Both the position numbers and the translations under genes were made by a program. 64,000 bases of DNA. Origin: Bacteroidota bacterium. GTDB taxonomy: Bacteria; Bacteroidota; Bacteroidia; 2-12-FULL-35-15. The stretch covers positions 1-64,000 of the forward strand of contig JAHEXZ010000023.1 in NCBI GenBank assembly GCA_023251835.1, written 5' to 3'. Each line of letters begins with the position of its first letter. The first letter of the stretch is position 1. The notes below the pieces were generated by a model. It was given only the letters and a program-made list of their open reading frames with translations, did no database searches and had not been told where the DNA came from. Positions 1 through 64,000 of this stretch are shown one piece after another.

Positions 1-336
1 CGTAACCTGCACAAATACAAATAAACTATCTCCCGCCAGAATTTCAACATTACTTATCGAAGTTCCTGAGACACCATCTACATTCATCCTGAATTGTGAA
101 GCACTGCCGGTAGTCAGAAATATTTTTGAAATTTCAATAAGTTGATTGTTAGGATTATAGATTTTAAAGAGTTTAGTAGTAGAGCCAACGGTTGTAAAAA
201 CGGTATCAAAAAGAACAGAGTCGGTGGAGAAAGAAAGTTTTGCACTGGAATCAGTTAAAACAACATCTTTTTTACAGGCAGATAACGCAATAATCGCGAA
301 AAACAGTAACCACAAAACCTGCTTAATAAACTTCAT
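1..336 (-). CDS. Putative lipoprotein, partial (C-terminus outside window)
   Basis: Read by hand: MKFIKQVLWLLFFAIIALSACKKDVVLTDSSAKLSFSTDSVLFDTVFTTVGSTTK..., open to the left edge; lipobox-like LSAC; absent from ORF track because it has no stop in the window. Confidence 0.8.
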   Translation of the reverse strand, partial: MKFIKQVLWLLFFAIIALSACKKDVVLTDSSAKLSFSTDSVLFDTVFTTVGSTTKLFKIYNPNNQLIEISKIFLTTGSASQFRMNVDGVSGTSISNVEILAGDSLFVFVQVT

Positions 337-422
337 ACTACAAATATAGACAGATGCGCTGTTAAACGCATAAAAGGGATAAATATTTTACTTTTCAGAA
401 AAAATATAGTGAATCTTAGCGA

Positions 423-441
423 CCCGATAGCTTCTATCGGG
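423..441. terminator. Perfect 8-bp hairpin CCCGATAG-ctt-CTATCGGG in the gap between two minus-strand genes
   Basis: Inverted repeat seen directly; adjacent to a copy of the TGAATCTTA repeat. Terminator role is uncertain. Confidence 0.35.
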
Positions 442-490
442 TTTAAGAAAGCCTGTGTGTATTATGACCGTGGTTTTGGATAGTCAAAAT

Positions 491-2326
491 TTATTCTTTA
501 ATAAATCTTTTGATAATGTTCTTTTCACTTTGTGTAGTTAAAATTAAAAAGTACATTCCTTCTGAAAGAGTAGAAGTAATAACGGAATTGTTTTCTAATT
601 TTAAATCAACAGATTGTCCCAAATAATTTAAGCACATTATATTTTTTATTTTTTCATTTGATGTCATAAACAAATTATCCTTGACCGGGTTCGGGAAAAT
701 AGAAATTAATTCAGAGTTCATTAAATTAGTAATACTTGTTGTCAATAGGGTAGTGCTCTCGTAAGCACCCATATCTATTCTCCCAAATTTAACCCTTGAA
801 TTTCCGATTATATCGGTACTATAAAGATATAAACCATTAGTATCAGGTGTACCTGTATTGGTGCATGGCGAAATAGTCTGTAAATCCCAATTAGCTGAAA
901 GTGCATCATAACTAATTCCTGCATCCGCAGTAGGACTTATAAACAATGGGTCTGATAAAATAATATTATTATAATTTGCGGAATGATACCCTGAAACATT
1001 TGTGGTATCAGAAAAGTCACAATATCCAACATCAAAGGGAGTACTTCCTGTATAAGCAAAAATCTGGCTGCTTCCACCATTATATGTCTGGCTGGATTCG
1101 TTTCCAAAAATAATATTGTTTTTAAATACTACATCTCCGCTATCCATAGCAATTGAAACCCCTCCTCCAAATAGCTGGTTTGAACGATTGTTGACAATAG
1201 TATTATTTATTATGGTAGCGCTTGATGTGTCTAAAATTGAAATTCCTCCACCCGCATTTTCGGCTTCATTATTACAAATAAGATTGTTAATAATAAAAGG
1301 AAAGGATTTAATAGATAGGATTCCCGCACCATCATCCTGATAACCACATCCAAAACCGGTAGCCTGATTATTACATATTTTATTAAAAATAATTAATGGT
1401 TTGGAATAATTATTAATCAAAATGCCAGAACCTCCAGTTGCATTATTATAGGCAATTGTATTGTTTATAATTGTGGGGGATGCGCTGAAAATAAAAATTC
1501 CACCGCCAGTCGCCATAGCATTATTATAATTGATAATATTTTTATTTATTATTATATGAGAATTAGAGGCTTCAACAATTTTTATCCCTGTTAAATTATA
1601 AGTAATTTCATTTTGGGTGATTGTAACTGAAGTGGAACCCGTATCGCTCACTTGTATTCCGAAATCTGTAGAATGAGAAATGATATTATTGTTGACCATA
1701 GCAGAAGAGTTATAAAATAAAATACCGTATCCATTGTTTTGAAAAGTATTTTCCGAAATTATTGAATTGGAGTTAGCATTCACAAACAAACCTGTGAGAT
1801 TGTTTCTAAAATAATTTTTTTTGATAAGAGAATGAATATTATTTTCAATGTCAATGGCCCCACCATTATTATTAAATGAGCAGCTTTCTATCCTGATATG
1901 CTGCCCGTTATACGGAATGAGCGAAGTATATTTGCAATAGCTAAATTTGCAATACTCGAATATGGATGAATCGTTTGTTGGGAAAAGCCCAAATAAATGA
2001 ATTCCATTCCATCCACCCAAATTATTACTATAATTAGTTAATCCTGTGGTGTCCTTTATCGTAAAGGTGATGCTATCGTTACTATTGCCAATAGAAAGAA
2101 TCCTACCCGACACATTTATGGAATAGAATGATTGAAATTCCACATATGTTCCTTGATTAATTGTAAGAGTAGCGACATTGTTCACCCATATATCACCCGT
2201 TATTTTTACAGTATCTGCACTCCAAGTTGTATCGAAAGAAATTGTTCCCGAGAAATTAATGGTTTGTGTGTATCCAACAATGGAAATAGAAAGAAAAAAT
2301 GAAACCGAAAATAATAATTTTTTCAT
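491..2326 (-). CDS. Right-handed parallel beta-helix protein with T9SS type A C-terminal sorting domain
   Basis: Repeated NNxI/SxxIIxNN motifs typical of pectate-lyase-like beta-helices, signal peptide MKKLLFSVSFFLSISIVGYTQ, C-terminal SIFPNPVKDNLF...GMYFLILTTQSEKNIIKRFIKE. Start trimmed from 2434 to the M before the signal peptide. Confidence 0.85.
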   Translation of the reverse strand: MKKLLFSVSFFLSISIVGYTQTINFSGTISFDTTWSADTVKITGDIWVNNVATLTINQGTYVEFQSFYSINVSGRILSIGNSNDSITFTIKDTTGLTNYSNNLGGWNGIHLFGLFPTNDSSIFEYCKFSYCKYTSLIPYNGQHIRIESCSFNNNGGAIDIENNIHSLIKKNYFRNNLTGLFVNANSNSIISENTFQNNGYGILFYNSSAMVNNNIISHSTDFGIQVSDTGSTSVTITQNEITYNLTGIKIVEASNSHIIINKNIINYNNAMATGGGIFIFSASPTIINNTIAYNNATGGSGILINNYSKPLIIFNKICNNQATGFGCGYQDDGAGILSIKSFPFIINNLICNNEAENAGGGISILDTSSATIINNTIVNNRSNQLFGGGVSIAMDSGDVVFKNNIIFGNESSQTYNGGSSQIFAYTGSTPFDVGYCDFSDTTNVSGYHSANYNNIILSDPLFISPTADAGISYDALSANWDLQTISPCTNTGTPDTNGLYLYSTDIIGNSRVKFGRIDMGAYESTTLLTTSITNLMNSELISIFPNPVKDNLFMTSNEKIKNIMCLNYLGQSVDLKLENNSVITSTLSEGMYFLILTTQSEKNIIKRFIKE

Positions 2327-2649
2327 GTTAGATATGACAGTGAAATAATCAATCATCGAATTATACACATATATTATAAAAAAGGTTGCATATGTCTGTG
2401 TTTTAAAGTTATAAGAAAAAAAGGAGAAAGTCAAATGGTGTAAACGAATGTCTTTATGTCCGAAGTATAAAAAAGAATCTGTAAGGAGGCAGGGTTCTCA
2501 ATAAAAAAACTTAAATTTGTCAGTTATGGTAGCCCCTTAAAAACTATCATAAATATATTATTTACAGTATTTTAAAAAAAATTCAGGCTTATATAAGCCC
2601 GGGAAAAAAAATTTAGGTAAAGTGTCCGACTGGTTTGGAACTATTATAT

Positions 2650-5600
2650 ATGAATAAGTATTTAAAGTTAATTTACTTATTGTTGTTGTTTAGCTTCACA
2701 GGGAGCAGGGCTCGGGCACAGGCTGATTATGGCTCCGAAGAGGAATTTAAAAAGCAGGCAGCAAAGTTATTTAATGAAGAAGAGTACGTTAAAGCCTACC
2801 CACTGTACACTCAGTTAGTGAGTCTTTACAGAAAAGACCCTGATTATAATTACCGCCTTGGAGTGTGTATGTTGTATGCAACCGATGATAAAGAAAAGGC
2901 TATTCTCTATCTTGAATTTGCTCTTAGAACTCCTGATGAGGTTGAAAAAGAGGCCTGCTTTTATCTTGCAAAAGCATACCATCTGAATTATCGCTTTGAT
3001 GACGCTATAGCAAAGTACAAAGCATATAAAAAGATAGCATCGGGTGCTAAAGCTGAGCGTTTACAGGTCGACCGCCAGATAGAGATGTGTGCCAATGGTA
3101 AAAGATTATTACAAAATATTACCGATTTAATGGTAATTGAAAAAATAGAAATGAACCGGGAAGATTTTTTCCGCGCTTATGACATCTCCGGGATTGGTGG
3201 TAAATTACTTGTTAAACCAGATGAAAAAGAATTCAAAACAGCACTTGATAAAAAGAAAAAAGAAAATTCTATAATTTATCTTGCACAAAATGGCAGCCAG
3301 ATTTATTTTTCAAGCTATGGTGATAATGAGCAAAATGGCAAAGATATCTACCTGATAAAAAAACTGCCAAGCGGAGAATGGGGTAAACCTCAAGCTGTTG
3401 GAAAACCCATCAACACAAAGTACGATGAAGATTATCCATTCCTGCACCCTGATGGCAAAACATTGTATTTCTGCTCTAAAGGCCATAATTCAATGGGAGG
3501 TTATGATATTTTTAAAACCACACTGAATGAAGAAACCAATGAATGGAGTGCACCCGTTAATTTAGATTTTCCTGTTAATACTCCTGATGATGATATTTTA
3601 TACATCACCGATAAAGAAGATAAGCAAGCGTACTTCTCATCGGGGCGGGCAAGTGTGGCGGGAAAAATGGCCGTATACCATATTAATGTGGCTCGTAAGC
3701 CTATTGATTTTGTTATGATTAACGGGGCAGTTGTTAAAAACCGCCCGGAACAGGCACTCAATGCAAAGATTACAATAAAAGATATTAATGATAACAACGC
3801 AATTGTTGGTATGCTTAATTCAAAAGCGGAAAATGGTGCTTATGATATTAAACTCTCTAATGGTGGTCGCTTTTTATACACCGTTGAGACTCCTGGTTTT
3901 GCTATACAATCGGAAGTAGTTGAAATACCTGTACAAAAAGAGTTCAGGCCATTAAAACAGGAGATAAGTTATGAGTCAGGCTCTGATAAGCTGGTGATTA
4001 AAAATTTATTTGATGCCCCACCTGCTGATACCAGCTATTTACTTGCCCTTAATTTAATTAAAGAAAAAGCAAAGTTAGATGTTAGGCCAACCACTACAGA
4101 TGTTGTTATAAGTGATTCTGTAAAAGAGGATGGAAGTGAAGACACTTCTGTGGCAGTTGTACAACCAGTTACTACTACAAGTATTGGACTAAGTAATGAA
4201 GATATTGTACGTATTGCTTATAGAGATGCTAAAGAAGCAGAAACTGAAGCAAATGAATTGCGGGAGCAAGCCGATATTTCATGGGGTTTTGCAAATCAGA
4301 AGAATGGGCTTGCTCAAGGCAAGTTACAGGAAGCTGCTAACTTAATGGCTGCCGCAGCAAAGGAAGAAGATATTGTAAAAAAGCAGGCACTCACTGAACA
4401 GGCAAATACTGCCAATAAGGAAGCAGAACAGTTGAATGATGAAACAGTTGTTGCATTTAATATCGCTAAAAAAATAGATGCAACTGCAACAGCCAACCAG
4501 GAAGAAGCTGAATTATCACAGCAATATGCGAAAGAGCTGGAAGCTGCTGTAAAATCAAGTAATTCAAAACAGTCAGTAGCTAAACTGGAAGAACTGGAAA
4601 AGAAGTTAGACGCATTAAGCCAAACCAATGCTGCCAGCTTACCTATTACAAACAGCTTTAAGAGAGAGGAAGAAAATAAAAAACGTGAGATGGATAAAGC
4701 AATACAAGAGTCCGGCAATCTGAAGCAGGATATGGCCGATAATGAAATAATCATTGCCGGACTTAAAGTGGATGCTGCAAAAGAAAAAAATGATAAAATA
4801 AAAGAAGGACTGAATAACCAGATTGCAGAACTGCAGCAGGAAAATATTGATAAACAAAAGCAATATGAACAAAATGAAATGAAAATTGCCAGACTTCAAA
4901 AAGAATATGCTGCTGCTAAAAATGAAATGGAACTGGTAGGCAATGTGGTAGACCAATCAAAAACTGCTGATGGCGAAGCAATTGCAGCTAAATCTGCGGC
5001 TATTGATAAAAATAAACTGGAACAGCAAATTAATACCATTAAAAATTCTACTGCGGCTAATAATAGTAGTATTGCACAATCAACAAGTGCTACAGAAGAC
5101 CGTAATAACAAAAATGTGGTTGCTTCCACAAACAATCAAACAAAAGCAGATTCTGCACCACAACATACCATGACTGTTGTTACCACATCAGGTAATACAA
5201 TGACTATTGATACAACAGAAAGAACGGTTGATTTGGGTAAACCAATTGGTGCTGATACAGTTAAACAGTTTGCATACACAAATGCTGATGCAAATACACA
5301 GATTACCGAGGCAGATTCTTTAGATAAAGAAGCAAATGATTTGTTGGCGCAATCAATAACTTACAGGGTTGAAACTCGCGATCAAACCAGTAAAAGTGCT
5401 CAGAGGGAAAGAAGGAAGCAGGGAGAAGAATTAGTGAAACGCGCCCAGGCAAAAAAAGAAAAGTCAGCTCAGCTTTATGCTGATGCCAATAAAGCCGAAT
5501 ATAGTGCAAGCCAAAAGCCGCTTGATGAAGCTGCAAAGGCAAATGCCGGAAGTACCGCACCTGAATTATTTAAAGCTGAACTGTTAAATGATGAATCAAA

Positions 5601-8600
5601 AAAATATTTTGACCTTGCACAACAGGAACGGGAAAGGACAAAATCAGCAAAATCGTATAGTGAGAAAGAAGCTGCATACGAAGCTGCAAAAAGTAATGAA
5701 TTAATAGCTCTTGAAAAACAAAAAGAGGCAGCTGGTATTTATAAGAATTACAAACCGGATGTTTCAGGCACTTCTGTGGCTTCTATTAATATTAAAGATA
5801 CTTCCAAAGCTAAAACAACTCCAAATAACGGACAAACTATAGTTACCAATAACACTTCGGCAACTACTCCTCATACCACAGAATCAGCTATTGCAGATAT
5901 CAATACTAAATATCAGGCGGATTTAGCAGCTACCGAATCAATTAAAGATGAGGCTGATCGCGAAAAAGCTAAAGCAGATGTATTAAAAAGCTGGTCGGAA
6001 GCTTTAGACGTTGACCTTGTAAAACAAAAACAAGATTATGAAGCAGCAACAGACCCGGTTGTAAAAGCTCAGCTTGCCAAAAGAATGAGTGACGTTGAAA
6101 ATAGTTCCAAAGAAAAGCAGGCATTGGCATCCCAAAGCAAAACAAAAGCAGAAGATTTGAAACAACAGTCTGTTGCAGCTACTACATCCTCGGCTAATGC
6201 TGATAATACAACTGTAGCAAAAAATCAAACAAATGACAGTAACAGGACTGGTAATAATAATAATGGTAACAGTAATAGTGACAGTAATGTTTTGGCTGAT
6301 AGCGCTGGTATTTCAACACAGGAACAACAAGAACAGTTTGAATACAATGACCCTGTAGCAAATGAAAAGATTGCAAAGGCAGTTGTTTTAAATGATCAGG
6401 CTGACGAACTACTTGCTCAATCAATTATTCCTGAACTGGAAACGACTGAAAAAATAAGCGATGCTGAAAGAGCAAAAAGAAAAAAAGAAGCTCAGAAACT
6501 TATAGCCGAAGCACAAAAGAAAAAAACAGAATCCGCTCAATTAGTTGCTTCTGCTAACTCTTCAGAGTATTCATCAAAACAAAAAGAACTTGACAAATTA
6601 GCGAAGGTATCTGAAGAAAGCACAGCTCCGGAACTGTTAAAGGCAGAAATAACGAATGATGAAGCTCAGAAACATTATAACCTTGCTTCTAATGAAAGAA
6701 AAAAGGCTGAAAAAACTAACAATTATTATGAAAAAGAAATGCTATTGGATGATGCCCGTGAAAATGAGCTAATGGCTTTAAAGAAACAAAAGGAAGCTTT
6801 AGACATATACAAAAACTATAATTCTGGTGCTGTTGTTACTACTACTACTAATAATAATAACAATACGATCGCCTCTAATAATACCATTAACAATAATTCA
6901 ACAAGTAATGGTACGAACAACAACATTCCAACCAATTCTAATTCAACAGGTATAACTGCCGCTAACCCGGACAATGCAGCTACTACGACAACTGACAATG
7001 CTTCAGTTGCTTCTGAAAAATCAATAAATACCACAACTGTTTCTAACAAACAGTTTGCTTATACTTTACCTTCTGCCCTGGAACAAAGTGTTAAAGCTGC
7101 CGCTTTAAATAAACAGGCTGAAGATATTATGACATTATCCCTTGACCTGAAAACACAAGCAATAGCTCAAAGTAATACGGATGCAAAAAATACAATGTAT
7201 GCTCAATCGGAGGAGTTGATGAAAGAGGCTCATGGAAAAAAAACAGAAGCAGCACAACTGATGACTTCAGCTAATGCTGCCGAGTATAAGCATGTGCAGG
7301 ATCAATTGGATAAGTATGCTAAAGCTGCTTCAGCCAACAATTCCGGGGAATTATTAAAAGCTGAAATATTGAATGATGAAGCTCAGGCTAATTTCAAAAA
7401 AGCAAAGGCCCAACGTGATGAAGCTGCTGCCACAGATTCTTATTTTGCACGTGAAGCAATAGTAGAAGATGCTTATTCCACAGAAATTACTGCTTTAGAA
7501 AAACAAAATGAAGCAGTGACCATATACAAAAAGTATTCTCCTGAAGTGGCTTCCGTAAATACTACCAAAAGTGCAACTTCAGCTACTTCCTCTGCAAGTA
7601 CCATTGCTGCCAATCCAAAAACTGTTTCGTATGATGTAGTATTGGCTTCTAATGAGGCATTTGAGCAAAAATCCGGTACTGTATATTCTTCTAAAAACCC
7701 TATCCCTATAGATCAGAAATTGCCTGAAGGATTGATTTTTAAGGTGCAGATAGGGGCTTTCCGTAAGCCTATTCCCCAGAATCTTTTTAAGGGCATAACT
7801 CCCATCACTGGCGAGAGAACTTCTAAAGGCTTTATTCGTTATACTGCTGGCGTATTCACAAAATTCAGTACCGCTGATAAAGTGAAAAAGAAAATAATTG
7901 ATATGGGATACAAAGATGCATTTGTTGTGGCCTTTTTAAATGGTAAACGTATTCCTATCAATGAAGCTTATGCTTTGGCAGAAGGTACTCCGGCAACAGT
8001 TTTACAGGTGAGTCAACAGCCTGATAACAGTCAAAATACTACTGCTACCAGTCAGCAAAATGAAATTGTTAAATCGCAAAGTGTTGCTGATGTTGGCGGT
8101 TTGTTTTATACTGTTCAGGTGGGTGTTTTCTCTCAACCAGTATTAGCTTCTAAACTATACAGCATGTCGCCACTATACAGTGAAAAGTCGTCCAATGGAT
8201 ACCTGCGTTATTATACCGGAATATATAAGAGTGCAGCCCGCGCTTCAGAAGCAAAAGATATGGTAGTAGATATTGGTATTAAAGATGCATTTGTTACTGC
8301 GTATTACAATGGCAAGCGCGTTTCAATTCCGGAAGCACAAAAATACGAGGCACAAGGTGCTGTATTTCCAACTTCTCCTGAAGTAAATAAGTTACCTTCG
8401 TTTAAAGCAGTTACTAAATCCTCTGTTCCTCAAAGAAATAAAGATGCTTCAACTCAACAGCCTGCTGATAAAGCAACGAAACAGCAGTTAAATACAGCTA
8501 CCAGTCAAAACAACAATTTTCCGGCTGGTACTGGTATTGTATATAAGGTTCAAATAGGAGCATTTTATGATGAAGTACCTTTAGATATGGCCAACAAGTT

Positions 8601-8811
8601 TTTAAAAATTGCTCATAAAGGGATTCTGAATTATAAAGATAACAGTGGTATGACTATATACACTGTTGGCAATTTTAAAACATACGATGAAGCCAATGCC
8701 TTAAAAGCAGAAGTAGCTGCAGAAGAACTCACTGATGCTTTTGTTGTAGCATATCGTGATGGACAAAAAATATCAATTGAAGAAGCTAAACAATCAACTA
8801 ATACGAATTAG
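2650..8811 (+). CDS. Very large envelope protein: TPR, PD40/WD40-like beta-propeller, triplicated coiled-coil modules, three C-terminal SPOR-like domains
   Basis: Signal peptide MNKYLKLIYLLLLFSFTGSRARAQ; TPR-like N-terminus; PD40-like IYLAQNGSQIYFSSYGDNEQNGKDIYLIKKL and HPDGKTLYFCSKGHNSMGGYDIFKT; three repeats of KAELLNDE..Y..A..ER-type modules; three copies of FKVQIGAF/YTVQVGVF/YKVQIGAF. Confidence 0.8.
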   Translation: MNKYLKLIYLLLLFSFTGSRARAQADYGSEEEFKKQAAKLFNEEEYVKAYPLYTQLVSLYRKDPDYNYRLGVCMLYATDDKEKAILYLEFALRTPDEVEKEACFYLAKAYHLNYRFDDAIAKYKAYKKIASGAKAERLQVDRQIEMCANGKRLLQNITDLMVIEKIEMNREDFFRAYDISGIGGKLLVKPDEKEFKTALDKKKKENSIIYLAQNGSQIYFSSYGDNEQNGKDIYLIKKLPSGEWGKPQAVGKPINTKYDEDYPFLHPDGKTLYFCSKGHNSMGGYDIFKTTLNEETNEWSAPVNLDFPVNTPDDDILYITDKEDKQAYFSSGRASVAGKMAVYHINVARKPIDFVMINGAVVKNRPEQALNAKITIKDINDNNAIVGMLNSKAENGAYDIKLSNGGRFLYTVETPGFAIQSEVVEIPVQKEFRPLKQEISYESGSDKLVIKNLFDAPPADTSYLLALNLIKEKAKLDVRPTTTDVVISDSVKEDGSEDTSVAVVQPVTTTSIGLSNEDIVRIAYRDAKEAETEANELREQADISWGFANQKNGLAQGKLQEAANLMAAAAKEEDIVKKQALTEQANTANKEAEQLNDETVVAFNIAKKIDATATANQEEAELSQQYAKELEAAVKSSNSKQSVAKLEELEKKLDALSQTNAASLPITNSFKREEENKKREMDKAIQESGNLKQDMADNEIIIAGLKVDAAKEKNDKIKEGLNNQIAELQQENIDKQKQYEQNEMKIARLQKEYAAAKNEMELVGNVVDQSKTADGEAIAAKSAAIDKNKLEQQINTIKNSTAANNSSIAQSTSATEDRNNKNVVASTNNQTKADSAPQHTMTVVTTSGNTMTIDTTERTVDLGKPIGADTVKQFAYTNADANTQITEADSLDKEANDLLAQSITYRVETRDQTSKSAQRERRKQGEELVKRAQAKKEKSAQLYADANKAEYSASQKPLDEAAKANAGSTAPELFKAELLNDESKKYFDLAQQERERTKSAKSYSEKEAAYEAAKSNELIALEKQKEAAGIYKNYKPDVSGTSVASINIKDTSKAKTTPNNGQTIVTNNTSATTPHTTESAIADINTKYQADLAATESIKDEADREKAKADVLKSWSEALDVDLVKQKQDYEAATDPVVKAQLAKRMSDVENSSKEKQALASQSKTKAEDLKQQSVAATTSSANADNTTVAKNQTNDSNRTGNNNNGNSNSDSNVLADSAGISTQEQQEQFEYNDPVANEKIAKAVVLNDQADELLAQSIIPELETTEKISDAERAKRKKEAQKLIAEAQKKKTESAQLVASANSSEYSSKQKELDKLAKVSEESTAPELLKAEITNDEAQKHYNLASNERKKAEKTNNYYEKEMLLDDARENELMALKKQKEALDIYKNYNSGAVVTTTTNNNNNTIASNNTINNNSTSNGTNNNIPTNSNSTGITAANPDNAATTTTDNASVASEKSINTTTVSNKQFAYTLPSALEQSVKAAALNKQAEDIMTLSLDLKTQAIAQSNTDAKNTMYAQSEELMKEAHGKKTEAAQLMTSANAAEYKHVQDQLDKYAKAASANNSGELLKAEILNDEAQANFKKAKAQRDEAAATDSYFAREAIVEDAYSTEITALEKQNEAVTIYKKYSPEVASVNTTKSATSATSSASTIAANPKTVSYDVVLASNEAFEQKSGTVYSSKNPIPIDQKLPEGLIFKVQIGAFRKPIPQNLFKGITPITGERTSKGFIRYTAGVFTKFSTADKVKKKIIDMGYKDAFVVAFLNGKRIPINEAYALAEGTPATVLQVSQQPDNSQNTTATSQQNEIVKSQSVADVGGLFYTVQVGVFSQPVLASKLYSMSPLYSEKSSNGYLRYYTGIYKSAARASEAKDMVVDIGIKDAFVTAYYNGKRVSIPEAQKYEAQGAVFPTSPEVNKLPSFKAVTKSSVPQRNKDASTQQPADKATKQQLNTATSQNNNFPAGTGIVYKVQIGAFYDEVPLDMANKFLKIAHKGILNYKDNSGMTIYTVGNFKTYDEANALKAEVAAEELTDAFVVAYRDGQKISIEEAKQSTNTN

Positions 8812-8840
8812 GGGTTGAATGAAAGACCCATTGCGGGTAG

Positions 8841-8909
8841 GTCATTTCGAGTTTATCGAGAAATCAGGGTAGCCGCATCACGCACGTTTCTCGATAAACT
8901 CGAAATGAC
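8841..8909. repeat. GTCATTTCGA-family palindromic element: perfect 23-bp inverted repeat
   Basis: gtcatttcgagtttatcgagaaa (8841-8863) and its exact reverse complement (8887-8909). Confidence 0.85.
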
Positions 8910-8986
8910 CACCGCACAGAATTTTTTCTTTAGCATATTCTCCTTTGAAAAAATAATTTCCAACCCCTAATTTGCATAAATAATAA

Positions 8987-9292
8987 ATGATTATGAAAGG
9001 ATATGATAATAAACAGCACGAGTTTGATACACAATCAGAAGTGCTTCTGGAGATTGAAGAAAAGGAAGTAACCGGGAAACAAATAATACTTTATAATGAT
9101 GATTTCAATACCTTTGATTTTGTTATTGAATCGCTTATAAAAGTATGTAAACACGATCCTTTACAAGCGGAACAATGTACTTATCTGGTGCATTATAAAG
9201 GGAAATGTGCGGTAAAAAAAGGAGTTTACGAGGAATTAGAACCTATGTGTACAGCTTTGTTGGAAAGAAACCTTACGGCTGCAATTGAGTAA
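8987..9292 (+). CDS. clpS: ATP-dependent Clp protease adaptor ClpS
   Basis: ClpS core: IILYNDDFNTFDFVIESLIKVCKHDPLQAEQCTYLVHYKGKCAVKKG. Confidence 0.9.
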   Translation: MIMKGYDNKQHEFDTQSEVLLEIEEKEVTGKQIILYNDDFNTFDFVIESLIKVCKHDPLQAEQCTYLVHYKGKCAVKKGVYEELEPMCTALLERNLTAAIE

Positions 9293-9326
9293 CATCCTAT
9301 CTCCTGAACCAACAATGGTGATGTAA

Positions 9327-9995
9327 TTAGTGACCTCCACCATGTTCTTCAGCTCCCGCAGCAGGTTGCTCCCTTTTTGCCGAATCAGTGGCAGCAGCAG
9401 TGCTCTCAGTAGTAGCAGGTGGTGTTACAGCTTCTTCTTTAGGTTTTTCCGCAGCCCCATGTTCGCCATGCTCTGCTGCTTTTGTTTCACCATGTTCTCC
9501 TGCAGCAGCTCCATGGCCGCCTCCGAATAATTTGTCTTTAAACAAGAAAGCGGCAGCCCCCCCTCCTCCAAGTACAACCACTAGAATAACTATAATAATA
9601 ACAAGTTTCTTTTTAGACTTTGGCTTTGTTTCAGTTTCCGATTCTTTTTTATGAGAATCACCATGCCCCTGACCTCCACTGGCAACTTTTTTCTGCACGG
9701 TTTTTTTATTTCCTTTTTCAGGGCTTACTCCAAGTATATATTTATTATGTAAATGTTCAAGTACTGTATCTTCATTTCCCTGAAATTCTTTAACAATACG
9801 TGGAACTAAGCGAAGTTTTGATTTTTGGTGTTTGTTAAAAAAATCGGTAAGTTTCGCTTCAAATTCGCTACCACTCATTGCAACATGAGTTTTTGCAATT
9901 TCTTCAGGTGTTGTTTCACTGCTGTCAGACGTTCCGGTTTCCGAGATGTCCATTGCTTCATCATTGCTCAGTGTTTCGTTTGTTTCTTCGCTCAT
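9327..9995 (-). CDS. Hypothetical single-TM protein with His/Glu/Gly/Ala-rich C-terminus
   Basis: Long ORF with TM segment KKLVIIIVILVVVLGGGGAAAFLF and low-complexity tail EHGETKAAEHGEHGAAEK...EEHGGGH. Confidence 0.75.
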   Translation of the reverse strand: MSEETNETLSNDEAMDISETGTSDSSETTPEEIAKTHVAMSGSEFEAKLTDFFNKHQKSKLRLVPRIVKEFQGNEDTVLEHLHNKYILGVSPEKGNKKTVQKKVASGGQGHGDSHKKESETETKPKSKKKLVIIIVILVVVLGGGGAAAFLFKDKLFGGGHGAAAGEHGETKAAEHGEHGAAEKPKEEAVTPPATTESTAAATDSAKREQPAAGAEEHGGGH

Positions 9996-10147
9996 AGCAG
10001 AAAAGTATTAATAAATTAAAAAATAAATCTCAGGTAAAAAAAGTTTCTTAATTCTATGTGTTAAAGATAGAAATATTTGTTCAATTCAATAATGTTCTTA
10101 AAATTTTTTTAATTCCTGTTAAATAAAAAATAAACATACAATAATAA

Positions 10148-11179
10148 TTACTCTGTATCAAACAAACTTCCTTTATGTGGGCGGGGAAGCTTGCCAAGAT
10201 GCCTGTATGCAAGCTCAGTAGCTTCTCGTCCTCTTGGTGTTCGTACTAAGTAACCTTCCTGTATTAAAAATGGTTCGTATACTTCTTCTATGGTTCCGGC
10301 TTCTTCACCCACTGCTGTAGAAATAGTGGTAATGCCAACAGGCCCTCCTTTGAATTTTTCTATCAGTGTTGACAGGATGCGAATATCCATTTCATCCAAG
10401 CCATTTTTATCAACGTTTAATGCGGATAAGCTGATGTGTGCAATTTCAATATCAATTGCACCATTGCCTTTTATTTGTGCAAAATCACGGATACGTCTCA
10501 ACAGCGCATTTGCAATACGTGGGGTACCCCTGCTCCTGCGGGCAATCTCATGCGCTGCATCATCGGTAATAGGTACATTTAATATGCCGGCTGCACGCAC
10601 AATTATTTTTTTTAGCAGAGCAGAACTATAATAGTTTAAACGGGAATTGATTCCAAAGCGGGCACGTAATGGCGATGTTAACAGACCACTTCTGGTGGTT
10701 GCCCCAATTAAAGTAAAAGGGTTTAATTTGATTTGAACACTACGTGCATTGGGGCCGCTGTCAATCATAATGTCAATTTTATAGTCCTCCATAGCAGAGT
10801 AAAGATATTCTTCTACGATAGGGCTTAAACGGTGTATTTCGTCAATAAAAAGAACATCGTACTCTTCTAAGTTAGTTAATAACCCTGCCAGATCACCTGG
10901 TTTGTCAAGTACAGGCCCTGAAGTTATTTTTATATTTACTCCCAATTCAGATGCAATAATATTTGCAAGGGTAGTTTTACCTAAGCCAGGAGGGCCATGC
11001 AACAATACATGATCCAGCGCTTCATTGCGCAATTTTGCTGCCTGAACAAATATTTTTAAATTTTCTACAACTTCCTGCTGCCCTGTAAAATCAGTAAACT
11101 CAGATGGCCTTAACACTTTTTCAAACTCTTTTTCGGCTGAGCTTAAATTTTCTGAATTGGGATCTATATTGGGATTCAT
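10148..11179 (-). CDS. ruvB: Holliday junction branch migration DNA helicase RuvB
   Basis: [81 protein letters not shown]-terminal winged helix [15 protein letters not shown]. Confidence 0.97.
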
Positions 11180-11279
11180 TTTAATTAAGTATTATGTATT
11201 GAGTGTACAAAGTATTAAGTGCTAATATAGTGGAATAAGTGCTATGAATATAATTCAAATTTTGGCTCTCGTATCTTCT

Positions 11280-13376
11280 CTATTTTACAATTAATTTTTT
11301 TGTAAAACGTTTCTTGTCAACAGTAAGTGTTACAAAATAAATACCTGCAGAAAGGTTGTTTTTTTTATAAACAGTATATTGATATTCGCCAACAATCAAC
11401 TCTCCCTCTTTTAATGAGATTAGTTTGCGTCCCATCATGTCATAAATGGCAAGTTCTACTTTTTGTTTATTGAGAAGATTGAAATAAATCATTGCGTTTT
11501 CCTCCGCAGGGTTAGGATATACATTAAAGTTGATACTGTTGTATACATCGTCTTCAATACCGGTTGCTTCAGTGATATTAATATCATCAATATAAATATT
11601 ATTTCCGCCATTACTTATAAAACGAAATAGGATATACAAGTTTGTTTCAGTGGCATATCCCGAGAGGTTAACACTTTGTTCTACCCATTGGCTGGCAGAA
11701 GGTGTAAATGAACTGCTTTGTACACCTGCTGTTGAAAGAGCTGCTCCTGTTATTGTTCTGCGTAATGCCCATGATAGCCCACAGTTGTTTGAAACTAATA
11801 TTTGTAGCTTGTCCGCTGAGGACGATGTTTTCTGGGCATGGGCTACTTTAAATGTTAAAGTAGGAGTGCTGGCTGCAATAGCTGTTATATCAATGGAAGG
11901 GCTTATTAACTCATCAATATATCCATCATACGAGCTGGAATTTGTTATTTTCACTGATTTGGAACCGGTTGCTGCTGCTGAAGTTGTTTGTGTCCAGGTA
12001 TTTCCTCCAGGGTCCTGGTTGCGAACCTGCCAGTCGGTATTTGGAATGGCGGTACCTTCAAAGCCCTCTGAATACATAGAAGCATTGTACATAGCTGTGG
12101 AAGAATTTACTGTTACATAGCTGGTTTTGGTGGTACTTGCCGTTTCAGTACCTCTTGTAACGGTTAAACTAACATTATACACACCCGGGGTATTGTATTG
12201 TATTACCGGTGCGGAATCAGAAGAGGATGAAGGTATCCCCCCCTGAAATGTCCAGCTCCAGGAGGTTGGATCTCCATTCCAGGAAAGATCGGAAAAAGTA
12301 AGAGAATTACCCTGGCAAGCCGTATTATTTACATCATTTGATTCAAAATCGGCTTTACACAATATGGCTGGTAAACTTACACCTGTGGTTGTGAGATTGG
12401 AGCTTGTCCATAAGCTGCTTCTCTGCCCTATAGAACTGGTTAATGCATCGCGCATACGTGTTTTTTGCCCATCAGTAAACATTGTAGGGCAATAAGAATA
12501 TTCCATAAAGTTTTGAACATTATCCAATGGGCTGCCACATGTTGCTCCGGAGAGATTACAGGTGGTCCATCCTTCTGTTGGGGGAGTATCACTTACATTG
12601 TCAGAGCCGCTGCAATCTACTCCCGGATCATTGGTGCCGCCCCAGGTATGTAACAGGTTCAGAAAATGCCCTACCTCATGTGCCAATGCATGCGAGCGGG
12701 TTGAGCTACCGGTTCCTGTACTTCCTATATAATTTGATAAAATAAGAATCCCATCTGTGGTGGATGGAAATGCTGTTCCAGGTAGATAAGCATATCCGGC
12801 AACACCTGATGAGCCTATGGTTTTTACTGTCCATATATTCAGATATTTATCTCTGGGCCATGGATTTAATTTAGAACCATCATCGGCATTATTGGTTTCA
12901 TTAGAAGCAATACGGTCAATGCCATTGGTACAATTGCCATTAGGATCTTTTTGCGCCAGGCGGAATTCAATTTCGCAATCGGCAGCAATGGATTGAAATT
13001 GACTTACTGTGCTTGCAGCATTGGCATTAAGTTTACGATAATCTTCATTTAAAATTCTTACTGCATCAATTACCTGCTCATCTGAGATATTTTCTGTGCC
13101 CCCCTGATGTATTACATGAAATACAACCGGGATAATATATACAGGAAGAAGTTCTTTTTTATTTTCAGAGTAGCCCGTTGCAAAGGACTGTTGATCATGT
13201 ATTGCCAATACTGCTTCACGTTGCAGATATTCCTGTTTCAGCTTGGGATTTGCATTCAGTATAGTATTCACTGCTTCACTGCTTCCGCAATGAAAATAAT
13301 TTTCTTGTGCGTGTGTTAACAAATTCTGAAAACAAAAGAAAAATACAGCATGAAAAAGCAGAATACATTTTTTCAT
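11280..13376 (-). CDS. Secreted M43 (pappalysin-like) zinc metalloprotease with PKD domain and T9SS sorting domain
   Basis: HEVGHFLNLLHTW zinc motif, PKD-like ADFESNDVNNTACQGNSLTFSDLSWNGDPTSWSWTFQGG, C-terminal NVYPNPAEENAMIYF...KKLIVK. Confidence 0.9.
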   Translation of the reverse strand: MKKCILLFHAVFFFCFQNLLTHAQENYFHCGSSEAVNTILNANPKLKQEYLQREAVLAIHDQQSFATGYSENKKELLPVYIIPVVFHVIHQGGTENISDEQVIDAVRILNEDYRKLNANAASTVSQFQSIAADCEIEFRLAQKDPNGNCTNGIDRIASNETNNADDGSKLNPWPRDKYLNIWTVKTIGSSGVAGYAYLPGTAFPSTTDGILILSNYIGSTGTGSSTRSHALAHEVGHFLNLLHTWGGTNDPGVDCSGSDNVSDTPPTEGWTTCNLSGATCGSPLDNVQNFMEYSYCPTMFTDGQKTRMRDALTSSIGQRSSLWTSSNLTTTGVSLPAILCKADFESNDVNNTACQGNSLTFSDLSWNGDPTSWSWTFQGGIPSSSSDSAPVIQYNTPGVYNVSLTVTRGTETASTTKTSYVTVNSSTAMYNASMYSEGFEGTAIPNTDWQVRNQDPGGNTWTQTTSAAATGSKSVKITNSSSYDGYIDELISPSIDITAIAASTPTLTFKVAHAQKTSSSADKLQILVSNNCGLSWALRRTITGAALSTAGVQSSSFTPSASQWVEQSVNLSGYATETNLYILFRFISNGGNNIYIDDINITEATGIEDDVYNSINFNVYPNPAEENAMIYFNLLNKQKVELAIYDMMGRKLISLKEGELIVGEYQYTVYKKNNLSAGIYFVTLTVDKKRFTKKLIVK

Positions 13377-13407
13377 AGGCTCGGCTATTTAAAGGGTAAA
13401 TGTTTTG

Positions 13408-14151
13408 CTAATCATAATCTTTTATTGATGAAAGCACATCTTTTATCCTGTCGGTATTATTAAGTATATCAAAATATTTTCTTGAAACTGTTGCCGGGTC
13501 TGAAAGCTGGTTGTTTACTTTATATTCAATAAAGTTTTCCAGCCGGCTGAAATCATCTTTTGATGCTTTTCTGATTTCACTTTGCATTTCCGTATCAACA
13601 ACTCCCGGAGCAATAGAAAATATTTTAAAGCTCTTATGAACCGATTTGGACGCGTGTTCTGCCCTTATTTTTTGCTCAACATCCACAACACGGCTGAACA
13701 TATCTATTCCTGATTTAGAAGCGCAATATACAGCCCAACCATCAACAGGTACTTTACCGGCACCCGAGCTGATGTTTACAATTACTTTTTCTGCATCAAC
13801 AGTATCATAACAATTGATAAAAGCATTAGTAAGCACACTTGGTGCTATTAAATTAAGTGTGTAATTTTTTATGATGACTGATGCATCTAATTTTCCGACA
13901 GGCCTTATAAAACCTAATGTTCCGGCATTATTTATAAGGTATATTTTTTTTGCATTAGCATGCAGCTCAAATTTAAATCCGGCAAGAGCTATTGAATCGG
14001 ATAAGTCAAGATAAAAATGCCTGTAGTTGGGGTGTTCGATGGAACGCTGGCGGGAAATACCAATAACTTTGTTAGAAGGGCTATCTAATAAATAGTCGGC
14101 AAATGCTTTGCCTATACCTCTGCTTGTTCCTGTTATGTAATAGTAATTCAA
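13408..14151 (-). CDS. Short-chain dehydrogenase/reductase (sepiapterin-reductase-like)
   Basis: TGTSRGIGKAFA, NNAGTLG, YCASKSGIDMFSRV. Confidence 0.88.
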   Translation of the reverse strand: MNYYYITGTSRGIGKAFADYLLDSPSNKVIGISRQRSIEHPNYRHFYLDLSDSIALAGFKFELHANAKKIYLINNAGTLGFIRPVGKLDASVIIKNYTLNLIAPSVLTNAFINCYDTVDAEKVIVNISSGAGKVPVDGWAVYCASKSGIDMFSRVVDVEQKIRAEHASKSVHKSFKIFSIAPGVVDTEMQSEIRKASKDDFSRLENFIEYKVNNQLSDPATVSRKYFDILNNTDRIKDVLSSIKDYD

Positions 14152-14278
14152 TGTATTGTTGTTTTTTGAGTAAAATAAAGTTAAACATTAGAAATAACAA
14201 AAGCAAACAGGAGGAATTTAACTTTTTATTCTTATTTATGCTTTTTAAGCCAGCATAGTAGTCAGCTGCCATGTTGCT

Positions 14279-16378
14279 TTAATGCGCAGTGGTGATAACC
14301 AATTTTCGTGTAACGAGCTTTCTGTCTGCAAAGAGGGTTATAAAGTATGTTCCGGGTGAAAGAGCATTTTTTTCAGGAATTGAATACTGGTGTTTACCCG
14401 CACTCAAAATACCATTATAAATAGTTAAAACTTCTTTTCCGGTTAAATCATAAACCTTGAGTTCTACTTTTTGTTCATCAGGAATGGTAAATAAAACAGC
14501 AGTATTTTTTTCTGCTGGATTAGGGTATATGTTTAAATCAACAGTAGTAGTATAAACAGGCTCATCAACAGAGGTAGCAGAAGTATCGCTGATGTTGATA
14601 TCATCAATAAAAATGTTATTGCCGCCATCGCTGGTGAAGCGGAACAAAATAAATAATTTGGTTTGTGAAATAAAGCTGGATAATGGAATAGCTTGTTGTT
14701 TCCATTGACTGCTGTTCGGAGTAAATGGAGTATTTTGAACACCCGCTGTTGCAAGAGTTTCTCCTGAAATAGTTTTGCGTAATACCCATGTTAAGCCACA
14801 GTTGGTTGAAACATATATTTGTAATTTATCTGCTGAAGCAGAAGTTCTTTGAGCATAAGCAACTTTGAATGTTAATGTGGGAGCATTACCTGCTATGGCA
14901 GCAACATTGATTGACGGGCTTATCAACTCATCTATAGTGGCGGCTGCATCAGCAGTATTAGTTATCATTACAGACTTGCTGCCCGATGCTGCTGCAATAT
15001 TTGTTTGCTTCCATGTATTTCCGCCTGGTAATGGGTTGCGGACTTTCCAGTCACTATTGGGTATTGTTATTCCTTCAAATCCTTCTGAATATAAAGGCCC
15101 TGAATAAACTGCTGACGAAGGATTAACAGTTATATAAGCTGTTTTAGCAGCACTTACCGAACCGGTTCCATTTGATATGGTTAATCCAACATCATATACA
15201 CCAGGTGTATTATATAGTATAGTAGGTGCAGAGTCAGTTGATGTTGCAGGAGTTCCACCAGGGAAGTTCCAATTCCAGGTAGTAGCTTTTCCATTCCATG
15301 ACAGGTCTGTAAAAGTTAAGCTATTGCCCTGGCAAACAGTATTTGCTGTGTTGCTGGATTTAAAATCGGCCTGACATAATACATCAGGCATATTTACACC
15401 AGTTACAAGCAGGTTAGAGGGAGACCATAAGTTGTTTCGGCCTGCCGTGTTATCATCAAGAGCATCGCGCATGCGTTGTCCCTGGTCATGTGTAAACATT
15501 TTATTACAATAGGAATAATCCATGTAATTCTGAAAGTTTTCGTTAACACCAGGGTTACAAATTTGATAAGAAGAAGGATTGTTAATATTAGGGCAATCAA
15601 GATAACCTTGTGTTACAGGGGTATCATTTACGTAATCATCACTATTGCAATCGGTAGCAGCATTGCTAAATCCAAATACATGCAATAGGTTGAGCCAGTG
15701 GCCCACTTCATGGGTTAACACTCGCGAATGATAAACTGAGCTTGTGCCAATTGAGCCCAGATAAGAATGTAAAACAACAATTGCATCCCAGGGATCACCA
15801 TAGCCCAACCAGCCTGGCAGGTATGTATAACCAGCTGCTGAGAAACCATCGCTAAATATAATATCTCTTACTACATAAACATTAAGATATTTTGTAGGAT
15901 CCCATGTATAAGAATAAAGTGTTGGTGAAGTATCATCCCAGTCGGTATCAGGGTCATAATAATGAATAATACCATTAGTACAGTTACCATTTGGAGCAAC
16001 TTGAGCGAGTTCAAAATGAATGCCTGTGGAATCTGCAATTGATTTAAAAGAAGTGATAATACTTGTTGTATCTGCATTATTTTTTGCAAAATCACGATTT
16101 AAGATGTTTACAGCATCTATTACCTGGTTATCCTGAATATTCTCGCCTCCATTAAGGTGTAAGATATGAAATACAACAGGGATAGTATAAGTCCCGGACA
16201 TAGATTTTTTCACCGGTAAACTTTTCTTTAGCTGTTCGCGCTGCTCAAACTTAGTTTTTAGTTCAGGATGCTTACGCAGGATTTTATTTGTTACCTGGTC
16301 GGTTCCACAATGTAAGTTATTCTGGGAATAGACATTTATTGCAGATAGGAGTAAAACAAAAAGAGTAATTTCTTTCAT
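14279..16378 (-). CDS. Second M43 zinc metalloprotease with PKD and T9SS sorting domain, paralogue of 11280-13376
   Basis: HEVGHWLNLLHVF; near-parallel architecture and sequence to the neighbouring paralogue; C-terminal NIYPNPAEKNTAVLF...RKLVIT. Start trimmed to MKEITLF. Confidence 0.9.
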   Translation of the reverse strand: MKEITLFVLLLSAINVYSQNNLHCGTDQVTNKILRKHPELKTKFEQREQLKKSLPVKKSMSGTYTIPVVFHILHLNGGENIQDNQVIDAVNILNRDFAKNNADTTSIITSFKSIADSTGIHFELAQVAPNGNCTNGIIHYYDPDTDWDDTSPTLYSYTWDPTKYLNVYVVRDIIFSDGFSAAGYTYLPGWLGYGDPWDAIVVLHSYLGSIGTSSVYHSRVLTHEVGHWLNLLHVFGFSNAATDCNSDDYVNDTPVTQGYLDCPNINNPSSYQICNPGVNENFQNYMDYSYCNKMFTHDQGQRMRDALDDNTAGRNNLWSPSNLLVTGVNMPDVLCQADFKSSNTANTVCQGNSLTFTDLSWNGKATTWNWNFPGGTPATSTDSAPTILYNTPGVYDVGLTISNGTGSVSAAKTAYITVNPSSAVYSGPLYSEGFEGITIPNSDWKVRNPLPGGNTWKQTNIAAASGSKSVMITNTADAAATIDELISPSINVAAIAGNAPTLTFKVAYAQRTSASADKLQIYVSTNCGLTWVLRKTISGETLATAGVQNTPFTPNSSQWKQQAIPLSSFISQTKLFILFRFTSDGGNNIFIDDINISDTSATSVDEPVYTTTVDLNIYPNPAEKNTAVLFTIPDEQKVELKVYDLTGKEVLTIYNGILSAGKHQYSIPEKNALSPGTYFITLFADRKLVTRKLVITTAH

Positions 16379-16516
16379 AGGAAAAGTATTTTGTATTAAA
16401 CAATCCAAAAGTGCCAGTTTCTACGGCCTAAAGTAAACAATTTTGAATAAAAAAGCAAAAAAGATATGAATTTTTTGCTTTTTTATTTGTTTTATATCTG
16501 CTTAAGCAAGGTAGAA

Positions 16517-17674
16517 CTACCCTAAAGCCTGTTTCAAATCCTGGATTAAATCATCAATATCTTCAATACCTACGCTTAATCGTAGTAGTGATTCAACCAC
16601 ACCAGCCTTATCACGCTCTTCCTTAGGGATAGAAGCATGTGTCATAGTTGCCGGATGATTGATGAGGGATTCTACACCCCCTAAAGATTCTGCCAGTGAA
16701 AATACTTTTGTTCGCGAAGCAATTTCAAATGCTTCTTCCTGTTTGTTTCCTTTTAGAGAGAAAGAAATCATACCACCAAAGTCACGCATTTGTTTTTTTG
16801 CTATTTTATGGTTTGGGCTGTCCGGGAAACCAGGCCAGTAAATTTTATCTATTTTGGGATGAATTTTCAGGAACTCTGCAACTTTGCGTCCATTATAGCA
16901 GTGGCGTTCCATACGGATATGCAATGTTTTAATACCTCTTAATACAAGAAAGCTATCTTGTGGACCTGGAGTAGCTCCACAGCTATTATGGATAAACGCT
17001 AATTGCTGGTATAATGCATCATCATTTAAACACAATGCACCCATCACCACATCGCTATGCCCACCCAGATATTTAGTAACCGAGTGCATTACAATATCGG
17101 CTCCAAGTGCCAGTGGATTCTGTAAAAAGGGAGAGGCAAACGTATTGTCCACAGCACAAATAATATTATGAGCTTTTGCAATTAAAGCGCATGCTTCAAT
17201 ATCAATAATCTGCATGGTTGGATTTGTTGGGGTTTCCAGCCATATCATTTTTGTATTTGCATTGATATATTTATAGATGTTATTAGCATCTTTCATATCA
17301 ATAAAATGAAATTTAATGCCAAAATTTGCAAATATTTTAGTATACATACGGTATGTACCTCCATACAAATCATCGCCAGTAATTACTTCATCACCCGGCC
17401 GGAGCAGTTTTGCAACTGCATCAATAGCCCCCATACCACTGGAAAAACATAAACCATATTTAGCCCCTTCCAGCTCAGCCAGGCATTTTTCAAGTGCAGT
17501 ACGTGTAGGGTTCTTGCCACGTGCATAAGCGTAACCCTTATGAACTCCCGGGCTTGCCTGAGTATAGGTGGATGTTTGATAAATAGGAGTCATAATGGCT
17601 CCTGTTGTTGGATCAGGTTCCTGGCCTGCATGTATTGCTTTGGTACCAAAGCCTAAGGTTTTTGTGTCTGTCAT
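16517..17674 (-). CDS. Cystathionine gamma-synthase / beta-lyase family PLP enzyme
   Basis: TKAIHAGQEPDPTTGAIMTPIYQTSTYTQ, FSSGMGAIDAV, PLP-lysine SVTKYLGGHSDVVMGA, SLGGVESLINHPATMTH. Synthase versus lyase not resolved. Confidence 0.92.
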   Translation of the reverse strand: MTDTKTLGFGTKAIHAGQEPDPTTGAIMTPIYQTSTYTQASPGVHKGYAYARGKNPTRTALEKCLAELEGAKYGLCFSSGMGAIDAVAKLLRPGDEVITGDDLYGGTYRMYTKIFANFGIKFHFIDMKDANNIYKYINANTKMIWLETPTNPTMQIIDIEACALIAKAHNIICAVDNTFASPFLQNPLALGADIVMHSVTKYLGGHSDVVMGALCLNDDALYQQLAFIHNSCGATPGPQDSFLVLRGIKTLHIRMERHCYNGRKVAEFLKIHPKIDKIYWPGFPDSPNHKIAKKQMRDFGGMISFSLKGNKQEEAFEIASRTKVFSLAESLGGVESLINHPATMTHASIPKEERDKAGVVESLLRLSVGIEDIDDLIQDLKQALG

Positions 17675-17677
17675 GGT

Positions 17678-18319
17678 TTATTCAATTATTATTTTATCTC
17701 CTAAAAATTGGGGTTCCACTCTAAAAAGTATATCCAGAAAAACTTTGTCTCTTGCAAATAGCTCTCTTACCTTTGTTTTAAAACCTTTAAATGTTTCCAC
17801 ATCTTTGGCATTATAACCAAAAGCACTGATGCCGTTTCTTCTCGCAATATAAACCGCTCTTTCATTATGAAATTTTTGGGAAATCACTAAAAATGATGTT
17901 TGTCCAAAGATTTCTTTGGCTCTTATAACAGAATCAAAAGTTCTGAAACCGGCATAATCTAAAAATATCCTGTTGCCAGGAATTCCTCTTTTCAGCAGTT
18001 CATTTTTCATATCCATTGGCTCATTATAATTTTCCTTACTATTATCTCCACTAATGATAATAAACTTTATTTTTCCTTTTTCAAATAATTCAATAGCGGC
18101 ATCAATACGGTTAAAAAAGAAGTCATTGTTGTTTCCATTTTTTAAATATTTACTGGTACCAAGCAGTAAGCCGACTTTATTGGTATCTATCTTGTTGATA
18201 TCATCAGTTATATAGTCTTTACTATTCTTAATAATTGTATCGTTTGCCCAAAAAGTGATTATGTAAATGATCGTGGTTAGAACAAGCAGCGCTATTATAA
18301 CTTTTTTGTAGCGTTTCAT
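17678..18319 (-). CDS. SanA/YdcF-like DUF218 membrane protein
   Basis: N-terminal TM then GLLLGTSKYLKNGNNNDFFFNRIDAAIELFEKGKIKFIIISGDN, LDYAGFRTFDSVIRAKEIFG. Start trimmed from 18421 to MKRYKK to avoid overlap with bshB1. Confidence 0.85.
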   Translation of the reverse strand: MKRYKKVIIALLVLTTIIYIITFWANDTIIKNSKDYITDDINKIDTNKVGLLLGTSKYLKNGNNNDFFFNRIDAAIELFEKGKIKFIIISGDNSKENYNEPMDMKNELLKRGIPGNRIFLDYAGFRTFDSVIRAKEIFGQTSFLVISQKFHNERAVYIARRNGISAFGYNAKDVETFKGFKTKVRELFARDKVFLDILFRVEPQFLGDKIIIE

Positions 18320-18335
18320 AAATAGCTTTCTGAAT

Positions 18336-19052
18336 TCAAATAATATCGAAAATGTTTTTGATTCCAATAGTTCTTTCCGTGGTAAATCCTTCTGCAAATT
18401 CAAATCCTGCATCACGGCCAAATACTCTCATTTTACCTTCAACAAAATCAAGAAAATTTTTTGTTGAAATAGGGGATTCGGGCTCTTTTGAATTCGGGTC
18501 ATAAAATTGCGATTTAAATGCCCGTATAGCTTCCATCTTTTTCTCAAAATAATCGGTGACATCTACTACAAAATCGGGTTTTAACATCTTGTCCTGTATA
18601 TAATGGTAAACAGCTTTAGGACGCCATTGTTTTTGTTGAATGCCATTGTGGTGAGTTTCAATACGAACAAGGCCACTATAAAAACAAGCTTCAGAAACTA
18701 AAGCTGCAGAGCGTCCATGGTCAGGATGGCGGTCAGAAGGAGCATTACATAATACTATTTCGGGTTGGTATGCTCTTATTTTTTTAATGATTTCTAATTG
18801 ATGAGCAGCATCATTCTTAAAAAATCCATCTGCCATCTTCAGGTTATCACGTATACTGACACCCAATGTTTTGGCAGCATTAGTGGCTTCCTGTAAACGT
18901 AATTCCGCACTGCCACGTGTTCCTAATTCTCCACAAGTTAAATCCAGAATGCCACATTTTTTTCCTAAAGCAATATGCTTCAATAAAGTACCGGCACAGG
19001 AAAGCTCAACATCATCAGGGTGCACACCTATGGCAAGTATATCTAATTTCAT
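18336..19052 (-). CDS. bshB1: Bacillithiol biosynthesis deacetylase BshB1 (LmbE-like)
   Basis: LDILAIGVHPDDVELSCAGTL, DLTCGELGTRGSAELRLQEA, APSDRHPDHGRSA. Confidence 0.92.
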   Translation of the reverse strand: MKLDILAIGVHPDDVELSCAGTLLKHIALGKKCGILDLTCGELGTRGSAELRLQEATNAAKTLGVSIRDNLKMADGFFKNDAAHQLEIIKKIRAYQPEIVLCNAPSDRHPDHGRSAALVSEACFYSGLVRIETHHNGIQQKQWRPKAVYHYIQDKMLKPDFVVDVTDYFEKKMEAIRAFKSQFYDPNSKEPESPISTKNFLDFVEGKMRVFGRDAGFEFAEGFTTERTIGIKNIFDII

Positions 19053-19226
19053 CTGCGAATTACGAATTTTAACGAATAACTAAATGTAAAAAACTTTACT
19101 TTCATGTCAGATTCTAAAATTACGGGCAAATGTACAAAAAAGTATAGCCTGTAAATACGTGTCAAAATTTAAAGTCAGGGATCGGCAGTTGTATCAAATA
19201 GAGCTTTACCTTTGCAAATCCAAAAT

Positions 19227-19883
19227 ATGTTATTTCAACAAATAAAATATCTTATTGTAAAGGAGATTAAGCTCGAATTGCGTAATAAATATGCATTAGG
19301 AGGTATCCTGATTTATGTTGTTTCTACAGTATTTGTAAGTTACCTTTCCTTCAAACAGATTATAAATCCTGCCACCTGGAATGCTTTGTTCTGGATAATC
19401 CTGTTATTTGCATCTATAAATGCGGTTGCTAAAAGCTTTATCAATGAATCTGGCGGAAAAATGCTTTATCTATACACGCTGACAGGCCCTCAGGCAGTTA
19501 TTCTTGCAAAAATTATTTATAATTCTTTATTGCTTATTGTATTATCTGGTTTGTGTTTATGTGCCTACACTTTGTTTATTGGTAATCTTATCGGGGATTT
19601 GCCCTTATTTTTGATTGTGCTTTTAATGGGAAGCATGGGCTTTTCTTCATTGTTAACAATGGTGTCGGCAATTGCTTCTAAAACAAGTAATAACTTTACA
19701 TTGATGGCAATTCTGAGTCTGCCAATAATGTTACCATTGCTTATGGTGTTGATAAAGGTTTCTAAAAACGCAATTGATGGATTGGAGCTTTGGGACTGGA
19801 ATTCACTACTTATATTAGCATTTTTAAACGTGATAGTTATCAGTTTATCTTATCTATTATTTCGTTACCTTTGGAGGGATTAA
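19227..19883 (+). CDS. ccmB: Cytochrome c maturation protein CcmB (heme exporter)
   Basis: Multi-TM ABC permease; next to ccmC/E/F. Start trimmed from 19212 because the TACCTTTG -7-like box at 19207-19214 overlaps that start. Confidence 0.88.
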   Translation: MLFQQIKYLIVKEIKLELRNKYALGGILIYVVSTVFVSYLSFKQIINPATWNALFWIILLFASINAVAKSFINESGGKMLYLYTLTGPQAVILAKIIYNSLLLIVLSGLCLCAYTLFIGNLIGDLPLFLIVLLMGSMGFSSLLTMVSAIASKTSNNFTLMAILSLPIMLPLLMVLIKVSKNAIDGLELWDWNSLLILAFLNVIVISLSYLLFRYLWRD

Positions 19884-19895
19884 AAAAAGGCTGCG

Positions 19896-20005
19896 CCTCC
19901 CGGCCTCCCCTTCAGGGAGGGGGAAGAATGAGTATATACAATGATTTTTAATAATAAAAATAAAACGGGTAGTGTGGACTCCTCCCTGAAGGGGAGGCCG
20001 GGAGG
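19896..20005. repeat. Perfect 25-bp inverted repeat (CCTCCCGGCCTCCCCTTCAGGGAGG) flanking and entering the start of ccmC
   Basis: Left arm 19896-19920, right arm 19981-20005, 60-nt loop holding the only in-frame ATG (19941). Confidence 0.9.
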
Positions 20006-20666
20006 GGCAATTTGGTGGAAGCTCATTGCTGTTGTATTTGTTCTTTATACAGTTATTGCTGGTTTTTTAGTTTCGGTTCCTGCTCAACCTATACTTCACG
20101 AAAGCATCCGTAATCTTTATTTTCATGTGCCGATGTGGTTTTCCATGATGGTTATTCTTTTTATATCTCTGTGGCACAGCATTAAATACCTGAGTAAATC
20201 AACTATAGAAAGTGATATTATTGCAACACAGGCAGCGCATACAGGGATGCTGTTAGGGGCTTTGGGGTTGGCAACAGGTTCTTTCTGGGCACGCTATACC
20301 TGGGGAGCATGGTGGGTAGCTGACACCAAGCTGAATGGAGCTGCAATAACTATGTTGATTTACTTAGCCTATTTTATTTTACGAGGTTCAATTGACGAAG
20401 AGCAGAAACGCGCCCGTATTGCGGCTGTTTATAATATATTCGCATACGTTATGTTAATTGTATTTTTAATGATTTTACCTCGTATGAGTGATTCACTACA
20501 TCCTGGTAATGGTGGGAACCCCGGTTTTAATAAATATGATTTGGATAAAAATATGCGTTTGGTATTTTATCCTGCTGTGATTGGCTGGATATTACTGTCT
20601 GTTTGGATACTTACACTTAGAATCCGGTTACAAAAATTAAAAAGAAAATTAATGTTCAATGAATAA
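19941..20666 (+). CDS. ccmC: Cytochrome c maturation protein CcmC
   Basis: SIRNLYFHVPMWFSMMVI, WARYTWGAWWVADTKLNGAAITMLIYLAYFILRG. N-terminal about 24 residues overlap the 25-bp repeat. Confidence 0.9.
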   Translation: MIFNNKNKTGSVDSSLKGRPGGAIWWKLIAVVFVLYTVIAGFLVSVPAQPILHESIRNLYFHVPMWFSMMVILFISLWHSIKYLSKSTIESDIIATQAAHTGMLLGALGLATGSFWARYTWGAWWVADTKLNGAAITMLIYLAYFILRGSIDEEQKRARIAAVYNIFAYVMLIVFLMILPRMSDSLHPGNGGNPGFNKYDLDKNMRLVFYPAVIGWILLSVWILTLRIRLQKLKRKLMFNE

Positions 20667-20892
20667 GTTGTATAAAAAAACGGTATTGATGTTAAGCATG
20701 CTGGTCGTATCGGTAATTGCGTTTGCCCAAGATAAATGCCAAAGAACTGAAATGGCTGATGGGCTCTATCAATCCGGTAAAATATATGTTGTTGTTACAG
20801 TTCTTTCTATCATATTTGTTGGAATAGCCGGTTATCTGGTTACGCTCGACAGGAAAATAGGAAAGTTGGAAAAAGAAATTAAAAACAAATAG
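20659..20892 (+). CDS. CcmD-like small membrane protein
   Basis: 77 aa, signal/TM plus YLVTLDRKIGKLEKEIKNK tail; overlaps ccmC by 8 bp in the ccm operon. Confidence 0.75.
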   Translation: MNKLYKKTVLMLSMLVVSVIAFAQDKCQRTEMADGLYQSGKIYVVVTVLSIIFVGIAGYLVTLDRKIGKLEKEIKNK

Positions 20893-20919
20893 TCGAAGTA
20901 TAGTTATGTTTAAAAAATT

Positions 20920-21318
20920 ATGAAAAAAGTACATATTATAGGAATAATCATTATTGCTGTTGCAATTGGTGCAATTCTCACTACATTGAATAATACGAGC
21001 ACGTATGCAAATTTTTCTGAGGCTGCACAATCTCCCGGAAGTGAATATCATGTGGTTGGCAAATATAATAAAGATAAGGAAAGTATATATGATCCTCAGG
21101 TAAATGCTAATCTTTTTACATTTTATATGATTGACAACCAGGGAACGGAAAAGAAGGTAATCCTGAATAAAAACAAGCCTCAGGACTTTGAGCGTTCTGA
21201 ACAAATAGTGTTAATTGGTAAAATGCAGGGCGAAGAATTTATTGCCTCCGATATTTTAATGAAATGCCCGTCTAAATACAATGATGGCAAACCTCAGGAA
21301 ACTGCTGATAATAAATAG
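20920..21318 (+). CDS. ccmE: Cytochrome c maturation protein CcmE
   Basis: TM anchor plus OB-fold-like YHVVGKYNKDKE...TFYMIDNQGTEKKVILNKNKPQDFERSEQIVLIGKMQGEEFIASDILMKCPSKY. Confidence 0.88.
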   Translation: MKKVHIIGIIIIAVAIGAILTTLNNTSTYANFSEAAQSPGSEYHVVGKYNKDKESIYDPQVNANLFTFYMIDNQGTEKKVILNKNKPQDFERSEQIVLIGKMQGEEFIASDILMKCPSKYNDGKPQETADNK

Positions 21319-21421
21319 AGAGTTGTAGAGTTGGAAACGTAGGGTTTTTTTGGGGAAGCCTTCAATTACTACTCTTAAATCCTTCACCAAATCATCAATT
21401 CACTAAATCTAAAATTAAATA

Positions 21422-23851
21422 ATGGAATACATAGGTGAGCATTTATGGATAGGTAAGATTGGTAATGTATTCGTTATTCTTTCATTTGCTTTCGCTTTAT
21501 TAGCAAGTATCAGTTATTTTTTTGCCTCTAAAGATAATGATGAAACTCCTGCCTGGAAACGTTTGGCACGCATCGCCTTTCGTATCCATAGTATATCCGT
21601 TATAGGGATTGTTGTCACCTTATTTATCATGCTCTATAACCATTATTTTGAGTTTGAGTATGTATGGCACCACAGTAATAAAGAAATGCCGCTTCGGTAT
21701 ATACTATCCTGTTTTTGGGAAGGGCAGGAGGGGAGCTTTCTTCTATGGACTTTCTGGCATGTGACTCTGGGTCTTATTTTACAACAAACCTCCAGAACAT
21801 TTGAAGCACCTGTAATGGCTACTATCTCATTGGTTCAGGTGTTTTTAGCATCTATGCTATCAGGCGTTTTTATTTTGGGTCATCGTATAGGCAGTAATCC
21901 TTTTACTGTTTTACTTCGTGAACACCCTGATTTTTCTAATATCCCACTCTTTAGTAATCCAAATTATCTTGAAAAACTGGATGGACGTGGATTAAACCCC
22001 CTATTACAAAACTATTGGATGACCATTCATCCTCCTGTATTATTTCTTGGTTTTGCATTAACTGTTATTCCTTTTGCTTATGCTATTGCCGGTTTGTGGA
22101 AAAAACAATATACCGAATGGATAAAACCTGCATTACCCTGGGCTTTCTTTGGTGTGATGATTCTTGGAACCGGTGTTCTGATGGGTGGTGCATGGGCTTA
22201 CGAAGCACTGAGCTTTGGTGGTTTTTGGGCCTGGGATCCTGTTGAAAATGCTTCTCTTGTTCCCTGGCTTACTTTGGTAGGGGTGGCACATGTAATGCTT
22301 ATTAACCGTAATAGCAACCAGTCCTTATTTATTACATTTTTCTTAACTATTATCACCTTTATACTTATTCTGTACTCCACTTTTCTTACACGAAGTGGTA
22401 TTTTGGGGGAATCTTCAGTGCATGCATTTACTGATTTGGGGATGTCAGGCCAATTGTTGATATACTTATTGTTTTTTCTGCTATTAGGAATAATATTATT
22501 GATAATAAACCGGAAGCATTTTCCTAAACAAAAAGAAGAAGCCATATGGTCGCGTGAGTTCTGGATATTTGTTGGCGCTGTTGTATTACTTATCTCTTCT
22601 TTTCAGATTATTTTTTATACCTCCATGCCGGTATGGAATAAACTGTTTCATTTGAATAAAGCACCGGCAAAAGATGTAGTAAATTTTTATAATTCCTGGC
22701 AATTGCCTTTCGCATTTATTATATTGCTGTTAATAGCTGTAAGCCAGTTTTTTAAGTATAAACAAACAGATGTAAAGATTTTTTACAAAAAAATTGCTGC
22801 TTCTTTTTTTATTTCCCTGGCACTTACTTTATTTATTGCCTTTGCCCTGAATTTTAGTAAACCATTGTATTCTTTATTGCTTTTCTCTGCTGTTTTTGCT
22901 GTTACCGCCAATGCTGATTATACAATACGTGTATTAAAAGGAAAAGTAAAAAAAGCAGGAGCATCCATTGCTCATATAGGCTTTGCTTTCATATTGTTGG
23001 GTGCCTTGATTTCTACTTCTAAAAAAGATGTGATTTCCCAAAATACTTCCGGTAAAAGTATCGAAAGTCTGGGAGGACAGATGTCCAACAACGACAATAT
23101 TTTATTGACTCAGGGTGATACATTGCCAATGGGCAGGTATTATGTAACATATAGTGGTAAACGCTTTGAAGGTATCAATGTAAATTTTGATGTTGATTAT
23201 TTCATAAGAAACAATGATGGCACTTTTAAAAAGGAATTTTCCTTAGCCCCTTTGGTCCAGACAAATCCACGTATGGGAAATGTTGCAGAACCGGATACGC
23301 GCCATTTCCTGACTTTTGATGTGTATACCCACGTTACTTATGCTGATTTGGAGAGTTTGAAAGAGAAAGCAAATGAAACCACAGATGAATATGCACCGGC
23401 AAAAAACTATACAATGAAAAAGGGGGATACCATTTTTTCCTCAAATGCCATCATTATTTTAGATTCCCTTACTACTGCCATTGATAAAGAAAAATATGCA
23501 ATAGGCAAAGAAGATATTGCAGCAATAGCTAACTTCAGTGTGTTGGATATTACTAAAAAATATCAGGCTAAACCTGTATATGTTATCCATGAAAACAGAA
23601 TACAGCCGATAGCTTCAAAAATAGATGAGTTGGGTTTACAGTTTTTGTTTTGGAAAATAAACCCTGCCAATGCTACTATCGAAATTTCATTACAGGAGAA
23701 AAAAGAGAATATCCGCGATTTTATTGTGATGCAAGCTATGATATTCCCTTACATAAATATTCTATGGATAGGATGTATTGTAATGATTATAGGCACCATG
23801 CTTGCTATTTGGGAACGAATTAAAAGAAGCAAAAGAGAATTGTTCCAATAG
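21422..23851 (+). CDS. ccmF: Cytochrome c heme lyase CcmF / CcsA family
   Basis: WWD-type motif WGGAWAYEALSFGGFWAWDPVENASLVPWL; multi-TM; LTRSGILGESSVHAF. Confidence 0.93.
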   Translation: MEYIGEHLWIGKIGNVFVILSFAFALLASISYFFASKDNDETPAWKRLARIAFRIHSISVIGIVVTLFIMLYNHYFEFEYVWHHSNKEMPLRYILSCFWEGQEGSFLLWTFWHVTLGLILQQTSRTFEAPVMATISLVQVFLASMLSGVFILGHRIGSNPFTVLLREHPDFSNIPLFSNPNYLEKLDGRGLNPLLQNYWMTIHPPVLFLGFALTVIPFAYAIAGLWKKQYTEWIKPALPWAFFGVMILGTGVLMGGAWAYEALSFGGFWAWDPVENASLVPWLTLVGVAHVMLINRNSNQSLFITFFLTIITFILILYSTFLTRSGILGESSVHAFTDLGMSGQLLIYLLFFLLLGIILLIINRKHFPKQKEEAIWSREFWIFVGAVVLLISSFQIIFYTSMPVWNKLFHLNKAPAKDVVNFYNSWQLPFAFIILLLIAVSQFFKYKQTDVKIFYKKIAASFFISLALTLFIAFALNFSKPLYSLLLFSAVFAVTANADYTIRVLKGKVKKAGASIAHIGFAFILLGALISTSKKDVISQNTSGKSIESLGGQMSNNDNILLTQGDTLPMGRYYVTYSGKRFEGINVNFDVDYFIRNNDGTFKKEFSLAPLVQTNPRMGNVAEPDTRHFLTFDVYTHVTYADLESLKEKANETTDEYAPAKNYTMKKGDTIFSSNAIIILDSLTTAIDKEKYAIGKEDIAAIANFSVLDITKKYQAKPVYVIHENRIQPIASKIDELGLQFLFWKINPANATIEISLQEKKENIRDFIVMQAMIFPYINILWIGCIVMIIGTMLAIWERIKRSKRELFQ

Positions 23852-23862
23852 CTTTTGAAAAC

Positions 23863-24822
23863 TTATTTACCTGTTAAGATATGGATACGCTGTCTGGTAA
23901 TGTTTGCTTTTCCATATTTTCTCTTAGCACTCAGAATACTTGCATTTAAGTCAAACCCTAACAACAAAATCAGGGAATTAATAAATATCCATAGCATAAT
24001 CACAATTAATGTTCCTATAGAACCATAGAGTTTATTATAATTTCCAAAATTATTTACATAGTAGGCAAACAGAACAGAAGTAATAATGGTCAGGAAAGTA
24101 GCTAATATGGAACCCGGAGAAAAAAAACGAAATCCTCTTTTACGTTTTGGCCCTAAATAATAATTAAAAGAAATAAAGCAAAAACATAAGGCTATCAGAA
24201 TAAACCATTTACCAAATAAAATCAGGTAATAAGCTACCATATCTTTTTCTATAAGATAATGTAACCCTAATTCACTGAATACAATTAAAGCAATGGCTGT
24301 TGATACCATTATGGTGGTAATAATAACCATAAATAAAGATATTAGCCGTTGTTTCAGCACAGAACGGGTTTCTATATCATGAAAGGTTTCATTAAAGGCA
24401 TTCATCATGGCATTAAAACCATTGGTTGAGAAATATAATGCCGAAACAAAACCAAAAGACAACAATCCACTGCGTTCATTTTTGATAATATCTGCAATAG
24501 TTTCTTCTGTTGCTTCAAAAGCCGATTCTGGAAGTAATGTCTGTAATAAATTAAAAAGTGAATCCTGAAAATTTTCAATAGGGATATAGGGGATAAGCGT
24601 AAATAAAAAAATAATGGAAGGAAATAATGCGAGGAAAAAACTGAAAGCCAATGACTGTGCTCTCGTAATTAAAGCTCCCTCCTGAATGCCTTGAATAAAA
24701 AATTTGCTAACAACATAAAGTGGCATACCTTCAAAGCCTGGTAAAACAATCTTTCTGCTGGCTTTAATGATTCTGTAAACCGGTTTAAACCGTATTAAAC
24801 GTCTGATTGCTTTTTGTTGCAT
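23863..24822 (-). CDS. YihY/BrkB family inner membrane protein
   Basis: ALITRAQSLAFSFFLALFPSIIFLFTLIPYIP, STNGFNAMMNAFNETF, LYGSIGTLIVIMLWIFINSLILLLGFDLNA. Confidence 0.9.
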   Translation of the reverse strand: MQQKAIRRLIRFKPVYRIIKASRKIVLPGFEGMPLYVVSKFFIQGIQEGALITRAQSLAFSFFLALFPSIIFLFTLIPYIPIENFQDSLFNLLQTLLPESAFEATEETIADIIKNERSGLLSFGFVSALYFSTNGFNAMMNAFNETFHDIETRSVLKQRLISLFMVIITTIMVSTAIALIVFSELGLHYLIEKDMVAYYLILFGKWFILIALCFCFISFNYYLGPKRKRGFRFFSPGSILATFLTIITSVLFAYYVNNFGNYNKLYGSIGTLIVIMLWIFINSLILLLGFDLNASILSAKRKYGKANITRQRIHILTGK

Positions 24823-24831
24823 TTTAGAGTT

Positions 24832-25704
24832 TTATACTATTGCTTTCAGACTCAAATCCAAACTTTTAATACTATGAGTGAGTGCTCCGATAGAAATAAA
24901 GCCAACCCCACATTTTGCATAATTTCGTATTGTTCTATAATTAATTCCTCCGGATGCTTCTGTTTCATATTTGCTGTCTATCAGCATCATCGCCTTTTTT
25001 AATTCATGAATAGTAAAATTATCTAACATAATGCGGTCTATATTTCCGGCAGTCAATATCTGGTTAACTTCGTTCAGGTTGCGAGCTTCTATCTCAATTT
25101 TTAATTTTTTATTTTTCTTTTTCAGGTAATCGTTTGCCGCCTTAATGGCTTGTGGAATACCTCCTGCATAATCAATATGATTATCCTTTATTAATATCAT
25201 ATCGTATAATCCTATTCTGTGATTTGCTCCCCCACCAATTAGTACAGCCCATTTTTCCAGGCCACGTACGGTTGGGGTTGTTTTTCGGGTGTCAATTACA
25301 CGGGCTTTGGTGCCTGCACATAATTGTATCATTTTATTAGTAGCCGTTGCAATGCCACTCATACGTTGCATACAATTTAAAACAAGACGTTCAGCGATAA
25401 GAATAGAGTGAGCTTTTCCTTCTACAGTAAACACAATATCTCCTTGTTTTACTATTGCTCCATCTTTGATAAAAACTTTCGTGTGAAGCGTTTTATCAAT
25501 ATGCTTAAAAATTTTTATAGCTAACTCCACTCCGGCTATTATTCCATCTTCTTTTACAAGCAGCTGAGCTTTTCCTTTGGCTGTTGAAGGAATACATGCG
25601 AGAGAAGTATGATCGCCATCTCCTGCATCTTCTGCTAAAGCCTGAGCAATAAATTCTTGTATATTAAACTTATAGAGGGTTTCGGGCAATAATTTTTTAC
25701 TCAT
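24832..25704 (-). CDS. nadC: Nicotinate-nucleotide pyrophosphorylase (carboxylating)
   Basis: AEDAGDGDHTSLA, LNCMQRMSGIAT, DTRKTTPTVRGLEKWAVLIGGGANHRIGLYDMILIKDNH. Confidence 0.96.
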   Translation of the reverse strand: MSKKLLPETLYKFNIQEFIAQALAEDAGDGDHTSLACIPSTAKGKAQLLVKEDGIIAGVELAIKIFKHIDKTLHTKVFIKDGAIVKQGDIVFTVEGKAHSILIAERLVLNCMQRMSGIATATNKMIQLCAGTKARVIDTRKTTPTVRGLEKWAVLIGGGANHRIGLYDMILIKDNHIDYAGGIPQAIKAANDYLKKKNKKLKIEIEARNLNEVNQILTAGNIDRIMLDNFTIHELKKAMMLIDSKYETEASGGINYRTIRNYAKCGVGFISIGALTHSIKSLDLSLKAIV

Positions 25705-26089
25705 TTTCGGTTTCGATTCTAAATTGCTGGATGAGCGTTTCTGACCCCGTAGTTTTAATCAGAAAATAAACTCTGAATTTTCCGTTAGTGGTTTCGAGTG
25801 TTCCGATAACATATTGTGAGCCGTTTTTAGGTTCACTTTTGTGAGCAACAGTATATGACTTTACAGGATGCTTTGCAAAAAAGTCCTTAAGGATCATTTC
25901 TGCCTGGCGTTTGTTATATATATCTTCCTGTGCGATTACTTTTAAATCAATATTTTCAATAAAATACTTAGAAATGTTTCCCGGATTTCCGGAACGTATG
26001 GCAGCAGCAATCCCGTCAATAACATCAGGCATAAATGCAAGAGATGATATAGAAACAGCAAGTAACAGTATGATCGCTTTTGTTTTCAT
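25697..26089 (-). CDS. DUF4783 domain protein
   Basis: IAAAIRSGNPGNISKYFIENIDLKVIAQEDIYNKRQAEMILKDFFAKHPVKSYTVAHKS; overlaps nadC start by 8 bp. Confidence 0.82.
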   Translation of the reverse strand: MKTKAIILLLAVSISSLAFMPDVIDGIAAAIRSGNPGNISKYFIENIDLKVIAQEDIYNKRQAEMILKDFFAKHPVKSYTVAHKSEPKNGSQYVIGTLETTNGKFRVYFLIKTTGSETLIQQFRIETENE

Positions 26090-26245
26090 TTTATTTTCAA
26101 ATTTATTTTAAAAAACTTTAACAAGAATTGCGCCAGAAATACAATCAGAAACAAGTAATTATTAAGTTATTGCCTATGTGGCAAAAATATAGTTTTTTTG
26201 TATAATTACGAAATGGCCATCCCTAATTAGTGTCTTGTCAAGCAT

Positions 26246-26293
26246 AAACCTGGCAGGTCTCTGAGCATACAGCTTGTCAGACCTGCCAGGTTT
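26246..26293. repeat. Perfect 15-bp hairpin AAACCTGGCAGGTCT ... AGACCTGCCAGGTTT
   Basis: Arms 26246-26260 and 26279-26293, 18-nt loop. Confidence 0.85.
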
Positions 26294-26341
26294 TACGTCA
26301 AAACAAGGTTGACTTAACATTAGTTTCGAAACCAACCAAAA

Positions 26342-26500
26342 TGAATATGGTTATTCCCTGTCTGCCTACAGGCACGCATCAGCGAACACCTGAAAATTGA
26401 CAACAAAGTAATAAAGACCATTGTCAATGAACTGTATTATCCCGAATCTCCTTTGCGAGTTTTGGGTAAAACTATAATGTTAATATTTTGTATGAAATAA
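26342..26500 (+). pseudogene. Possible remnant of an Eco57I-like (type IIG) adenine methyltransferase/restriction protein
   Basis: Stop-to-stop frame without ATG reading ...RISEHLKIDNKVIKTIVNELYYPESPLRVLG..., resembling the (D/N)(D/N)xVxKxIIxxLYYPxSPYEFSVxPVEILG motif of that family; short. Confidence 0.35.
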
Positions 26501-26580
26501 TATAAAACAGTATGCTAAATAAAGTAAATTTGAACACTTCTCAGACAATAATGATTTAAAATATCTAAGATAGTTATAAG

Positions 26581-27495
26581 ATGAAAAATATAGCAGTAAT
26601 TGGTTCCGGCACTATGGGTAATGGAATTGCTCACACATTTGCACAACAGTGTTATTCAGTTGCCCTTATTGATATTTCTCAACAAGCTTTGGAAAAGGCT
26701 ATAGCAACTATTTCTAAGAATTTAGACCGGATGGTAAGCAAAGAGCAAATTACAACGGAAGATAAAACAAAAACCCTTAAAAATATTACTACCTATACAT
26801 CTACTGCTGATGGCGTTAAAAATGCTGATCTGGTGGTGGAGGCTGCCACTGAAAGCGCAGAAATTAAACTCAATATTTTCCGTGAGTTGGATAAGGTTTG
26901 TTCCCCGGATACTATTCTGGCAAGTAATACATCTTCAATATCTATCACTAAAATTGCCTCAGTTACAAAACGTCCTGACAAAATAATCGGTATGCATTTT
27001 ATGAATCCCGTTCCTGTAATGAAACTGGTAGAAGTTATTCGTGGATATTCAACTTCTGATGCTGTAACCCGTCTGGTCATGGAAACATCTAAAAAGCTGA
27101 ATAAAATACCAGTTGAAGTAAATGATTATCCTGGCTTTGTTTCCAACAAGATATTAATGCCAATGATTAATGAAGCTATTATTACGCTTCATGAGGGAAC
27201 TGCTGGTGTGGAGGAAATTGATACCGTAATGAAACTGGGAATGGCTCATCCTATGGGACCTTTACAATTAGCTGATTTTATTGGTTTGGATGTTTGTTTA
27301 TCTATATTAAAAGTATTGCAGAATGGGTATGGTAATCCAAAATATGCTCCTTGTCCGTTATTGGTAAATATGGTAACAGCCGGACAATTGGGTGCTAAAT
27401 CCGGACACGGTTTTTATACGTATACAGCAGGTTCTAAAGAGTTAGTAGTTGCTGAACGTTTTAGAAAATTTTACGAATTGGGAACAAAGATATAG
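26581..27495 (+). CDS. 3-hydroxyacyl/3-hydroxybutyryl-CoA dehydrogenase
   Basis: IAVIGSGTMGNGIAHTFAQ, ASNTSSISITKIAS, IGMHFMNPVPVMKLVEVI, NDYPGFVSNKILMPMINEAI. Confidence 0.95.
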   Translation: MKNIAVIGSGTMGNGIAHTFAQQCYSVALIDISQQALEKAIATISKNLDRMVSKEQITTEDKTKTLKNITTYTSTADGVKNADLVVEAATESAEIKLNIFRELDKVCSPDTILASNTSSISITKIASVTKRPDKIIGMHFMNPVPVMKLVEVIRGYSTSDAVTRLVMETSKKLNKIPVEVNDYPGFVSNKILMPMINEAIITLHEGTAGVEEIDTVMKLGMAHPMGPLQLADFIGLDVCLSILKVLQNGYGNPKYAPCPLLVNMVTAGQLGAKSGHGFYTYTAGSKELVVAERFRKFYELGTKI

Positions 27496-27594
27496 TCATA
27501 CTACAGCTCAGAGTGAGTTGATAAATAAGCTGTTTCACTACATTCGTAAAATTCGGGCAAATACAGATATCTATATAGGGATCAATTCGTGAAA

Positions 27595-28230
27595 TCAAAA
27601 ATCTCCATTTTCAATTAGTTTAATGGCTTCTTCAATGGCTTTATCTTCTCCCTGTGCATCATAATCGTCTTTAAGAGTAGAGTTAAAAACTACAGCTACG
27701 CTTTGCCACATAAATGCAGAAAAGGAGCCTCTCATTTCTTTTACGATGTCATAAGTGGTTTTGCCTGTCTGACGGTCTATAAGTTTAATTAGGATACGTC
27801 CTTGTGTAATGGTTAAATTTTTTAATCGATCTCCAAATTCATCCTTTAGTTGGTTTTCGGCTAATTTCATATATCTTTTCCTGTCGTTTTCATTAGGTAT
27901 TTTTGCCAATAACTGATCATACTCTTTAAGTTTGGCCGCAGCCAGAATGGCATAGGGATATACTTTTTTTACATTATACTTAAGCCTTTCCCATTTTACT
28001 GCTTCTCTTTTATTTTTAAAAACACGGGGAACATAACACACTACTGTAGCTAAAGTGCCGTAAGGGATAGTATCACCATTGTATATAGTAGCACGTACAA
28101 TGAAACTATTGGAGGGTAACGTTAAATTCTGAATCATCTTCTTGTTAAAGGCAATAGGAGATGTATCTTTTTGTGCTCTACCATAAAAAGGAGAAAGAAG
28201 AAAAATAAATATAATAATCCATTTTGCCAT
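27595..28230 (-). CDS. DUF4294 domain protein
   Basis: NGDTIPYGTLATVVCYVPRVFKNKREAVKWERLKYNVKKVYPYAILAAAKLKEYDQLL... QGRILIKLIDRQTGKTTYDIVKEMRGSFSAFMWQSVA. Confidence 0.85.
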   Translation of the reverse strand: MAKWIIIFIFLLSPFYGRAQKDTSPIAFNKKMIQNLTLPSNSFIVRATIYNGDTIPYGTLATVVCYVPRVFKNKREAVKWERLKYNVKKVYPYAILAAAKLKEYDQLLAKIPNENDRKRYMKLAENQLKDEFGDRLKNLTITQGRILIKLIDRQTGKTTYDIVKEMRGSFSAFMWQSVAVVFNSTLKDDYDAQGEDKAIEEAIKLIENGDF

Positions 28231-28270
28231 ACAAGGCTTTTAAAGGCAAATCTTATACCCAATTAAATTA

Positions 28271-28362
28271 ATTATACTGAATCTTACTGAATTTGCAATA
28301 GCAAAGGCAGTTAGATTCAGTAATGCTGAGCTCACCGAAGCCTCATCCAGCCGAAGTATACT
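28271..28362. repeat. TTATACTGAATCTTA-family repeat, inverted relative to the copy at 30541-30670
   Basis: attatactgaatcttactgaatttgcaatagcaaaggcagttagattcagtaatgctgagctcaccgaagcctcatccagccgaag, with nested palindromes. Confidence 0.8.
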
Positions 28363-28454
28363 ATATATTCGGGCTTTTAAGACTATGTATTCACTTATAA
28401 ATTTGAAATTGCCGGGAAAAATTATGAATTATCGGAAACTAAAATTTAAAAACT

Positions 28455-29939
28455 TCACATCAACCGATTGGACTTCCATTTCGATTTTCCTGTAATTTCT
28501 AATAATTGGTTGTTTTCAGGTGTTTTTTTATCATTTATTAACTTAGCACCGAACAAGGCCGCAATAATTGCTTCTTCTTTACTTTCTGTAGTGAGCATTT
28601 CAGGAGAGAAATGGTTTTTTATAAAATGTGTATCAAAATTACCTGAAATAAATGCATTGTGTTTTAACACAAACCGGCAGAAACTTAATGTTGTTTCTAC
28701 TCCGGTTATATGATAATCGTCAATTGCTCTTATCATGCGGTTTATGGCTTCTTCTCTGTTTTTACCAAATGTTATTAATTTAGCAATCATGGGATCGTAG
28801 TATATAGGTATATCCATATCTTCTTCAAAACCATCATCAACTCTAATTCCTAAGCCCTGAGGACGTTTATAAGTAGTTAATTTTCCTATATCTGGTAAAA
28901 AATTATTGGTTGGGTCTTCGGCATATACACGAATCTCAATACTATGTCCGTTTATTTTTAAATCGTTCTGGTTAAATGACAACATTTCTCCTCTTGCTAT
29001 TTTTATCTGTTCTTTTACCAAATCAATTCCTGTGATCATTTCTGTTACAGGATGCTCTACTTGCAGGCGTGTATTCATTTCAAGAAAATAAAATTTTTTA
29101 TTTTCATCCAACAGAAACTCAACCGTACCAGCTCCTTCATAATTACATGCTTGTCCTACGTTTACAGCACATTCGCCCATCGCTTTCCTGATTTCAGGAG
29201 TTAATACCGAAGAAGGCGCTTCTTCAATCACTTTTTGATGGCGTCTTTGAATGGAGCATTCCCGTTCAAACAAATACACAATATTTCCATGCGAGTCTCC
29301 TAATATCTGAATTTCAATATGTCTTGGTCCGGCAACGTAGCGTTCAATAAATACTGAGCCATCTCCAAAAGCGGATGTGGCTTCGCTAACAGCCAGCTTC
29401 ATCTGTTCTTCAAATTCTTCGATATGTTCTACAATACGCATTCCTTTTCCACCGCCTCCTGCACTGGCTTTTATCAATAAAGGAAAACCTGTTGATAATG
29501 CTGTTTTTTTTCCTTCTTCAATACTGGTGATAGCACCATCCGATCCGGGAACCATTGGAATATTATATTTTTTTGCTGCTGCTTTTGCTGATAATTTGTC
29601 TCCCATAATATTCATTGCTTCCGGTGAAGGTCCAATAAATATAATGCCTGCTTTTTTTACTGCGGCTGCAAAGTCAGCATTTTCTGATAAGAAACCATAG
29701 CCGGGATGAATTCCATCCACACCCAGGTTTTTTGCCACTTCTATGATCTTATCTCCCAGTAGATAAGATTGACTGGATGGGGGAGGGCCAATGCATACTG
29801 CTTCATTGGCATATTTTACAAAAGGAGCATTCCTGTCGGCTTCGGAAAATACAGCTACAGTTTTAATGCCCATTTCGTGACAGGAACGCATGATACGTAA
29901 AGCAATTTCTCCTCTGTTAGCAACTAATATTTTATTCAT
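28455..29939 (-). CDS. accC: Acetyl-CoA carboxylase biotin carboxylase subunit
   Basis: MNKILVANRGEIALRIMRSCHEMGIKTVAVFSEADRNAPFVKYANEAVCIGP, HPGYGFLSENADFA, KASAGGGGKGMRIV, MNTRLQVEHPVTEMITGIDLVKEQI. Confidence 0.95.
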   Translation of the reverse strand: MNKILVANRGEIALRIMRSCHEMGIKTVAVFSEADRNAPFVKYANEAVCIGPPPSSQSYLLGDKIIEVAKNLGVDGIHPGYGFLSENADFAAAVKKAGIIFIGPSPEAMNIMGDKLSAKAAAKKYNIPMVPGSDGAITSIEEGKKTALSTGFPLLIKASAGGGGKGMRIVEHIEEFEEQMKLAVSEATSAFGDGSVFIERYVAGPRHIEIQILGDSHGNIVYLFERECSIQRRHQKVIEEAPSSVLTPEIRKAMGECAVNVGQACNYEGAGTVEFLLDENKKFYFLEMNTRLQVEHPVTEMITGIDLVKEQIKIARGEMLSFNQNDLKINGHSIEIRVYAEDPTNNFLPDIGKLTTYKRPQGLGIRVDDGFEEDMDIPIYYDPMIAKLITFGKNREEAINRMIRAIDDYHITGVETTLSFCRFVLKHNAFISGNFDTHFIKNHFSPEMLTTESKEEAIIAALFGAKLINDKKTPENNQLLEITGKSKWKSNRLM

Positions 29940-30134
29940 AATAAGATATTTCTTCCTAATCTTTAACGGAAATGTTGATGGTTTATTGATTCACAAACCT
30001 AACAAAAAATGATAACAGTAGCTAAATTAAATAAGGTTTTATAGATGGCAAAAAAAAATGGTCTGATTTTTGGAAAATGTTTTTTACAGAATAGTTACAT
30101 TTGTATTCAATTAACTCTTAAAAAATTAAAAACT

Positions 30135-30485
30135 ATGAAAAAATTTATCGCATTATTTGCAGTATTGGCATTTTTGCTAAACACAGTTGTTGCTCAGGAG
30201 GCTAATAAAGCAAAGACAACCCCTGAACCTAAAAAAGCAGTTCAAAAAGAAAAAATAAAAAAAGAGGAAAAAGCAGAAAAAATTAACAAAGAAGAAAAAA
30301 CAACAAAAACAGATGAAGGCAGAACTTCAAACCAGGATGCGCACATGAAACAAAACGGAACTCCTGATAAACGTTACAAAGAGAACAAAGAGCCTAAGAA
30401 AGAAGTTGTCGGTCCAACCAAAAAAGATGGAACACAAGATATGCGATACAAAGAAAATAAAGAGAAGGAAGTAAAGAAAAAATAA
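30135..30485 (+). CDS. Secreted Lys/Glu-rich low-complexity protein with KDGTxDxRYKENK repeats
   Basis: Signal peptide MKKFIALFAVLAFLLNTVVAQ; NGTPDKRYKENKEPKKE and KDGTQDMRYKENKEKE. Start trimmed from 30045; a TACATTTG box (30096-30103) lies inside the longer ORF. Confidence 0.7.
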   Translation: MKKFIALFAVLAFLLNTVVAQEANKAKTTPEPKKAVQKEKIKKEEKAEKINKEEKTTKTDEGRTSNQDAHMKQNGTPDKRYKENKEPKKEVVGPTKKDGTQDMRYKENKEKEVKKK

Positions 30486-30502
30486 TAGCTGTTTTCATAA
30501 AC

Positions 30503-30533
30503 AAAAAATCTGCAGTAAAAGGCAGATTTTTTT
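30503..30533 (+). terminator. Rho-independent terminator
   Basis: AAAAAATCTGC-agtaaaag-GCAGATTTTTTT immediately after the 30485 stop. Confidence 0.75.
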
Positions 30534-30540
30534 GTTTATA

Positions 30541-30670
30541 GGGTATCCCTCGGCTGAATAAGGCTTCGGTGAGCTTAGTCGAACCTGTAGCTTACAAACT
30601 CATTCGTTCAGTATTACTGGATCTAACTGCCTTTGCTATCACAAATTCAGTAAGATTCAGCATAATTAAT
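30541..30670. repeat. TTATACTGAATCTTA-family repeat, inverted copy
   Basis: Reverse complement reads attaattatgctgaatcttactgaatttgtgatagcaaaggcagttagatccagtaatactgaa...gctcaccgaagccttattcagccgag. Confidence 0.8.
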
Positions 30671-31628
30671 TTTCAAAGTATTCGAAACCATCAATTATAT
30701 CCAGATATACGCCATCAAAACCCGCATTAATGATGCGGTTTGTGTATGAGCTCGCATTGCCATAGATGATATTTTGCCATTCTTTGTCCCAGTATTTTAC
30801 TTTATAATTGCCAGCCCATTCAGGATTTTCAGCCACCAGCCATTGAGGAGGTACTCCGGTCCAGAATTTTTGCCAGTAGTAGCGATAATCTTCGGCCTCG
30901 CCAATGCTCATATAACATATTACTTTTCTTAAACCACCATTAGCTTTGTGTTTTATTATACTTATTTCAGAAGCGTTAAATGTTTCAGTGTTAAAAAAGA
31001 GATCCATGATAATTACATCATGATTACCTGTTGAAAGGGCATTGATAAAACTTTGCTTACTTTCATACTGTGCCGGATTAATATTATATAGAAAGTTTTT
31101 AGCGTCAGTGAGCGTATTAATGTTTGTTGTGTCAGCATTATATGGCATAACAGGGTAAGCAGGAATATTATCCAATTCGCGATGGTCGGCAGCAAATGAA
31201 ATATACCCTCTTACGGCACTCTGATTATATGAATCATCCATTTTGTTTTGTGTAAAACAATAATCTGTGACTAATACCTGTAATCCACTATTTTTGGCTA
31301 TATTCATAAATGGAATGGCCTCTTCTTTAATGACATTTGGAGTTGTAACATCATCTTCTTCATAACCATAAAATAAATCTTCCCTGCCAATTCCATCAAT
31401 TGCTTGTATATATTCATCGGCAGTTGCTCCATTGGCTTCTCCGTTTAAAGTGAGTAACTGATGTCCATTTTGCGGAATAATTATAAATCCCGGATGTAGA
31501 TTCCTCGAATAGGAGCTGATATTCTGAACAAAATTTCTCATCTCCTGCCGAAAATCAATTGCAGGCATTTTTTCTTTTTTGCATGAAATGAAGCTAAAAA
31601 GAAGTATAGGAATAATAAGTTTTCTCAT
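30666..31628 (-). CDS. GH114-like / MJ1477-TM1410 family putative glycoside hydrolase (lipoprotein)
   Basis: Lipobox LLFSFISCKK; KVICYMSIGEAEDYRYYWQKFW, NPEWAGNYKVKYWDKEWQNIIYG, GFDGVYLDIIDGFEYF. Confidence 0.82.
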   Translation of the reverse strand: MRKLIIPILLFSFISCKKEKMPAIDFRQEMRNFVQNISSYSRNLHPGFIIIPQNGHQLLTLNGEANGATADEYIQAIDGIGREDLFYGYEEDDVTTPNVIKEEAIPFMNIAKNSGLQVLVTDYCFTQNKMDDSYNQSAVRGYISFAADHRELDNIPAYPVMPYNADTTNINTLTDAKNFLYNINPAQYESKQSFINALSTGNHDVIIMDLFFNTETFNASEISIIKHKANGGLRKVICYMSIGEAEDYRYYWQKFWTGVPPQWLVAENPEWAGNYKVKYWDKEWQNIIYGNASSYTNRIINAGFDGVYLDIIDGFEYFEN

Positions 31629-31663
31629 TTTAGAACAAGAATTTATTGAGATAGAAAGTTGAT

Positions 31664-33070
31664 TTAACGAAATATTTTTCCGGGATTCAGTATCTTTTTA
31701 GGATCAAACACTTGTTTAATATTTTTTTGAATGTTTAATGCTTTTTCAGAAAAAACAATTCCCATATATTCTTGTTGTATCAAGCCAATACCATGCTCAC
31801 CGCTGATAGTACCATTAAGCTCTTTACAAAGGATAAATATTTCGGCAATAGCATTTTTAATGTATTCTCCATTCCACTGTTCATCCGTTAAATCTCCTTT
31901 AATAATACGTACATGCAAATTACCATCTCCGGCATGCCCGTAACAAACGGTTTTAAATTTATAATTGTTTCCTATTTGTTTTATTCCTTTTACCAGTTTT
32001 GGCAATTCAGCACGGGGCACAACGGTATCCTGTTCTTTACTCACAGCATTGACCATGACGGCCTCATTAATTTTTCTCCGCAATTTCCATAACTCTTCTT
32101 TTTGAGAAGCAGATTCGGCAAATAATACATCAGCAATATCAAATTTGCTCATCAGTTCGGCAATTGCTTCTATTTCTTTTACCAATACTTCCATATTATT
32201 TCCATCCACTTCTACCAGCAGATGTGCTTGAATATCGGGTTCTATTTTTACTACATTGCTTTTTACATAACAACTTACCCAATCCAGTGCATCTCTTTCC
32301 ATTAATTCCATAGCGCTGGGTATAAAGCCAGCACGAAACACCTCACTTACAGCAGAACAAGCCTCATCCAAACTCCTGAACGGAACCAATATTAATAAAT
32401 TATGCTTTGGATACGGCAACAATTTTACTATGATTTTGGTGACAATACCCAACGTTCCTTCACTTCCGACCATTAACTGTGTTAAATTATATCCTGTGGA
32501 ATTTTTTAAAGTATTTGCTCCTGTGAATATAATTTCTCCTGTTGGTAATACTACTTCTAAATTCAGAATATAATCTTTGGTGGTTCCATATTTCACACAT
32601 TTAGGGCCTCCTGAGTTTTCAGCCACATTACCACCTAAAAAACAGCTCCCCTTGCTGGCAGGATCTGGGGGATAAAACAACCCAACTTCCTTAACTGCAT
32701 TTTGAAATACTTCATTGATAACTCCCGGTTCAACAGTTGCCTGCAAATTTCGTTCGTCAATATCCAATATTTCATTAAATCTTTCCATAGAAAGTGTTAT
32801 TCCACCATAGATTGGAAGGGCTCCACCACTCAAACCTGTACCCGCACCGCGGGGTGTCACTGCTATCATTTCTTTATTGGCAAGCAACATTATTTCAGAA
32901 ACTTCTTTGGTAGTGCGTGGTTTAACAACTACTTCCGGCAAATACAAAAGTTTCTCTGTTTCATCATGGCCATAATTGGCAAGATTTTCATTGTCGGTAA
33001 GAATAAAAGATTCACCAACAATTTGTTGGAGTTTATTCAATAATAATGGAGTTACCTTATTATAAATCAT
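31664..33070 (-). CDS. FAD-binding oxidase, GlcD/lactate dehydrogenase family
   Basis: PRGAGTGLSGGALP, EPGVINEVFQNAV, NVAENSGGPKCVKYGTTKDYIL, YGHAGDGNLHVRI, SGEHGIGLIQ. Confidence 0.93.
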   Translation of the reverse strand: MIYNKVTPLLLNKLQQIVGESFILTDNENLANYGHDETEKLLYLPEVVVKPRTTKEVSEIMLLANKEMIAVTPRGAGTGLSGGALPIYGGITLSMERFNEILDIDERNLQATVEPGVINEVFQNAVKEVGLFYPPDPASKGSCFLGGNVAENSGGPKCVKYGTTKDYILNLEVVLPTGEIIFTGANTLKNSTGYNLTQLMVGSEGTLGIVTKIIVKLLPYPKHNLLILVPFRSLDEACSAVSEVFRAGFIPSAMELMERDALDWVSCYVKSNVVKIEPDIQAHLLVEVDGNNMEVLVKEIEAIAELMSKFDIADVLFAESASQKEELWKLRRKINEAVMVNAVSKEQDTVVPRAELPKLVKGIKQIGNNYKFKTVCYGHAGDGNLHVRIIKGDLTDEQWNGEYIKNAIAEIFILCKELNGTISGEHGIGLIQQEYMGIVFSEKALNIQKNIKQVFDPKKILNPGKIFR

Positions 33071-33181
33071 TTTTATTAAAACGTGTGTAAATAACTTAAT
33101 TAGAAGCTAATTTCTATAAAAAAATTAACTTATTGAGGCAAATTGGAAATTTTTCCTGGTAAGTCAGGAAATTTAGACGTA

Positions 33182-34564
33182 TTAAAAGCTGGTGGCCGAT
33201 TCAAAAAAGGTTTGTTTTTTAGAAACATTTACCAATATGGTATCAGTATATGTAACACCATTCCCTGCTGCTTTCAGGAGAATGTTATTTGCCCCTTCTT
33301 TTAGTGGTATGCGAATATAATTAATGGAGTAAGGAAGGAACTGCCAGTTGCGTGTATCGGCCTGTTCAGAAACTGCGTTTATAATACTTAATGCAGTCCC
33401 TGCATCTTTATTATTTTTTGACGTTTCAATCTCAGCCAGTTTTTTTAATGCAAGCCGTAACAAGGCTTCTCCTAATTCTTTTATCATCCTGTCTTTTAGA
33501 GAACGATGCGCTATCTCATCAATATTTTCTGCCAATTCAAAACTTACGGAATCGGTAGTGGTTTTCAGATAAGCATTTCGATAGACTGGCGGACGGGAAA
33601 TAAATTTAGGAAAGCTCACCCTAATCACTTTCATATCTATAAGTTTTTTTATTTTGTCTTTATCTTCACCCACATAAAATGGCAAATTAATACCTAATTC
33701 TATATTGGTAAATAAAACATATCCATTGCCATAGTCAGTGATTAAAAAAGTAATACTATTCTGTTCTTTTACAGGACATAATCCGTTGTTCCAGAAACAA
33801 ACTAAAGAACTTTCCACTGGAGCAGAACGGTCATATTTAAATCCAAATTCTTTCTCATACAATTCCAGGTCAGAATACGAGTTATTAAGATACGCTGTTC
33901 GTAATAAATCTTTTTTTAATTGCAAAGGAATATCGGTACCTAATAATGGTTTGTAGTCATCTCTATATACTTCATAAGCGTTTCTATAAGCAATAAAGGC
34001 ATTCTCATAGTTTTTCTGCGCATCATAAATAAGTCCAAGCAATAGGTGGGTGAAAGCATCTCTATTGTATTTATTGTTGTTTTTATAATAGGTACTGATA
34101 TTATCCATTACTAACAGCATTCTCTTACATTCTATTAGCGCATCATCGGGTTGGCCTAATTTCAGATAATTCAGGGTTGAATAATAATGCAGTAAAATTT
34201 TTTCATAATTCTCTCCACCGTAAGGCTCAATGGATGGATTGCTGATGAATGTTAAGGCTTTAAGAGCATAGTTTTTTTGATAATCTTCAATATAATAATC
34301 TGCAAGCTGAAAATATTCATTACTTTCTTTATACTTGCCAAGCATGTGGAGTACGGTTCCTTTATTCAAATAATAGAGCAGAATATTACGTTTTCTTTTT
34401 TCCCATTTTTTATTACTTAATACATCTTCTGCTTTAGTAAATTTTTTTTGTTCATAAGCGTGCATTAGTTTAATATTTCTATTGTAATAGCTAAAGCAAC
34501 CTGTTAACAATACAACAAGCAGAAGTGCAAGAATAATTTTTTTTATGAAATGCCCTGTAAACAT
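33182..34564 (-). CDS. COG3014-like TPR lipoprotein
   Basis: Lipobox LLTGCFSYYNRN; TPR-like repeats; KGTVLHMLGKYKESNEYFQLADYYIED; GQPDDALIECKRM; next to LpoB-like gene. Confidence 0.75.
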   Translation of the reverse strand: MFTGHFIKKIILALLLVVLLTGCFSYYNRNIKLMHAYEQKKFTKAEDVLSNKKWEKRKRNILLYYLNKGTVLHMLGKYKESNEYFQLADYYIEDYQKNYALKALTFISNPSIEPYGGENYEKILLHYYSTLNYLKLGQPDDALIECKRMLLVMDNISTYYKNNNKYNRDAFTHLLLGLIYDAQKNYENAFIAYRNAYEVYRDDYKPLLGTDIPLQLKKDLLRTAYLNNSYSDLELYEKEFGFKYDRSAPVESSLVCFWNNGLCPVKEQNSITFLITDYGNGYVLFTNIELGINLPFYVGEDKDKIKKLIDMKVIRVSFPKFISRPPVYRNAYLKTTTDSVSFELAENIDEIAHRSLKDRMIKELGEALLRLALKKLAEIETSKNNKDAGTALSIINAVSEQADTRNWQFLPYSINYIRIPLKEGANNILLKAAGNGVTYTDTILVNVSKKQTFFESATSF

Positions 34565-34620
34565 TAATGCTGAATTATTGTAGGTGGAATAGAATAATAG
34601 TTGTTATGGGTGTTTAAAAT

Positions 34621-34654
34621 AAAAGCACCTGAATATTTTTTATCAGGTGCTTTT
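34621..34654 (-). terminator. Rho-independent terminator downstream of the lpoB-like gene
   Basis: AAAAGCACCTGA-atatttttta-TCAGGTGCTTTT; U-rich on the minus strand. Confidence 0.75.
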
Positions 34655-34673
34655 ATGGATATGAACATATTAA

Positions 34674-35258
34674 CTAGTTCTTTACAGTTTTTTTCAATTC
34701 TTTATCACCTATCCATACAATTTCATTTGTTTGAATATTTGTTAACTCCAGATTAATTTTGTAGAATACTACTTTATCTCTTTTATAAGAGTCAACAATT
34801 GAGTTAATGCTGCCTTGCATCATAAAATCAGCTCCTATTTCCAATCCCCATTTTTTCATTGTAGACTGTGAGGCGTTGTCTTGCTGATCAGCCTTTTCTG
34901 CACGTATTTCCTGGCGTTTTTCACCACCTTGTACAAGCTTTACCTGGCCTGAATTAATGAAAGTTCTTTCAATATCTTTTATAAATGTTTCAGCCTCTAT
35001 ATGCTCATGGCTTTGGTTTTTTACAAAGCCAACAATTACTGTTGGCTTTTTGCCGGGTTCAGCTTTTGTAAAATCAGTAAGCCATTTTTCACTGAGAACT
35101 TGTTTAATCATTTCATCTGCCACTAACCTGGAGTCAACATCGTTCCATCGGCCGCTTAAATCAATTTGTTTATCTGGGTTAACCCGAGTTACCTTTCTGT
35201 TACAGCTTTGCGTAATGAAGGCAGTTGCAATCAATGATATTACAATGATACGTTTCAT
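34674..35258 (-). CDS. LpoB-like penicillin-binding protein activator lipoprotein
   Basis: Lipobox FITQSCNRK; VNPDKQIDLSGRWNDVDSRLVADEMIKQVL, KPTVIVGFVKNQSHEHIEAETFIKDIERTFINSGQVKLV. Confidence 0.85.
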   Translation of the reverse strand: MKRIIVISLIATAFITQSCNRKVTRVNPDKQIDLSGRWNDVDSRLVADEMIKQVLSEKWLTDFTKAEPGKKPTVIVGFVKNQSHEHIEAETFIKDIERTFINSGQVKLVQGGEKRQEIRAEKADQQDNASQSTMKKWGLEIGADFMMQGSINSIVDSYKRDKVVFYKINLELTNIQTNEIVWIGDKELKKTVKN

Positions 35259-35311
35259 AAGATATAAGTATTAAGTTTTATTTTGAATATAAATAATCCT
35301 GCTGTGAAAAA

Positions 35312-35782
35312 TTATTTTAACCACCAATAAAGTCCTAGTCCTAATAATGCTGCACTGGCAACAGTATTTAGACCGCAGTAAGGACGATAGTAACCATAAG
35401 ATGAATAGCCATAATTATACCCAGAGTTATACCCAGAGTTATATCCGTATGGATTATAATTATAGGAGTAATAAGGAGAATTGTAAAAATAACCTCTATT
35501 GTTAATCCTTGCTAAGCGTCTTTCCTGACGATAGGTTCTTCTTAGCGCTTTGTGCTCCTCCTTCAACTGCATATCATCAATAGCTTTATAGGTGGCCTGA
35601 ATAGTTTTACCCTGGTTCTTTAGTAACTCATCTTTATCTGTCATATATTTTTCCATACTTCTTTTGTAGTTTGGATTTTGATCAGGAACTAACTCTTCCT
35701 GCGCTTTTATACTATTCGTCATAACTACTGTTATAAGACTAATAAGGGTAAGCTTGCTGATTTTGTAAGAGAGTGTTTTCAT
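35312..35782 (-). CDS. Secreted Tyr/Asn/Gly-rich hypothetical protein
   Basis: Signal peptide; tail NSPYYSYNYNPYGYNSGYNSGYNYGYSSYGYYRPY; upstream of the LpoB-like gene on the same strand. Confidence 0.7.
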   Translation of the reverse strand: MKTLSYKISKLTLISLITVVMTNSIKAQEELVPDQNPNYKRSMEKYMTDKDELLKNQGKTIQATYKAIDDMQLKEEHKALRRTYRQERRLARINNRGYFYNSPYYSYNYNPYGYNSGYNSGYNYGYSSYGYYRPYCGLNTVASAALLGLGLYWWLK

Positions 35783-36022
35783 GATTTATAGATTTAAAAT
35801 TTGTACAAAGCATTTTTCCCAATTACTATGCCAAAAATAATTTTATAGCTCAGGTGTACGAAAATAAGCTATTTTGGTTAAAAAAGAAAATCTGGAAAAA
35901 GTAAAAATTCCGGAAATAATTGAATTGAGTGTTTGCAAAGTTGGGAGTAAGCTATAAGCCTGTGGAAAGATAAACAGGCTGATGTATCTTCTCAATAGTT
36001 TTTAACATAGGGGCGAAAAAAG

Positions 36023-36050
36023 AAAAGCTCCTAAAAATCCGGGAGCTTTT
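36023..36050 (-). terminator. Rho-independent terminator downstream of tRNA-His
   Basis: AAAAGCTCC...GGAGCTTTT followed by cttttttcg on the minus strand. Confidence 0.75.
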
Positions 36051-36062
36051 TGCTTTATTAAG

Positions 36063-36136
36063 GGTGGCCAATGGGGCTCGAACCCACGACCCTCGGTACC
36101 ACAAACCGATATTCTAACCAACTGAACTATGGCCAC
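36063..36136 (-). tRNA. tRNA-His (GTG anticodon)
   Basis: Reverse complement GTGGCCATAGTTCAGTTGGTTAGAATATCGGTTTGTGGTACCGAGGGTCGTGGGTTCGAGCCCCATTGGCCACC folds as a cloverleaf; anticodon loop TTGTGGT; extra G at -1. Confidence 0.96.
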
Positions 36137-36283
36137 CATAAATTTGATTGTGCAAAGATACAGGCTTTTTGCAATTTTAAAAAATTTAAGAACAAATATT
36201 AACCAAAATACTTTTTAAAATTCATTTTTTTAGGTAAACACAATATTCCGCTTGTTATTGCGTAACTTCGCAGTTTACAAAAA

Positions 36284-38440
36284 ATGACTGAAAAATCAAC
36301 AAATATAACACTCCAGGTTGAAGGAATGGATTGCACTTCCTGTGCTTTGGGGATAACCAAAAGCCTTGAAAAAAAAGGGGCAGAGAATGTTTATGTTAAT
36401 TTTGCTACTGGTGAAGCCACCTTTTTATTAAACGATAAAAGCAAGATTCAAATGATGATACAAAGTATCACCGATTTGGGCTACAAAGTGGTGGATAGTA
36501 AATATATGGAAGAGCGTGCGGGAAAGATGTCAACCATTGAAAAACGATTCTATTTTACACTTCCTTTTACTATTATTTTATTTTTAGGGCACTTGTTCTT
36601 TCCACACAATTTTATTTTGAATAACTCTTTTATGCAGTTGGTACTATGTATGCCTGTATTTGTAATTGGTATTCTACAATTTGGGAAAAGCGCATGGGGA
36701 TCATTAAAATCTGGTGTTCCTAATATGGATGTACTCATTTTTATTGGTTCTACATCGGCATTCGTATACAGTATTATTGGCATGTGGATACATTATGGTA
36801 CGCAGGAATTACATAATTATATCTTCTTTGAAACAACAGCAACCATTATAACACTTGTACTGTTGGGTAATGTATTTGAGCATCGTTCTGTTAAACAAAC
36901 TACCACTGCAATTCGTGAGCTAAGTGCAATACAGGTCACCAAAGCCAAAATGGTTAGTCTGCAACTGGGGAAAGAGGTTATTACAGAACTAAATTACAGA
37001 GATATTCATCAGGGTGCTCTGTTGCAGGTGAATGCAGGCGATAAAATTCCAGTGGATGGTGAAATTATTTCAGGCGATGCCAGCATTGATGAATCTATGA
37101 TAACCGGTGAAAGCTTACCAGTTGAGAAAACTACCGGTAATAAAGTAATTGGCGGTACTATTCTTTTAAATGGCTCTATTCGTATGAGGGCAGAAAGTGT
37201 TGGTGATAACACATTGCTTGCTAAAATAATTGAGCTTGTTAAAAAAGCGCAGCAGGCTAAACCTGATATTCAAAAACTGGGAGATAAGGTAAGTGCCATA
37301 TTTGTTCCAATAGTGCTTGGCATTTCAGTACTTACATTTTGTGTCAACTACTTTTTTATAACTTTTGATGTCGGAGCAAACCCCTTACAGGAATCCATTA
37401 TGCGTGGTATTGCTGTGCTGGTTATTTCCTGCCCCTGTGCAATGGGACTTGCCACACCAACGGCTGTGATGGTTGGTATTGGCAGAGCTGCAAAAAAAGG
37501 CATTTTGATTAAAGGAGGCAGTACTTTAGAAGAGTTTGCAAGGATCAAAACTATTGTGTTTGATAAAACAGGAACTCTCACAACCGGAGATTTTAAAATA
37601 AAAAATATACAGCTTTTTGAAGATGCAAATGAAACGGAAGTTAGAGAAGTGCTATTTGTTTTAGAACAGTATTCATCTCATCCGATAGCAAAATCAATAG
37701 TTACGGAACTTAAAGGAACCATTATCAATAAAAAGTTTACTTCCATTAAAGAAGAAAAGGGTATAGGTATCACCGCTACCGACAATCAAAACAATATATA
37801 TAGTATAGGTTCCTATAAAATAGCGGCACACCTCACCTTATCTGATTCTCACAATATATATGTATTAAAAAATGATAAACTGATTGCTACTATTGACCTG
37901 GAAGATGCTATAAAAATAAACACTAAGGAGGCTGTGAATAGCTTTATACAGAAAGGTATCCAAACAGTTATGTTGAGTGGCGACAACCGGAAAAAATGCG
38001 AAAATTTCGCTCTTAAAATTGGTATCAATAAAGTGTACTGTGAGCAACTTCCATCACAAAAACTTGAGATTATAGGAAAGCTTGCTAAAGAAGCACCTGC
38101 CGCTATGGTGGGCGATGGAGTAAATGATGCACCCGCTTTGGCCAAAGCAACAGTTGGTATTTCACTTGGCAATGCAACTCAGGCAGCTATACAATCAGCA
38201 CAAATTATTTTGTTAAAAAGCAATGATTTATCCATTCTTACAGAAGCACACCAAATTAGTAAACATACTTTAACTACTATAAAGCAGAATCTTTTCTGGG
38301 CATTTTTCTATAATGTAATAGCCATACCTGTTGCTGCTATGGGATTGCTTAGCCCAATGGTTGCTGCCTTAGCCATGGCCTTTTCTGATGTAATTGTAAT
38401 TGGAAATTCAATTCGGTTAAAAACTAAAAAGTTGAATTAA
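36284..38440 (+). CDS. copA: Copper-translocating P1B-type ATPase
   Basis: HMA motif GMDCTSCALGI, CPC motif SCPCAMGLATPTA, DKTGTLT, MVGDGVNDAPALAKA. Confidence 0.92.
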   Translation: MTEKSTNITLQVEGMDCTSCALGITKSLEKKGAENVYVNFATGEATFLLNDKSKIQMMIQSITDLGYKVVDSKYMEERAGKMSTIEKRFYFTLPFTIILFLGHLFFPHNFILNNSFMQLVLCMPVFVIGILQFGKSAWGSLKSGVPNMDVLIFIGSTSAFVYSIIGMWIHYGTQELHNYIFFETTATIITLVLLGNVFEHRSVKQTTTAIRELSAIQVTKAKMVSLQLGKEVITELNYRDIHQGALLQVNAGDKIPVDGEIISGDASIDESMITGESLPVEKTTGNKVIGGTILLNGSIRMRAESVGDNTLLAKIIELVKKAQQAKPDIQKLGDKVSAIFVPIVLGISVLTFCVNYFFITFDVGANPLQESIMRGIAVLVISCPCAMGLATPTAVMVGIGRAAKKGILIKGGSTLEEFARIKTIVFDKTGTLTTGDFKIKNIQLFEDANETEVREVLFVLEQYSSHPIAKSIVTELKGTIINKKFTSIKEEKGIGITATDNQNNIYSIGSYKIAAHLTLSDSHNIYVLKNDKLIATIDLEDAIKINTKEAVNSFIQKGIQTVMLSGDNRKKCENFALKIGINKVYCEQLPSQKLEIIGKLAKEAPAAMVGDGVNDAPALAKATVGISLGNATQAAIQSAQIILLKSNDLSILTEAHQISKHTLTTIKQNLFWAFFYNVIAIPVAAMGLLSPMVAALAMAFSDVIVIGNSIRLKTKKLN

Positions 38441-38448
38441 TTAATAGA

Positions 38449-39657
38449 ATGCAAGATACTGCTGCTTTATCTGACGAATTTCCCAAAAACATTCGTTATA
38501 ATATCTTGTTTTTAACCAAATGGTATCCTAATAAATTTGATCCACAGTTAGGAATATTTGTTAAAAAACATGCAAAAGCAGTTAGTGCCTATGGTAATGT
38601 AAAAGTTTTGTATATATGTGCAGACGATTCATTGAAATCTGCCTGCGAAACAATTATATACACTCAAAAGCATTTCACTGAAATTACTGTTTATTATAAA
38701 AAAAACAGTTCCCTGTTTAAAGGATTTATCAATTTATTCAGGTACATAAATGCTACCAGGATGGGTATGCGTGAAGTTCAAAAGAGTTGGAGAAAAATAG
38801 ATTTAATCCATGCCAATGTTTTAGTTCGTACAGGTTTAATAGCGCTTTTTATAAAAAAACTAAAAGGAATCCCTTATATTATTACTGAACATTGGACAGG
38901 CTACGTTTCCGGTAAATATGAGAAACAACCCTTTTTAAAGAAGTGGTTCACTAAATTAATTATCAAAAATGCTAATGTTATTACTACCGTTTCTGATAAT
39001 TTGAGAAAAAAAATGTTGAAACTTGGTTTAAATGGAAATTACCGGGTTGTGCCCAATATAATTGAAAGTATTGAACTTTCTTCATCACAAAATGAATATG
39101 ATGGTAGAAAAAAAATAAAAATTCTTACTATTGCAGATTTAGCTGATTCTCATAAGAATATCAGCGGTATAATAAAGGCAATAGCCCATATTTACCAGCA
39201 AAACAATAGTCATATAGAATACCATATCATAGGTGACGGCCCGGATATGTCAATGCTTTGTGGACTTGCCGGTTCAGTACAAGGCATTGATAAAGTTATT
39301 TTTTTTCATGGTCGTCAACCGAATGAATATATATATGACTTTTTGAAACAGATTGACTTTGTTATAATTAATAGCAATTTTGAAACATTTTCAGTGGTTG
39401 CGGCAGAAGCATTGATAAATGGAAAACCTGTTATTTCAACTATTTGTGGTGGTCCGGAAGAATTTATTACTCCTGATTGTGGAATATTAATAGAGCCAGG
39501 CGATCAAAAACAATTAGAAGATGCAATTGGTAAAATGATAGCTACATATAGAGAGTATGATGCGTTAAAATTGAATCGGTACATTACAGAAAAATATAGT
39601 TATCAGATTGTTGGCCATCAGTTTTATAGTATCTATAAAGAAATAATACAGCATTGA
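38449..39657 (+). CDS. Family 4 glycosyltransferase
   Basis: FLTKWYPNKFDPQLGIFVKKHAKAV, ITEHWTGY, VVPNIIE, INSNFETFSVVAAEALINGKPVISTICGGPEEFI. Confidence 0.92.
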   Translation: MQDTAALSDEFPKNIRYNILFLTKWYPNKFDPQLGIFVKKHAKAVSAYGNVKVLYICADDSLKSACETIIYTQKHFTEITVYYKKNSSLFKGFINLFRYINATRMGMREVQKSWRKIDLIHANVLVRTGLIALFIKKLKGIPYIITEHWTGYVSGKYEKQPFLKKWFTKLIIKNANVITTVSDNLRKKMLKLGLNGNYRVVPNIIESIELSSSQNEYDGRKKIKILTIADLADSHKNISGIIKAIAHIYQQNNSHIEYHIIGDGPDMSMLCGLAGSVQGIDKVIFFHGRQPNEYIYDFLKQIDFVIINSNFETFSVVAAEALINGKPVISTICGGPEEFITPDCGILIEPGDQKQLEDAIGKMIATYREYDALKLNRYITEKYSYQIVGHQFYSIYKEIIQH

Positions 39658-40922
39658 ATATGTATAAAAAAGTAGCTGGTACTTTTGGAATAAAGGTTAT
39701 TATAGCCATTTTGAACCTGGTAATTGTAATTGTCCTTTCCCGTTCTATTGGTGCTGCCGGAAAAGGTGAGGCAAGTCTTATTGTTACCAGTATTGCAATG
39801 ATTCTTTTATTTTGTAATATGATAGGAGGTGCTACCCTGGTCTATTTTGTCCCGCGGTATAATATTTTTTTACTCTTTACACTCAGTAATGTATGGTCTG
39901 TTTTTGTATCTTCAATTGCATTTGTGGCTTTGAAATTTTTCCCCCTTGTTCCTGAAAAGTTTATAATCCCTGTTGTTGTTTTAACTCTTATTAATTCTTT
40001 TTTAGCCACCAACCTGACTATCCTTTTAGGGAAAGAAAGAATTATGAGTAATAATTACATTTCATTGCTTCAAACTGTAATTAATCTTGCGGTATTATTG
40101 CTCTTGCTTAAAAGCTTTCAGCAGGCGGATATCAACTCATATATCAATTCATTATATGCTGCAATGGGTTCATGCCTGTTAATAAGTACGGTGTTGATAC
40201 TACCTTATTTAAAAGAGATTTCTTTGCATGGTACTAAAAAGCTGTTTTATCAACTGGCAAAGCTGGGGTTACTTAATCAGGGTGGGCACATACTTAAATT
40301 TCTGAGCTTTAGAATCAGTTATTACGTGTTAGTATATTATTCCGGAGAAGCTATTTTAGGAGTTTATTCCAATGGAATATCATTAATAGAATCCTTGTTG
40401 TTAATTAGTAATAGCTTTTCTGCCGTTCTTTATCCTAAAATCGCTAACAGCACGGACATAAAATATTCTCAAACCCTTACACTTCAGATGACCAGGATTA
40501 GTATTATTATTTGTATTGTGGCTCTTATTCCTTTACTAATAGTGCCTTCTGAATTCTGGATTTGGCTGTTTGGCAGTGAATTTAATGGTGTTAAACAGGT
40601 TATTATATTACTTTCTCCCGGGATTATTTTTTATAACATTACATTAATTATCGGACATTATTTTTCCGGAATTGGCAAATACATTACTAATTTGTTTGCT
40701 AATTTTATTGGTTTATTTATAACGTTGATAGCTACTGTTATAATTATTCCATCTTATGGAATAATTGAAGCGGGTGTTATTTCCACTGTTTCTTATCTGT
40801 GTATTGCTTTATTCATAATGTTTTCGTTTGCTAAAGAAACACATATTAAGGTATGGCAACTGCTTCCTGCTGCTTCCGATTTTATTTGGTTTAAGAACAC
40901 CGGAAAAAAAATTTTTAAATAA
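39654..40922 (+). CDS. Polysaccharide flippase (Wzx/MATE-like)
   Basis: Multi-TM; SRSIGAAGKGEASLIVTSIAMILLFCNMIGGATLVYFVPRYN; stop/start overlap with the GT4 gene. Confidence 0.85.
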   Translation: MNMYKKVAGTFGIKVIIAILNLVIVIVLSRSIGAAGKGEASLIVTSIAMILLFCNMIGGATLVYFVPRYNIFLLFTLSNVWSVFVSSIAFVALKFFPLVPEKFIIPVVVLTLINSFLATNLTILLGKERIMSNNYISLLQTVINLAVLLLLLKSFQQADINSYINSLYAAMGSCLLISTVLILPYLKEISLHGTKKLFYQLAKLGLLNQGGHILKFLSFRISYYVLVYYSGEAILGVYSNGISLIESLLLISNSFSAVLYPKIANSTDIKYSQTLTLQMTRISIIICIVALIPLLIVPSEFWIWLFGSEFNGVKQVIILLSPGIIFYNITLIIGHYFSGIGKYITNLFANFIGLFITLIATVIIIPSYGIIEAGVISTVSYLCIALFIMFSFAKETHIKVWQLLPAASDFIWFKNTGKKIFK

Positions 40923-40949
40923 TTGGTTTGCCCAAATTTTGAAATTACA

Positions 40950-41762
40950 ATGAATAAATTGACTAAACTGTTAAAAGCAATAAAGCTAATTGTTAAACAG
41001 CCTGCATTATTAAACAAAGTGCTGGATGATAGCGATGTAAACAAACAACTTGTTTTTGCAAAATACAATCTTCCTGAGGGATTAAAAACAGTGGACATCA
41101 CACAATTACTTCCTGATTTTAATGAGACAATTGACCCCTACAGTTTTTATGATGGAGGTTCTACCCCTATTGACCTTGCATTGTTAAAGTGGCTCGCTAA
41201 AAGCAAAAAAGAGTGTAATTATTTTGAGATAGGGACCTGGATGGGCGAAAGCGTATCAAATGTTGCTGCCGTTGCTTCTCATTGTACAACTCTCAACCTG
41301 CCTGATGATGAAATGTTAAAAATGGGCTTAAACAAAAATTATGTTGGACTGCACCGTTTTTTTTCTCAAAAATTTGGAAATATAACCCATATTCAGGCCA
41401 ATTCGCAGACATTTAATTATGACAGTTTAAGCCAGAAATTTGACCTTATTTTTATCGATGGCGACCATCATTACGAAAGTGTAAAAAATGATACTGCCAA
41501 CGCATTCAAACTTCTAAAGAACTCTGATTCAATTATTGTCTGGCATGACTACGGTAATAACCCATCCGATATCAGGTGGGATGTGCTGCATGGAATATTG
41601 GATGGAACCCCGGCTGAAAAACATTCCTGTTTATACCGTGTATCCAATACATTATGTGCCATTTATACCACTAAATCCCTTCAATCATTTTATCTCGCAC
41701 CTTTCCTAACCCCTGATAAATCTTTTTTGATAACTGTAAAAGCTCAAAAGATTTCTTTCTAA
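40950..41762 (+). CDS. Class I SAM-dependent methyltransferase
   Basis: YFEIGTWMGESVSNVAAVASHCTTLNLP, FDLIFIDGDHHYESVKNDTANAFKLLKNSDSIIVWHDYG. Start trimmed from a TTG at 40923 to ATG. Confidence 0.82.
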   Translation: MNKLTKLLKAIKLIVKQPALLNKVLDDSDVNKQLVFAKYNLPEGLKTVDITQLLPDFNETIDPYSFYDGGSTPIDLALLKWLAKSKKECNYFEIGTWMGESVSNVAAVASHCTTLNLPDDEMLKMGLNKNYVGLHRFFSQKFGNITHIQANSQTFNYDSLSQKFDLIFIDGDHHYESVKNDTANAFKLLKNSDSIIVWHDYGNNPSDIRWDVLHGILDGTPAEKHSCLYRVSNTLCAIYTTKSLQSFYLAPFLTPDKSFLITVKAQKISF

Positions 41763-41838
41763 TTTTCTGAAAATCAAATAAATATATTGAATCTTGGCAG
41801 AAAGATTCAGCCAAAGAATAACCCATTTTTTAACTTTT

Positions 41839-41870
41839 TTTGTTCATAGAGGATGGTTTTCATATATTTG
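41839..41870 (+). promoter_or_regulatory. Bacteroidetes-type sigma-A promoter
   Basis: TTTG (41839-41842), 20-nt spacer, TATATTTG (41863-41870), upstream of 41915. Confidence 0.7.
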
Positions 41871-41914
41871 CATCCTTCTAAATAAAATACATCTATAAAA
41901 TAATATAATACATC

Positions 41915-43870
41915 ATGAAAAAACATTTACTTATGGTAATTGCTTTTGGTATGGGAAGTGTTGCCTTTGCACAAAATGGAACAACACTGCATACTGGAAA
42001 AGTAGCACCACGAATTAAACCGGAAATAGCTAATAAAGCTATTCCGTATAAAAAACAAATGCTTGAATCTGGCACACCTGGTTTTCAGGCAGTTGCTCAC
42101 ACTGAAAATCAGCATCACCAGCAAAGTGTGACTGCTTCCAGGTCTTTTACGTCCACAGTCATAGGAACAACCATGTATGATTTACAAACCAATGCTTCTG
42201 TTTGTAACCGAATAGTACTTAATGCTGACAGCACCATTTCTGCTACCTTTACAATGTCTCACGATGCAGATGCAACAAGCGCACCCAACAGGGGTACCGG
42301 CTATAATTATTTTGATGGAACAAATTGGGGTGTACCTCCAACAGCACGTATTGAAAGCATCCGTTGCGGATGGCCTAACATTGGTGTTACATCTACTGGT
42401 GGAGAAGTGGTTGTTTCACATGAGGCAACGGGGGGGACAGGAAACGTTCATGTATTAACCCGTCCAGTTAAAGGTACAGGCGTATGGACTGATACAACTC
42501 TTAATTATCCCGATGTTTGGCCACGTATGGTGGTAGCCGGATCAAATGGTCATACAATTCATGTAATTTCCCAAACCACTGGTGCTTCTCCTGGTAATCC
42601 TCCATTTCATGGACAGGATGGAGCTATTGCTTATTCCCGCTCTCTTGATGGTGGAATTACCTGGGATAAATACCACACCGTTATCCCACAAATTGATTCG
42701 TCAAATTACTTAGGCTTTGGTGGCGATTCTTATGCAATGGATGCTATGGGAGATACAATTGCCATTGTTGTCGGTGGTTTCGATGTAGATGTGGTTCTGT
42801 TGAAGTCAACAGATAATGGTGAAACATGGACTAAAACTATTGTACATCAGTTTCCAATTCCTTTGTACAATGCGGCTAATATGGATACAGATCTTGATGA
42901 TGATGGTGTTACTGATACTATTGAAACCAACGATGCATCTGTTGCTGTTCTGCTTGACCACGAAGGAAAAGCTCATGTATGGTTTGGCAGAATGAGAGTA
43001 GTTGAAGATCCGGGCGAAACAAACCTGTCCTATTTCCCGGGGACAGATGGATTATACTATTGGAATGAATCGATGTCAGAAGCGGGTATTGTTGCTTTTG
43101 CTCAGGATATTGATAATGATAATACACTTAATGTAACTGCCTGGGGTTCTTATCAGGTTTCCCTTTCATCAATGCCAAGTGCCGGAATTGATACTGCTGG
43201 CAACCTCTACCTGGCCTACGGAAGTATTTATGAAGGAATTGCATTAAACGGACTTCCTGGCGATGGAAAAAGTTTTCGTCACACGTATTTATTAAGGTCA
43301 AGCGATGGGGGATTAACCTGGTGTGGCCCTATCAATATTGTTGACCCCGACAATTCGGACTTGTATGATTATACCGAAGGAGTATTTGGCGCTATTGCCA
43401 AACGTGTTGATGATAATGTACATATAATTTACCAAAGCGATCACATGCCAGGGCATGCACTATCAACCAATAATGTCGATCCACAAGAACCAGGCGTTGA
43501 ATCAGAAATAGTATATGTTAAACTCCCTGTAAATAGTTTTGATGCTTTTACCCTTGCAGATTGCGACAGCCTTTTCTTTGATCTTTCCAGTGTAGGAATA
43601 AAAGAATCAAAAGATATAGCGACAAGCGTAAACTTATATCCTAATCCCGCTACTAATTCGGTTAATTTGTTGTTTAACTTAAACAATTCTGAAAAAGTAA
43701 ATGTAAAAATCTACAATGTGGTAGGACAGGAATTAAATACATTTGAAGAAAATTTACCCAGGGGTAACAACTCTCTGAATATTAATATAAACAATTATAG
43801 ACCAGGAATTTATTTTGTTAAAACAATGATTAAAAATAAAGTTGTTACACAAAAACTGGTTGTAGAATAA
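41915..43870 (+). CDS. Secreted BNR/Asp-box (sialidase-like beta-propeller) protein with T9SS sorting domain
   Basis: Asp-box-like SLDGGITWDKY, STDNGETWTKT, SSDGGLTWCGP; C-terminal NLYPNPATNSVNLLFNL...KLVVE. Confidence 0.88.
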   Translation: MKKHLLMVIAFGMGSVAFAQNGTTLHTGKVAPRIKPEIANKAIPYKKQMLESGTPGFQAVAHTENQHHQQSVTASRSFTSTVIGTTMYDLQTNASVCNRIVLNADSTISATFTMSHDADATSAPNRGTGYNYFDGTNWGVPPTARIESIRCGWPNIGVTSTGGEVVVSHEATGGTGNVHVLTRPVKGTGVWTDTTLNYPDVWPRMVVAGSNGHTIHVISQTTGASPGNPPFHGQDGAIAYSRSLDGGITWDKYHTVIPQIDSSNYLGFGGDSYAMDAMGDTIAIVVGGFDVDVVLLKSTDNGETWTKTIVHQFPIPLYNAANMDTDLDDDGVTDTIETNDASVAVLLDHEGKAHVWFGRMRVVEDPGETNLSYFPGTDGLYYWNESMSEAGIVAFAQDIDNDNTLNVTAWGSYQVSLSSMPSAGIDTAGNLYLAYGSIYEGIALNGLPGDGKSFRHTYLLRSSDGGLTWCGPINIVDPDNSDLYDYTEGVFGAIAKRVDDNVHIIYQSDHMPGHALSTNNVDPQEPGVESEIVYVKLPVNSFDAFTLADCDSLFFDLSSVGIKESKDIATSVNLYPNPATNSVNLLFNLNNSEKVNVKIYNVVGQELNTFEENLPRGNNSLNININNYRPGIYFVKTMIKNKVVTQKLVVE

Positions 43871-43974
43871 ATTATACTGAATCTTAGCAGATTTGCAAAA
43901 GGCAAAATTGTTTACCTGCCTCCTTTTTTTAACCTCAGTCTAAGCTCCTGCTGTTCGGTGGAGGTTAATCAAAT

Positions 43975-44008
43975 AAAAAACGCTCCCTTTAGAAAGAGAG
44001 CGTTTTTT
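43975..44008. terminator. Bidirectional rho-independent terminator between convergent genes
   Basis: AAAAAACGCTC-ccttt aga aag a-GAGCGTTTTTT. Confidence 0.85.
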
Positions 44009-44037
44009 ATTTGTTTATGTTTAGAAGAATAGAAAAG

Positions 44038-44679
44038 CTACCTCAAATCTTCAACCGAAACACCAGGGTGAGCTTTTGCATTAAAAGTAAAATTAGCATC
44101 CGGAATATCACCGTTACCAACAAAGGATTTTATAGTAAACGTTTGAGAAGTACCATCTTTCATAAGCATTTTCACACTTAGAATCTGCTTTTTAATTTTG
44201 TCAATAGTCAGCTTAATAGTATGAAATTTTTGTTTGTCCGGATTTTCAGGAAACAGGCTCACTGTTTGAGTTTTATCGTCTTCTGAATCAAATTTGTATT
44301 TATATCCTTTCTCATACATGGTAAAGATATTAGATGGGCTTATCGTTTCACTGCCTTCAGTTTCTGCCTCTTTTATAATCACTTCGTTGGCATCTTTTCC
44401 ATAGTCCCATACCGTTTTACCATCACAATAAATATCATGTCCGGTAATGGTTAGTTTATATTTAGAACCCTTGGTTTCAATTTTTGAATCCTGAGTTTCT
44501 TTACTCTTATCTTTTTTCTCAACAGTTTTTGAAAATTCAGCTTTTATAGTTGTGTATGATTTTGTTTTGGCACTCACTTCATCCAGAATTTTCTTTGCTT
44601 TAGGATCATTCTGTCCAACAACAGCAGTAAAACAACCCAAAGTCACTAGTGCAATTAAAGCGTTTTTTTTGGTAAACAT
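44038..44679 (-). CDS. Outer membrane lipoprotein carrier LolA-like
   Basis: DPKAKKILDEVSAKTKSYTTIKAEFSKTVEKKDK..., ITGHDIYCDGKTVWDYGKDANEVIIKEAE; next to ftsK. Confidence 0.88.
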   Translation of the reverse strand: MFTKKNALIALVTLGCFTAVVGQNDPKAKKILDEVSAKTKSYTTIKAEFSKTVEKKDKSKETQDSKIETKGSKYKLTITGHDIYCDGKTVWDYGKDANEVIIKEAETEGSETISPSNIFTMYEKGYKYKFDSEDDKTQTVSLFPENPDKQKFHTIKLTIDKIKKQILSVKMLMKDGTSQTFTIKSFVGNGDIPDANFTFNAKAHPGVSVEDLR

Positions 44680-44691
44680 TTTTTTGATTTT

Positions 44692-47199
44692 TTAGTTTTC
44701 AGCGTTCTTATTCAAAAACTGTTCCAAAGATAACATATCTTTAATTAAAACTTCACGTGCTTTTGATCCTTCAAATTTACCCAAAATGCCGGCAGCCTCT
44801 AATTGGTCAACAATACGGCCAGCACGATTATAACCTAATTTTAATTTTCGTTGGATTAGGGAAGTAGAACCTTGTTGGGTTGCAACTACAATTTCTGCCG
44901 CCTGGTTAAACAAACTGTCACGTTCGGACGGGTCTATGTCATCTTTTCCGTTTCCTTCAGCACTTTCATCTATATATTCCGGTAATAAATAAGCATCCGG
45001 GTAACCGCGTTGGCTGCCAATAAACTCACATATTTTTTCTACTTCGGGTGTATCTACAAAAGCACATTGCAACCGTATAAGATCGTTACCGGTTGAGAGT
45101 AGCATGTCTCCTCTTCCTATCAACTGTTCAGCTCCGCCTGAATCAAGTATCGTACGTGAATCAATTTTTGAAGTAACGCGGAATGCAATACGTGCCGGAA
45201 AATTGGCTTTTATAGTTCCGGTGATAATATTAACAGATGGCCGTTGTGTTGCAATCACTAAGTGAATACCGATGGCTCGTGCAAGCTGTGCTATACGGGC
45301 AATGGGTGATTCTACTTCTTTTCCTGCTGTCATTATTAAATCAGCAAATTCATCAATTACTAAAACAATGTAAGGCAAAAAACGGTGGCCGTGGTTTGGG
45401 TTCAACCTTCGGGCTATAAATTTGGTATTGTATTCTTTGATATTTCTAACCTGTGCATCTTTCAGCAGGTCATAGCGCTGATCCATTTCAATACACAGGG
45501 AATTAAGTGTATAAACTACTTTTTTTGTATCAGTGATGATTGCATCAGCGCTATCCGGCAACTTTGCCAGAAAATGCCGTTCAATTTTGTTAAACAGTGT
45601 TAATTCAACCTTTTTAGGGTCAACCAATACAAATTTGATTTGAGATGGGTGTTTTTTGTATAATAATGATACCAAAATGGTATTTAAACCAACTGATTTA
45701 CCCTGTCCGGTAGCTCCAGCCATGAGCAAATGGGGCATTTTGGCCAGGTCATAAATAAATGTTTCATTGCTAATGGTTTTACCTAAAGCAACAGGTAAAT
45801 CCATAGTTGTATTTTGGAACTTTTCAGAAATCAGGATTGTTCGCATAGGAACCATTTCTGCATTCTGATTAGGTACTTCAATGCCAATAGTGCCCTTACC
45901 TGGTATTGGAGCAATAATACGAATTCCAAGGGCTGAAAGGCTTAACGCAATATCATCTTCCAGATTTTTAATTTTTGAAATACGTACACCGGCAGCCGGT
46001 ATAATTTCATAAAGTGTAACTGTTGGGCCTACAGTAGCTTTTATTTTCTGAATTTCAATGCCATAATCGCCAAGGGTTTTTAGAATCCGGTCTTTATTAG
46101 CATTAAGCTCTTCTGTATTGATAACAATATCTTTAGTACCACCATAATTTTCCAGCAAATCAATAGGAGGAAACTGATAAGATGAAAGGTCAAGGGTAGG
46201 GTCATACTCACCAACTTGTGCAATCAATGCTTCGCCAATCTGTTCAGCACTTAGTTCTTCTTCTTTGTTTTCGATACTTACAACGGTAAATTGTACATCA
46301 TTCTCATCCGTTGTTAAAACAATTTCTTCATTAATGGGCTTGTCTGTTTCTTCAACGGTATCGTTAAGTTCGTTAATTACGGGGTCGGTAATAGAAAGAT
46401 TATCCTGGTTTACGGATTCATTTTCTATAAATTCTTCTTTGAATTTGTTAGATAAATTTTTCTTTTCCGACTCCGGTTCCGGTTCTGGTTCTGACTCTTT
46501 TGTATTGTCAACAGTTGTTTTCCTGCTTAAGTCAAATGATACATTAAATGCAGCAATTAAGAATACTGCGAACGAAAAGAGTAAAAGCATGCCGGTACCA
46601 ATAGAACCAACTAAACTGTTTAGCTTATTACTCATAATATAGCCATAAGCACCTCCGAGGAAAAGTAGTTTTTCCTCTGTGAAAATATATCCGAGTGTTA
46701 CCGAAATGAAAACAAGAAAGAAAAACGAGTAGATATATGCCCTTTTGAAATAGGCCGGCCCTATATTAAACGTGATTCTTAACCCTGTAATAAATCCCAA
46801 AAAGGCTATGAGATAAGAAGAAATACCAAACCATTTATATAGGAAAATATGAGATAACAGTGCTCCGAATTTACCAAGCCAGTTATCTACTTTGGTTTGC
46901 GGTGAAAATAAGTTTCCAATCACCTTGGCCTGGTCACTTTCCCAGGTAAAGCAATAGGAAGTAAAAGCAATAACAAGATAAACGGAGAATAACAAAAGCG
47001 TAAGCCCGAATATTTTTTGAAACCTCTCGTTTTTAATAAATGCGAAAAAGGAGATTATTTTTTCAAAAAATCCGGAACCCGGCAACTTTCCAGGGCTGCC
47101 TTGTTTCTCATTAGATGAGCCATTGGATTTTGATTTGTTTCCTTTCTCAGCTTTGTTTTCCCGTAATGTATTTTTTAAATTTTTTTTCGACTCGGTCAT
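44692..47199 (-). CDS. ftsK: DNA translocase FtsK
   Basis: N-terminal TM block; PHLLMAGATGQGKSVGLNTILVSLLYKKHPSQIKFVLVDPKKVELTLF; C-terminal winged helix STSLIQRKLKLGYNRAGRIVDQLEAAGILG. Confidence 0.96.
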   Translation of the reverse strand: MTESKKNLKNTLRENKAEKGNKSKSNGSSNEKQGSPGKLPGSGFFEKIISFFAFIKNERFQKIFGLTLLLFSVYLVIAFTSYCFTWESDQAKVIGNLFSPQTKVDNWLGKFGALLSHIFLYKWFGISSYLIAFLGFITGLRITFNIGPAYFKRAYIYSFFFLVFISVTLGYIFTEEKLLFLGGAYGYIMSNKLNSLVGSIGTGMLLLFSFAVFLIAAFNVSFDLSRKTTVDNTKESEPEPEPESEKKNLSNKFKEEFIENESVNQDNLSITDPVINELNDTVEETDKPINEEIVLTTDENDVQFTVVSIENKEEELSAEQIGEALIAQVGEYDPTLDLSSYQFPPIDLLENYGGTKDIVINTEELNANKDRILKTLGDYGIEIQKIKATVGPTVTLYEIIPAAGVRISKIKNLEDDIALSLSALGIRIIAPIPGKGTIGIEVPNQNAEMVPMRTILISEKFQNTTMDLPVALGKTISNETFIYDLAKMPHLLMAGATGQGKSVGLNTILVSLLYKKHPSQIKFVLVDPKKVELTLFNKIERHFLAKLPDSADAIITDTKKVVYTLNSLCIEMDQRYDLLKDAQVRNIKEYNTKFIARRLNPNHGHRFLPYIVLVIDEFADLIMTAGKEVESPIARIAQLARAIGIHLVIATQRPSVNIITGTIKANFPARIAFRVTSKIDSRTILDSGGAEQLIGRGDMLLSTGNDLIRLQCAFVDTPEVEKICEFIGSQRGYPDAYLLPEYIDESAEGNGKDDIDPSERDSLFNQAAEIVVATQQGSTSLIQRKLKLGYNRAGRIVDQLEAAGILGKFEGSKAREVLIKDMLSLEQFLNKNAEN

Positions 47200-47486
47200 T
47201 CTTCGCTCCTTTATTTTGAAAAATCAAAAGCACAACTACTCTAAATAAGTGAATCTTGGCAGATTGGCAACCAAAACTGCCTACCTGCCCGCCATCATTC
47301 ACAAGTCTATGCAATAGCAGGGGATTCAATATAACTGCTATTCAGGTGCCTTTGTTGTTTCAATAAGTAAAAATAAGTAATTGGAAAGGCCAAAAACAGA
47401 AAAATGAAAAAATCTTATAAACGAAGTGTTGTGAATAAAGATGCTTAAAAGGCGAATATCCAGTTTATAGAAATATTCCTAAATTA

Positions 47487-47518
47487 GTTGGGCATCAGGC
47501 AAAATATACGTACATTTG
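47487..47518 (+). promoter_or_regulatory. Bacteroidetes-type promoter of the TA pair
   Basis: GTTG (47487-47490), 20-nt spacer, TACATTTG (47511-47518), 18 bp before the ATG at 47537. Confidence 0.6.
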
Positions 47519-47536
47519 TATAAAACACACGTGCGA

Positions 47537-47779
47537 ATGATAACTAAACTAACTCTGACAGTCGAAAAATCGATTATTGAAAGGGCAAAATTGTATGCTA
47601 AAAGTACAGGCCGAAGTTTATCGGAACTGATAGAGAATTATCTTGAAATCATCACAAAAGATAGTGGCCAGCAGGAAATATCTCCAAAGCTTAAGAAAAT
47701 TGCTGGAGCTGTGCATCTTCCAAAGGATTTCGATGAAGAGAAGGAACTACGTACCTATTTTGAAAAAAAACACTTATGA
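47537..47779 (+). CDS. DUF6364-like ribbon-helix-helix antitoxin
   Basis: KLTLTVEKSIIERAKLYAKSTGRSLSELIENYLEII; overlaps the PIN ORF. Start trimmed from TTG 47516, which lies inside the -7 box. Confidence 0.82.
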   Translation: MITKLTLTVEKSIIERAKLYAKSTGRSLSELIENYLEIITKDSGQQEISPKLKKIAGAVHLPKDFDEEKELRTYFEKKHL

Positions 47780-48189
47780 AGAAGGTGTTTGTTGATACCA
47801 ATATAATCATTGACCTTATTGCTGATAGAAGACCTTTTAGCAAATTTGCAATTGAAATTTTTAAAATGGCCGAAGAAAAGAAACTGCGGCTATATACTTC
47901 TTCCCATTCCATTGCTACTACTCATTATTTATTGAAAAAATATATCAATGAGAAAGAGCTCCGTGAAGTTATTTATAGTTTGTTGGATTACATGCAACTA
48001 ATTGCTGTAGATATAGATGTGATTAAGAAAGGACTTAAATCAAAACATAAGGATTTTGAAGATGCCATCCAGATAAATTGCGCTTATGCTGTTGAAAATT
48101 TAGATTGCATCGTTACCCGTAATATTAAAGACTTCAAAGGAGCAGAAGTACAGATACTTGCTCCCGATGAACTTATTAAAAAAAATTAA
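47776..48189 (+). CDS. PIN-domain toxin (VapC-like)
   Basis: VFVDTNIIIDLIADRRPFSKFAIEIF, KHKDFEDAIQINCAYAVENLDCIVTRNIKDFKGAEVQILAPDELI. Confidence 0.9.
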   Translation: MKKVFVDTNIIIDLIADRRPFSKFAIEIFKMAEEKKLRLYTSSHSIATTHYLLKKYINEKELREVIYSLLDYMQLIAVDIDVIKKGLKSKHKDFEDAIQINCAYAVENLDCIVTRNIKDFKGAEVQILAPDELIKKN

Positions 48190-48236
48190 ATTTTGTTAAC
48201 ATCCATTTTATCCAATTATAATTAGTTTCGTGATAA

Positions 48237-50294
<2,058 letters not shown>

Positions 50295-50302
50295 AATTAG
50301 TA

Positions 50303-50403
50303 TCCCCCTTTTTAAAAGGGGGAGCAAGGGGATTAAATTTCCCCTTTTTTAGTAGGGGAAAAAGAGTAGTTCCCCCTTTATTAAAGGGGGATAAAGGGGG
50401 ATT
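50303..50403. repeat. Three tandem CCCCCTTT..AAAGGGGG palindromic units
   Basis: ccccctttttaaaagggggagcaaggggatt (50303), cccctttttt agtagggg (50341), cccccttta ttaaagggggataaagggggatt (50372). Confidence 0.85.
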
Positions 50404-50408
50404 AAAAA

Positions 50409-50978
50409 ATGAGCATTCTAAAAAAAATAAAACAAATAATTGCCAATGGGTACCTTAAGTTGGAATTAAAAGACCATCCAAGGGAACGGAAACCCAATAA
50501 ATTTAATTTTAACCAGATTAAAACCGTGGGAATTATATTTGATGCAACCAACCCCGAAGATTTTGAGCTGGTAAAGAGATATGTTGCATACCTTCGCGAA
50601 CATCGTAAAAAAGTAAAAGTAATAGGTTTTTATCCTGCAAAGCGTATTCCGGAGATGACTTATTCAAAACTGGAATATGACTTTTTCTCCTCAAAAGAAA
50701 TAAATTGGTTTGGCAAACCTTCTTCTATTGTTGTTCAGAATTTTATAAATGAGGAATATGATTTATTAATAGATTTAAATATCAATGATCATTTTCCTCT
50801 GAAATATATATCCGCCTTATCCAGAGCTGCTTTCAAAGCTGGCAAATACAATGAAAAGGATATTGAAATTTATGATATGATGATTGACTCTGATAATACA
50901 AAAACACTAAAATATTTTTTACGACAAGTTGACATCTACCTCACTATGCTAAATAAGGTGGAACCAAGTTTGAATTAA
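50409..50978 (+). CDS. DUF6913-like conserved hypothetical protein
   Basis: KTVGIIFDATNPEDFELVKRYVAYLREHRKKVKVIGFYPAKRIP...FFSSKEINWFGKP; recalled as a conserved Bacteroidetes family. Confidence 0.72.
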   Translation: MSILKKIKQIIANGYLKLELKDHPRERKPNKFNFNQIKTVGIIFDATNPEDFELVKRYVAYLREHRKKVKVIGFYPAKRIPEMTYSKLEYDFFSSKEINWFGKPSSIVVQNFINEEYDLLIDLNINDHFPLKYISALSRAAFKAGKYNEKDIEIYDMMIDSDNTKTLKYFLRQVDIYLTMLNKVEPSLN

Positions 50979-50995
50979 AAACCCTTCTTTTTACT

Positions 50996-52189
50996 ATGAA
51001 TTTTATACTCTTTGACGATGGCTCTCGTAACAACCTTTTACCATTAACCTATACACGTCCTGTGGCTGATATTCGTGTGGGAATTTTTACCATTCGTGAA
51101 AAATGGGAAAAAATGCTTCACACCAAAACATCATCGCAAACACAGGATTATCTGAAGACAAAATATCCTTGTGAGTTTGCTATTGATATGGATAATATCT
51201 GGATTAATGGTTCAATACTCCCCAATCAAAAGCTAATAGAAGAAGTTAAAAGTCTCCATCCTGGCCAGATGCTGGTATCTTCTGCTGTTATTCTTGCTGT
51301 TAATAGCGGCAATAAGAATAATTTTGATGCTTTGTCAATAGACAATTTCGCCAAATTCGAATCGCATGCAAGAGCCCTGAGAATAGAGCATTTATGGGAT
51401 ATTTTTTCAAAAAATGGTGAAGCAATAATAAATGATTTTGAGTTGATTACTGCTGGCCGCAAATCATTGGCTTTGAGCTCTAACAACCAGGTAATTGGCT
51501 TGGAAAATATTTTTGTTGAGGAAGGGGCAAAAGTAGAATGTGCTATTTTAAATGCAAGTGCTGGTCCTATTTATATTGGAAAAGATGCTGAAATTATGGA
51601 AGGCTCTATTGTTCGAGGGCCATTTGCATTATGTGAACATTCAACATTAAAACTTGGTGCTAAAATATACGGGCCAACTACCATCGGGCCGCATAGTAAA
51701 GTAGGAGGAGAGGTAAATAATTCAGTAATATTTGGATATTCTAATAAAGCTCATGATGGATTTTTAGGCAATTCTGTGCTGGGAGAGTGGTGTAATATTG
51801 GAGCAGATAGCAATAACTCCAACTTAAAAAACAATTATGCCGAGGTGAAGTTATGGAATTATACGAAAGAAAGTTATGTAGGCACGGGATTAACATTCTG
51901 TGGACTTATTATGGGCGACCATAGTAAGTGTGGAATTAATACCATGTTTAATACAGGAACAGTTGTAGGTGTAAATGCAAATATTTTTGGAGCCGGCTTT
52001 CCTCAAAATCATATACCTTCATTTTCCTGGGGTGGAGCATCCGGTTTTACTACATACAAACTGGAACAGGCTATTGAGGTTGCAAAACGTGTTTTTGAAC
52101 GTAGAAATCAGGAATTTAATCAAATCGAACTCGAAATTCTAACACATATTTTTGTGACAACAGAAAAATATAGAAATGTCTTGTCCTAA
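50996..52189 (+). CDS. GlmU-family putative sugar nucleotidyltransferase / left-handed beta-helix acyltransferase
   Basis: LFDDGSRNNLLPLTYTRPVADIRVGIFTIREKW; hexapeptide repeat region GPIYIGKDAEIMEGSIVRGPFALCEHSTLKLGAKIYGPTTIGPHSKVGGEV. Confidence 0.88.
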   Translation: MNFILFDDGSRNNLLPLTYTRPVADIRVGIFTIREKWEKMLHTKTSSQTQDYLKTKYPCEFAIDMDNIWINGSILPNQKLIEEVKSLHPGQMLVSSAVILAVNSGNKNNFDALSIDNFAKFESHARALRIEHLWDIFSKNGEAIINDFELITAGRKSLALSSNNQVIGLENIFVEEGAKVECAILNASAGPIYIGKDAEIMEGSIVRGPFALCEHSTLKLGAKIYGPTTIGPHSKVGGEVNNSVIFGYSNKAHDGFLGNSVLGEWCNIGADSNNSNLKNNYAEVKLWNYTKESYVGTGLTFCGLIMGDHSKCGINTMFNTGTVVGVNANIFGAGFPQNHIPSFSWGGASGFTTYKLEQAIEVAKRVFERRNQEFNQIELEILTHIFVTTEKYRNVLS

Positions 52190-52323
52190 AATATGGTTAC
52201 AAATAGACTTTCATCTTATTTTCTAATCAATTTTAATAAAAAAATACTACCTTGTTAACCCGTATAAAATTTTTTAAAATTTAACACAACTATCTAAACC
52301 TTAATCCTTAATTTATTCCAAAA

Positions 52324-54375
52324 ATGAAAAAATATTGGCAATCACTGATTTTTCTTCTGCTTTTATCTATGCAAATGCAAGGACAAATCACATTTCAGAA
52401 AACTATCGGAGAGGCAGGTTCAGATAATCTTAGATCGGTTTCTAAAACTACTGATGGAGGTTATATTTTAACAGGGTATTCCATTATAGGACCCGATTCA
52501 AGGGTTTATCTTTTAAAGGTTGATAAGCACGGAACCCTTCAATGGGCTAAGTCTTATGACGGGGGTTTAGACTACGAAGTTGGAAACCGTGTTATTCAGA
52601 CAAATGACGGAGGGTATATAGTAGTTGGTTATACCGGCAGTTTAGGGGCTGGCGATCGCGATGTTTTTGTTTTGAAAACAGATTCATCCGGAACAAAGCA
52701 ATGGGCAAAAACCATAGGAGGTTCCGGAACGGATGAAGGTTGGTCAGTTGAACAGAATACCGATAACACTTATGTTATTGGAGGATTTACTCAAAGTTTC
52801 CCCGGGCCGGATGCTGAATTTTATCTGATCAAACTAAGTTCTACAGGAACTCTTATTTTCGATAAAACTTATGGTGGAAGTGGCTATGAAAGAGCTTATT
52901 CCGTTCATAAAACTGCTGATAACGGATATGCGCTGTTTGGTGATGCTACCGGTTTTGGTGCAGGTAGTTATGATTATTATTTGGTAAAAACAGATGGACA
53001 AGGAACCCTGGTCTGGTCGAAAACCTATGGTGGCGGCAACGGTGATTTTGCGGCATCTGCCCAGTTAACTAGTGATAATGGATTTATTTTGACCGGGTTT
53101 GCTGATAACTATGGACCTGGAGCAAGAGATATGGCTGTTGTTAAAACAGATAGTGCCGGTACACCCACATGGGCAAAAGTTTATGGAAAGTCGGGTTCTG
53201 AATCGGCATATTCTGCTATACAAACAATTGATAGTGGCTATGCCATTGCCGGATATTCTTCGAGTTTCAATTTTGGCGGAGGGAGCAGTGAAACCACATT
53301 AATAAAAACAGATGCAGGTGGTAATATAGTGTGGTCAGAGATATTCGGAGATTGTGGGGCTGAGTATACATCTATACAACAATCTGCTGATGAAGGATAT
53401 ATACTTACCGGCACCGCTTTTGCTGATTTCCGTATCATTAAAACAGATGCTACGGGACAAAGCGGATGCAATGAAGCTGACTCGACATTCACAGCCATGA
53501 CATGGTCAATAACAACAAATAGTCCTGTTTCAGCATCTGCCGATCCCGCAGCGACAGTGAATACTGTTACTACGTCTGTAACAGAGTATAGTCAGTCTCC
53601 TTCTGCTACCACTGAATGTTATTCCAGTGTATGTAATTTTGCAGTCAATCCAATGGTTGTTAGTCCGGTTTGTTCAGGTTCCTGCATAGGTTATGCTTCC
53701 ACCGATGTAACAGGAGGAACACCTCCTTATTCTTATTCATGGAATAGTATACCCATACAAACCACTGCAGCAGCAACTGGTTTATGTACAGGAACTTATA
53801 TAGTAACTGTTAACGATGACGAAGGTTGTATCGAAACAGATTCGGTAAGTGTGGTGATAAATCCACCCCCTTCTGTTTCGCTTACCCTCAGTCCTGCAAC
53901 TGTTTGTACCAGCTCTGGTGCTTATGCACTTACGGGTGGTTCTCCTGCTGGTGGAACATATTCAGGGACAGCCGTGAATGGAGGAATATTCGATCCAGGT
54001 GCTGCAGGGGCAGGAACCTATACTATTACTTATGCTTATACTAATGGAAACAATTGTACTGATTCAGCACAACAAACGATTGTGGTTGACCTTTGTACCG
54101 GAGTTCATCAACCTTTCGGCAATGAATCTATAATAATATCCCCTAATCCTTCAAATGATAATTTTTCCATTTCAATGAGTGCTGAAGGATTGAAAGATAT
54201 ACAGCTTATTGTAATGGATGTTCAGGGAAGAACAGTTTATCAATTAAGCGAGAAAATAAGTAATAATACATTTGTCAAAAACATTCGGTTAGAAACATTG
54301 CCTAAGGGCATATATACCATACAGATAATTTCTAATCTGGGAGTGGTTGGGAAGAAGTTAACATTATTAAAATAA
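52324..54375 (+). CDS. Secreted beta-propeller-like repeat protein with SprB-like motif and T9SS sorting domain
   Basis: Repeated TxDGGYIxxG...VYLLKxDxxGxxxWxKxxGG units, GGTPPYSYSWNSIPIQTTAAATGLCTGTYIVTVNDDEGC, C-terminal IISPNPSNDNFSISM...KLTLLK. Confidence 0.85.
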   Translation: MKKYWQSLIFLLLLSMQMQGQITFQKTIGEAGSDNLRSVSKTTDGGYILTGYSIIGPDSRVYLLKVDKHGTLQWAKSYDGGLDYEVGNRVIQTNDGGYIVVGYTGSLGAGDRDVFVLKTDSSGTKQWAKTIGGSGTDEGWSVEQNTDNTYVIGGFTQSFPGPDAEFYLIKLSSTGTLIFDKTYGGSGYERAYSVHKTADNGYALFGDATGFGAGSYDYYLVKTDGQGTLVWSKTYGGGNGDFAASAQLTSDNGFILTGFADNYGPGARDMAVVKTDSAGTPTWAKVYGKSGSESAYSAIQTIDSGYAIAGYSSSFNFGGGSSETTLIKTDAGGNIVWSEIFGDCGAEYTSIQQSADEGYILTGTAFADFRIIKTDATGQSGCNEADSTFTAMTWSITTNSPVSASADPAATVNTVTTSVTEYSQSPSATTECYSSVCNFAVNPMVVSPVCSGSCIGYASTDVTGGTPPYSYSWNSIPIQTTAAATGLCTGTYIVTVNDDEGCIETDSVSVVINPPPSVSLTLSPATVCTSSGAYALTGGSPAGGTYSGTAVNGGIFDPGAAGAGTYTITYAYTNGNNCTDSAQQTIVVDLCTGVHQPFGNESIIISPNPSNDNFSISMSAEGLKDIQLIVMDVQGRTVYQLSEKISNNTFVKNIRLETLPKGIYTIQIISNLGVVGKKLTLLK

Positions 54376-54397
54376 ACCTGCAGCAGTTGTTATTGGG

Positions 54398-57223
54398 TTA
54401 CTCTTTATCTTTAGTTTCCTTAAACTGCTTTATCGAATAAGTAAAAGTGAGTAGAAAATACTGTTGAAGTACATTTGTCTGAACATCTTCGTAATAGGTT
54501 TCTGTTGTATTCCGTTTGATACTATTATTTTGTTTAAGAATATCAAAAACACTCAGACGCAGCTCCCCCTGGTTATTTTTTAAAAATTTATAGCCAATGG
54601 CAGCATTCCAAAGTAAATAATTCTGATTATAATTTTTTGAAAGTCCGGTATTATACTGGTGATTTAACTCTGTTTGCATTACCAACCCCTTCCAGGGCGT
54701 TATCTGTATTTTAAATTTGGAATTTTGGTTATAATAAGTGCTGTTTAAATTTATTTGTATGGAGTTAGAAGTATTGTTATAAGTAGTATTGGAAGATAAA
54801 GTAAAATCAATTTTTTCGCTGATATTGCTGCTTAGTGTTATGCCTATATTTACGTTTGAATTGTATGTATAGGTTAACCCGTAATTAACAAGGCCCGGAG
54901 TTCTGGAATAAGTTCCTCCGAAATTAATACTTAAATTGGATTTTATTATTGAAACCGGAAAACCGTAATTATTAAAAGAACGAATACTGTAGTATCCATT
55001 CTGGTTAACGGGTTTTGAAAGCTGGGAGCCACTTGTTAAGATAATTCCCGGAGCAACTACAGTGTCTGCCGAAGCAATAAAAGTACTGTTAACGATATAA
55101 TTTTGAGTATATGTGCCTCCCAATAACAAGAATAAGGATGTAGATTTTTCTGTATTAGAAGATGAATAAATCATGTTCATTGAATTTTGCCAATCCTGTT
55201 TCAAATCAGGATTACCTGATGTTAGCTGCAAAGGATTGCTATTATTAATTACATTCTGAAGCTGGCTTACGGAAGGTGGGGTATTACTGCTTCTATAAAA
55301 CACCCTTAAACTCTTTTTATTAGAGAATTTATAGTGTAGCCTGGCATTTGGAAGCAAACTGTTAAAGGTTTTGTTCAGGGTAAAATTATATGGAAAAAAT
55401 TCTTCTGCACTAAGTTGGGCATATTGGTAGCTAAGCCCGGCATTTAAGTTTAACTTTCCCTTCTGATATTGGTAACCGGTACCGAACGAATGTGTCTGAT
55501 AAAGACTGTTGAACTGGTTAGAAAGTATAGTATCAAAAGAGCGGTAGCTATTATTGATACCGGATAAGTTATAGGTTTCTTTTATTGACTTCCCTTTGTT
55601 ATAATTGTTTCCATAACTAAACATCAACTGACTGTGTTCATTCGTTGGTTCGGTATATACAACATTAGTTGATACAGTAATCCCCTGAATATCAATATTA
55701 GCAAGCTGGTTAACGGAGTCAGCAAAAAGTGTATCTAAATAATAATTGGTAATAGTATTTAAATTGCTATTTCCTTTGTTTTGGCTATAACCGGGAGTAA
55801 GATTGAATGAAAAAGTTTGTCCTTTTTTATAAAAAGAGTGCCTGTAAAGTGCTGATAAAGAATGGTTTGAACCGGTTAGTTCGGGGTTGTAATTATTATC
55901 TGTATTACTTATCCGGCTGCCGGATTGCATATTATCCCCCATCAAAATACTTTTGCCATTATTTTCCTGAACAGATAGTTTGGGTTGAATCAAAATAGAA
56001 TTGAGCGAGTCTATTTTCCATTCCACCTTAAAGCTGATCCTGTGGTTGATATTAATGCTGCTTTGTTCGTTATTTTCTGTATAAGAAAGTCCTTCATTTC
56101 TGCTGGTAATATATTGCCGGAACAAATTGCTTATAGCAGTATTATCTGAATAATTAATGAAATAACTGCCGGTAAAATTTACTGTTTTCCATTGATCGGT
56201 ATAATTAATACCAAATAAATGGGTAGTGGTAATACCACTTTTTTGATCAACCAAAAAGTTGCCGGCATCATTTGGAGGGCCATACTTACCACCATAACCA
56301 CCTCCACCACCCATCCCGCCAGGGCGTTTATAACCTCCCGAACTACCGTTCCCACTGCCTGAACTCACTACACCAAGCAAATCTTCTGTAGAAAAGTTTT
56401 GTTCATTAATATTATTGGTATTTGCCAGGATAGTAATACGTCTTTTATCCTTAAAAAAATTAAGATTAAACCCTGCTCTCCATTTATCTTCATAGCCGTA
56501 TCCACCGGCAATTTTGCCAAAAGTTCCATTTCTGAACTGTGGTTTTGTAATAATATTAATGGTTTTAGAAGTATTACCATCATCAAAGCCACTAAATTGA
56601 CTTTGATCGCTTTTTTTATCAAACACCTGTATTTTATCAATCACTTCTGCCGGAAGATTTTTCAATACAGCATTAGGGTCGTCACCAAAAAATTCCTTTC
56701 CATCTACCAGCACTTTTTTCACATTTTCACCCTGAGCCTGTACTTTTCCATCCAGGATGGTTATACCCGGCATTTTGGTGACTAAGTCTTCTGTAGTTGC
56801 ATCTCTATTGGTTTTAAATGCTCCGGCATTGATTTGTGTGGTATCTCCTTTTTGAAGTACGGGAGTAGCACCACTCACAACAGTAACCTCTTTTAATCTT
56901 GTGGCTTTCTCTTTTACTGTAAGTTTACCCAATGATAAAGATTCATTGATGAGTTCCTTGTTTAAGAAAATATCTTCATATCCTAAATAACTTATTCTTA
57001 TTATCAATTTACCAGGTTGAATATTTTCAATTTTAAAGTTGCCTTGTTGGTCGCTGGTGGCTCCGCTGACTAATGCTGAATCAACCTGCCGAAGCAAAAC
57101 TACGCTGGCAAAAATAACAGGCTGATTGGCATTGTCAGTTAATTGACCGCTAATTGAAAAATTTTGTGCTTGTGTAAGTTGTGAAAATACAATCAGAAAA
57201 AACAGCAGAGTTAATCGCTTCAT
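54398..57223 (-). CDS. Outer membrane beta-barrel protein, TonB-receptor-like, with CarboxypepD_reg-like N-terminus
   Basis: SISGQLTDNANQPVIFASVVLLRQVDSALVSGATSDQQGNFKIENIQPGKLIIRISYLGYED; VTKMPGITILDGKVQAQGENVKKVLVDGKEFFGDDPNAVLKNLPAEVIDKIQVFDKKSDQSQFSGFDDGNTSKTINIITK. Confidence 0.92.
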   Translation of the reverse strand: MKRLTLLFFLIVFSQLTQAQNFSISGQLTDNANQPVIFASVVLLRQVDSALVSGATSDQQGNFKIENIQPGKLIIRISYLGYEDIFLNKELINESLSLGKLTVKEKATRLKEVTVVSGATPVLQKGDTTQINAGAFKTNRDATTEDLVTKMPGITILDGKVQAQGENVKKVLVDGKEFFGDDPNAVLKNLPAEVIDKIQVFDKKSDQSQFSGFDDGNTSKTINIITKPQFRNGTFGKIAGGYGYEDKWRAGFNLNFFKDKRRITILANTNNINEQNFSTEDLLGVVSSGSGNGSSGGYKRPGGMGGGGGYGGKYGPPNDAGNFLVDQKSGITTTHLFGINYTDQWKTVNFTGSYFINYSDNTAISNLFRQYITSRNEGLSYTENNEQSSININHRISFKVEWKIDSLNSILIQPKLSVQENNGKSILMGDNMQSGSRISNTDNNYNPELTGSNHSLSALYRHSFYKKGQTFSFNLTPGYSQNKGNSNLNTITNYYLDTLFADSVNQLANIDIQGITVSTNVVYTEPTNEHSQLMFSYGNNYNKGKSIKETYNLSGINNSYRSFDTILSNQFNSLYQTHSFGTGYQYQKGKLNLNAGLSYQYAQLSAEEFFPYNFTLNKTFNSLLPNARLHYKFSNKKSLRVFYRSSNTPPSVSQLQNVINNSNPLQLTSGNPDLKQDWQNSMNMIYSSSNTEKSTSLFLLLGGTYTQNYIVNSTFIASADTVVAPGIILTSGSQLSKPVNQNGYYSIRSFNNYGFPVSIIKSNLSINFGGTYSRTPGLVNYGLTYTYNSNVNIGITLSSNISEKIDFTLSSNTTYNNTSNSIQINLNSTYYNQNSKFKIQITPWKGLVMQTELNHQYNTGLSKNYNQNYLLWNAAIGYKFLKNNQGELRLSVFDILKQNNSIKRNTTETYYEDVQTNVLQQYFLLTFTYSIKQFKETKDKE

Positions 57224-57335
57224 ACAATAGTTTTATCTACCCTTATACCCAAACCCCAAGAATAGGGTTCTGCCAAAGGTACGAGTAATGCTGGAATAAT
57301 GGAATAATGAAATAAATGAGACTCAAATTTTAAAC

Positions 57336-57623
57336 TTAATAACTGATGTTACGCAAAATTTATATCTAATTCAGAATATCTCGATATTTCCACCTGTCAT
57401 TTCGAACGCAGTGAGAAATCTTGTCAATCAATTGCAAAGATTTCTCTTCCTGCTTTCAGCAGGATTCGAAATGACAATGGTAGTGATTATGAATTATTTA
57501 AAGCAGTCATTTTTATTGTCTTTTTGAGAAAATTACCCTTCTCTCTTTCAATTCTCTTGTCCATTACAAGTATAAAAGTCTATCATTTTTAAATCTTTTT
57601 CTTTGCGTAACATGAGTTAATAA
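57336..57623. mobile_element. MITE-like element with about 22-bp terminal inverted repeats (TTAATAACTGATGTTACGCAAA / TTTGCGTAACATGAGTTAATAA)
   Basis: Arms about 57336-57357 and 57602-57623 match 20/22 as inverted repeats; no ORF inside; encloses a GTCATTTCGA element. Confidence 0.55.
57396..57475. repeat. GTCATTTCGA-family element, three-way-junction fold
   Basis: Outer arms GTCATTTCGAA/TTCGAAATGAC, inner AGAAATCT/AGATTTCT and CCTGC-tttca-GCAGG. Confidence 0.85.
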
Positions 57624-57758
57624 CCCAATAACCCAATAACTCAATAATTGTCTTTTATTTTATAACTTTATTCAGTAATTATATAAAATTTTTCGGTAAA
57701 AAAAATTCAATTTCGTGGCCGGGATTGTTTCCTGAAACCATTTATTTTTGTTATTGTG

Positions 57759-57805
57759 TATTATACTGAATCTTAGTGAGTTTGCGCTTAGCAAAGACTA
57801 ATCAG
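57759..57805. repeat. TTATACTGAATCTTA-family repeat
   Basis: ttatactgaatcttagtgagtttgcgcttagcaaagactaatcagatgcagta, with TTTGC-gctta-GCAAA inner hairpin. Confidence 0.75.
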
Positions 57806-57893
57806 ATGCAGTAATTACTAAGCAAACCCGATAGCTATGGGTCATTCAGACGAAATATCTACTTATAAATAAGTGATTTAGCAACGTATACAA

Positions 57894-58466
57894 ATGAAAT
57901 TACATGTTAGATATAATATAAATAATGTCTGCAGAAGATTACTGCAGGAGCAACTGAACAAACTGGATTTTCCCTGTGAATTAATGGGTCTTGGTGAAAT
58001 CGAAATTAAAAAAACAGTTAGCGAAGAACAATACAATCAACTGGCCGCGGCATTAAAAAAATATGAAATAGAAGTGTTAGACGACAGGATAAGTGCCCTT
58101 GTTCAGAAAACAAAAGATGCCATTATAGAAATGATATATCTCGAAGAAAAGTTACCAGTTTCTAAAATTTCTTTTTATCTGGCAGAAAAACTCAACTATA
58201 GCTTTGGTTATATATCCAAACTTTTTTCTGAGGTAACTTATACTTCTATCGAAAACTTTATTATAATGCAGAAAGTAGAACGTGTTAAACAGTTAATCAT
58301 AGATGATGAATTATCACTTACACAAATTGCAGGCAAGCTAAGTTATAGCAGCGTTGCCCACCTGTCTGGCCAGTTTAAAAAAACTACAGGAATAACGCCT
58401 TCAGCTTTTCATCGAATTATTAAACGAAGGAAAAATAACAGGAACATGGAGCCCATGAGGAAATAA
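57894..58466 (+). CDS. AraC-family helix-turn-helix transcriptional regulator
   Basis: C-terminal AraC HTH: LSLTQIAGKLSYSSVAHLSGQFKKTTGITPSAFHRI; small alpha/beta N-terminal domain. Confidence 0.88.
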   Translation: MKLHVRYNINNVCRRLLQEQLNKLDFPCELMGLGEIEIKKTVSEEQYNQLAAALKKYEIEVLDDRISALVQKTKDAIIEMIYLEEKLPVSKISFYLAEKLNYSFGYISKLFSEVTYTSIENFIIMQKVERVKQLIIDDELSLTQIAGKLSYSSVAHLSGQFKKTTGITPSAFHRIIKRRKNNRNMEPMRK

Positions 58467-58505
58467 TCAACGAATTCACAAAAAATAATGAGTAATTTTT
58501 AAATA

Positions 58506-60536
58506 ATGGATAAAGTGAATGAACTAACAAAAAGACAGGAAAAATTAGATTTTACCTTGCTTCCGGATTATGCAGGTTTTTTATTGCGTGAAAAGCTGAA
58601 GGAATTTTCTGCGGCTATGTTAAAAATTTCAAGGGAAGAAAAAATACCTATTCTTAAATATTTTGAGACATTATCAGAAGAACAAATAGTTTCAGTATCC
58701 ATTGAAACCAGCAGGGAAATTCTTAAGTATCTGGCTCAAAATAAAGTTCAGGATTATATTACTATTAATCAGAAGAATTGGGTTGAAAATCAATTCCCTT
58801 ACTTACTTCAAACGGAAAATATACTGGCAGAAGATATTGTCAAACTCTCTTTTATCCGCAGAAAAGTTTTTCGCCAATTTCTGCCTGATTACACTGATGA
58901 TCATACTCAATGGTGCGGTATAATGGAAGAAATAGACTACCTTACTACCGCACAGGAAGAAAACAGTATAAATACACTGATTATTTTGAATCAGAAAAAA
59001 CTTCAGGAATGTGATAGGCAACTAAATGAAAGTCAGGAAATTACCTGTTTAGGTACTTTTGACTGGGATTTGCATGGTCATAACTCCCTCTTTTCTCCTC
59101 AATTAGAAAAAATATTTGATTTCGATGATAAAAACATTTTTAAAGATTTTGGAGATTTTCTGGAATACGTTCATCCTTCTGATAAAGAAATGCTAAAACA
59201 GGCTATTAATAATTCCATGAAAGACAATGGATACTATGAATGTCAGTTCCGTTATAAAAAAAATCGTGCAAAAGTTATCTGGTTGCGTGGACAAGTTTAC
59301 TTCCGGAACGATAAACCTTTAAAAATGAAGGGCTTTGCTATGGATGTTACCAAAAATTACCTACTCAGTGAAATGCTGATGGAAAGTGAATCCACATTCC
59401 GTCAGTTGATACAAAATGCCCCCGATGCAGTGGTTGTATTAAATGATAAAGGTAAAATAGCATTTTGGAATCCTAAAGCCGAAGCTATGTTTGGCTGGAA
59501 ATCAGAAGAAATTATTGGACAAACATTTCATGAAACTATTTTATCGTCCCTACAAAAAGAAAATCAATTTAATGATATAAACTGGTTAAAAGCATACGGG
59601 CAGCCGGACGTGAATAAAACCATTGAAATTACTGCTCATAATAAAAAAGGGAAAGAATTTTTTATTGCTCTATCTATAGCTTCTTCTTCATGGAATGGTA
59701 AACAAGCTTATATTTCGTTCATCCGTGATATCTCCAGAGAAAAAAAGATAGAAAAAGAATTAGAACAGCACCGGAATCAGTTGGCCAGGAAAAATATTGA
59801 GCTGGAAAAAATTAATACCGAACTAAGTTCTTTTAACTATGTTGCCAGCCATGATTTAAAAGAGCCTTTACGTAAAATAAAAACGTATAGCAATTTTATT
59901 ATCGAAAAAAGCCATGAGTTTTTAACTACAGATGCTAAAGAATACCTCAAACGTATTATTATAGCCACTGCCAATATGCAGAAACTGATTGATGACCTGC
60001 TTGCATTTTCACGCACTTCCTCTACAGAAAAGAATCTTTCTGTTACCGATCTGAATATAGTATTGGAGGAAGTTAAAGCCTCTTTAAAATATTCTATTGA
60101 AGAAAACAATGCAACCATCATTTCCATTCCCCTGCCGGTGACAAAAGTAATTCCTTTTCAGTTTCAGCAACTGCTAGAAAACATTATTGGAAATGCCATT
60201 AAATACAGCAAACCGGGTATTAATCCTGTTGTTTCAATTACTTATAATCTTGTTTCAGGGCAGGATTATACGGATGAAGGGGCAATGCCTGATATGGATT
60301 ATAATAGAATTTCTGTTAAAGATAATGGAATAGGGTTTAATCAGATATATGCCAATAAGATATTTGAAATTTTTCAGCGGCTGCACGGAAAAAATGAATA
60401 TGCCGGGTCAGGAATTGGCTTAGCAATCTGTAAAAAAATAGTAGAGAATCACCAGGGTTTTATTACAGCTCAGGGTAAAGAGGGAGAAGGAGCAACATTC
60501 AATATTTTTATTCCAGAATGCCCGGGTAAAGGTTAA
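58506..60536 (+). CDS. PAS-domain sensor histidine kinase
   Basis: PAS: FRQLIQNAPDAVVVLNDKGKIAFWNPKAEAMFGWKSEEIIGQ; HisKA NYVASHDLKEPLRKI; HATPase ENIIGNAIKYSKPG, VKDNGIGFN, GSGIGLAICKKIV. Confidence 0.94.
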   Translation: MDKVNELTKRQEKLDFTLLPDYAGFLLREKLKEFSAAMLKISREEKIPILKYFETLSEEQIVSVSIETSREILKYLAQNKVQDYITINQKNWVENQFPYLLQTENILAEDIVKLSFIRRKVFRQFLPDYTDDHTQWCGIMEEIDYLTTAQEENSINTLIILNQKKLQECDRQLNESQEITCLGTFDWDLHGHNSLFSPQLEKIFDFDDKNIFKDFGDFLEYVHPSDKEMLKQAINNSMKDNGYYECQFRYKKNRAKVIWLRGQVYFRNDKPLKMKGFAMDVTKNYLLSEMLMESESTFRQLIQNAPDAVVVLNDKGKIAFWNPKAEAMFGWKSEEIIGQTFHETILSSLQKENQFNDINWLKAYGQPDVNKTIEITAHNKKGKEFFIALSIASSSWNGKQAYISFIRDISREKKIEKELEQHRNQLARKNIELEKINTELSSFNYVASHDLKEPLRKIKTYSNFIIEKSHEFLTTDAKEYLKRIIIATANMQKLIDDLLAFSRTSSTEKNLSVTDLNIVLEEVKASLKYSIEENNATIISIPLPVTKVIPFQFQQLLENIIGNAIKYSKPGINPVVSITYNLVSGQDYTDEGAMPDMDYNRISVKDNGIGFNQIYANKIFEIFQRLHGKNEYAGSGIGLAICKKIVENHQGFITAQGKEGEGATFNIFIPECPGKG

Positions 60537-60579
60537 ATAATATACTAAATCTTACTTAAAATATTAATACAAATAACTT

Positions 60580-61026
60580 ATGCAATACGATGATTTTCAT
60601 GTACTTCTGGCTGATGACGATCCTGATGATCGCTTGTTTTTTAAATATGCTATTGAAGAATTAAAAATAAAAACCATACTAACAACAGTAAATGATGGAG
60701 TTGAACTAATGAACTACCTTAGTGAGCCTGATGCATCATTACCACATGTTGTTTTTTTAGATTTGAATATGCCCCGGAAAGGAGGAATGGAATGTTTGAA
60801 AGAAATCAGAGCTAACAAAAATTATAAAGACCTTTCTATTGCCATTTATTCCACTTCCGGCTCTGATAAGGACATCGAAGAATCCTTTGTGCTAGGAGCC
60901 AATGTTTATATTAAAAAACCAAATGACTTTAGCTCCCTTAAAAAAATATTAGCAGAAGTAATCAATATCAACTGGCAATATCATATTTCGGGTTTAAATA
61001 AAGAAAATTTTGTGTTAAGTATTTGA
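60580..61026 (+). CDS. Single-domain response regulator (receiver)
   Basis: VLLADDDPDDRLFFKYAIEE, VVFLDLNMPRKGGMECLKEIR, IAIYSTSGSDKDIEESFVLGANVYIKKPNDF. Confidence 0.95.
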   Translation: MQYDDFHVLLADDDPDDRLFFKYAIEELKIKTILTTVNDGVELMNYLSEPDASLPHVVFLDLNMPRKGGMECLKEIRANKNYKDLSIAIYSTSGSDKDIEESFVLGANVYIKKPNDFSSLKKILAEVININWQYHISGLNKENFVLSI

Positions 61027-61073
61027 TGGATGTAGTTTAATTTTTTTGTATATAATTGACTATCAATATTCCT

Positions 61074-61151
61074 GTCATTTCGAACGAAGTGAAAAATCTA
61101 GCCTATCAATAAGCCGGATTTCTCCTCCCGCAAGGCGGGAGGAGAAATGAC
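61074..61151. repeat. GTCATTTCGA-family element, three-way-junction fold
   Basis: Outer GTCATTTC/GAAATGAC and inner TCCTCCCGC-aag-GCGGGAGGA hairpin. Confidence 0.85.
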
Positions 61152-61212
61152 ATGCAGGCCGATGTAAATCAGCCGAAATATAAAAATAAGGTTTAATACT
61201 AAAAACACCTTT

Positions 61213-64000
61213 ATGACCAAAACAGCTACAAAAACAAAAAAGAAAAATCTTTCTATTGCTATGGTTACCATAGCGGTACCCTCATTCCCCCCTGTAAAAA
61301 AAGGCAGGGTTGCTAAACGGGGAGGCCGGAAATACGAATTAGCTGGAGATGACTTTTCCGAAAATGATTCATTGGACGCTTCTGAACTACTGAACATACT
61401 TATTGAGATTAAAAACGGAAATTTTGATGTAAAAATGCCTGTAAATAAAACAGGATTGAGCGGCAAAATTGCTGATACCTTAAATGATATTATATATAAT
61501 AACAAAAAATTAATAGAAGAATTTACCAAAGCCCGGATAAATATTGGTAAAGAAGGTAAAATAAACCAACACATTGTAGTGACTGAAGCCAGGGGAGAAT
61601 GGAGAACAGGTGTTGAGTCGCTTAACCTGCTTATTTCTGACCTGGTATACCCTGTAAAGGAAATTGACAGAATATTATCAGCTGTAGCAAAAGGAAACCT
61701 ATCTAATCATATTCCCCTTGAAGCCGGTGACCGTCTATTACAGGGGGAGTTTGCGCGTATCGCCAAAGAAGTAAATGGTATGGTGAAACGGCTTAACCTT
61801 TTTGCTATGGAAGTTACACGTGTTGCCCGTGAGGTGGGTTCCGAAGGTAAATTGGGAAGTCAGGCAGCAGTAGAAGGGGTTGAAGGCATCTGGAAAGACG
61901 TAACAGAATCTGTAAATCAGATGATTATCAATCTGCATGAAACAACGCTGTTAAATCAGGAACAGGACTGGCTGAAATCTAACCTTGCCAAATTTGCACA
62001 GATGTTGCAGGGGCAAAAAAACCTGCAAACAGTTGCTAAACGTATTCTTTCTGAATTGGCTCAGGTAATAACAGCTCATTATGGTGCATTTTATATTGTT
62101 AAAACTACAGAAGAAGTATTCCCTAAGTTAAAATTATTTGCTTCTTATGCTTACAAATCTGAAAAACACATACCAAAAGAGTTTTTGGTTGGTGAAGGAT
62201 TAGTAGGTCAATGTGCCCAGGAAAAAGAACGTATTATCTTAACTAACGTACCTGATGGCTATGTTAAAATTACTTCAGGTCTTGGACAAGCAAAACCCGC
62301 TAATCTTGTTATTCTTCCTGTATTATTCGAAAATAATGTAAAGGCCGTTATTGAACTGGGTTCATTAGATACTTTTAGCCAGATTCATATAGATTTTCTC
62401 AGTCAATTGACTGAAAGCATTGGTATTGTACTAAATACTATCGAAACTAATACGAGAACAGAAGAGCTGCTTGCCCAGTCTCAGTCTCTGGCAAGTGAAC
62501 TGAAGATTCAGCAGGAAGAATTAAGAAGAACCAATGATGAGCTGCAGGATAAAGCTTTGCTTCTTGTTAAACAAAAAGATGAGGTAGAAACCAAAAACAA
62601 AGAGGTGGAAGAAGCACGAAGATCTCTGGAAGAAAAAGCAGAGCAGCTTACACTTAGCTCCAAATACAAATCAGAGTTTCTTGCAAATATGTCGCATGAA
62701 TTGAGAACGCCTCTGAACAGCTTATTAATTCTTGCTCAGCAGCTGTATGAAAATCCTGAAGGAAATCTGAATGAAAAGCAGACACGTTATGCTAAAACTA
62801 TCTATTCCTGCGGAGACGACTTACTACAGTTAATTAACGATATTCTTGATCTTTCTAAAATTGAATCCGGATTTATTACTGCAAATATTTCCAATGTTCA
62901 TTTTTCAGAAATGGCTGCATTTATTGAAACAACATTCAAACCATTATCAGAAACAAAAAAGTTAAGGTTTAAAATAGAAATAGATTCTGCACTTCCTGAA
63001 TCTATGGATACTGATTTTCAACGTTTGAACCAGATATTAAAAAACCTTCTTTCCAATGCATTTAAGTTTACCGAAAAAGGGGAAGTGAAACTGAAAATAT
63101 ACAATGCTTCCAGAACATGGAAATTGTTCAACCAGTCATTAAATAATGCTAATCAGGTAGTAGCTTTCTCGATTATTGATTCCGGTATTGGTATTCCTTT
63201 GAATAAGCAATCTATTATTTTTGAGGCTTTCCAGCAAGCAGAAGGCTCAACAAGCCGTAAATATGGTGGAACAGGATTAGGTTTGTCCATCTGTCGTGGT
63301 TTGGCTGAATTACTTGGCGGAACAATTGAACTGGAAAGTGAAGCAGGTATTGGAAGTAAGTTTACATTATACCTGCCAATGGATAAAACAGGTACCATAG
63401 AAAGCTATGAAAGTGTTACAGATTATACTATATCCACCGATACTGCTGAAAAATTAAGTAATATTTTTGATACATTGAGTGCTACAGAAAGCGGTATTCA
63501 AATAAAAAATCAGGAAAGTATCAGCGATATACTTAATGAGATAGAAGATGACAGAGATAATATAGTTCCCCATGATAAAGTGATTTTGGTGGTAGAAGAC
63601 GATGCTCTTTTCGGCAAAATATTAATTGATAGAGCACACACTGATGGACTTAAAGTAGTGATTGCCGTAAATTATGCCGATATTTTTGATTTTGTGTCGC
63701 GTTATACACCAATTGCTATTACCCTGGATGTGAATTTGCCTGCTGCTAATGGCTGGAAAGTGCTCGATTTGCTAAAAAATGATCTGAATTACAGGCACAT
63801 CCCTATTCACTTAATTTCGGGTGAGGACAATAAAATGCTTGCACTTAAACGTGGTGCGCGCAGTTTCCTGTTAAAACCATTAAATAATGATCTGTTGAAT
63901 GAGCTTTTTGCTGATATTATTTACTTTAACAATAAAGATGTGAAGCAACTATTAGTAATTGAAGATAATGGGCTGGAATCATTACAACTCGTGAAGCTGT
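61213..64000 (+). CDS. Soluble HAMP/GAF hybrid histidine kinase with at least two receiver domains, partial
   Basis: Read by hand: MTKTATKTKKKNLSIAMVTIAVPSFPPVKKGR...; HAMP-like DLVYPVKEIDRILSAVAKGNLSNHIPLE; GAF-like region; MSHELRTPLNSLLILAQQL; GTGLGLSICRGLAELLGGTIELES; receiver LVVEDDALFGKILI...; second receiver starts at LLVIEDNGLES. Open at right edge. Confidence 0.93.
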   Translation, partial: MTKTATKTKKKNLSIAMVTIAVPSFPPVKKGRVAKRGGRKYELAGDDFSENDSLDASELLNILIEIKNGNFDVKMPVNKTGLSGKIADTLNDIIYNNKKLIEEFTKARINIGKEGKINQHIVVTEARGEWRTGVESLNLLISDLVYPVKEIDRILSAVAKGNLSNHIPLEAGDRLLQGEFARIAKEVNGMVKRLNLFAMEVTRVAREVGSEGKLGSQAAVEGVEGIWKDVTESVNQMIINLHETTLLNQEQDWLKSNLAKFAQMLQGQKNLQTVAKRILSELAQVITAHYGAFYIVKTTEEVFPKLKLFASYAYKSEKHIPKEFLVGEGLVGQCAQEKERIILTNVPDGYVKITSGLGQAKPANLVILPVLFENNVKAVIELGSLDTFSQIHIDFLSQLTESIGIVLNTIETNTRTEELLAQSQSLASELKIQQEELRRTNDELQDKALLLVKQKDEVETKNKEVEEARRSLEEKAEQLTLSSKYKSEFLANMSHELRTPLNSLLILAQQLYENPEGNLNEKQTRYAKTIYSCGDDLLQLINDILDLSKIESGFITANISNVHFSEMAAFIETTFKPLSETKKLRFKIEIDSALPESMDTDFQRLNQILKNLLSNAFKFTEKGEVKLKIYNASRTWKLFNQSLNNANQVVAFSIIDSGIGIPLNKQSIIFEAFQQAEGSTSRKYGGTGLGLSICRGLAELLGGTIELESEAGIGSKFTLYLPMDKTGTIESYESVTDYTISTDTAEKLSNIFDTLSATESGIQIKNQESISDILNEIEDDRDNIVPHDKVILVVEDDALFGKILIDRAHTDGLKVVIAVNYADIFDFVSRYTPIAITLDVNLPAANGWKVLDLLKNDLNYRHIPIHLISGEDNKMLALKRGARSFLLKPLNNDLLNELFADIIYFNNKDVKQLLVIEDNGLESLQLVKL

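Follow-up and report, generated by a model that had tools for sequence, protein, structure and literature searches.

Hairpin-ended palindromic repeats inserted in frame in Bacteroidia genes, read as a DUF559-linked family

The ccmB-ccmC junction

The window analysed here is a stretch of 64,000 nucleotides at the start of contig JAHEXZ010000023.1 from a Bacteroidota bacterium. Within it, ccmB and ccmC follow one another on the forward strand and an inverted repeat spans their junction. The features of the locus are as follows.

19212..19883, + strand: ccmB (Pfam CcmB), upstream of ccmC; 8 nt separate its stop codon from the left repeat unit
19892..19920, - strand: left repeat unit, tail outward, GCGCCTCCC-GG-CCTCCC-CTTCA-GGGAGG, within the 5' untranslated part of ccmC
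19921..19980, + strand: A+T-rich spacer (loop) between the perfect arms, with TGA 19929-19931, ATG 19941 and GTG 19974
19980..20009, + strand: right repeat unit, tail outward, TCCTCCCTGAAGGGGAGG-CC-GGGAGGGGC, reading SSLKGRPGGA in the ccmC frame
19941..20012, + strand: N-terminal extension of CcmC, 24 residues (MIFNNKNKTGSVDSSLKGRPGGAI), missing in nearly all genus relatives
19941..20666, + strand: ccmC (Pfam Cytochrom_C_asm), conserved from WWK (20013) on

The perfect 25-bp inverted repeat reported in a preliminary description of this DNA is exact, as CCTCCCGGCCTCCCCTTCAGGGAGG at 19896-19920 is the reverse complement of 19981-20005. With one mismatch the arms reach 29 bp (19892-19920 and 19981-20009). 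They form the longest inverted repeat of the window, with a length well outside chance expectation: when the window was shuffled 30 times (first-order), the longest perfect arm was mostly 12-14 bp and at most 17, and 25 bp was never approached. The single strand of the repeat region has a folding energy of -74.5 kcal/mol (z = -9.0), which predicts a very stable RNA hairpin, and apart from the stem the loop has little structure. Matches of the hairpin to miRNA and sRNA families in Rfam all fell under the gathering score and were set aside as generic hairpin matches.

The 60-nt loop does contain the sole ATG in the ccmC frame (19941), as had been described, together with a second possible start, the in-frame GTG at 19974, that the description had passed over. 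An in-frame TGA at 19929-19931 closes the frame on its upstream side, and translation of ccmC must therefore begin within the loop, at one codon or the other. Whichever codon is used, the right arm contributes the residues SSLKGRPGGA to CcmC, as had been proposed; between this arm and WWK the only conceivable start codon is ATT (20010). Two other repeats of the window may be recorded here. A run of hairpin-plus-tail units of like architecture and different letters (TCCCCCTTTTTAAAAGGGGGAGCAAGGGGATT and inverse copies) occupies 50301-50405, and another palindromic repeat, GGTCATTTCGAGTTTATCGAGAAA, lies at 8840-8910, with perfect inverted arms of 24 bp around a 23-nt loop.

The CcmC N-terminus in relatives

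Where the start of ccmC is readable, nearly all genomes of the genus begin CcmC with four residues ahead of WWK (MKKN-WWK). The 24-residue extension is for this reason best read as derived from an insertion, and the comparison of CcmC N-termini bears out the earlier suggestion that an inserted repeat had reshaped this end of the protein. Extensions with decayed unit pairs are present in G042 (L044/L215) and L057 at a site identical to that of the window. In the sister species G031 the extension is about equally long, aligns without gaps (GSSQKRKGLKTY vs DSSLKGRPGGAI) and contains no recognisable unit, and the extension of G041 looks unrelated. A tree of CcmC by itself left the branching of the genus genomes without resolution. 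In a concatenated tree G000 groups with G031 and G033 at 97%, and G042 with the extension-less G039. Because G039, G002 and G017 all lack the extension, this tree fits one or several origins, either a single ancestral insertion with later losses or repeated insertion.

A dispersed family of hairpin-plus-tail units

Each arm of the ccmC repeat was said to be palindromic and to resemble dispersed Bacteroidetes repeats, and each is indeed one unit of a dispersed family. The basic unit of about 31-33 nt is a short GC-rich hairpin, CCTCCC(C)-loop-(G)GGGAGG, followed by two bases and a tail, GGGAGGGGC (consensus YYGGGAGGGGC), which is a copy of the 3' arm of the hairpin. A longer variant has the form CCCTCCCC..GGGGAGGG-CT-GGGGAGGGG. 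A search for the palindrome in the window's genome (171 contigs, at most two mismatches) found 13 places, and none for a control pattern. A 0.92-Mb sample of the same genome, chosen without regard to most units, held 8 units of at least 14 bits, two of them the ccmC pair, against 0 in the reversed sequence. Of 31 genus genomes, 20 contain the unit pattern, with up to about 27 matches per genome; in the class it is present in 55 of 395 Bacteroidia genomes belonging to 29 of 196 genera; in both sets the reversed-pattern control gave about zero. Units were also seen in nine stretches of viral contigs.

The units occur solo or as inverted pairs, in intergenic DNA or in frame within conserved proteins. 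Among 83 loci, 33 of 34 close pairs are in the -+ orientation (tails outward) with a spacing mostly of 43-110 nt, and two inverted units together span roughly 100-170 bp. Partner units are more alike than in within-genome permutations (1 of 2000). About a dozen pairs or more have in common a core, GAAYCAACRCACAAGCC, beside one of their units, and the remaining spacers are unrelated; the ccmC spacer gave no clear match to this core. The notion that a pair and its spacer always move as one piece was dropped, since the spacer in ThiC is native coding sequence. Given this and the differences among spacers, a pair may not in every case have moved as a single unit of DNA.

In-frame insertion into conserved genes

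Insertion of the units is not confined to ccmC. PyrD of the window's genome carries KSPSLKGRAGEGL, which is absent from 25 of 25 relatives (G041 has a different insert there). Two units lie on either side of the conserved QHxGxxFGANTP of ThiC, a variable loop of RluD is filled by a unit pair, and in two genomes only a unit forms the N-terminus of KorB; for ThiC and KorB, too, there are relatives free of the inserts. Across genus and class, further hosts with in-frame units were identified by Pfam, namely HemF, urocanase (two sites), FeoB, LeuRS, IleRS, acetyl-CoA synthetase, 3-hydroxyacyl-CoA dehydrogenase, WbqC and the signal peptides of PorP proteins. SpoIIE-type phosphatases of five genomes (L179, L153, L318, L336, L385) have recurrent unit-derived inserts in the loop from GDFYW to DCTGHG. 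Because pairs of this kind also occur in the middle of genes (ThiC, RluD, FeoB, SpoIIE), where no start codon is enclosed, a position across a start codon is just one of the settings in which they insert.

By our reading, a single one of the six possible frames, that giving SSPxGRxGGA or PSPxGRxGEG, accounts for more than half of the units within genes; this count covers units inside open frames only and gives no measure of how often genes are broken. The most frequent reading of units within genes is a Ser/Pro/Gly/Arg-rich linker (SSPxGRxGGA). The empty sites of relatives are too diverged at the DNA level for the junctions or a target duplication to be placed. In L181, two neighbouring PorP-like genes have one unit each in the signal peptide (1077-1107 and 2519-2549), and part of the hydrophobic stretch of the first seems to be supplied by the element core.

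A DUF559 endonuclease within long copies

What is new here is that long copies of the element in IleRS, LeuRS and acetyl-CoA synthetase carry DUF559, a small Vsr-like endonuclease domain, between their units. According to Pfam, the domain interrupts in frame the open reading frames of IleRS (L207), acetyl-CoA synthetase (L208) and LeuRS (L392/L415). In L207, L208 and L392 it sits between inverted units; the left unit of LeuRS is degraded, and the profile detects only the right one. A second acetyl-CoA synthetase (L412, from G010) has its DUF559 insertion, likewise enclosed by inverted units, at a site identical to that of L208. The two DUF559 parts are 79% identical and the host parts 71% and 78%, and judged from these identities both look like old, vertically inherited copies rather than products of homing. 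The IVDFVCLEKxLIIEVDG motif, expected of a PD-(D/E)xK nuclease, is intact in the inserts. In the IleRS, LeuRS and acetyl-CoA synthetase frames Pfam found nothing but the host domains and DUF559, and no Hint (splicing) domain.

DUF559 is similar to 3hrl, an endonuclease-like protein of known structure (E = 9e-18), and has weak sequence similarity to 3r3p, a nuclease of a phage mobile intron (E = 0.055). Two DUF559 matches with 34-36% identity were present in phage records. A DUF559 protein of Caulobacter has been reported to be Vsr-like and tied to the DNA damage response (PMC12907096).

The Bacteroidia cases were found by way of the units, which is a biased route, except for L074 and a neighbour of L145. 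L074, from a more distant Bacteroidetes genome, was retrieved through CcmC alone; it has a DUF559 open reading frame with a decayed 21-nt flanking inverted repeat between ccmB and ccmC, the junction at which the window carries its pair. Plasmid DUF559 genes from other phyla were sampled to avoid the bias of discovery through units. Flanking inverted repeats (score at least 15), mostly of the hairpin-plus-tail kind, are enriched at these genes: 11 of 22 have them, compared with 5 out of 96 genes in their neighbourhood (p = 2e-6), and some of the five control genes share the repeats of the DUF559 element itself. The other half (11 of 22) have no strong flanking repeat. Deinococcus DUF559 genes are flanked by CACCCCCTCCC-AG-CCTCCCCC..GGGGGAGGAG and its inverse, and the Bacteroidia unit profile matches on both sides of them.

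The window's own ccmC copy is short, with no DUF559 between its units, and no DUF559 gene was found in the approximately 1 Mb (24%) of its genome that was sampled. In Sphingomonas parapaucimobilis plasmids (L443, L460), DUF559 genes are set within operons, with sufB and sufC or transhydrogenase genes on their two sides, an arrangement comparable to ccmB-DUF559-ccmC in L074. The Escherichia coli DUF559 gene ycjD is followed downstream by several CCCTCACCCCAACCCTCTCCC-type units (L448, 1230-1480). This gene was tried as a test of presence and absence and rejected: the genomes examined that lack ycjD carry other genes in its place, so that there is no clean empty site.

Comparison with known systems

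Short palindromic repeats that insert in frame into genes include the Rickettsia palindromic elements (RPE) and CGTC-tagged REPs (PMC3733652, PMC10969869). Like these, the Bacteroidia units are short palindromes, single or in dimers, that lie in frame at N-termini and within conserved genes unrelated to one another. They differ in being a hairpin plus a tail, in sequence, in phylum and in having long versions with DUF559. The CGTC tag lies near 5 (5' flank) and 2 (3' flank) of 156 units, and GACG near 2 and 0. REP doublets, or REPINs, are inverted pairs of about 100 bp made of palindromic units of 20-40 nt and associated with RAYT transposases (PMC3733652, PMC6006769). The units described here share the inverted pairing and the many copies per genome, but have no GTAG foot: GTAG is near 6 and 2 of the 156 units, and CTAC near 3 and 13 (5' and 3' flanks), without a fixed position. 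Because the defining tags and the RAYT link both fail, the family is filed under neither RPE nor REP.

As in MITEs, the copies are short and dispersed, have terminal inverted repeats and mostly contain no gene. Unlike in MITEs, each terminal repeat is itself a hairpin and the spacer varies in length and content. The long copies recall homing endonucleases (including the Vsr-like phage nuclease, PDB 3r3p) in placing a small nuclease gene within conserved genes. They are unlike them in that no intein or intron was found, the insert is translated within the host protein and hairpin repeats mark its bounds. No report on the repeat sequence or on its link to DUF559 was found among the open-access papers searched, which were judged mostly by title and abstract.

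Origin of the repeat

The whole set is read as a DUF559-linked family of palindromic elements. On this reading the ccmC repeat is an inserted mobile element with hairpin ends, its short forms are non-autonomous relatives of the DUF559-bearing copies, and the nuclease drives or drove their spread. We give this reading a probability of about 0.68. That the short elements depend on the long ones, and that the nuclease is behind the spread, we infer from the position of DUF559 between the units and from its flanking repeats.

The main competitor, unlikely though worth serious attention, is that the units are indeed a mobile palindromic family but are moved by another enzyme, DUF559 being a passenger or another user of the repeats. 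The lack of DUF559 in that quarter or so of the genome which was sampled, the plasmid genes without strong flanking repeats and the core of the short pairs, which is not obviously within the DUF559 copies, are all consistent with this. Against it, no gene other than DUF559 was found enclosed by units, and DUF559 was so placed in four host genes and across several phyla. A RAYT (Y1) transposase as the mover of a classical REP/REPIN family is very improbable. The inverted doublets of short palindromes would suit it and Y1 genes are present in the window's genome, one with a YIHNNP motif; however, 31 Y1 loci from 14 genus genomes were free of units of at least 12 bits out to a distance of about 1.5 kb, none of these Y1 genes is flanked by units, and the GTAG and CGTC tags are wanting at the unit ends. 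A Y1 (IS200-like) transposase gene at 1907-2496 of L117 (G000 C124) is flanked by several copies of palindromes unrelated to the units (CGACTCCGGCCGGAGTCG among them) and resembles a REP-type system of its own.

Selection of the hairpin as a regulatory structure that closes on the start region and limits translation of ccmC relative to ccmB, as the preliminary description had envisaged, is improbable too, if less so than the RAYT reading. In its favour are the high stability of the fold (z = -9.0) and the arms, which are perfect in the window's genome as against decayed in G042 and L057. Yet pairs of units are also found mid-gene and between genes, close relatives presumably express ccmC without the hairpin, and the loop is little structured outside the stem. 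A throttle on ccmC is unnecessary to explain the repeat and found no support in the analysis, though it may exist as a side effect. An assembly artefact or a chance repeat is hardly credible: the assembly is fragmented, but decayed versions occupy the ccmC site in other genomes, the family is class-wide with zero control matches, and the shuffled windows yielded nothing of comparable length.

On the DUF559-linked reading, a pair of units with tails outward would behave like terminal inverted repeats. The DUF559 nuclease, expressed from a long copy, would probably cut DNA at the hairpins, at the target or close to either, after which repair would copy the element. Short pairs and solo units would be derivatives, mobilised in trans or produced when part of an element was deleted. 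Selection would retain insertions that preserve the frame, in tolerant loops, signal peptides and N-termini, and those in intergenic DNA. At ccmC, a pair would have inserted across the ccmB-ccmC junction, the left unit becoming 5' untranslated sequence, the start codon lying between the units and the right unit supplying codons of the 24-residue extension. More tentatively, and at somewhat less than even odds, the tail-hairpin repeats, common in many bacterial phyla, may belong to a single superfamily of minimal mobile elements. In its autonomous form, inverted units would surround a DUF559 Vsr-like nuclease, and its inserts in genes would be translated in frame.

Significance

Selfish palindromes that insert in frame are best known from Rickettsia. 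The present observations extend a Rickettsia-like lifestyle across Bacteroidia, including tRNA synthetases and central metabolic enzymes as hosts. The in-frame insertion across many genes, the class-wide distribution and the DUF559 of the long versions had all been missed in the preliminary description. They carry a warning for annotation: in such genomes, an N-terminal extension or a short loop rich in Gly, Ser and Pro may derive from an element. If the link to DUF559 is true, a large class of palindromic repeats that lacks a mobilising enzyme would gain one open to testing, and a widespread 'domain of unknown function' would gain a role. If the superfamily reading is also true, a nuclease can ride within an essential enzyme without splicing.
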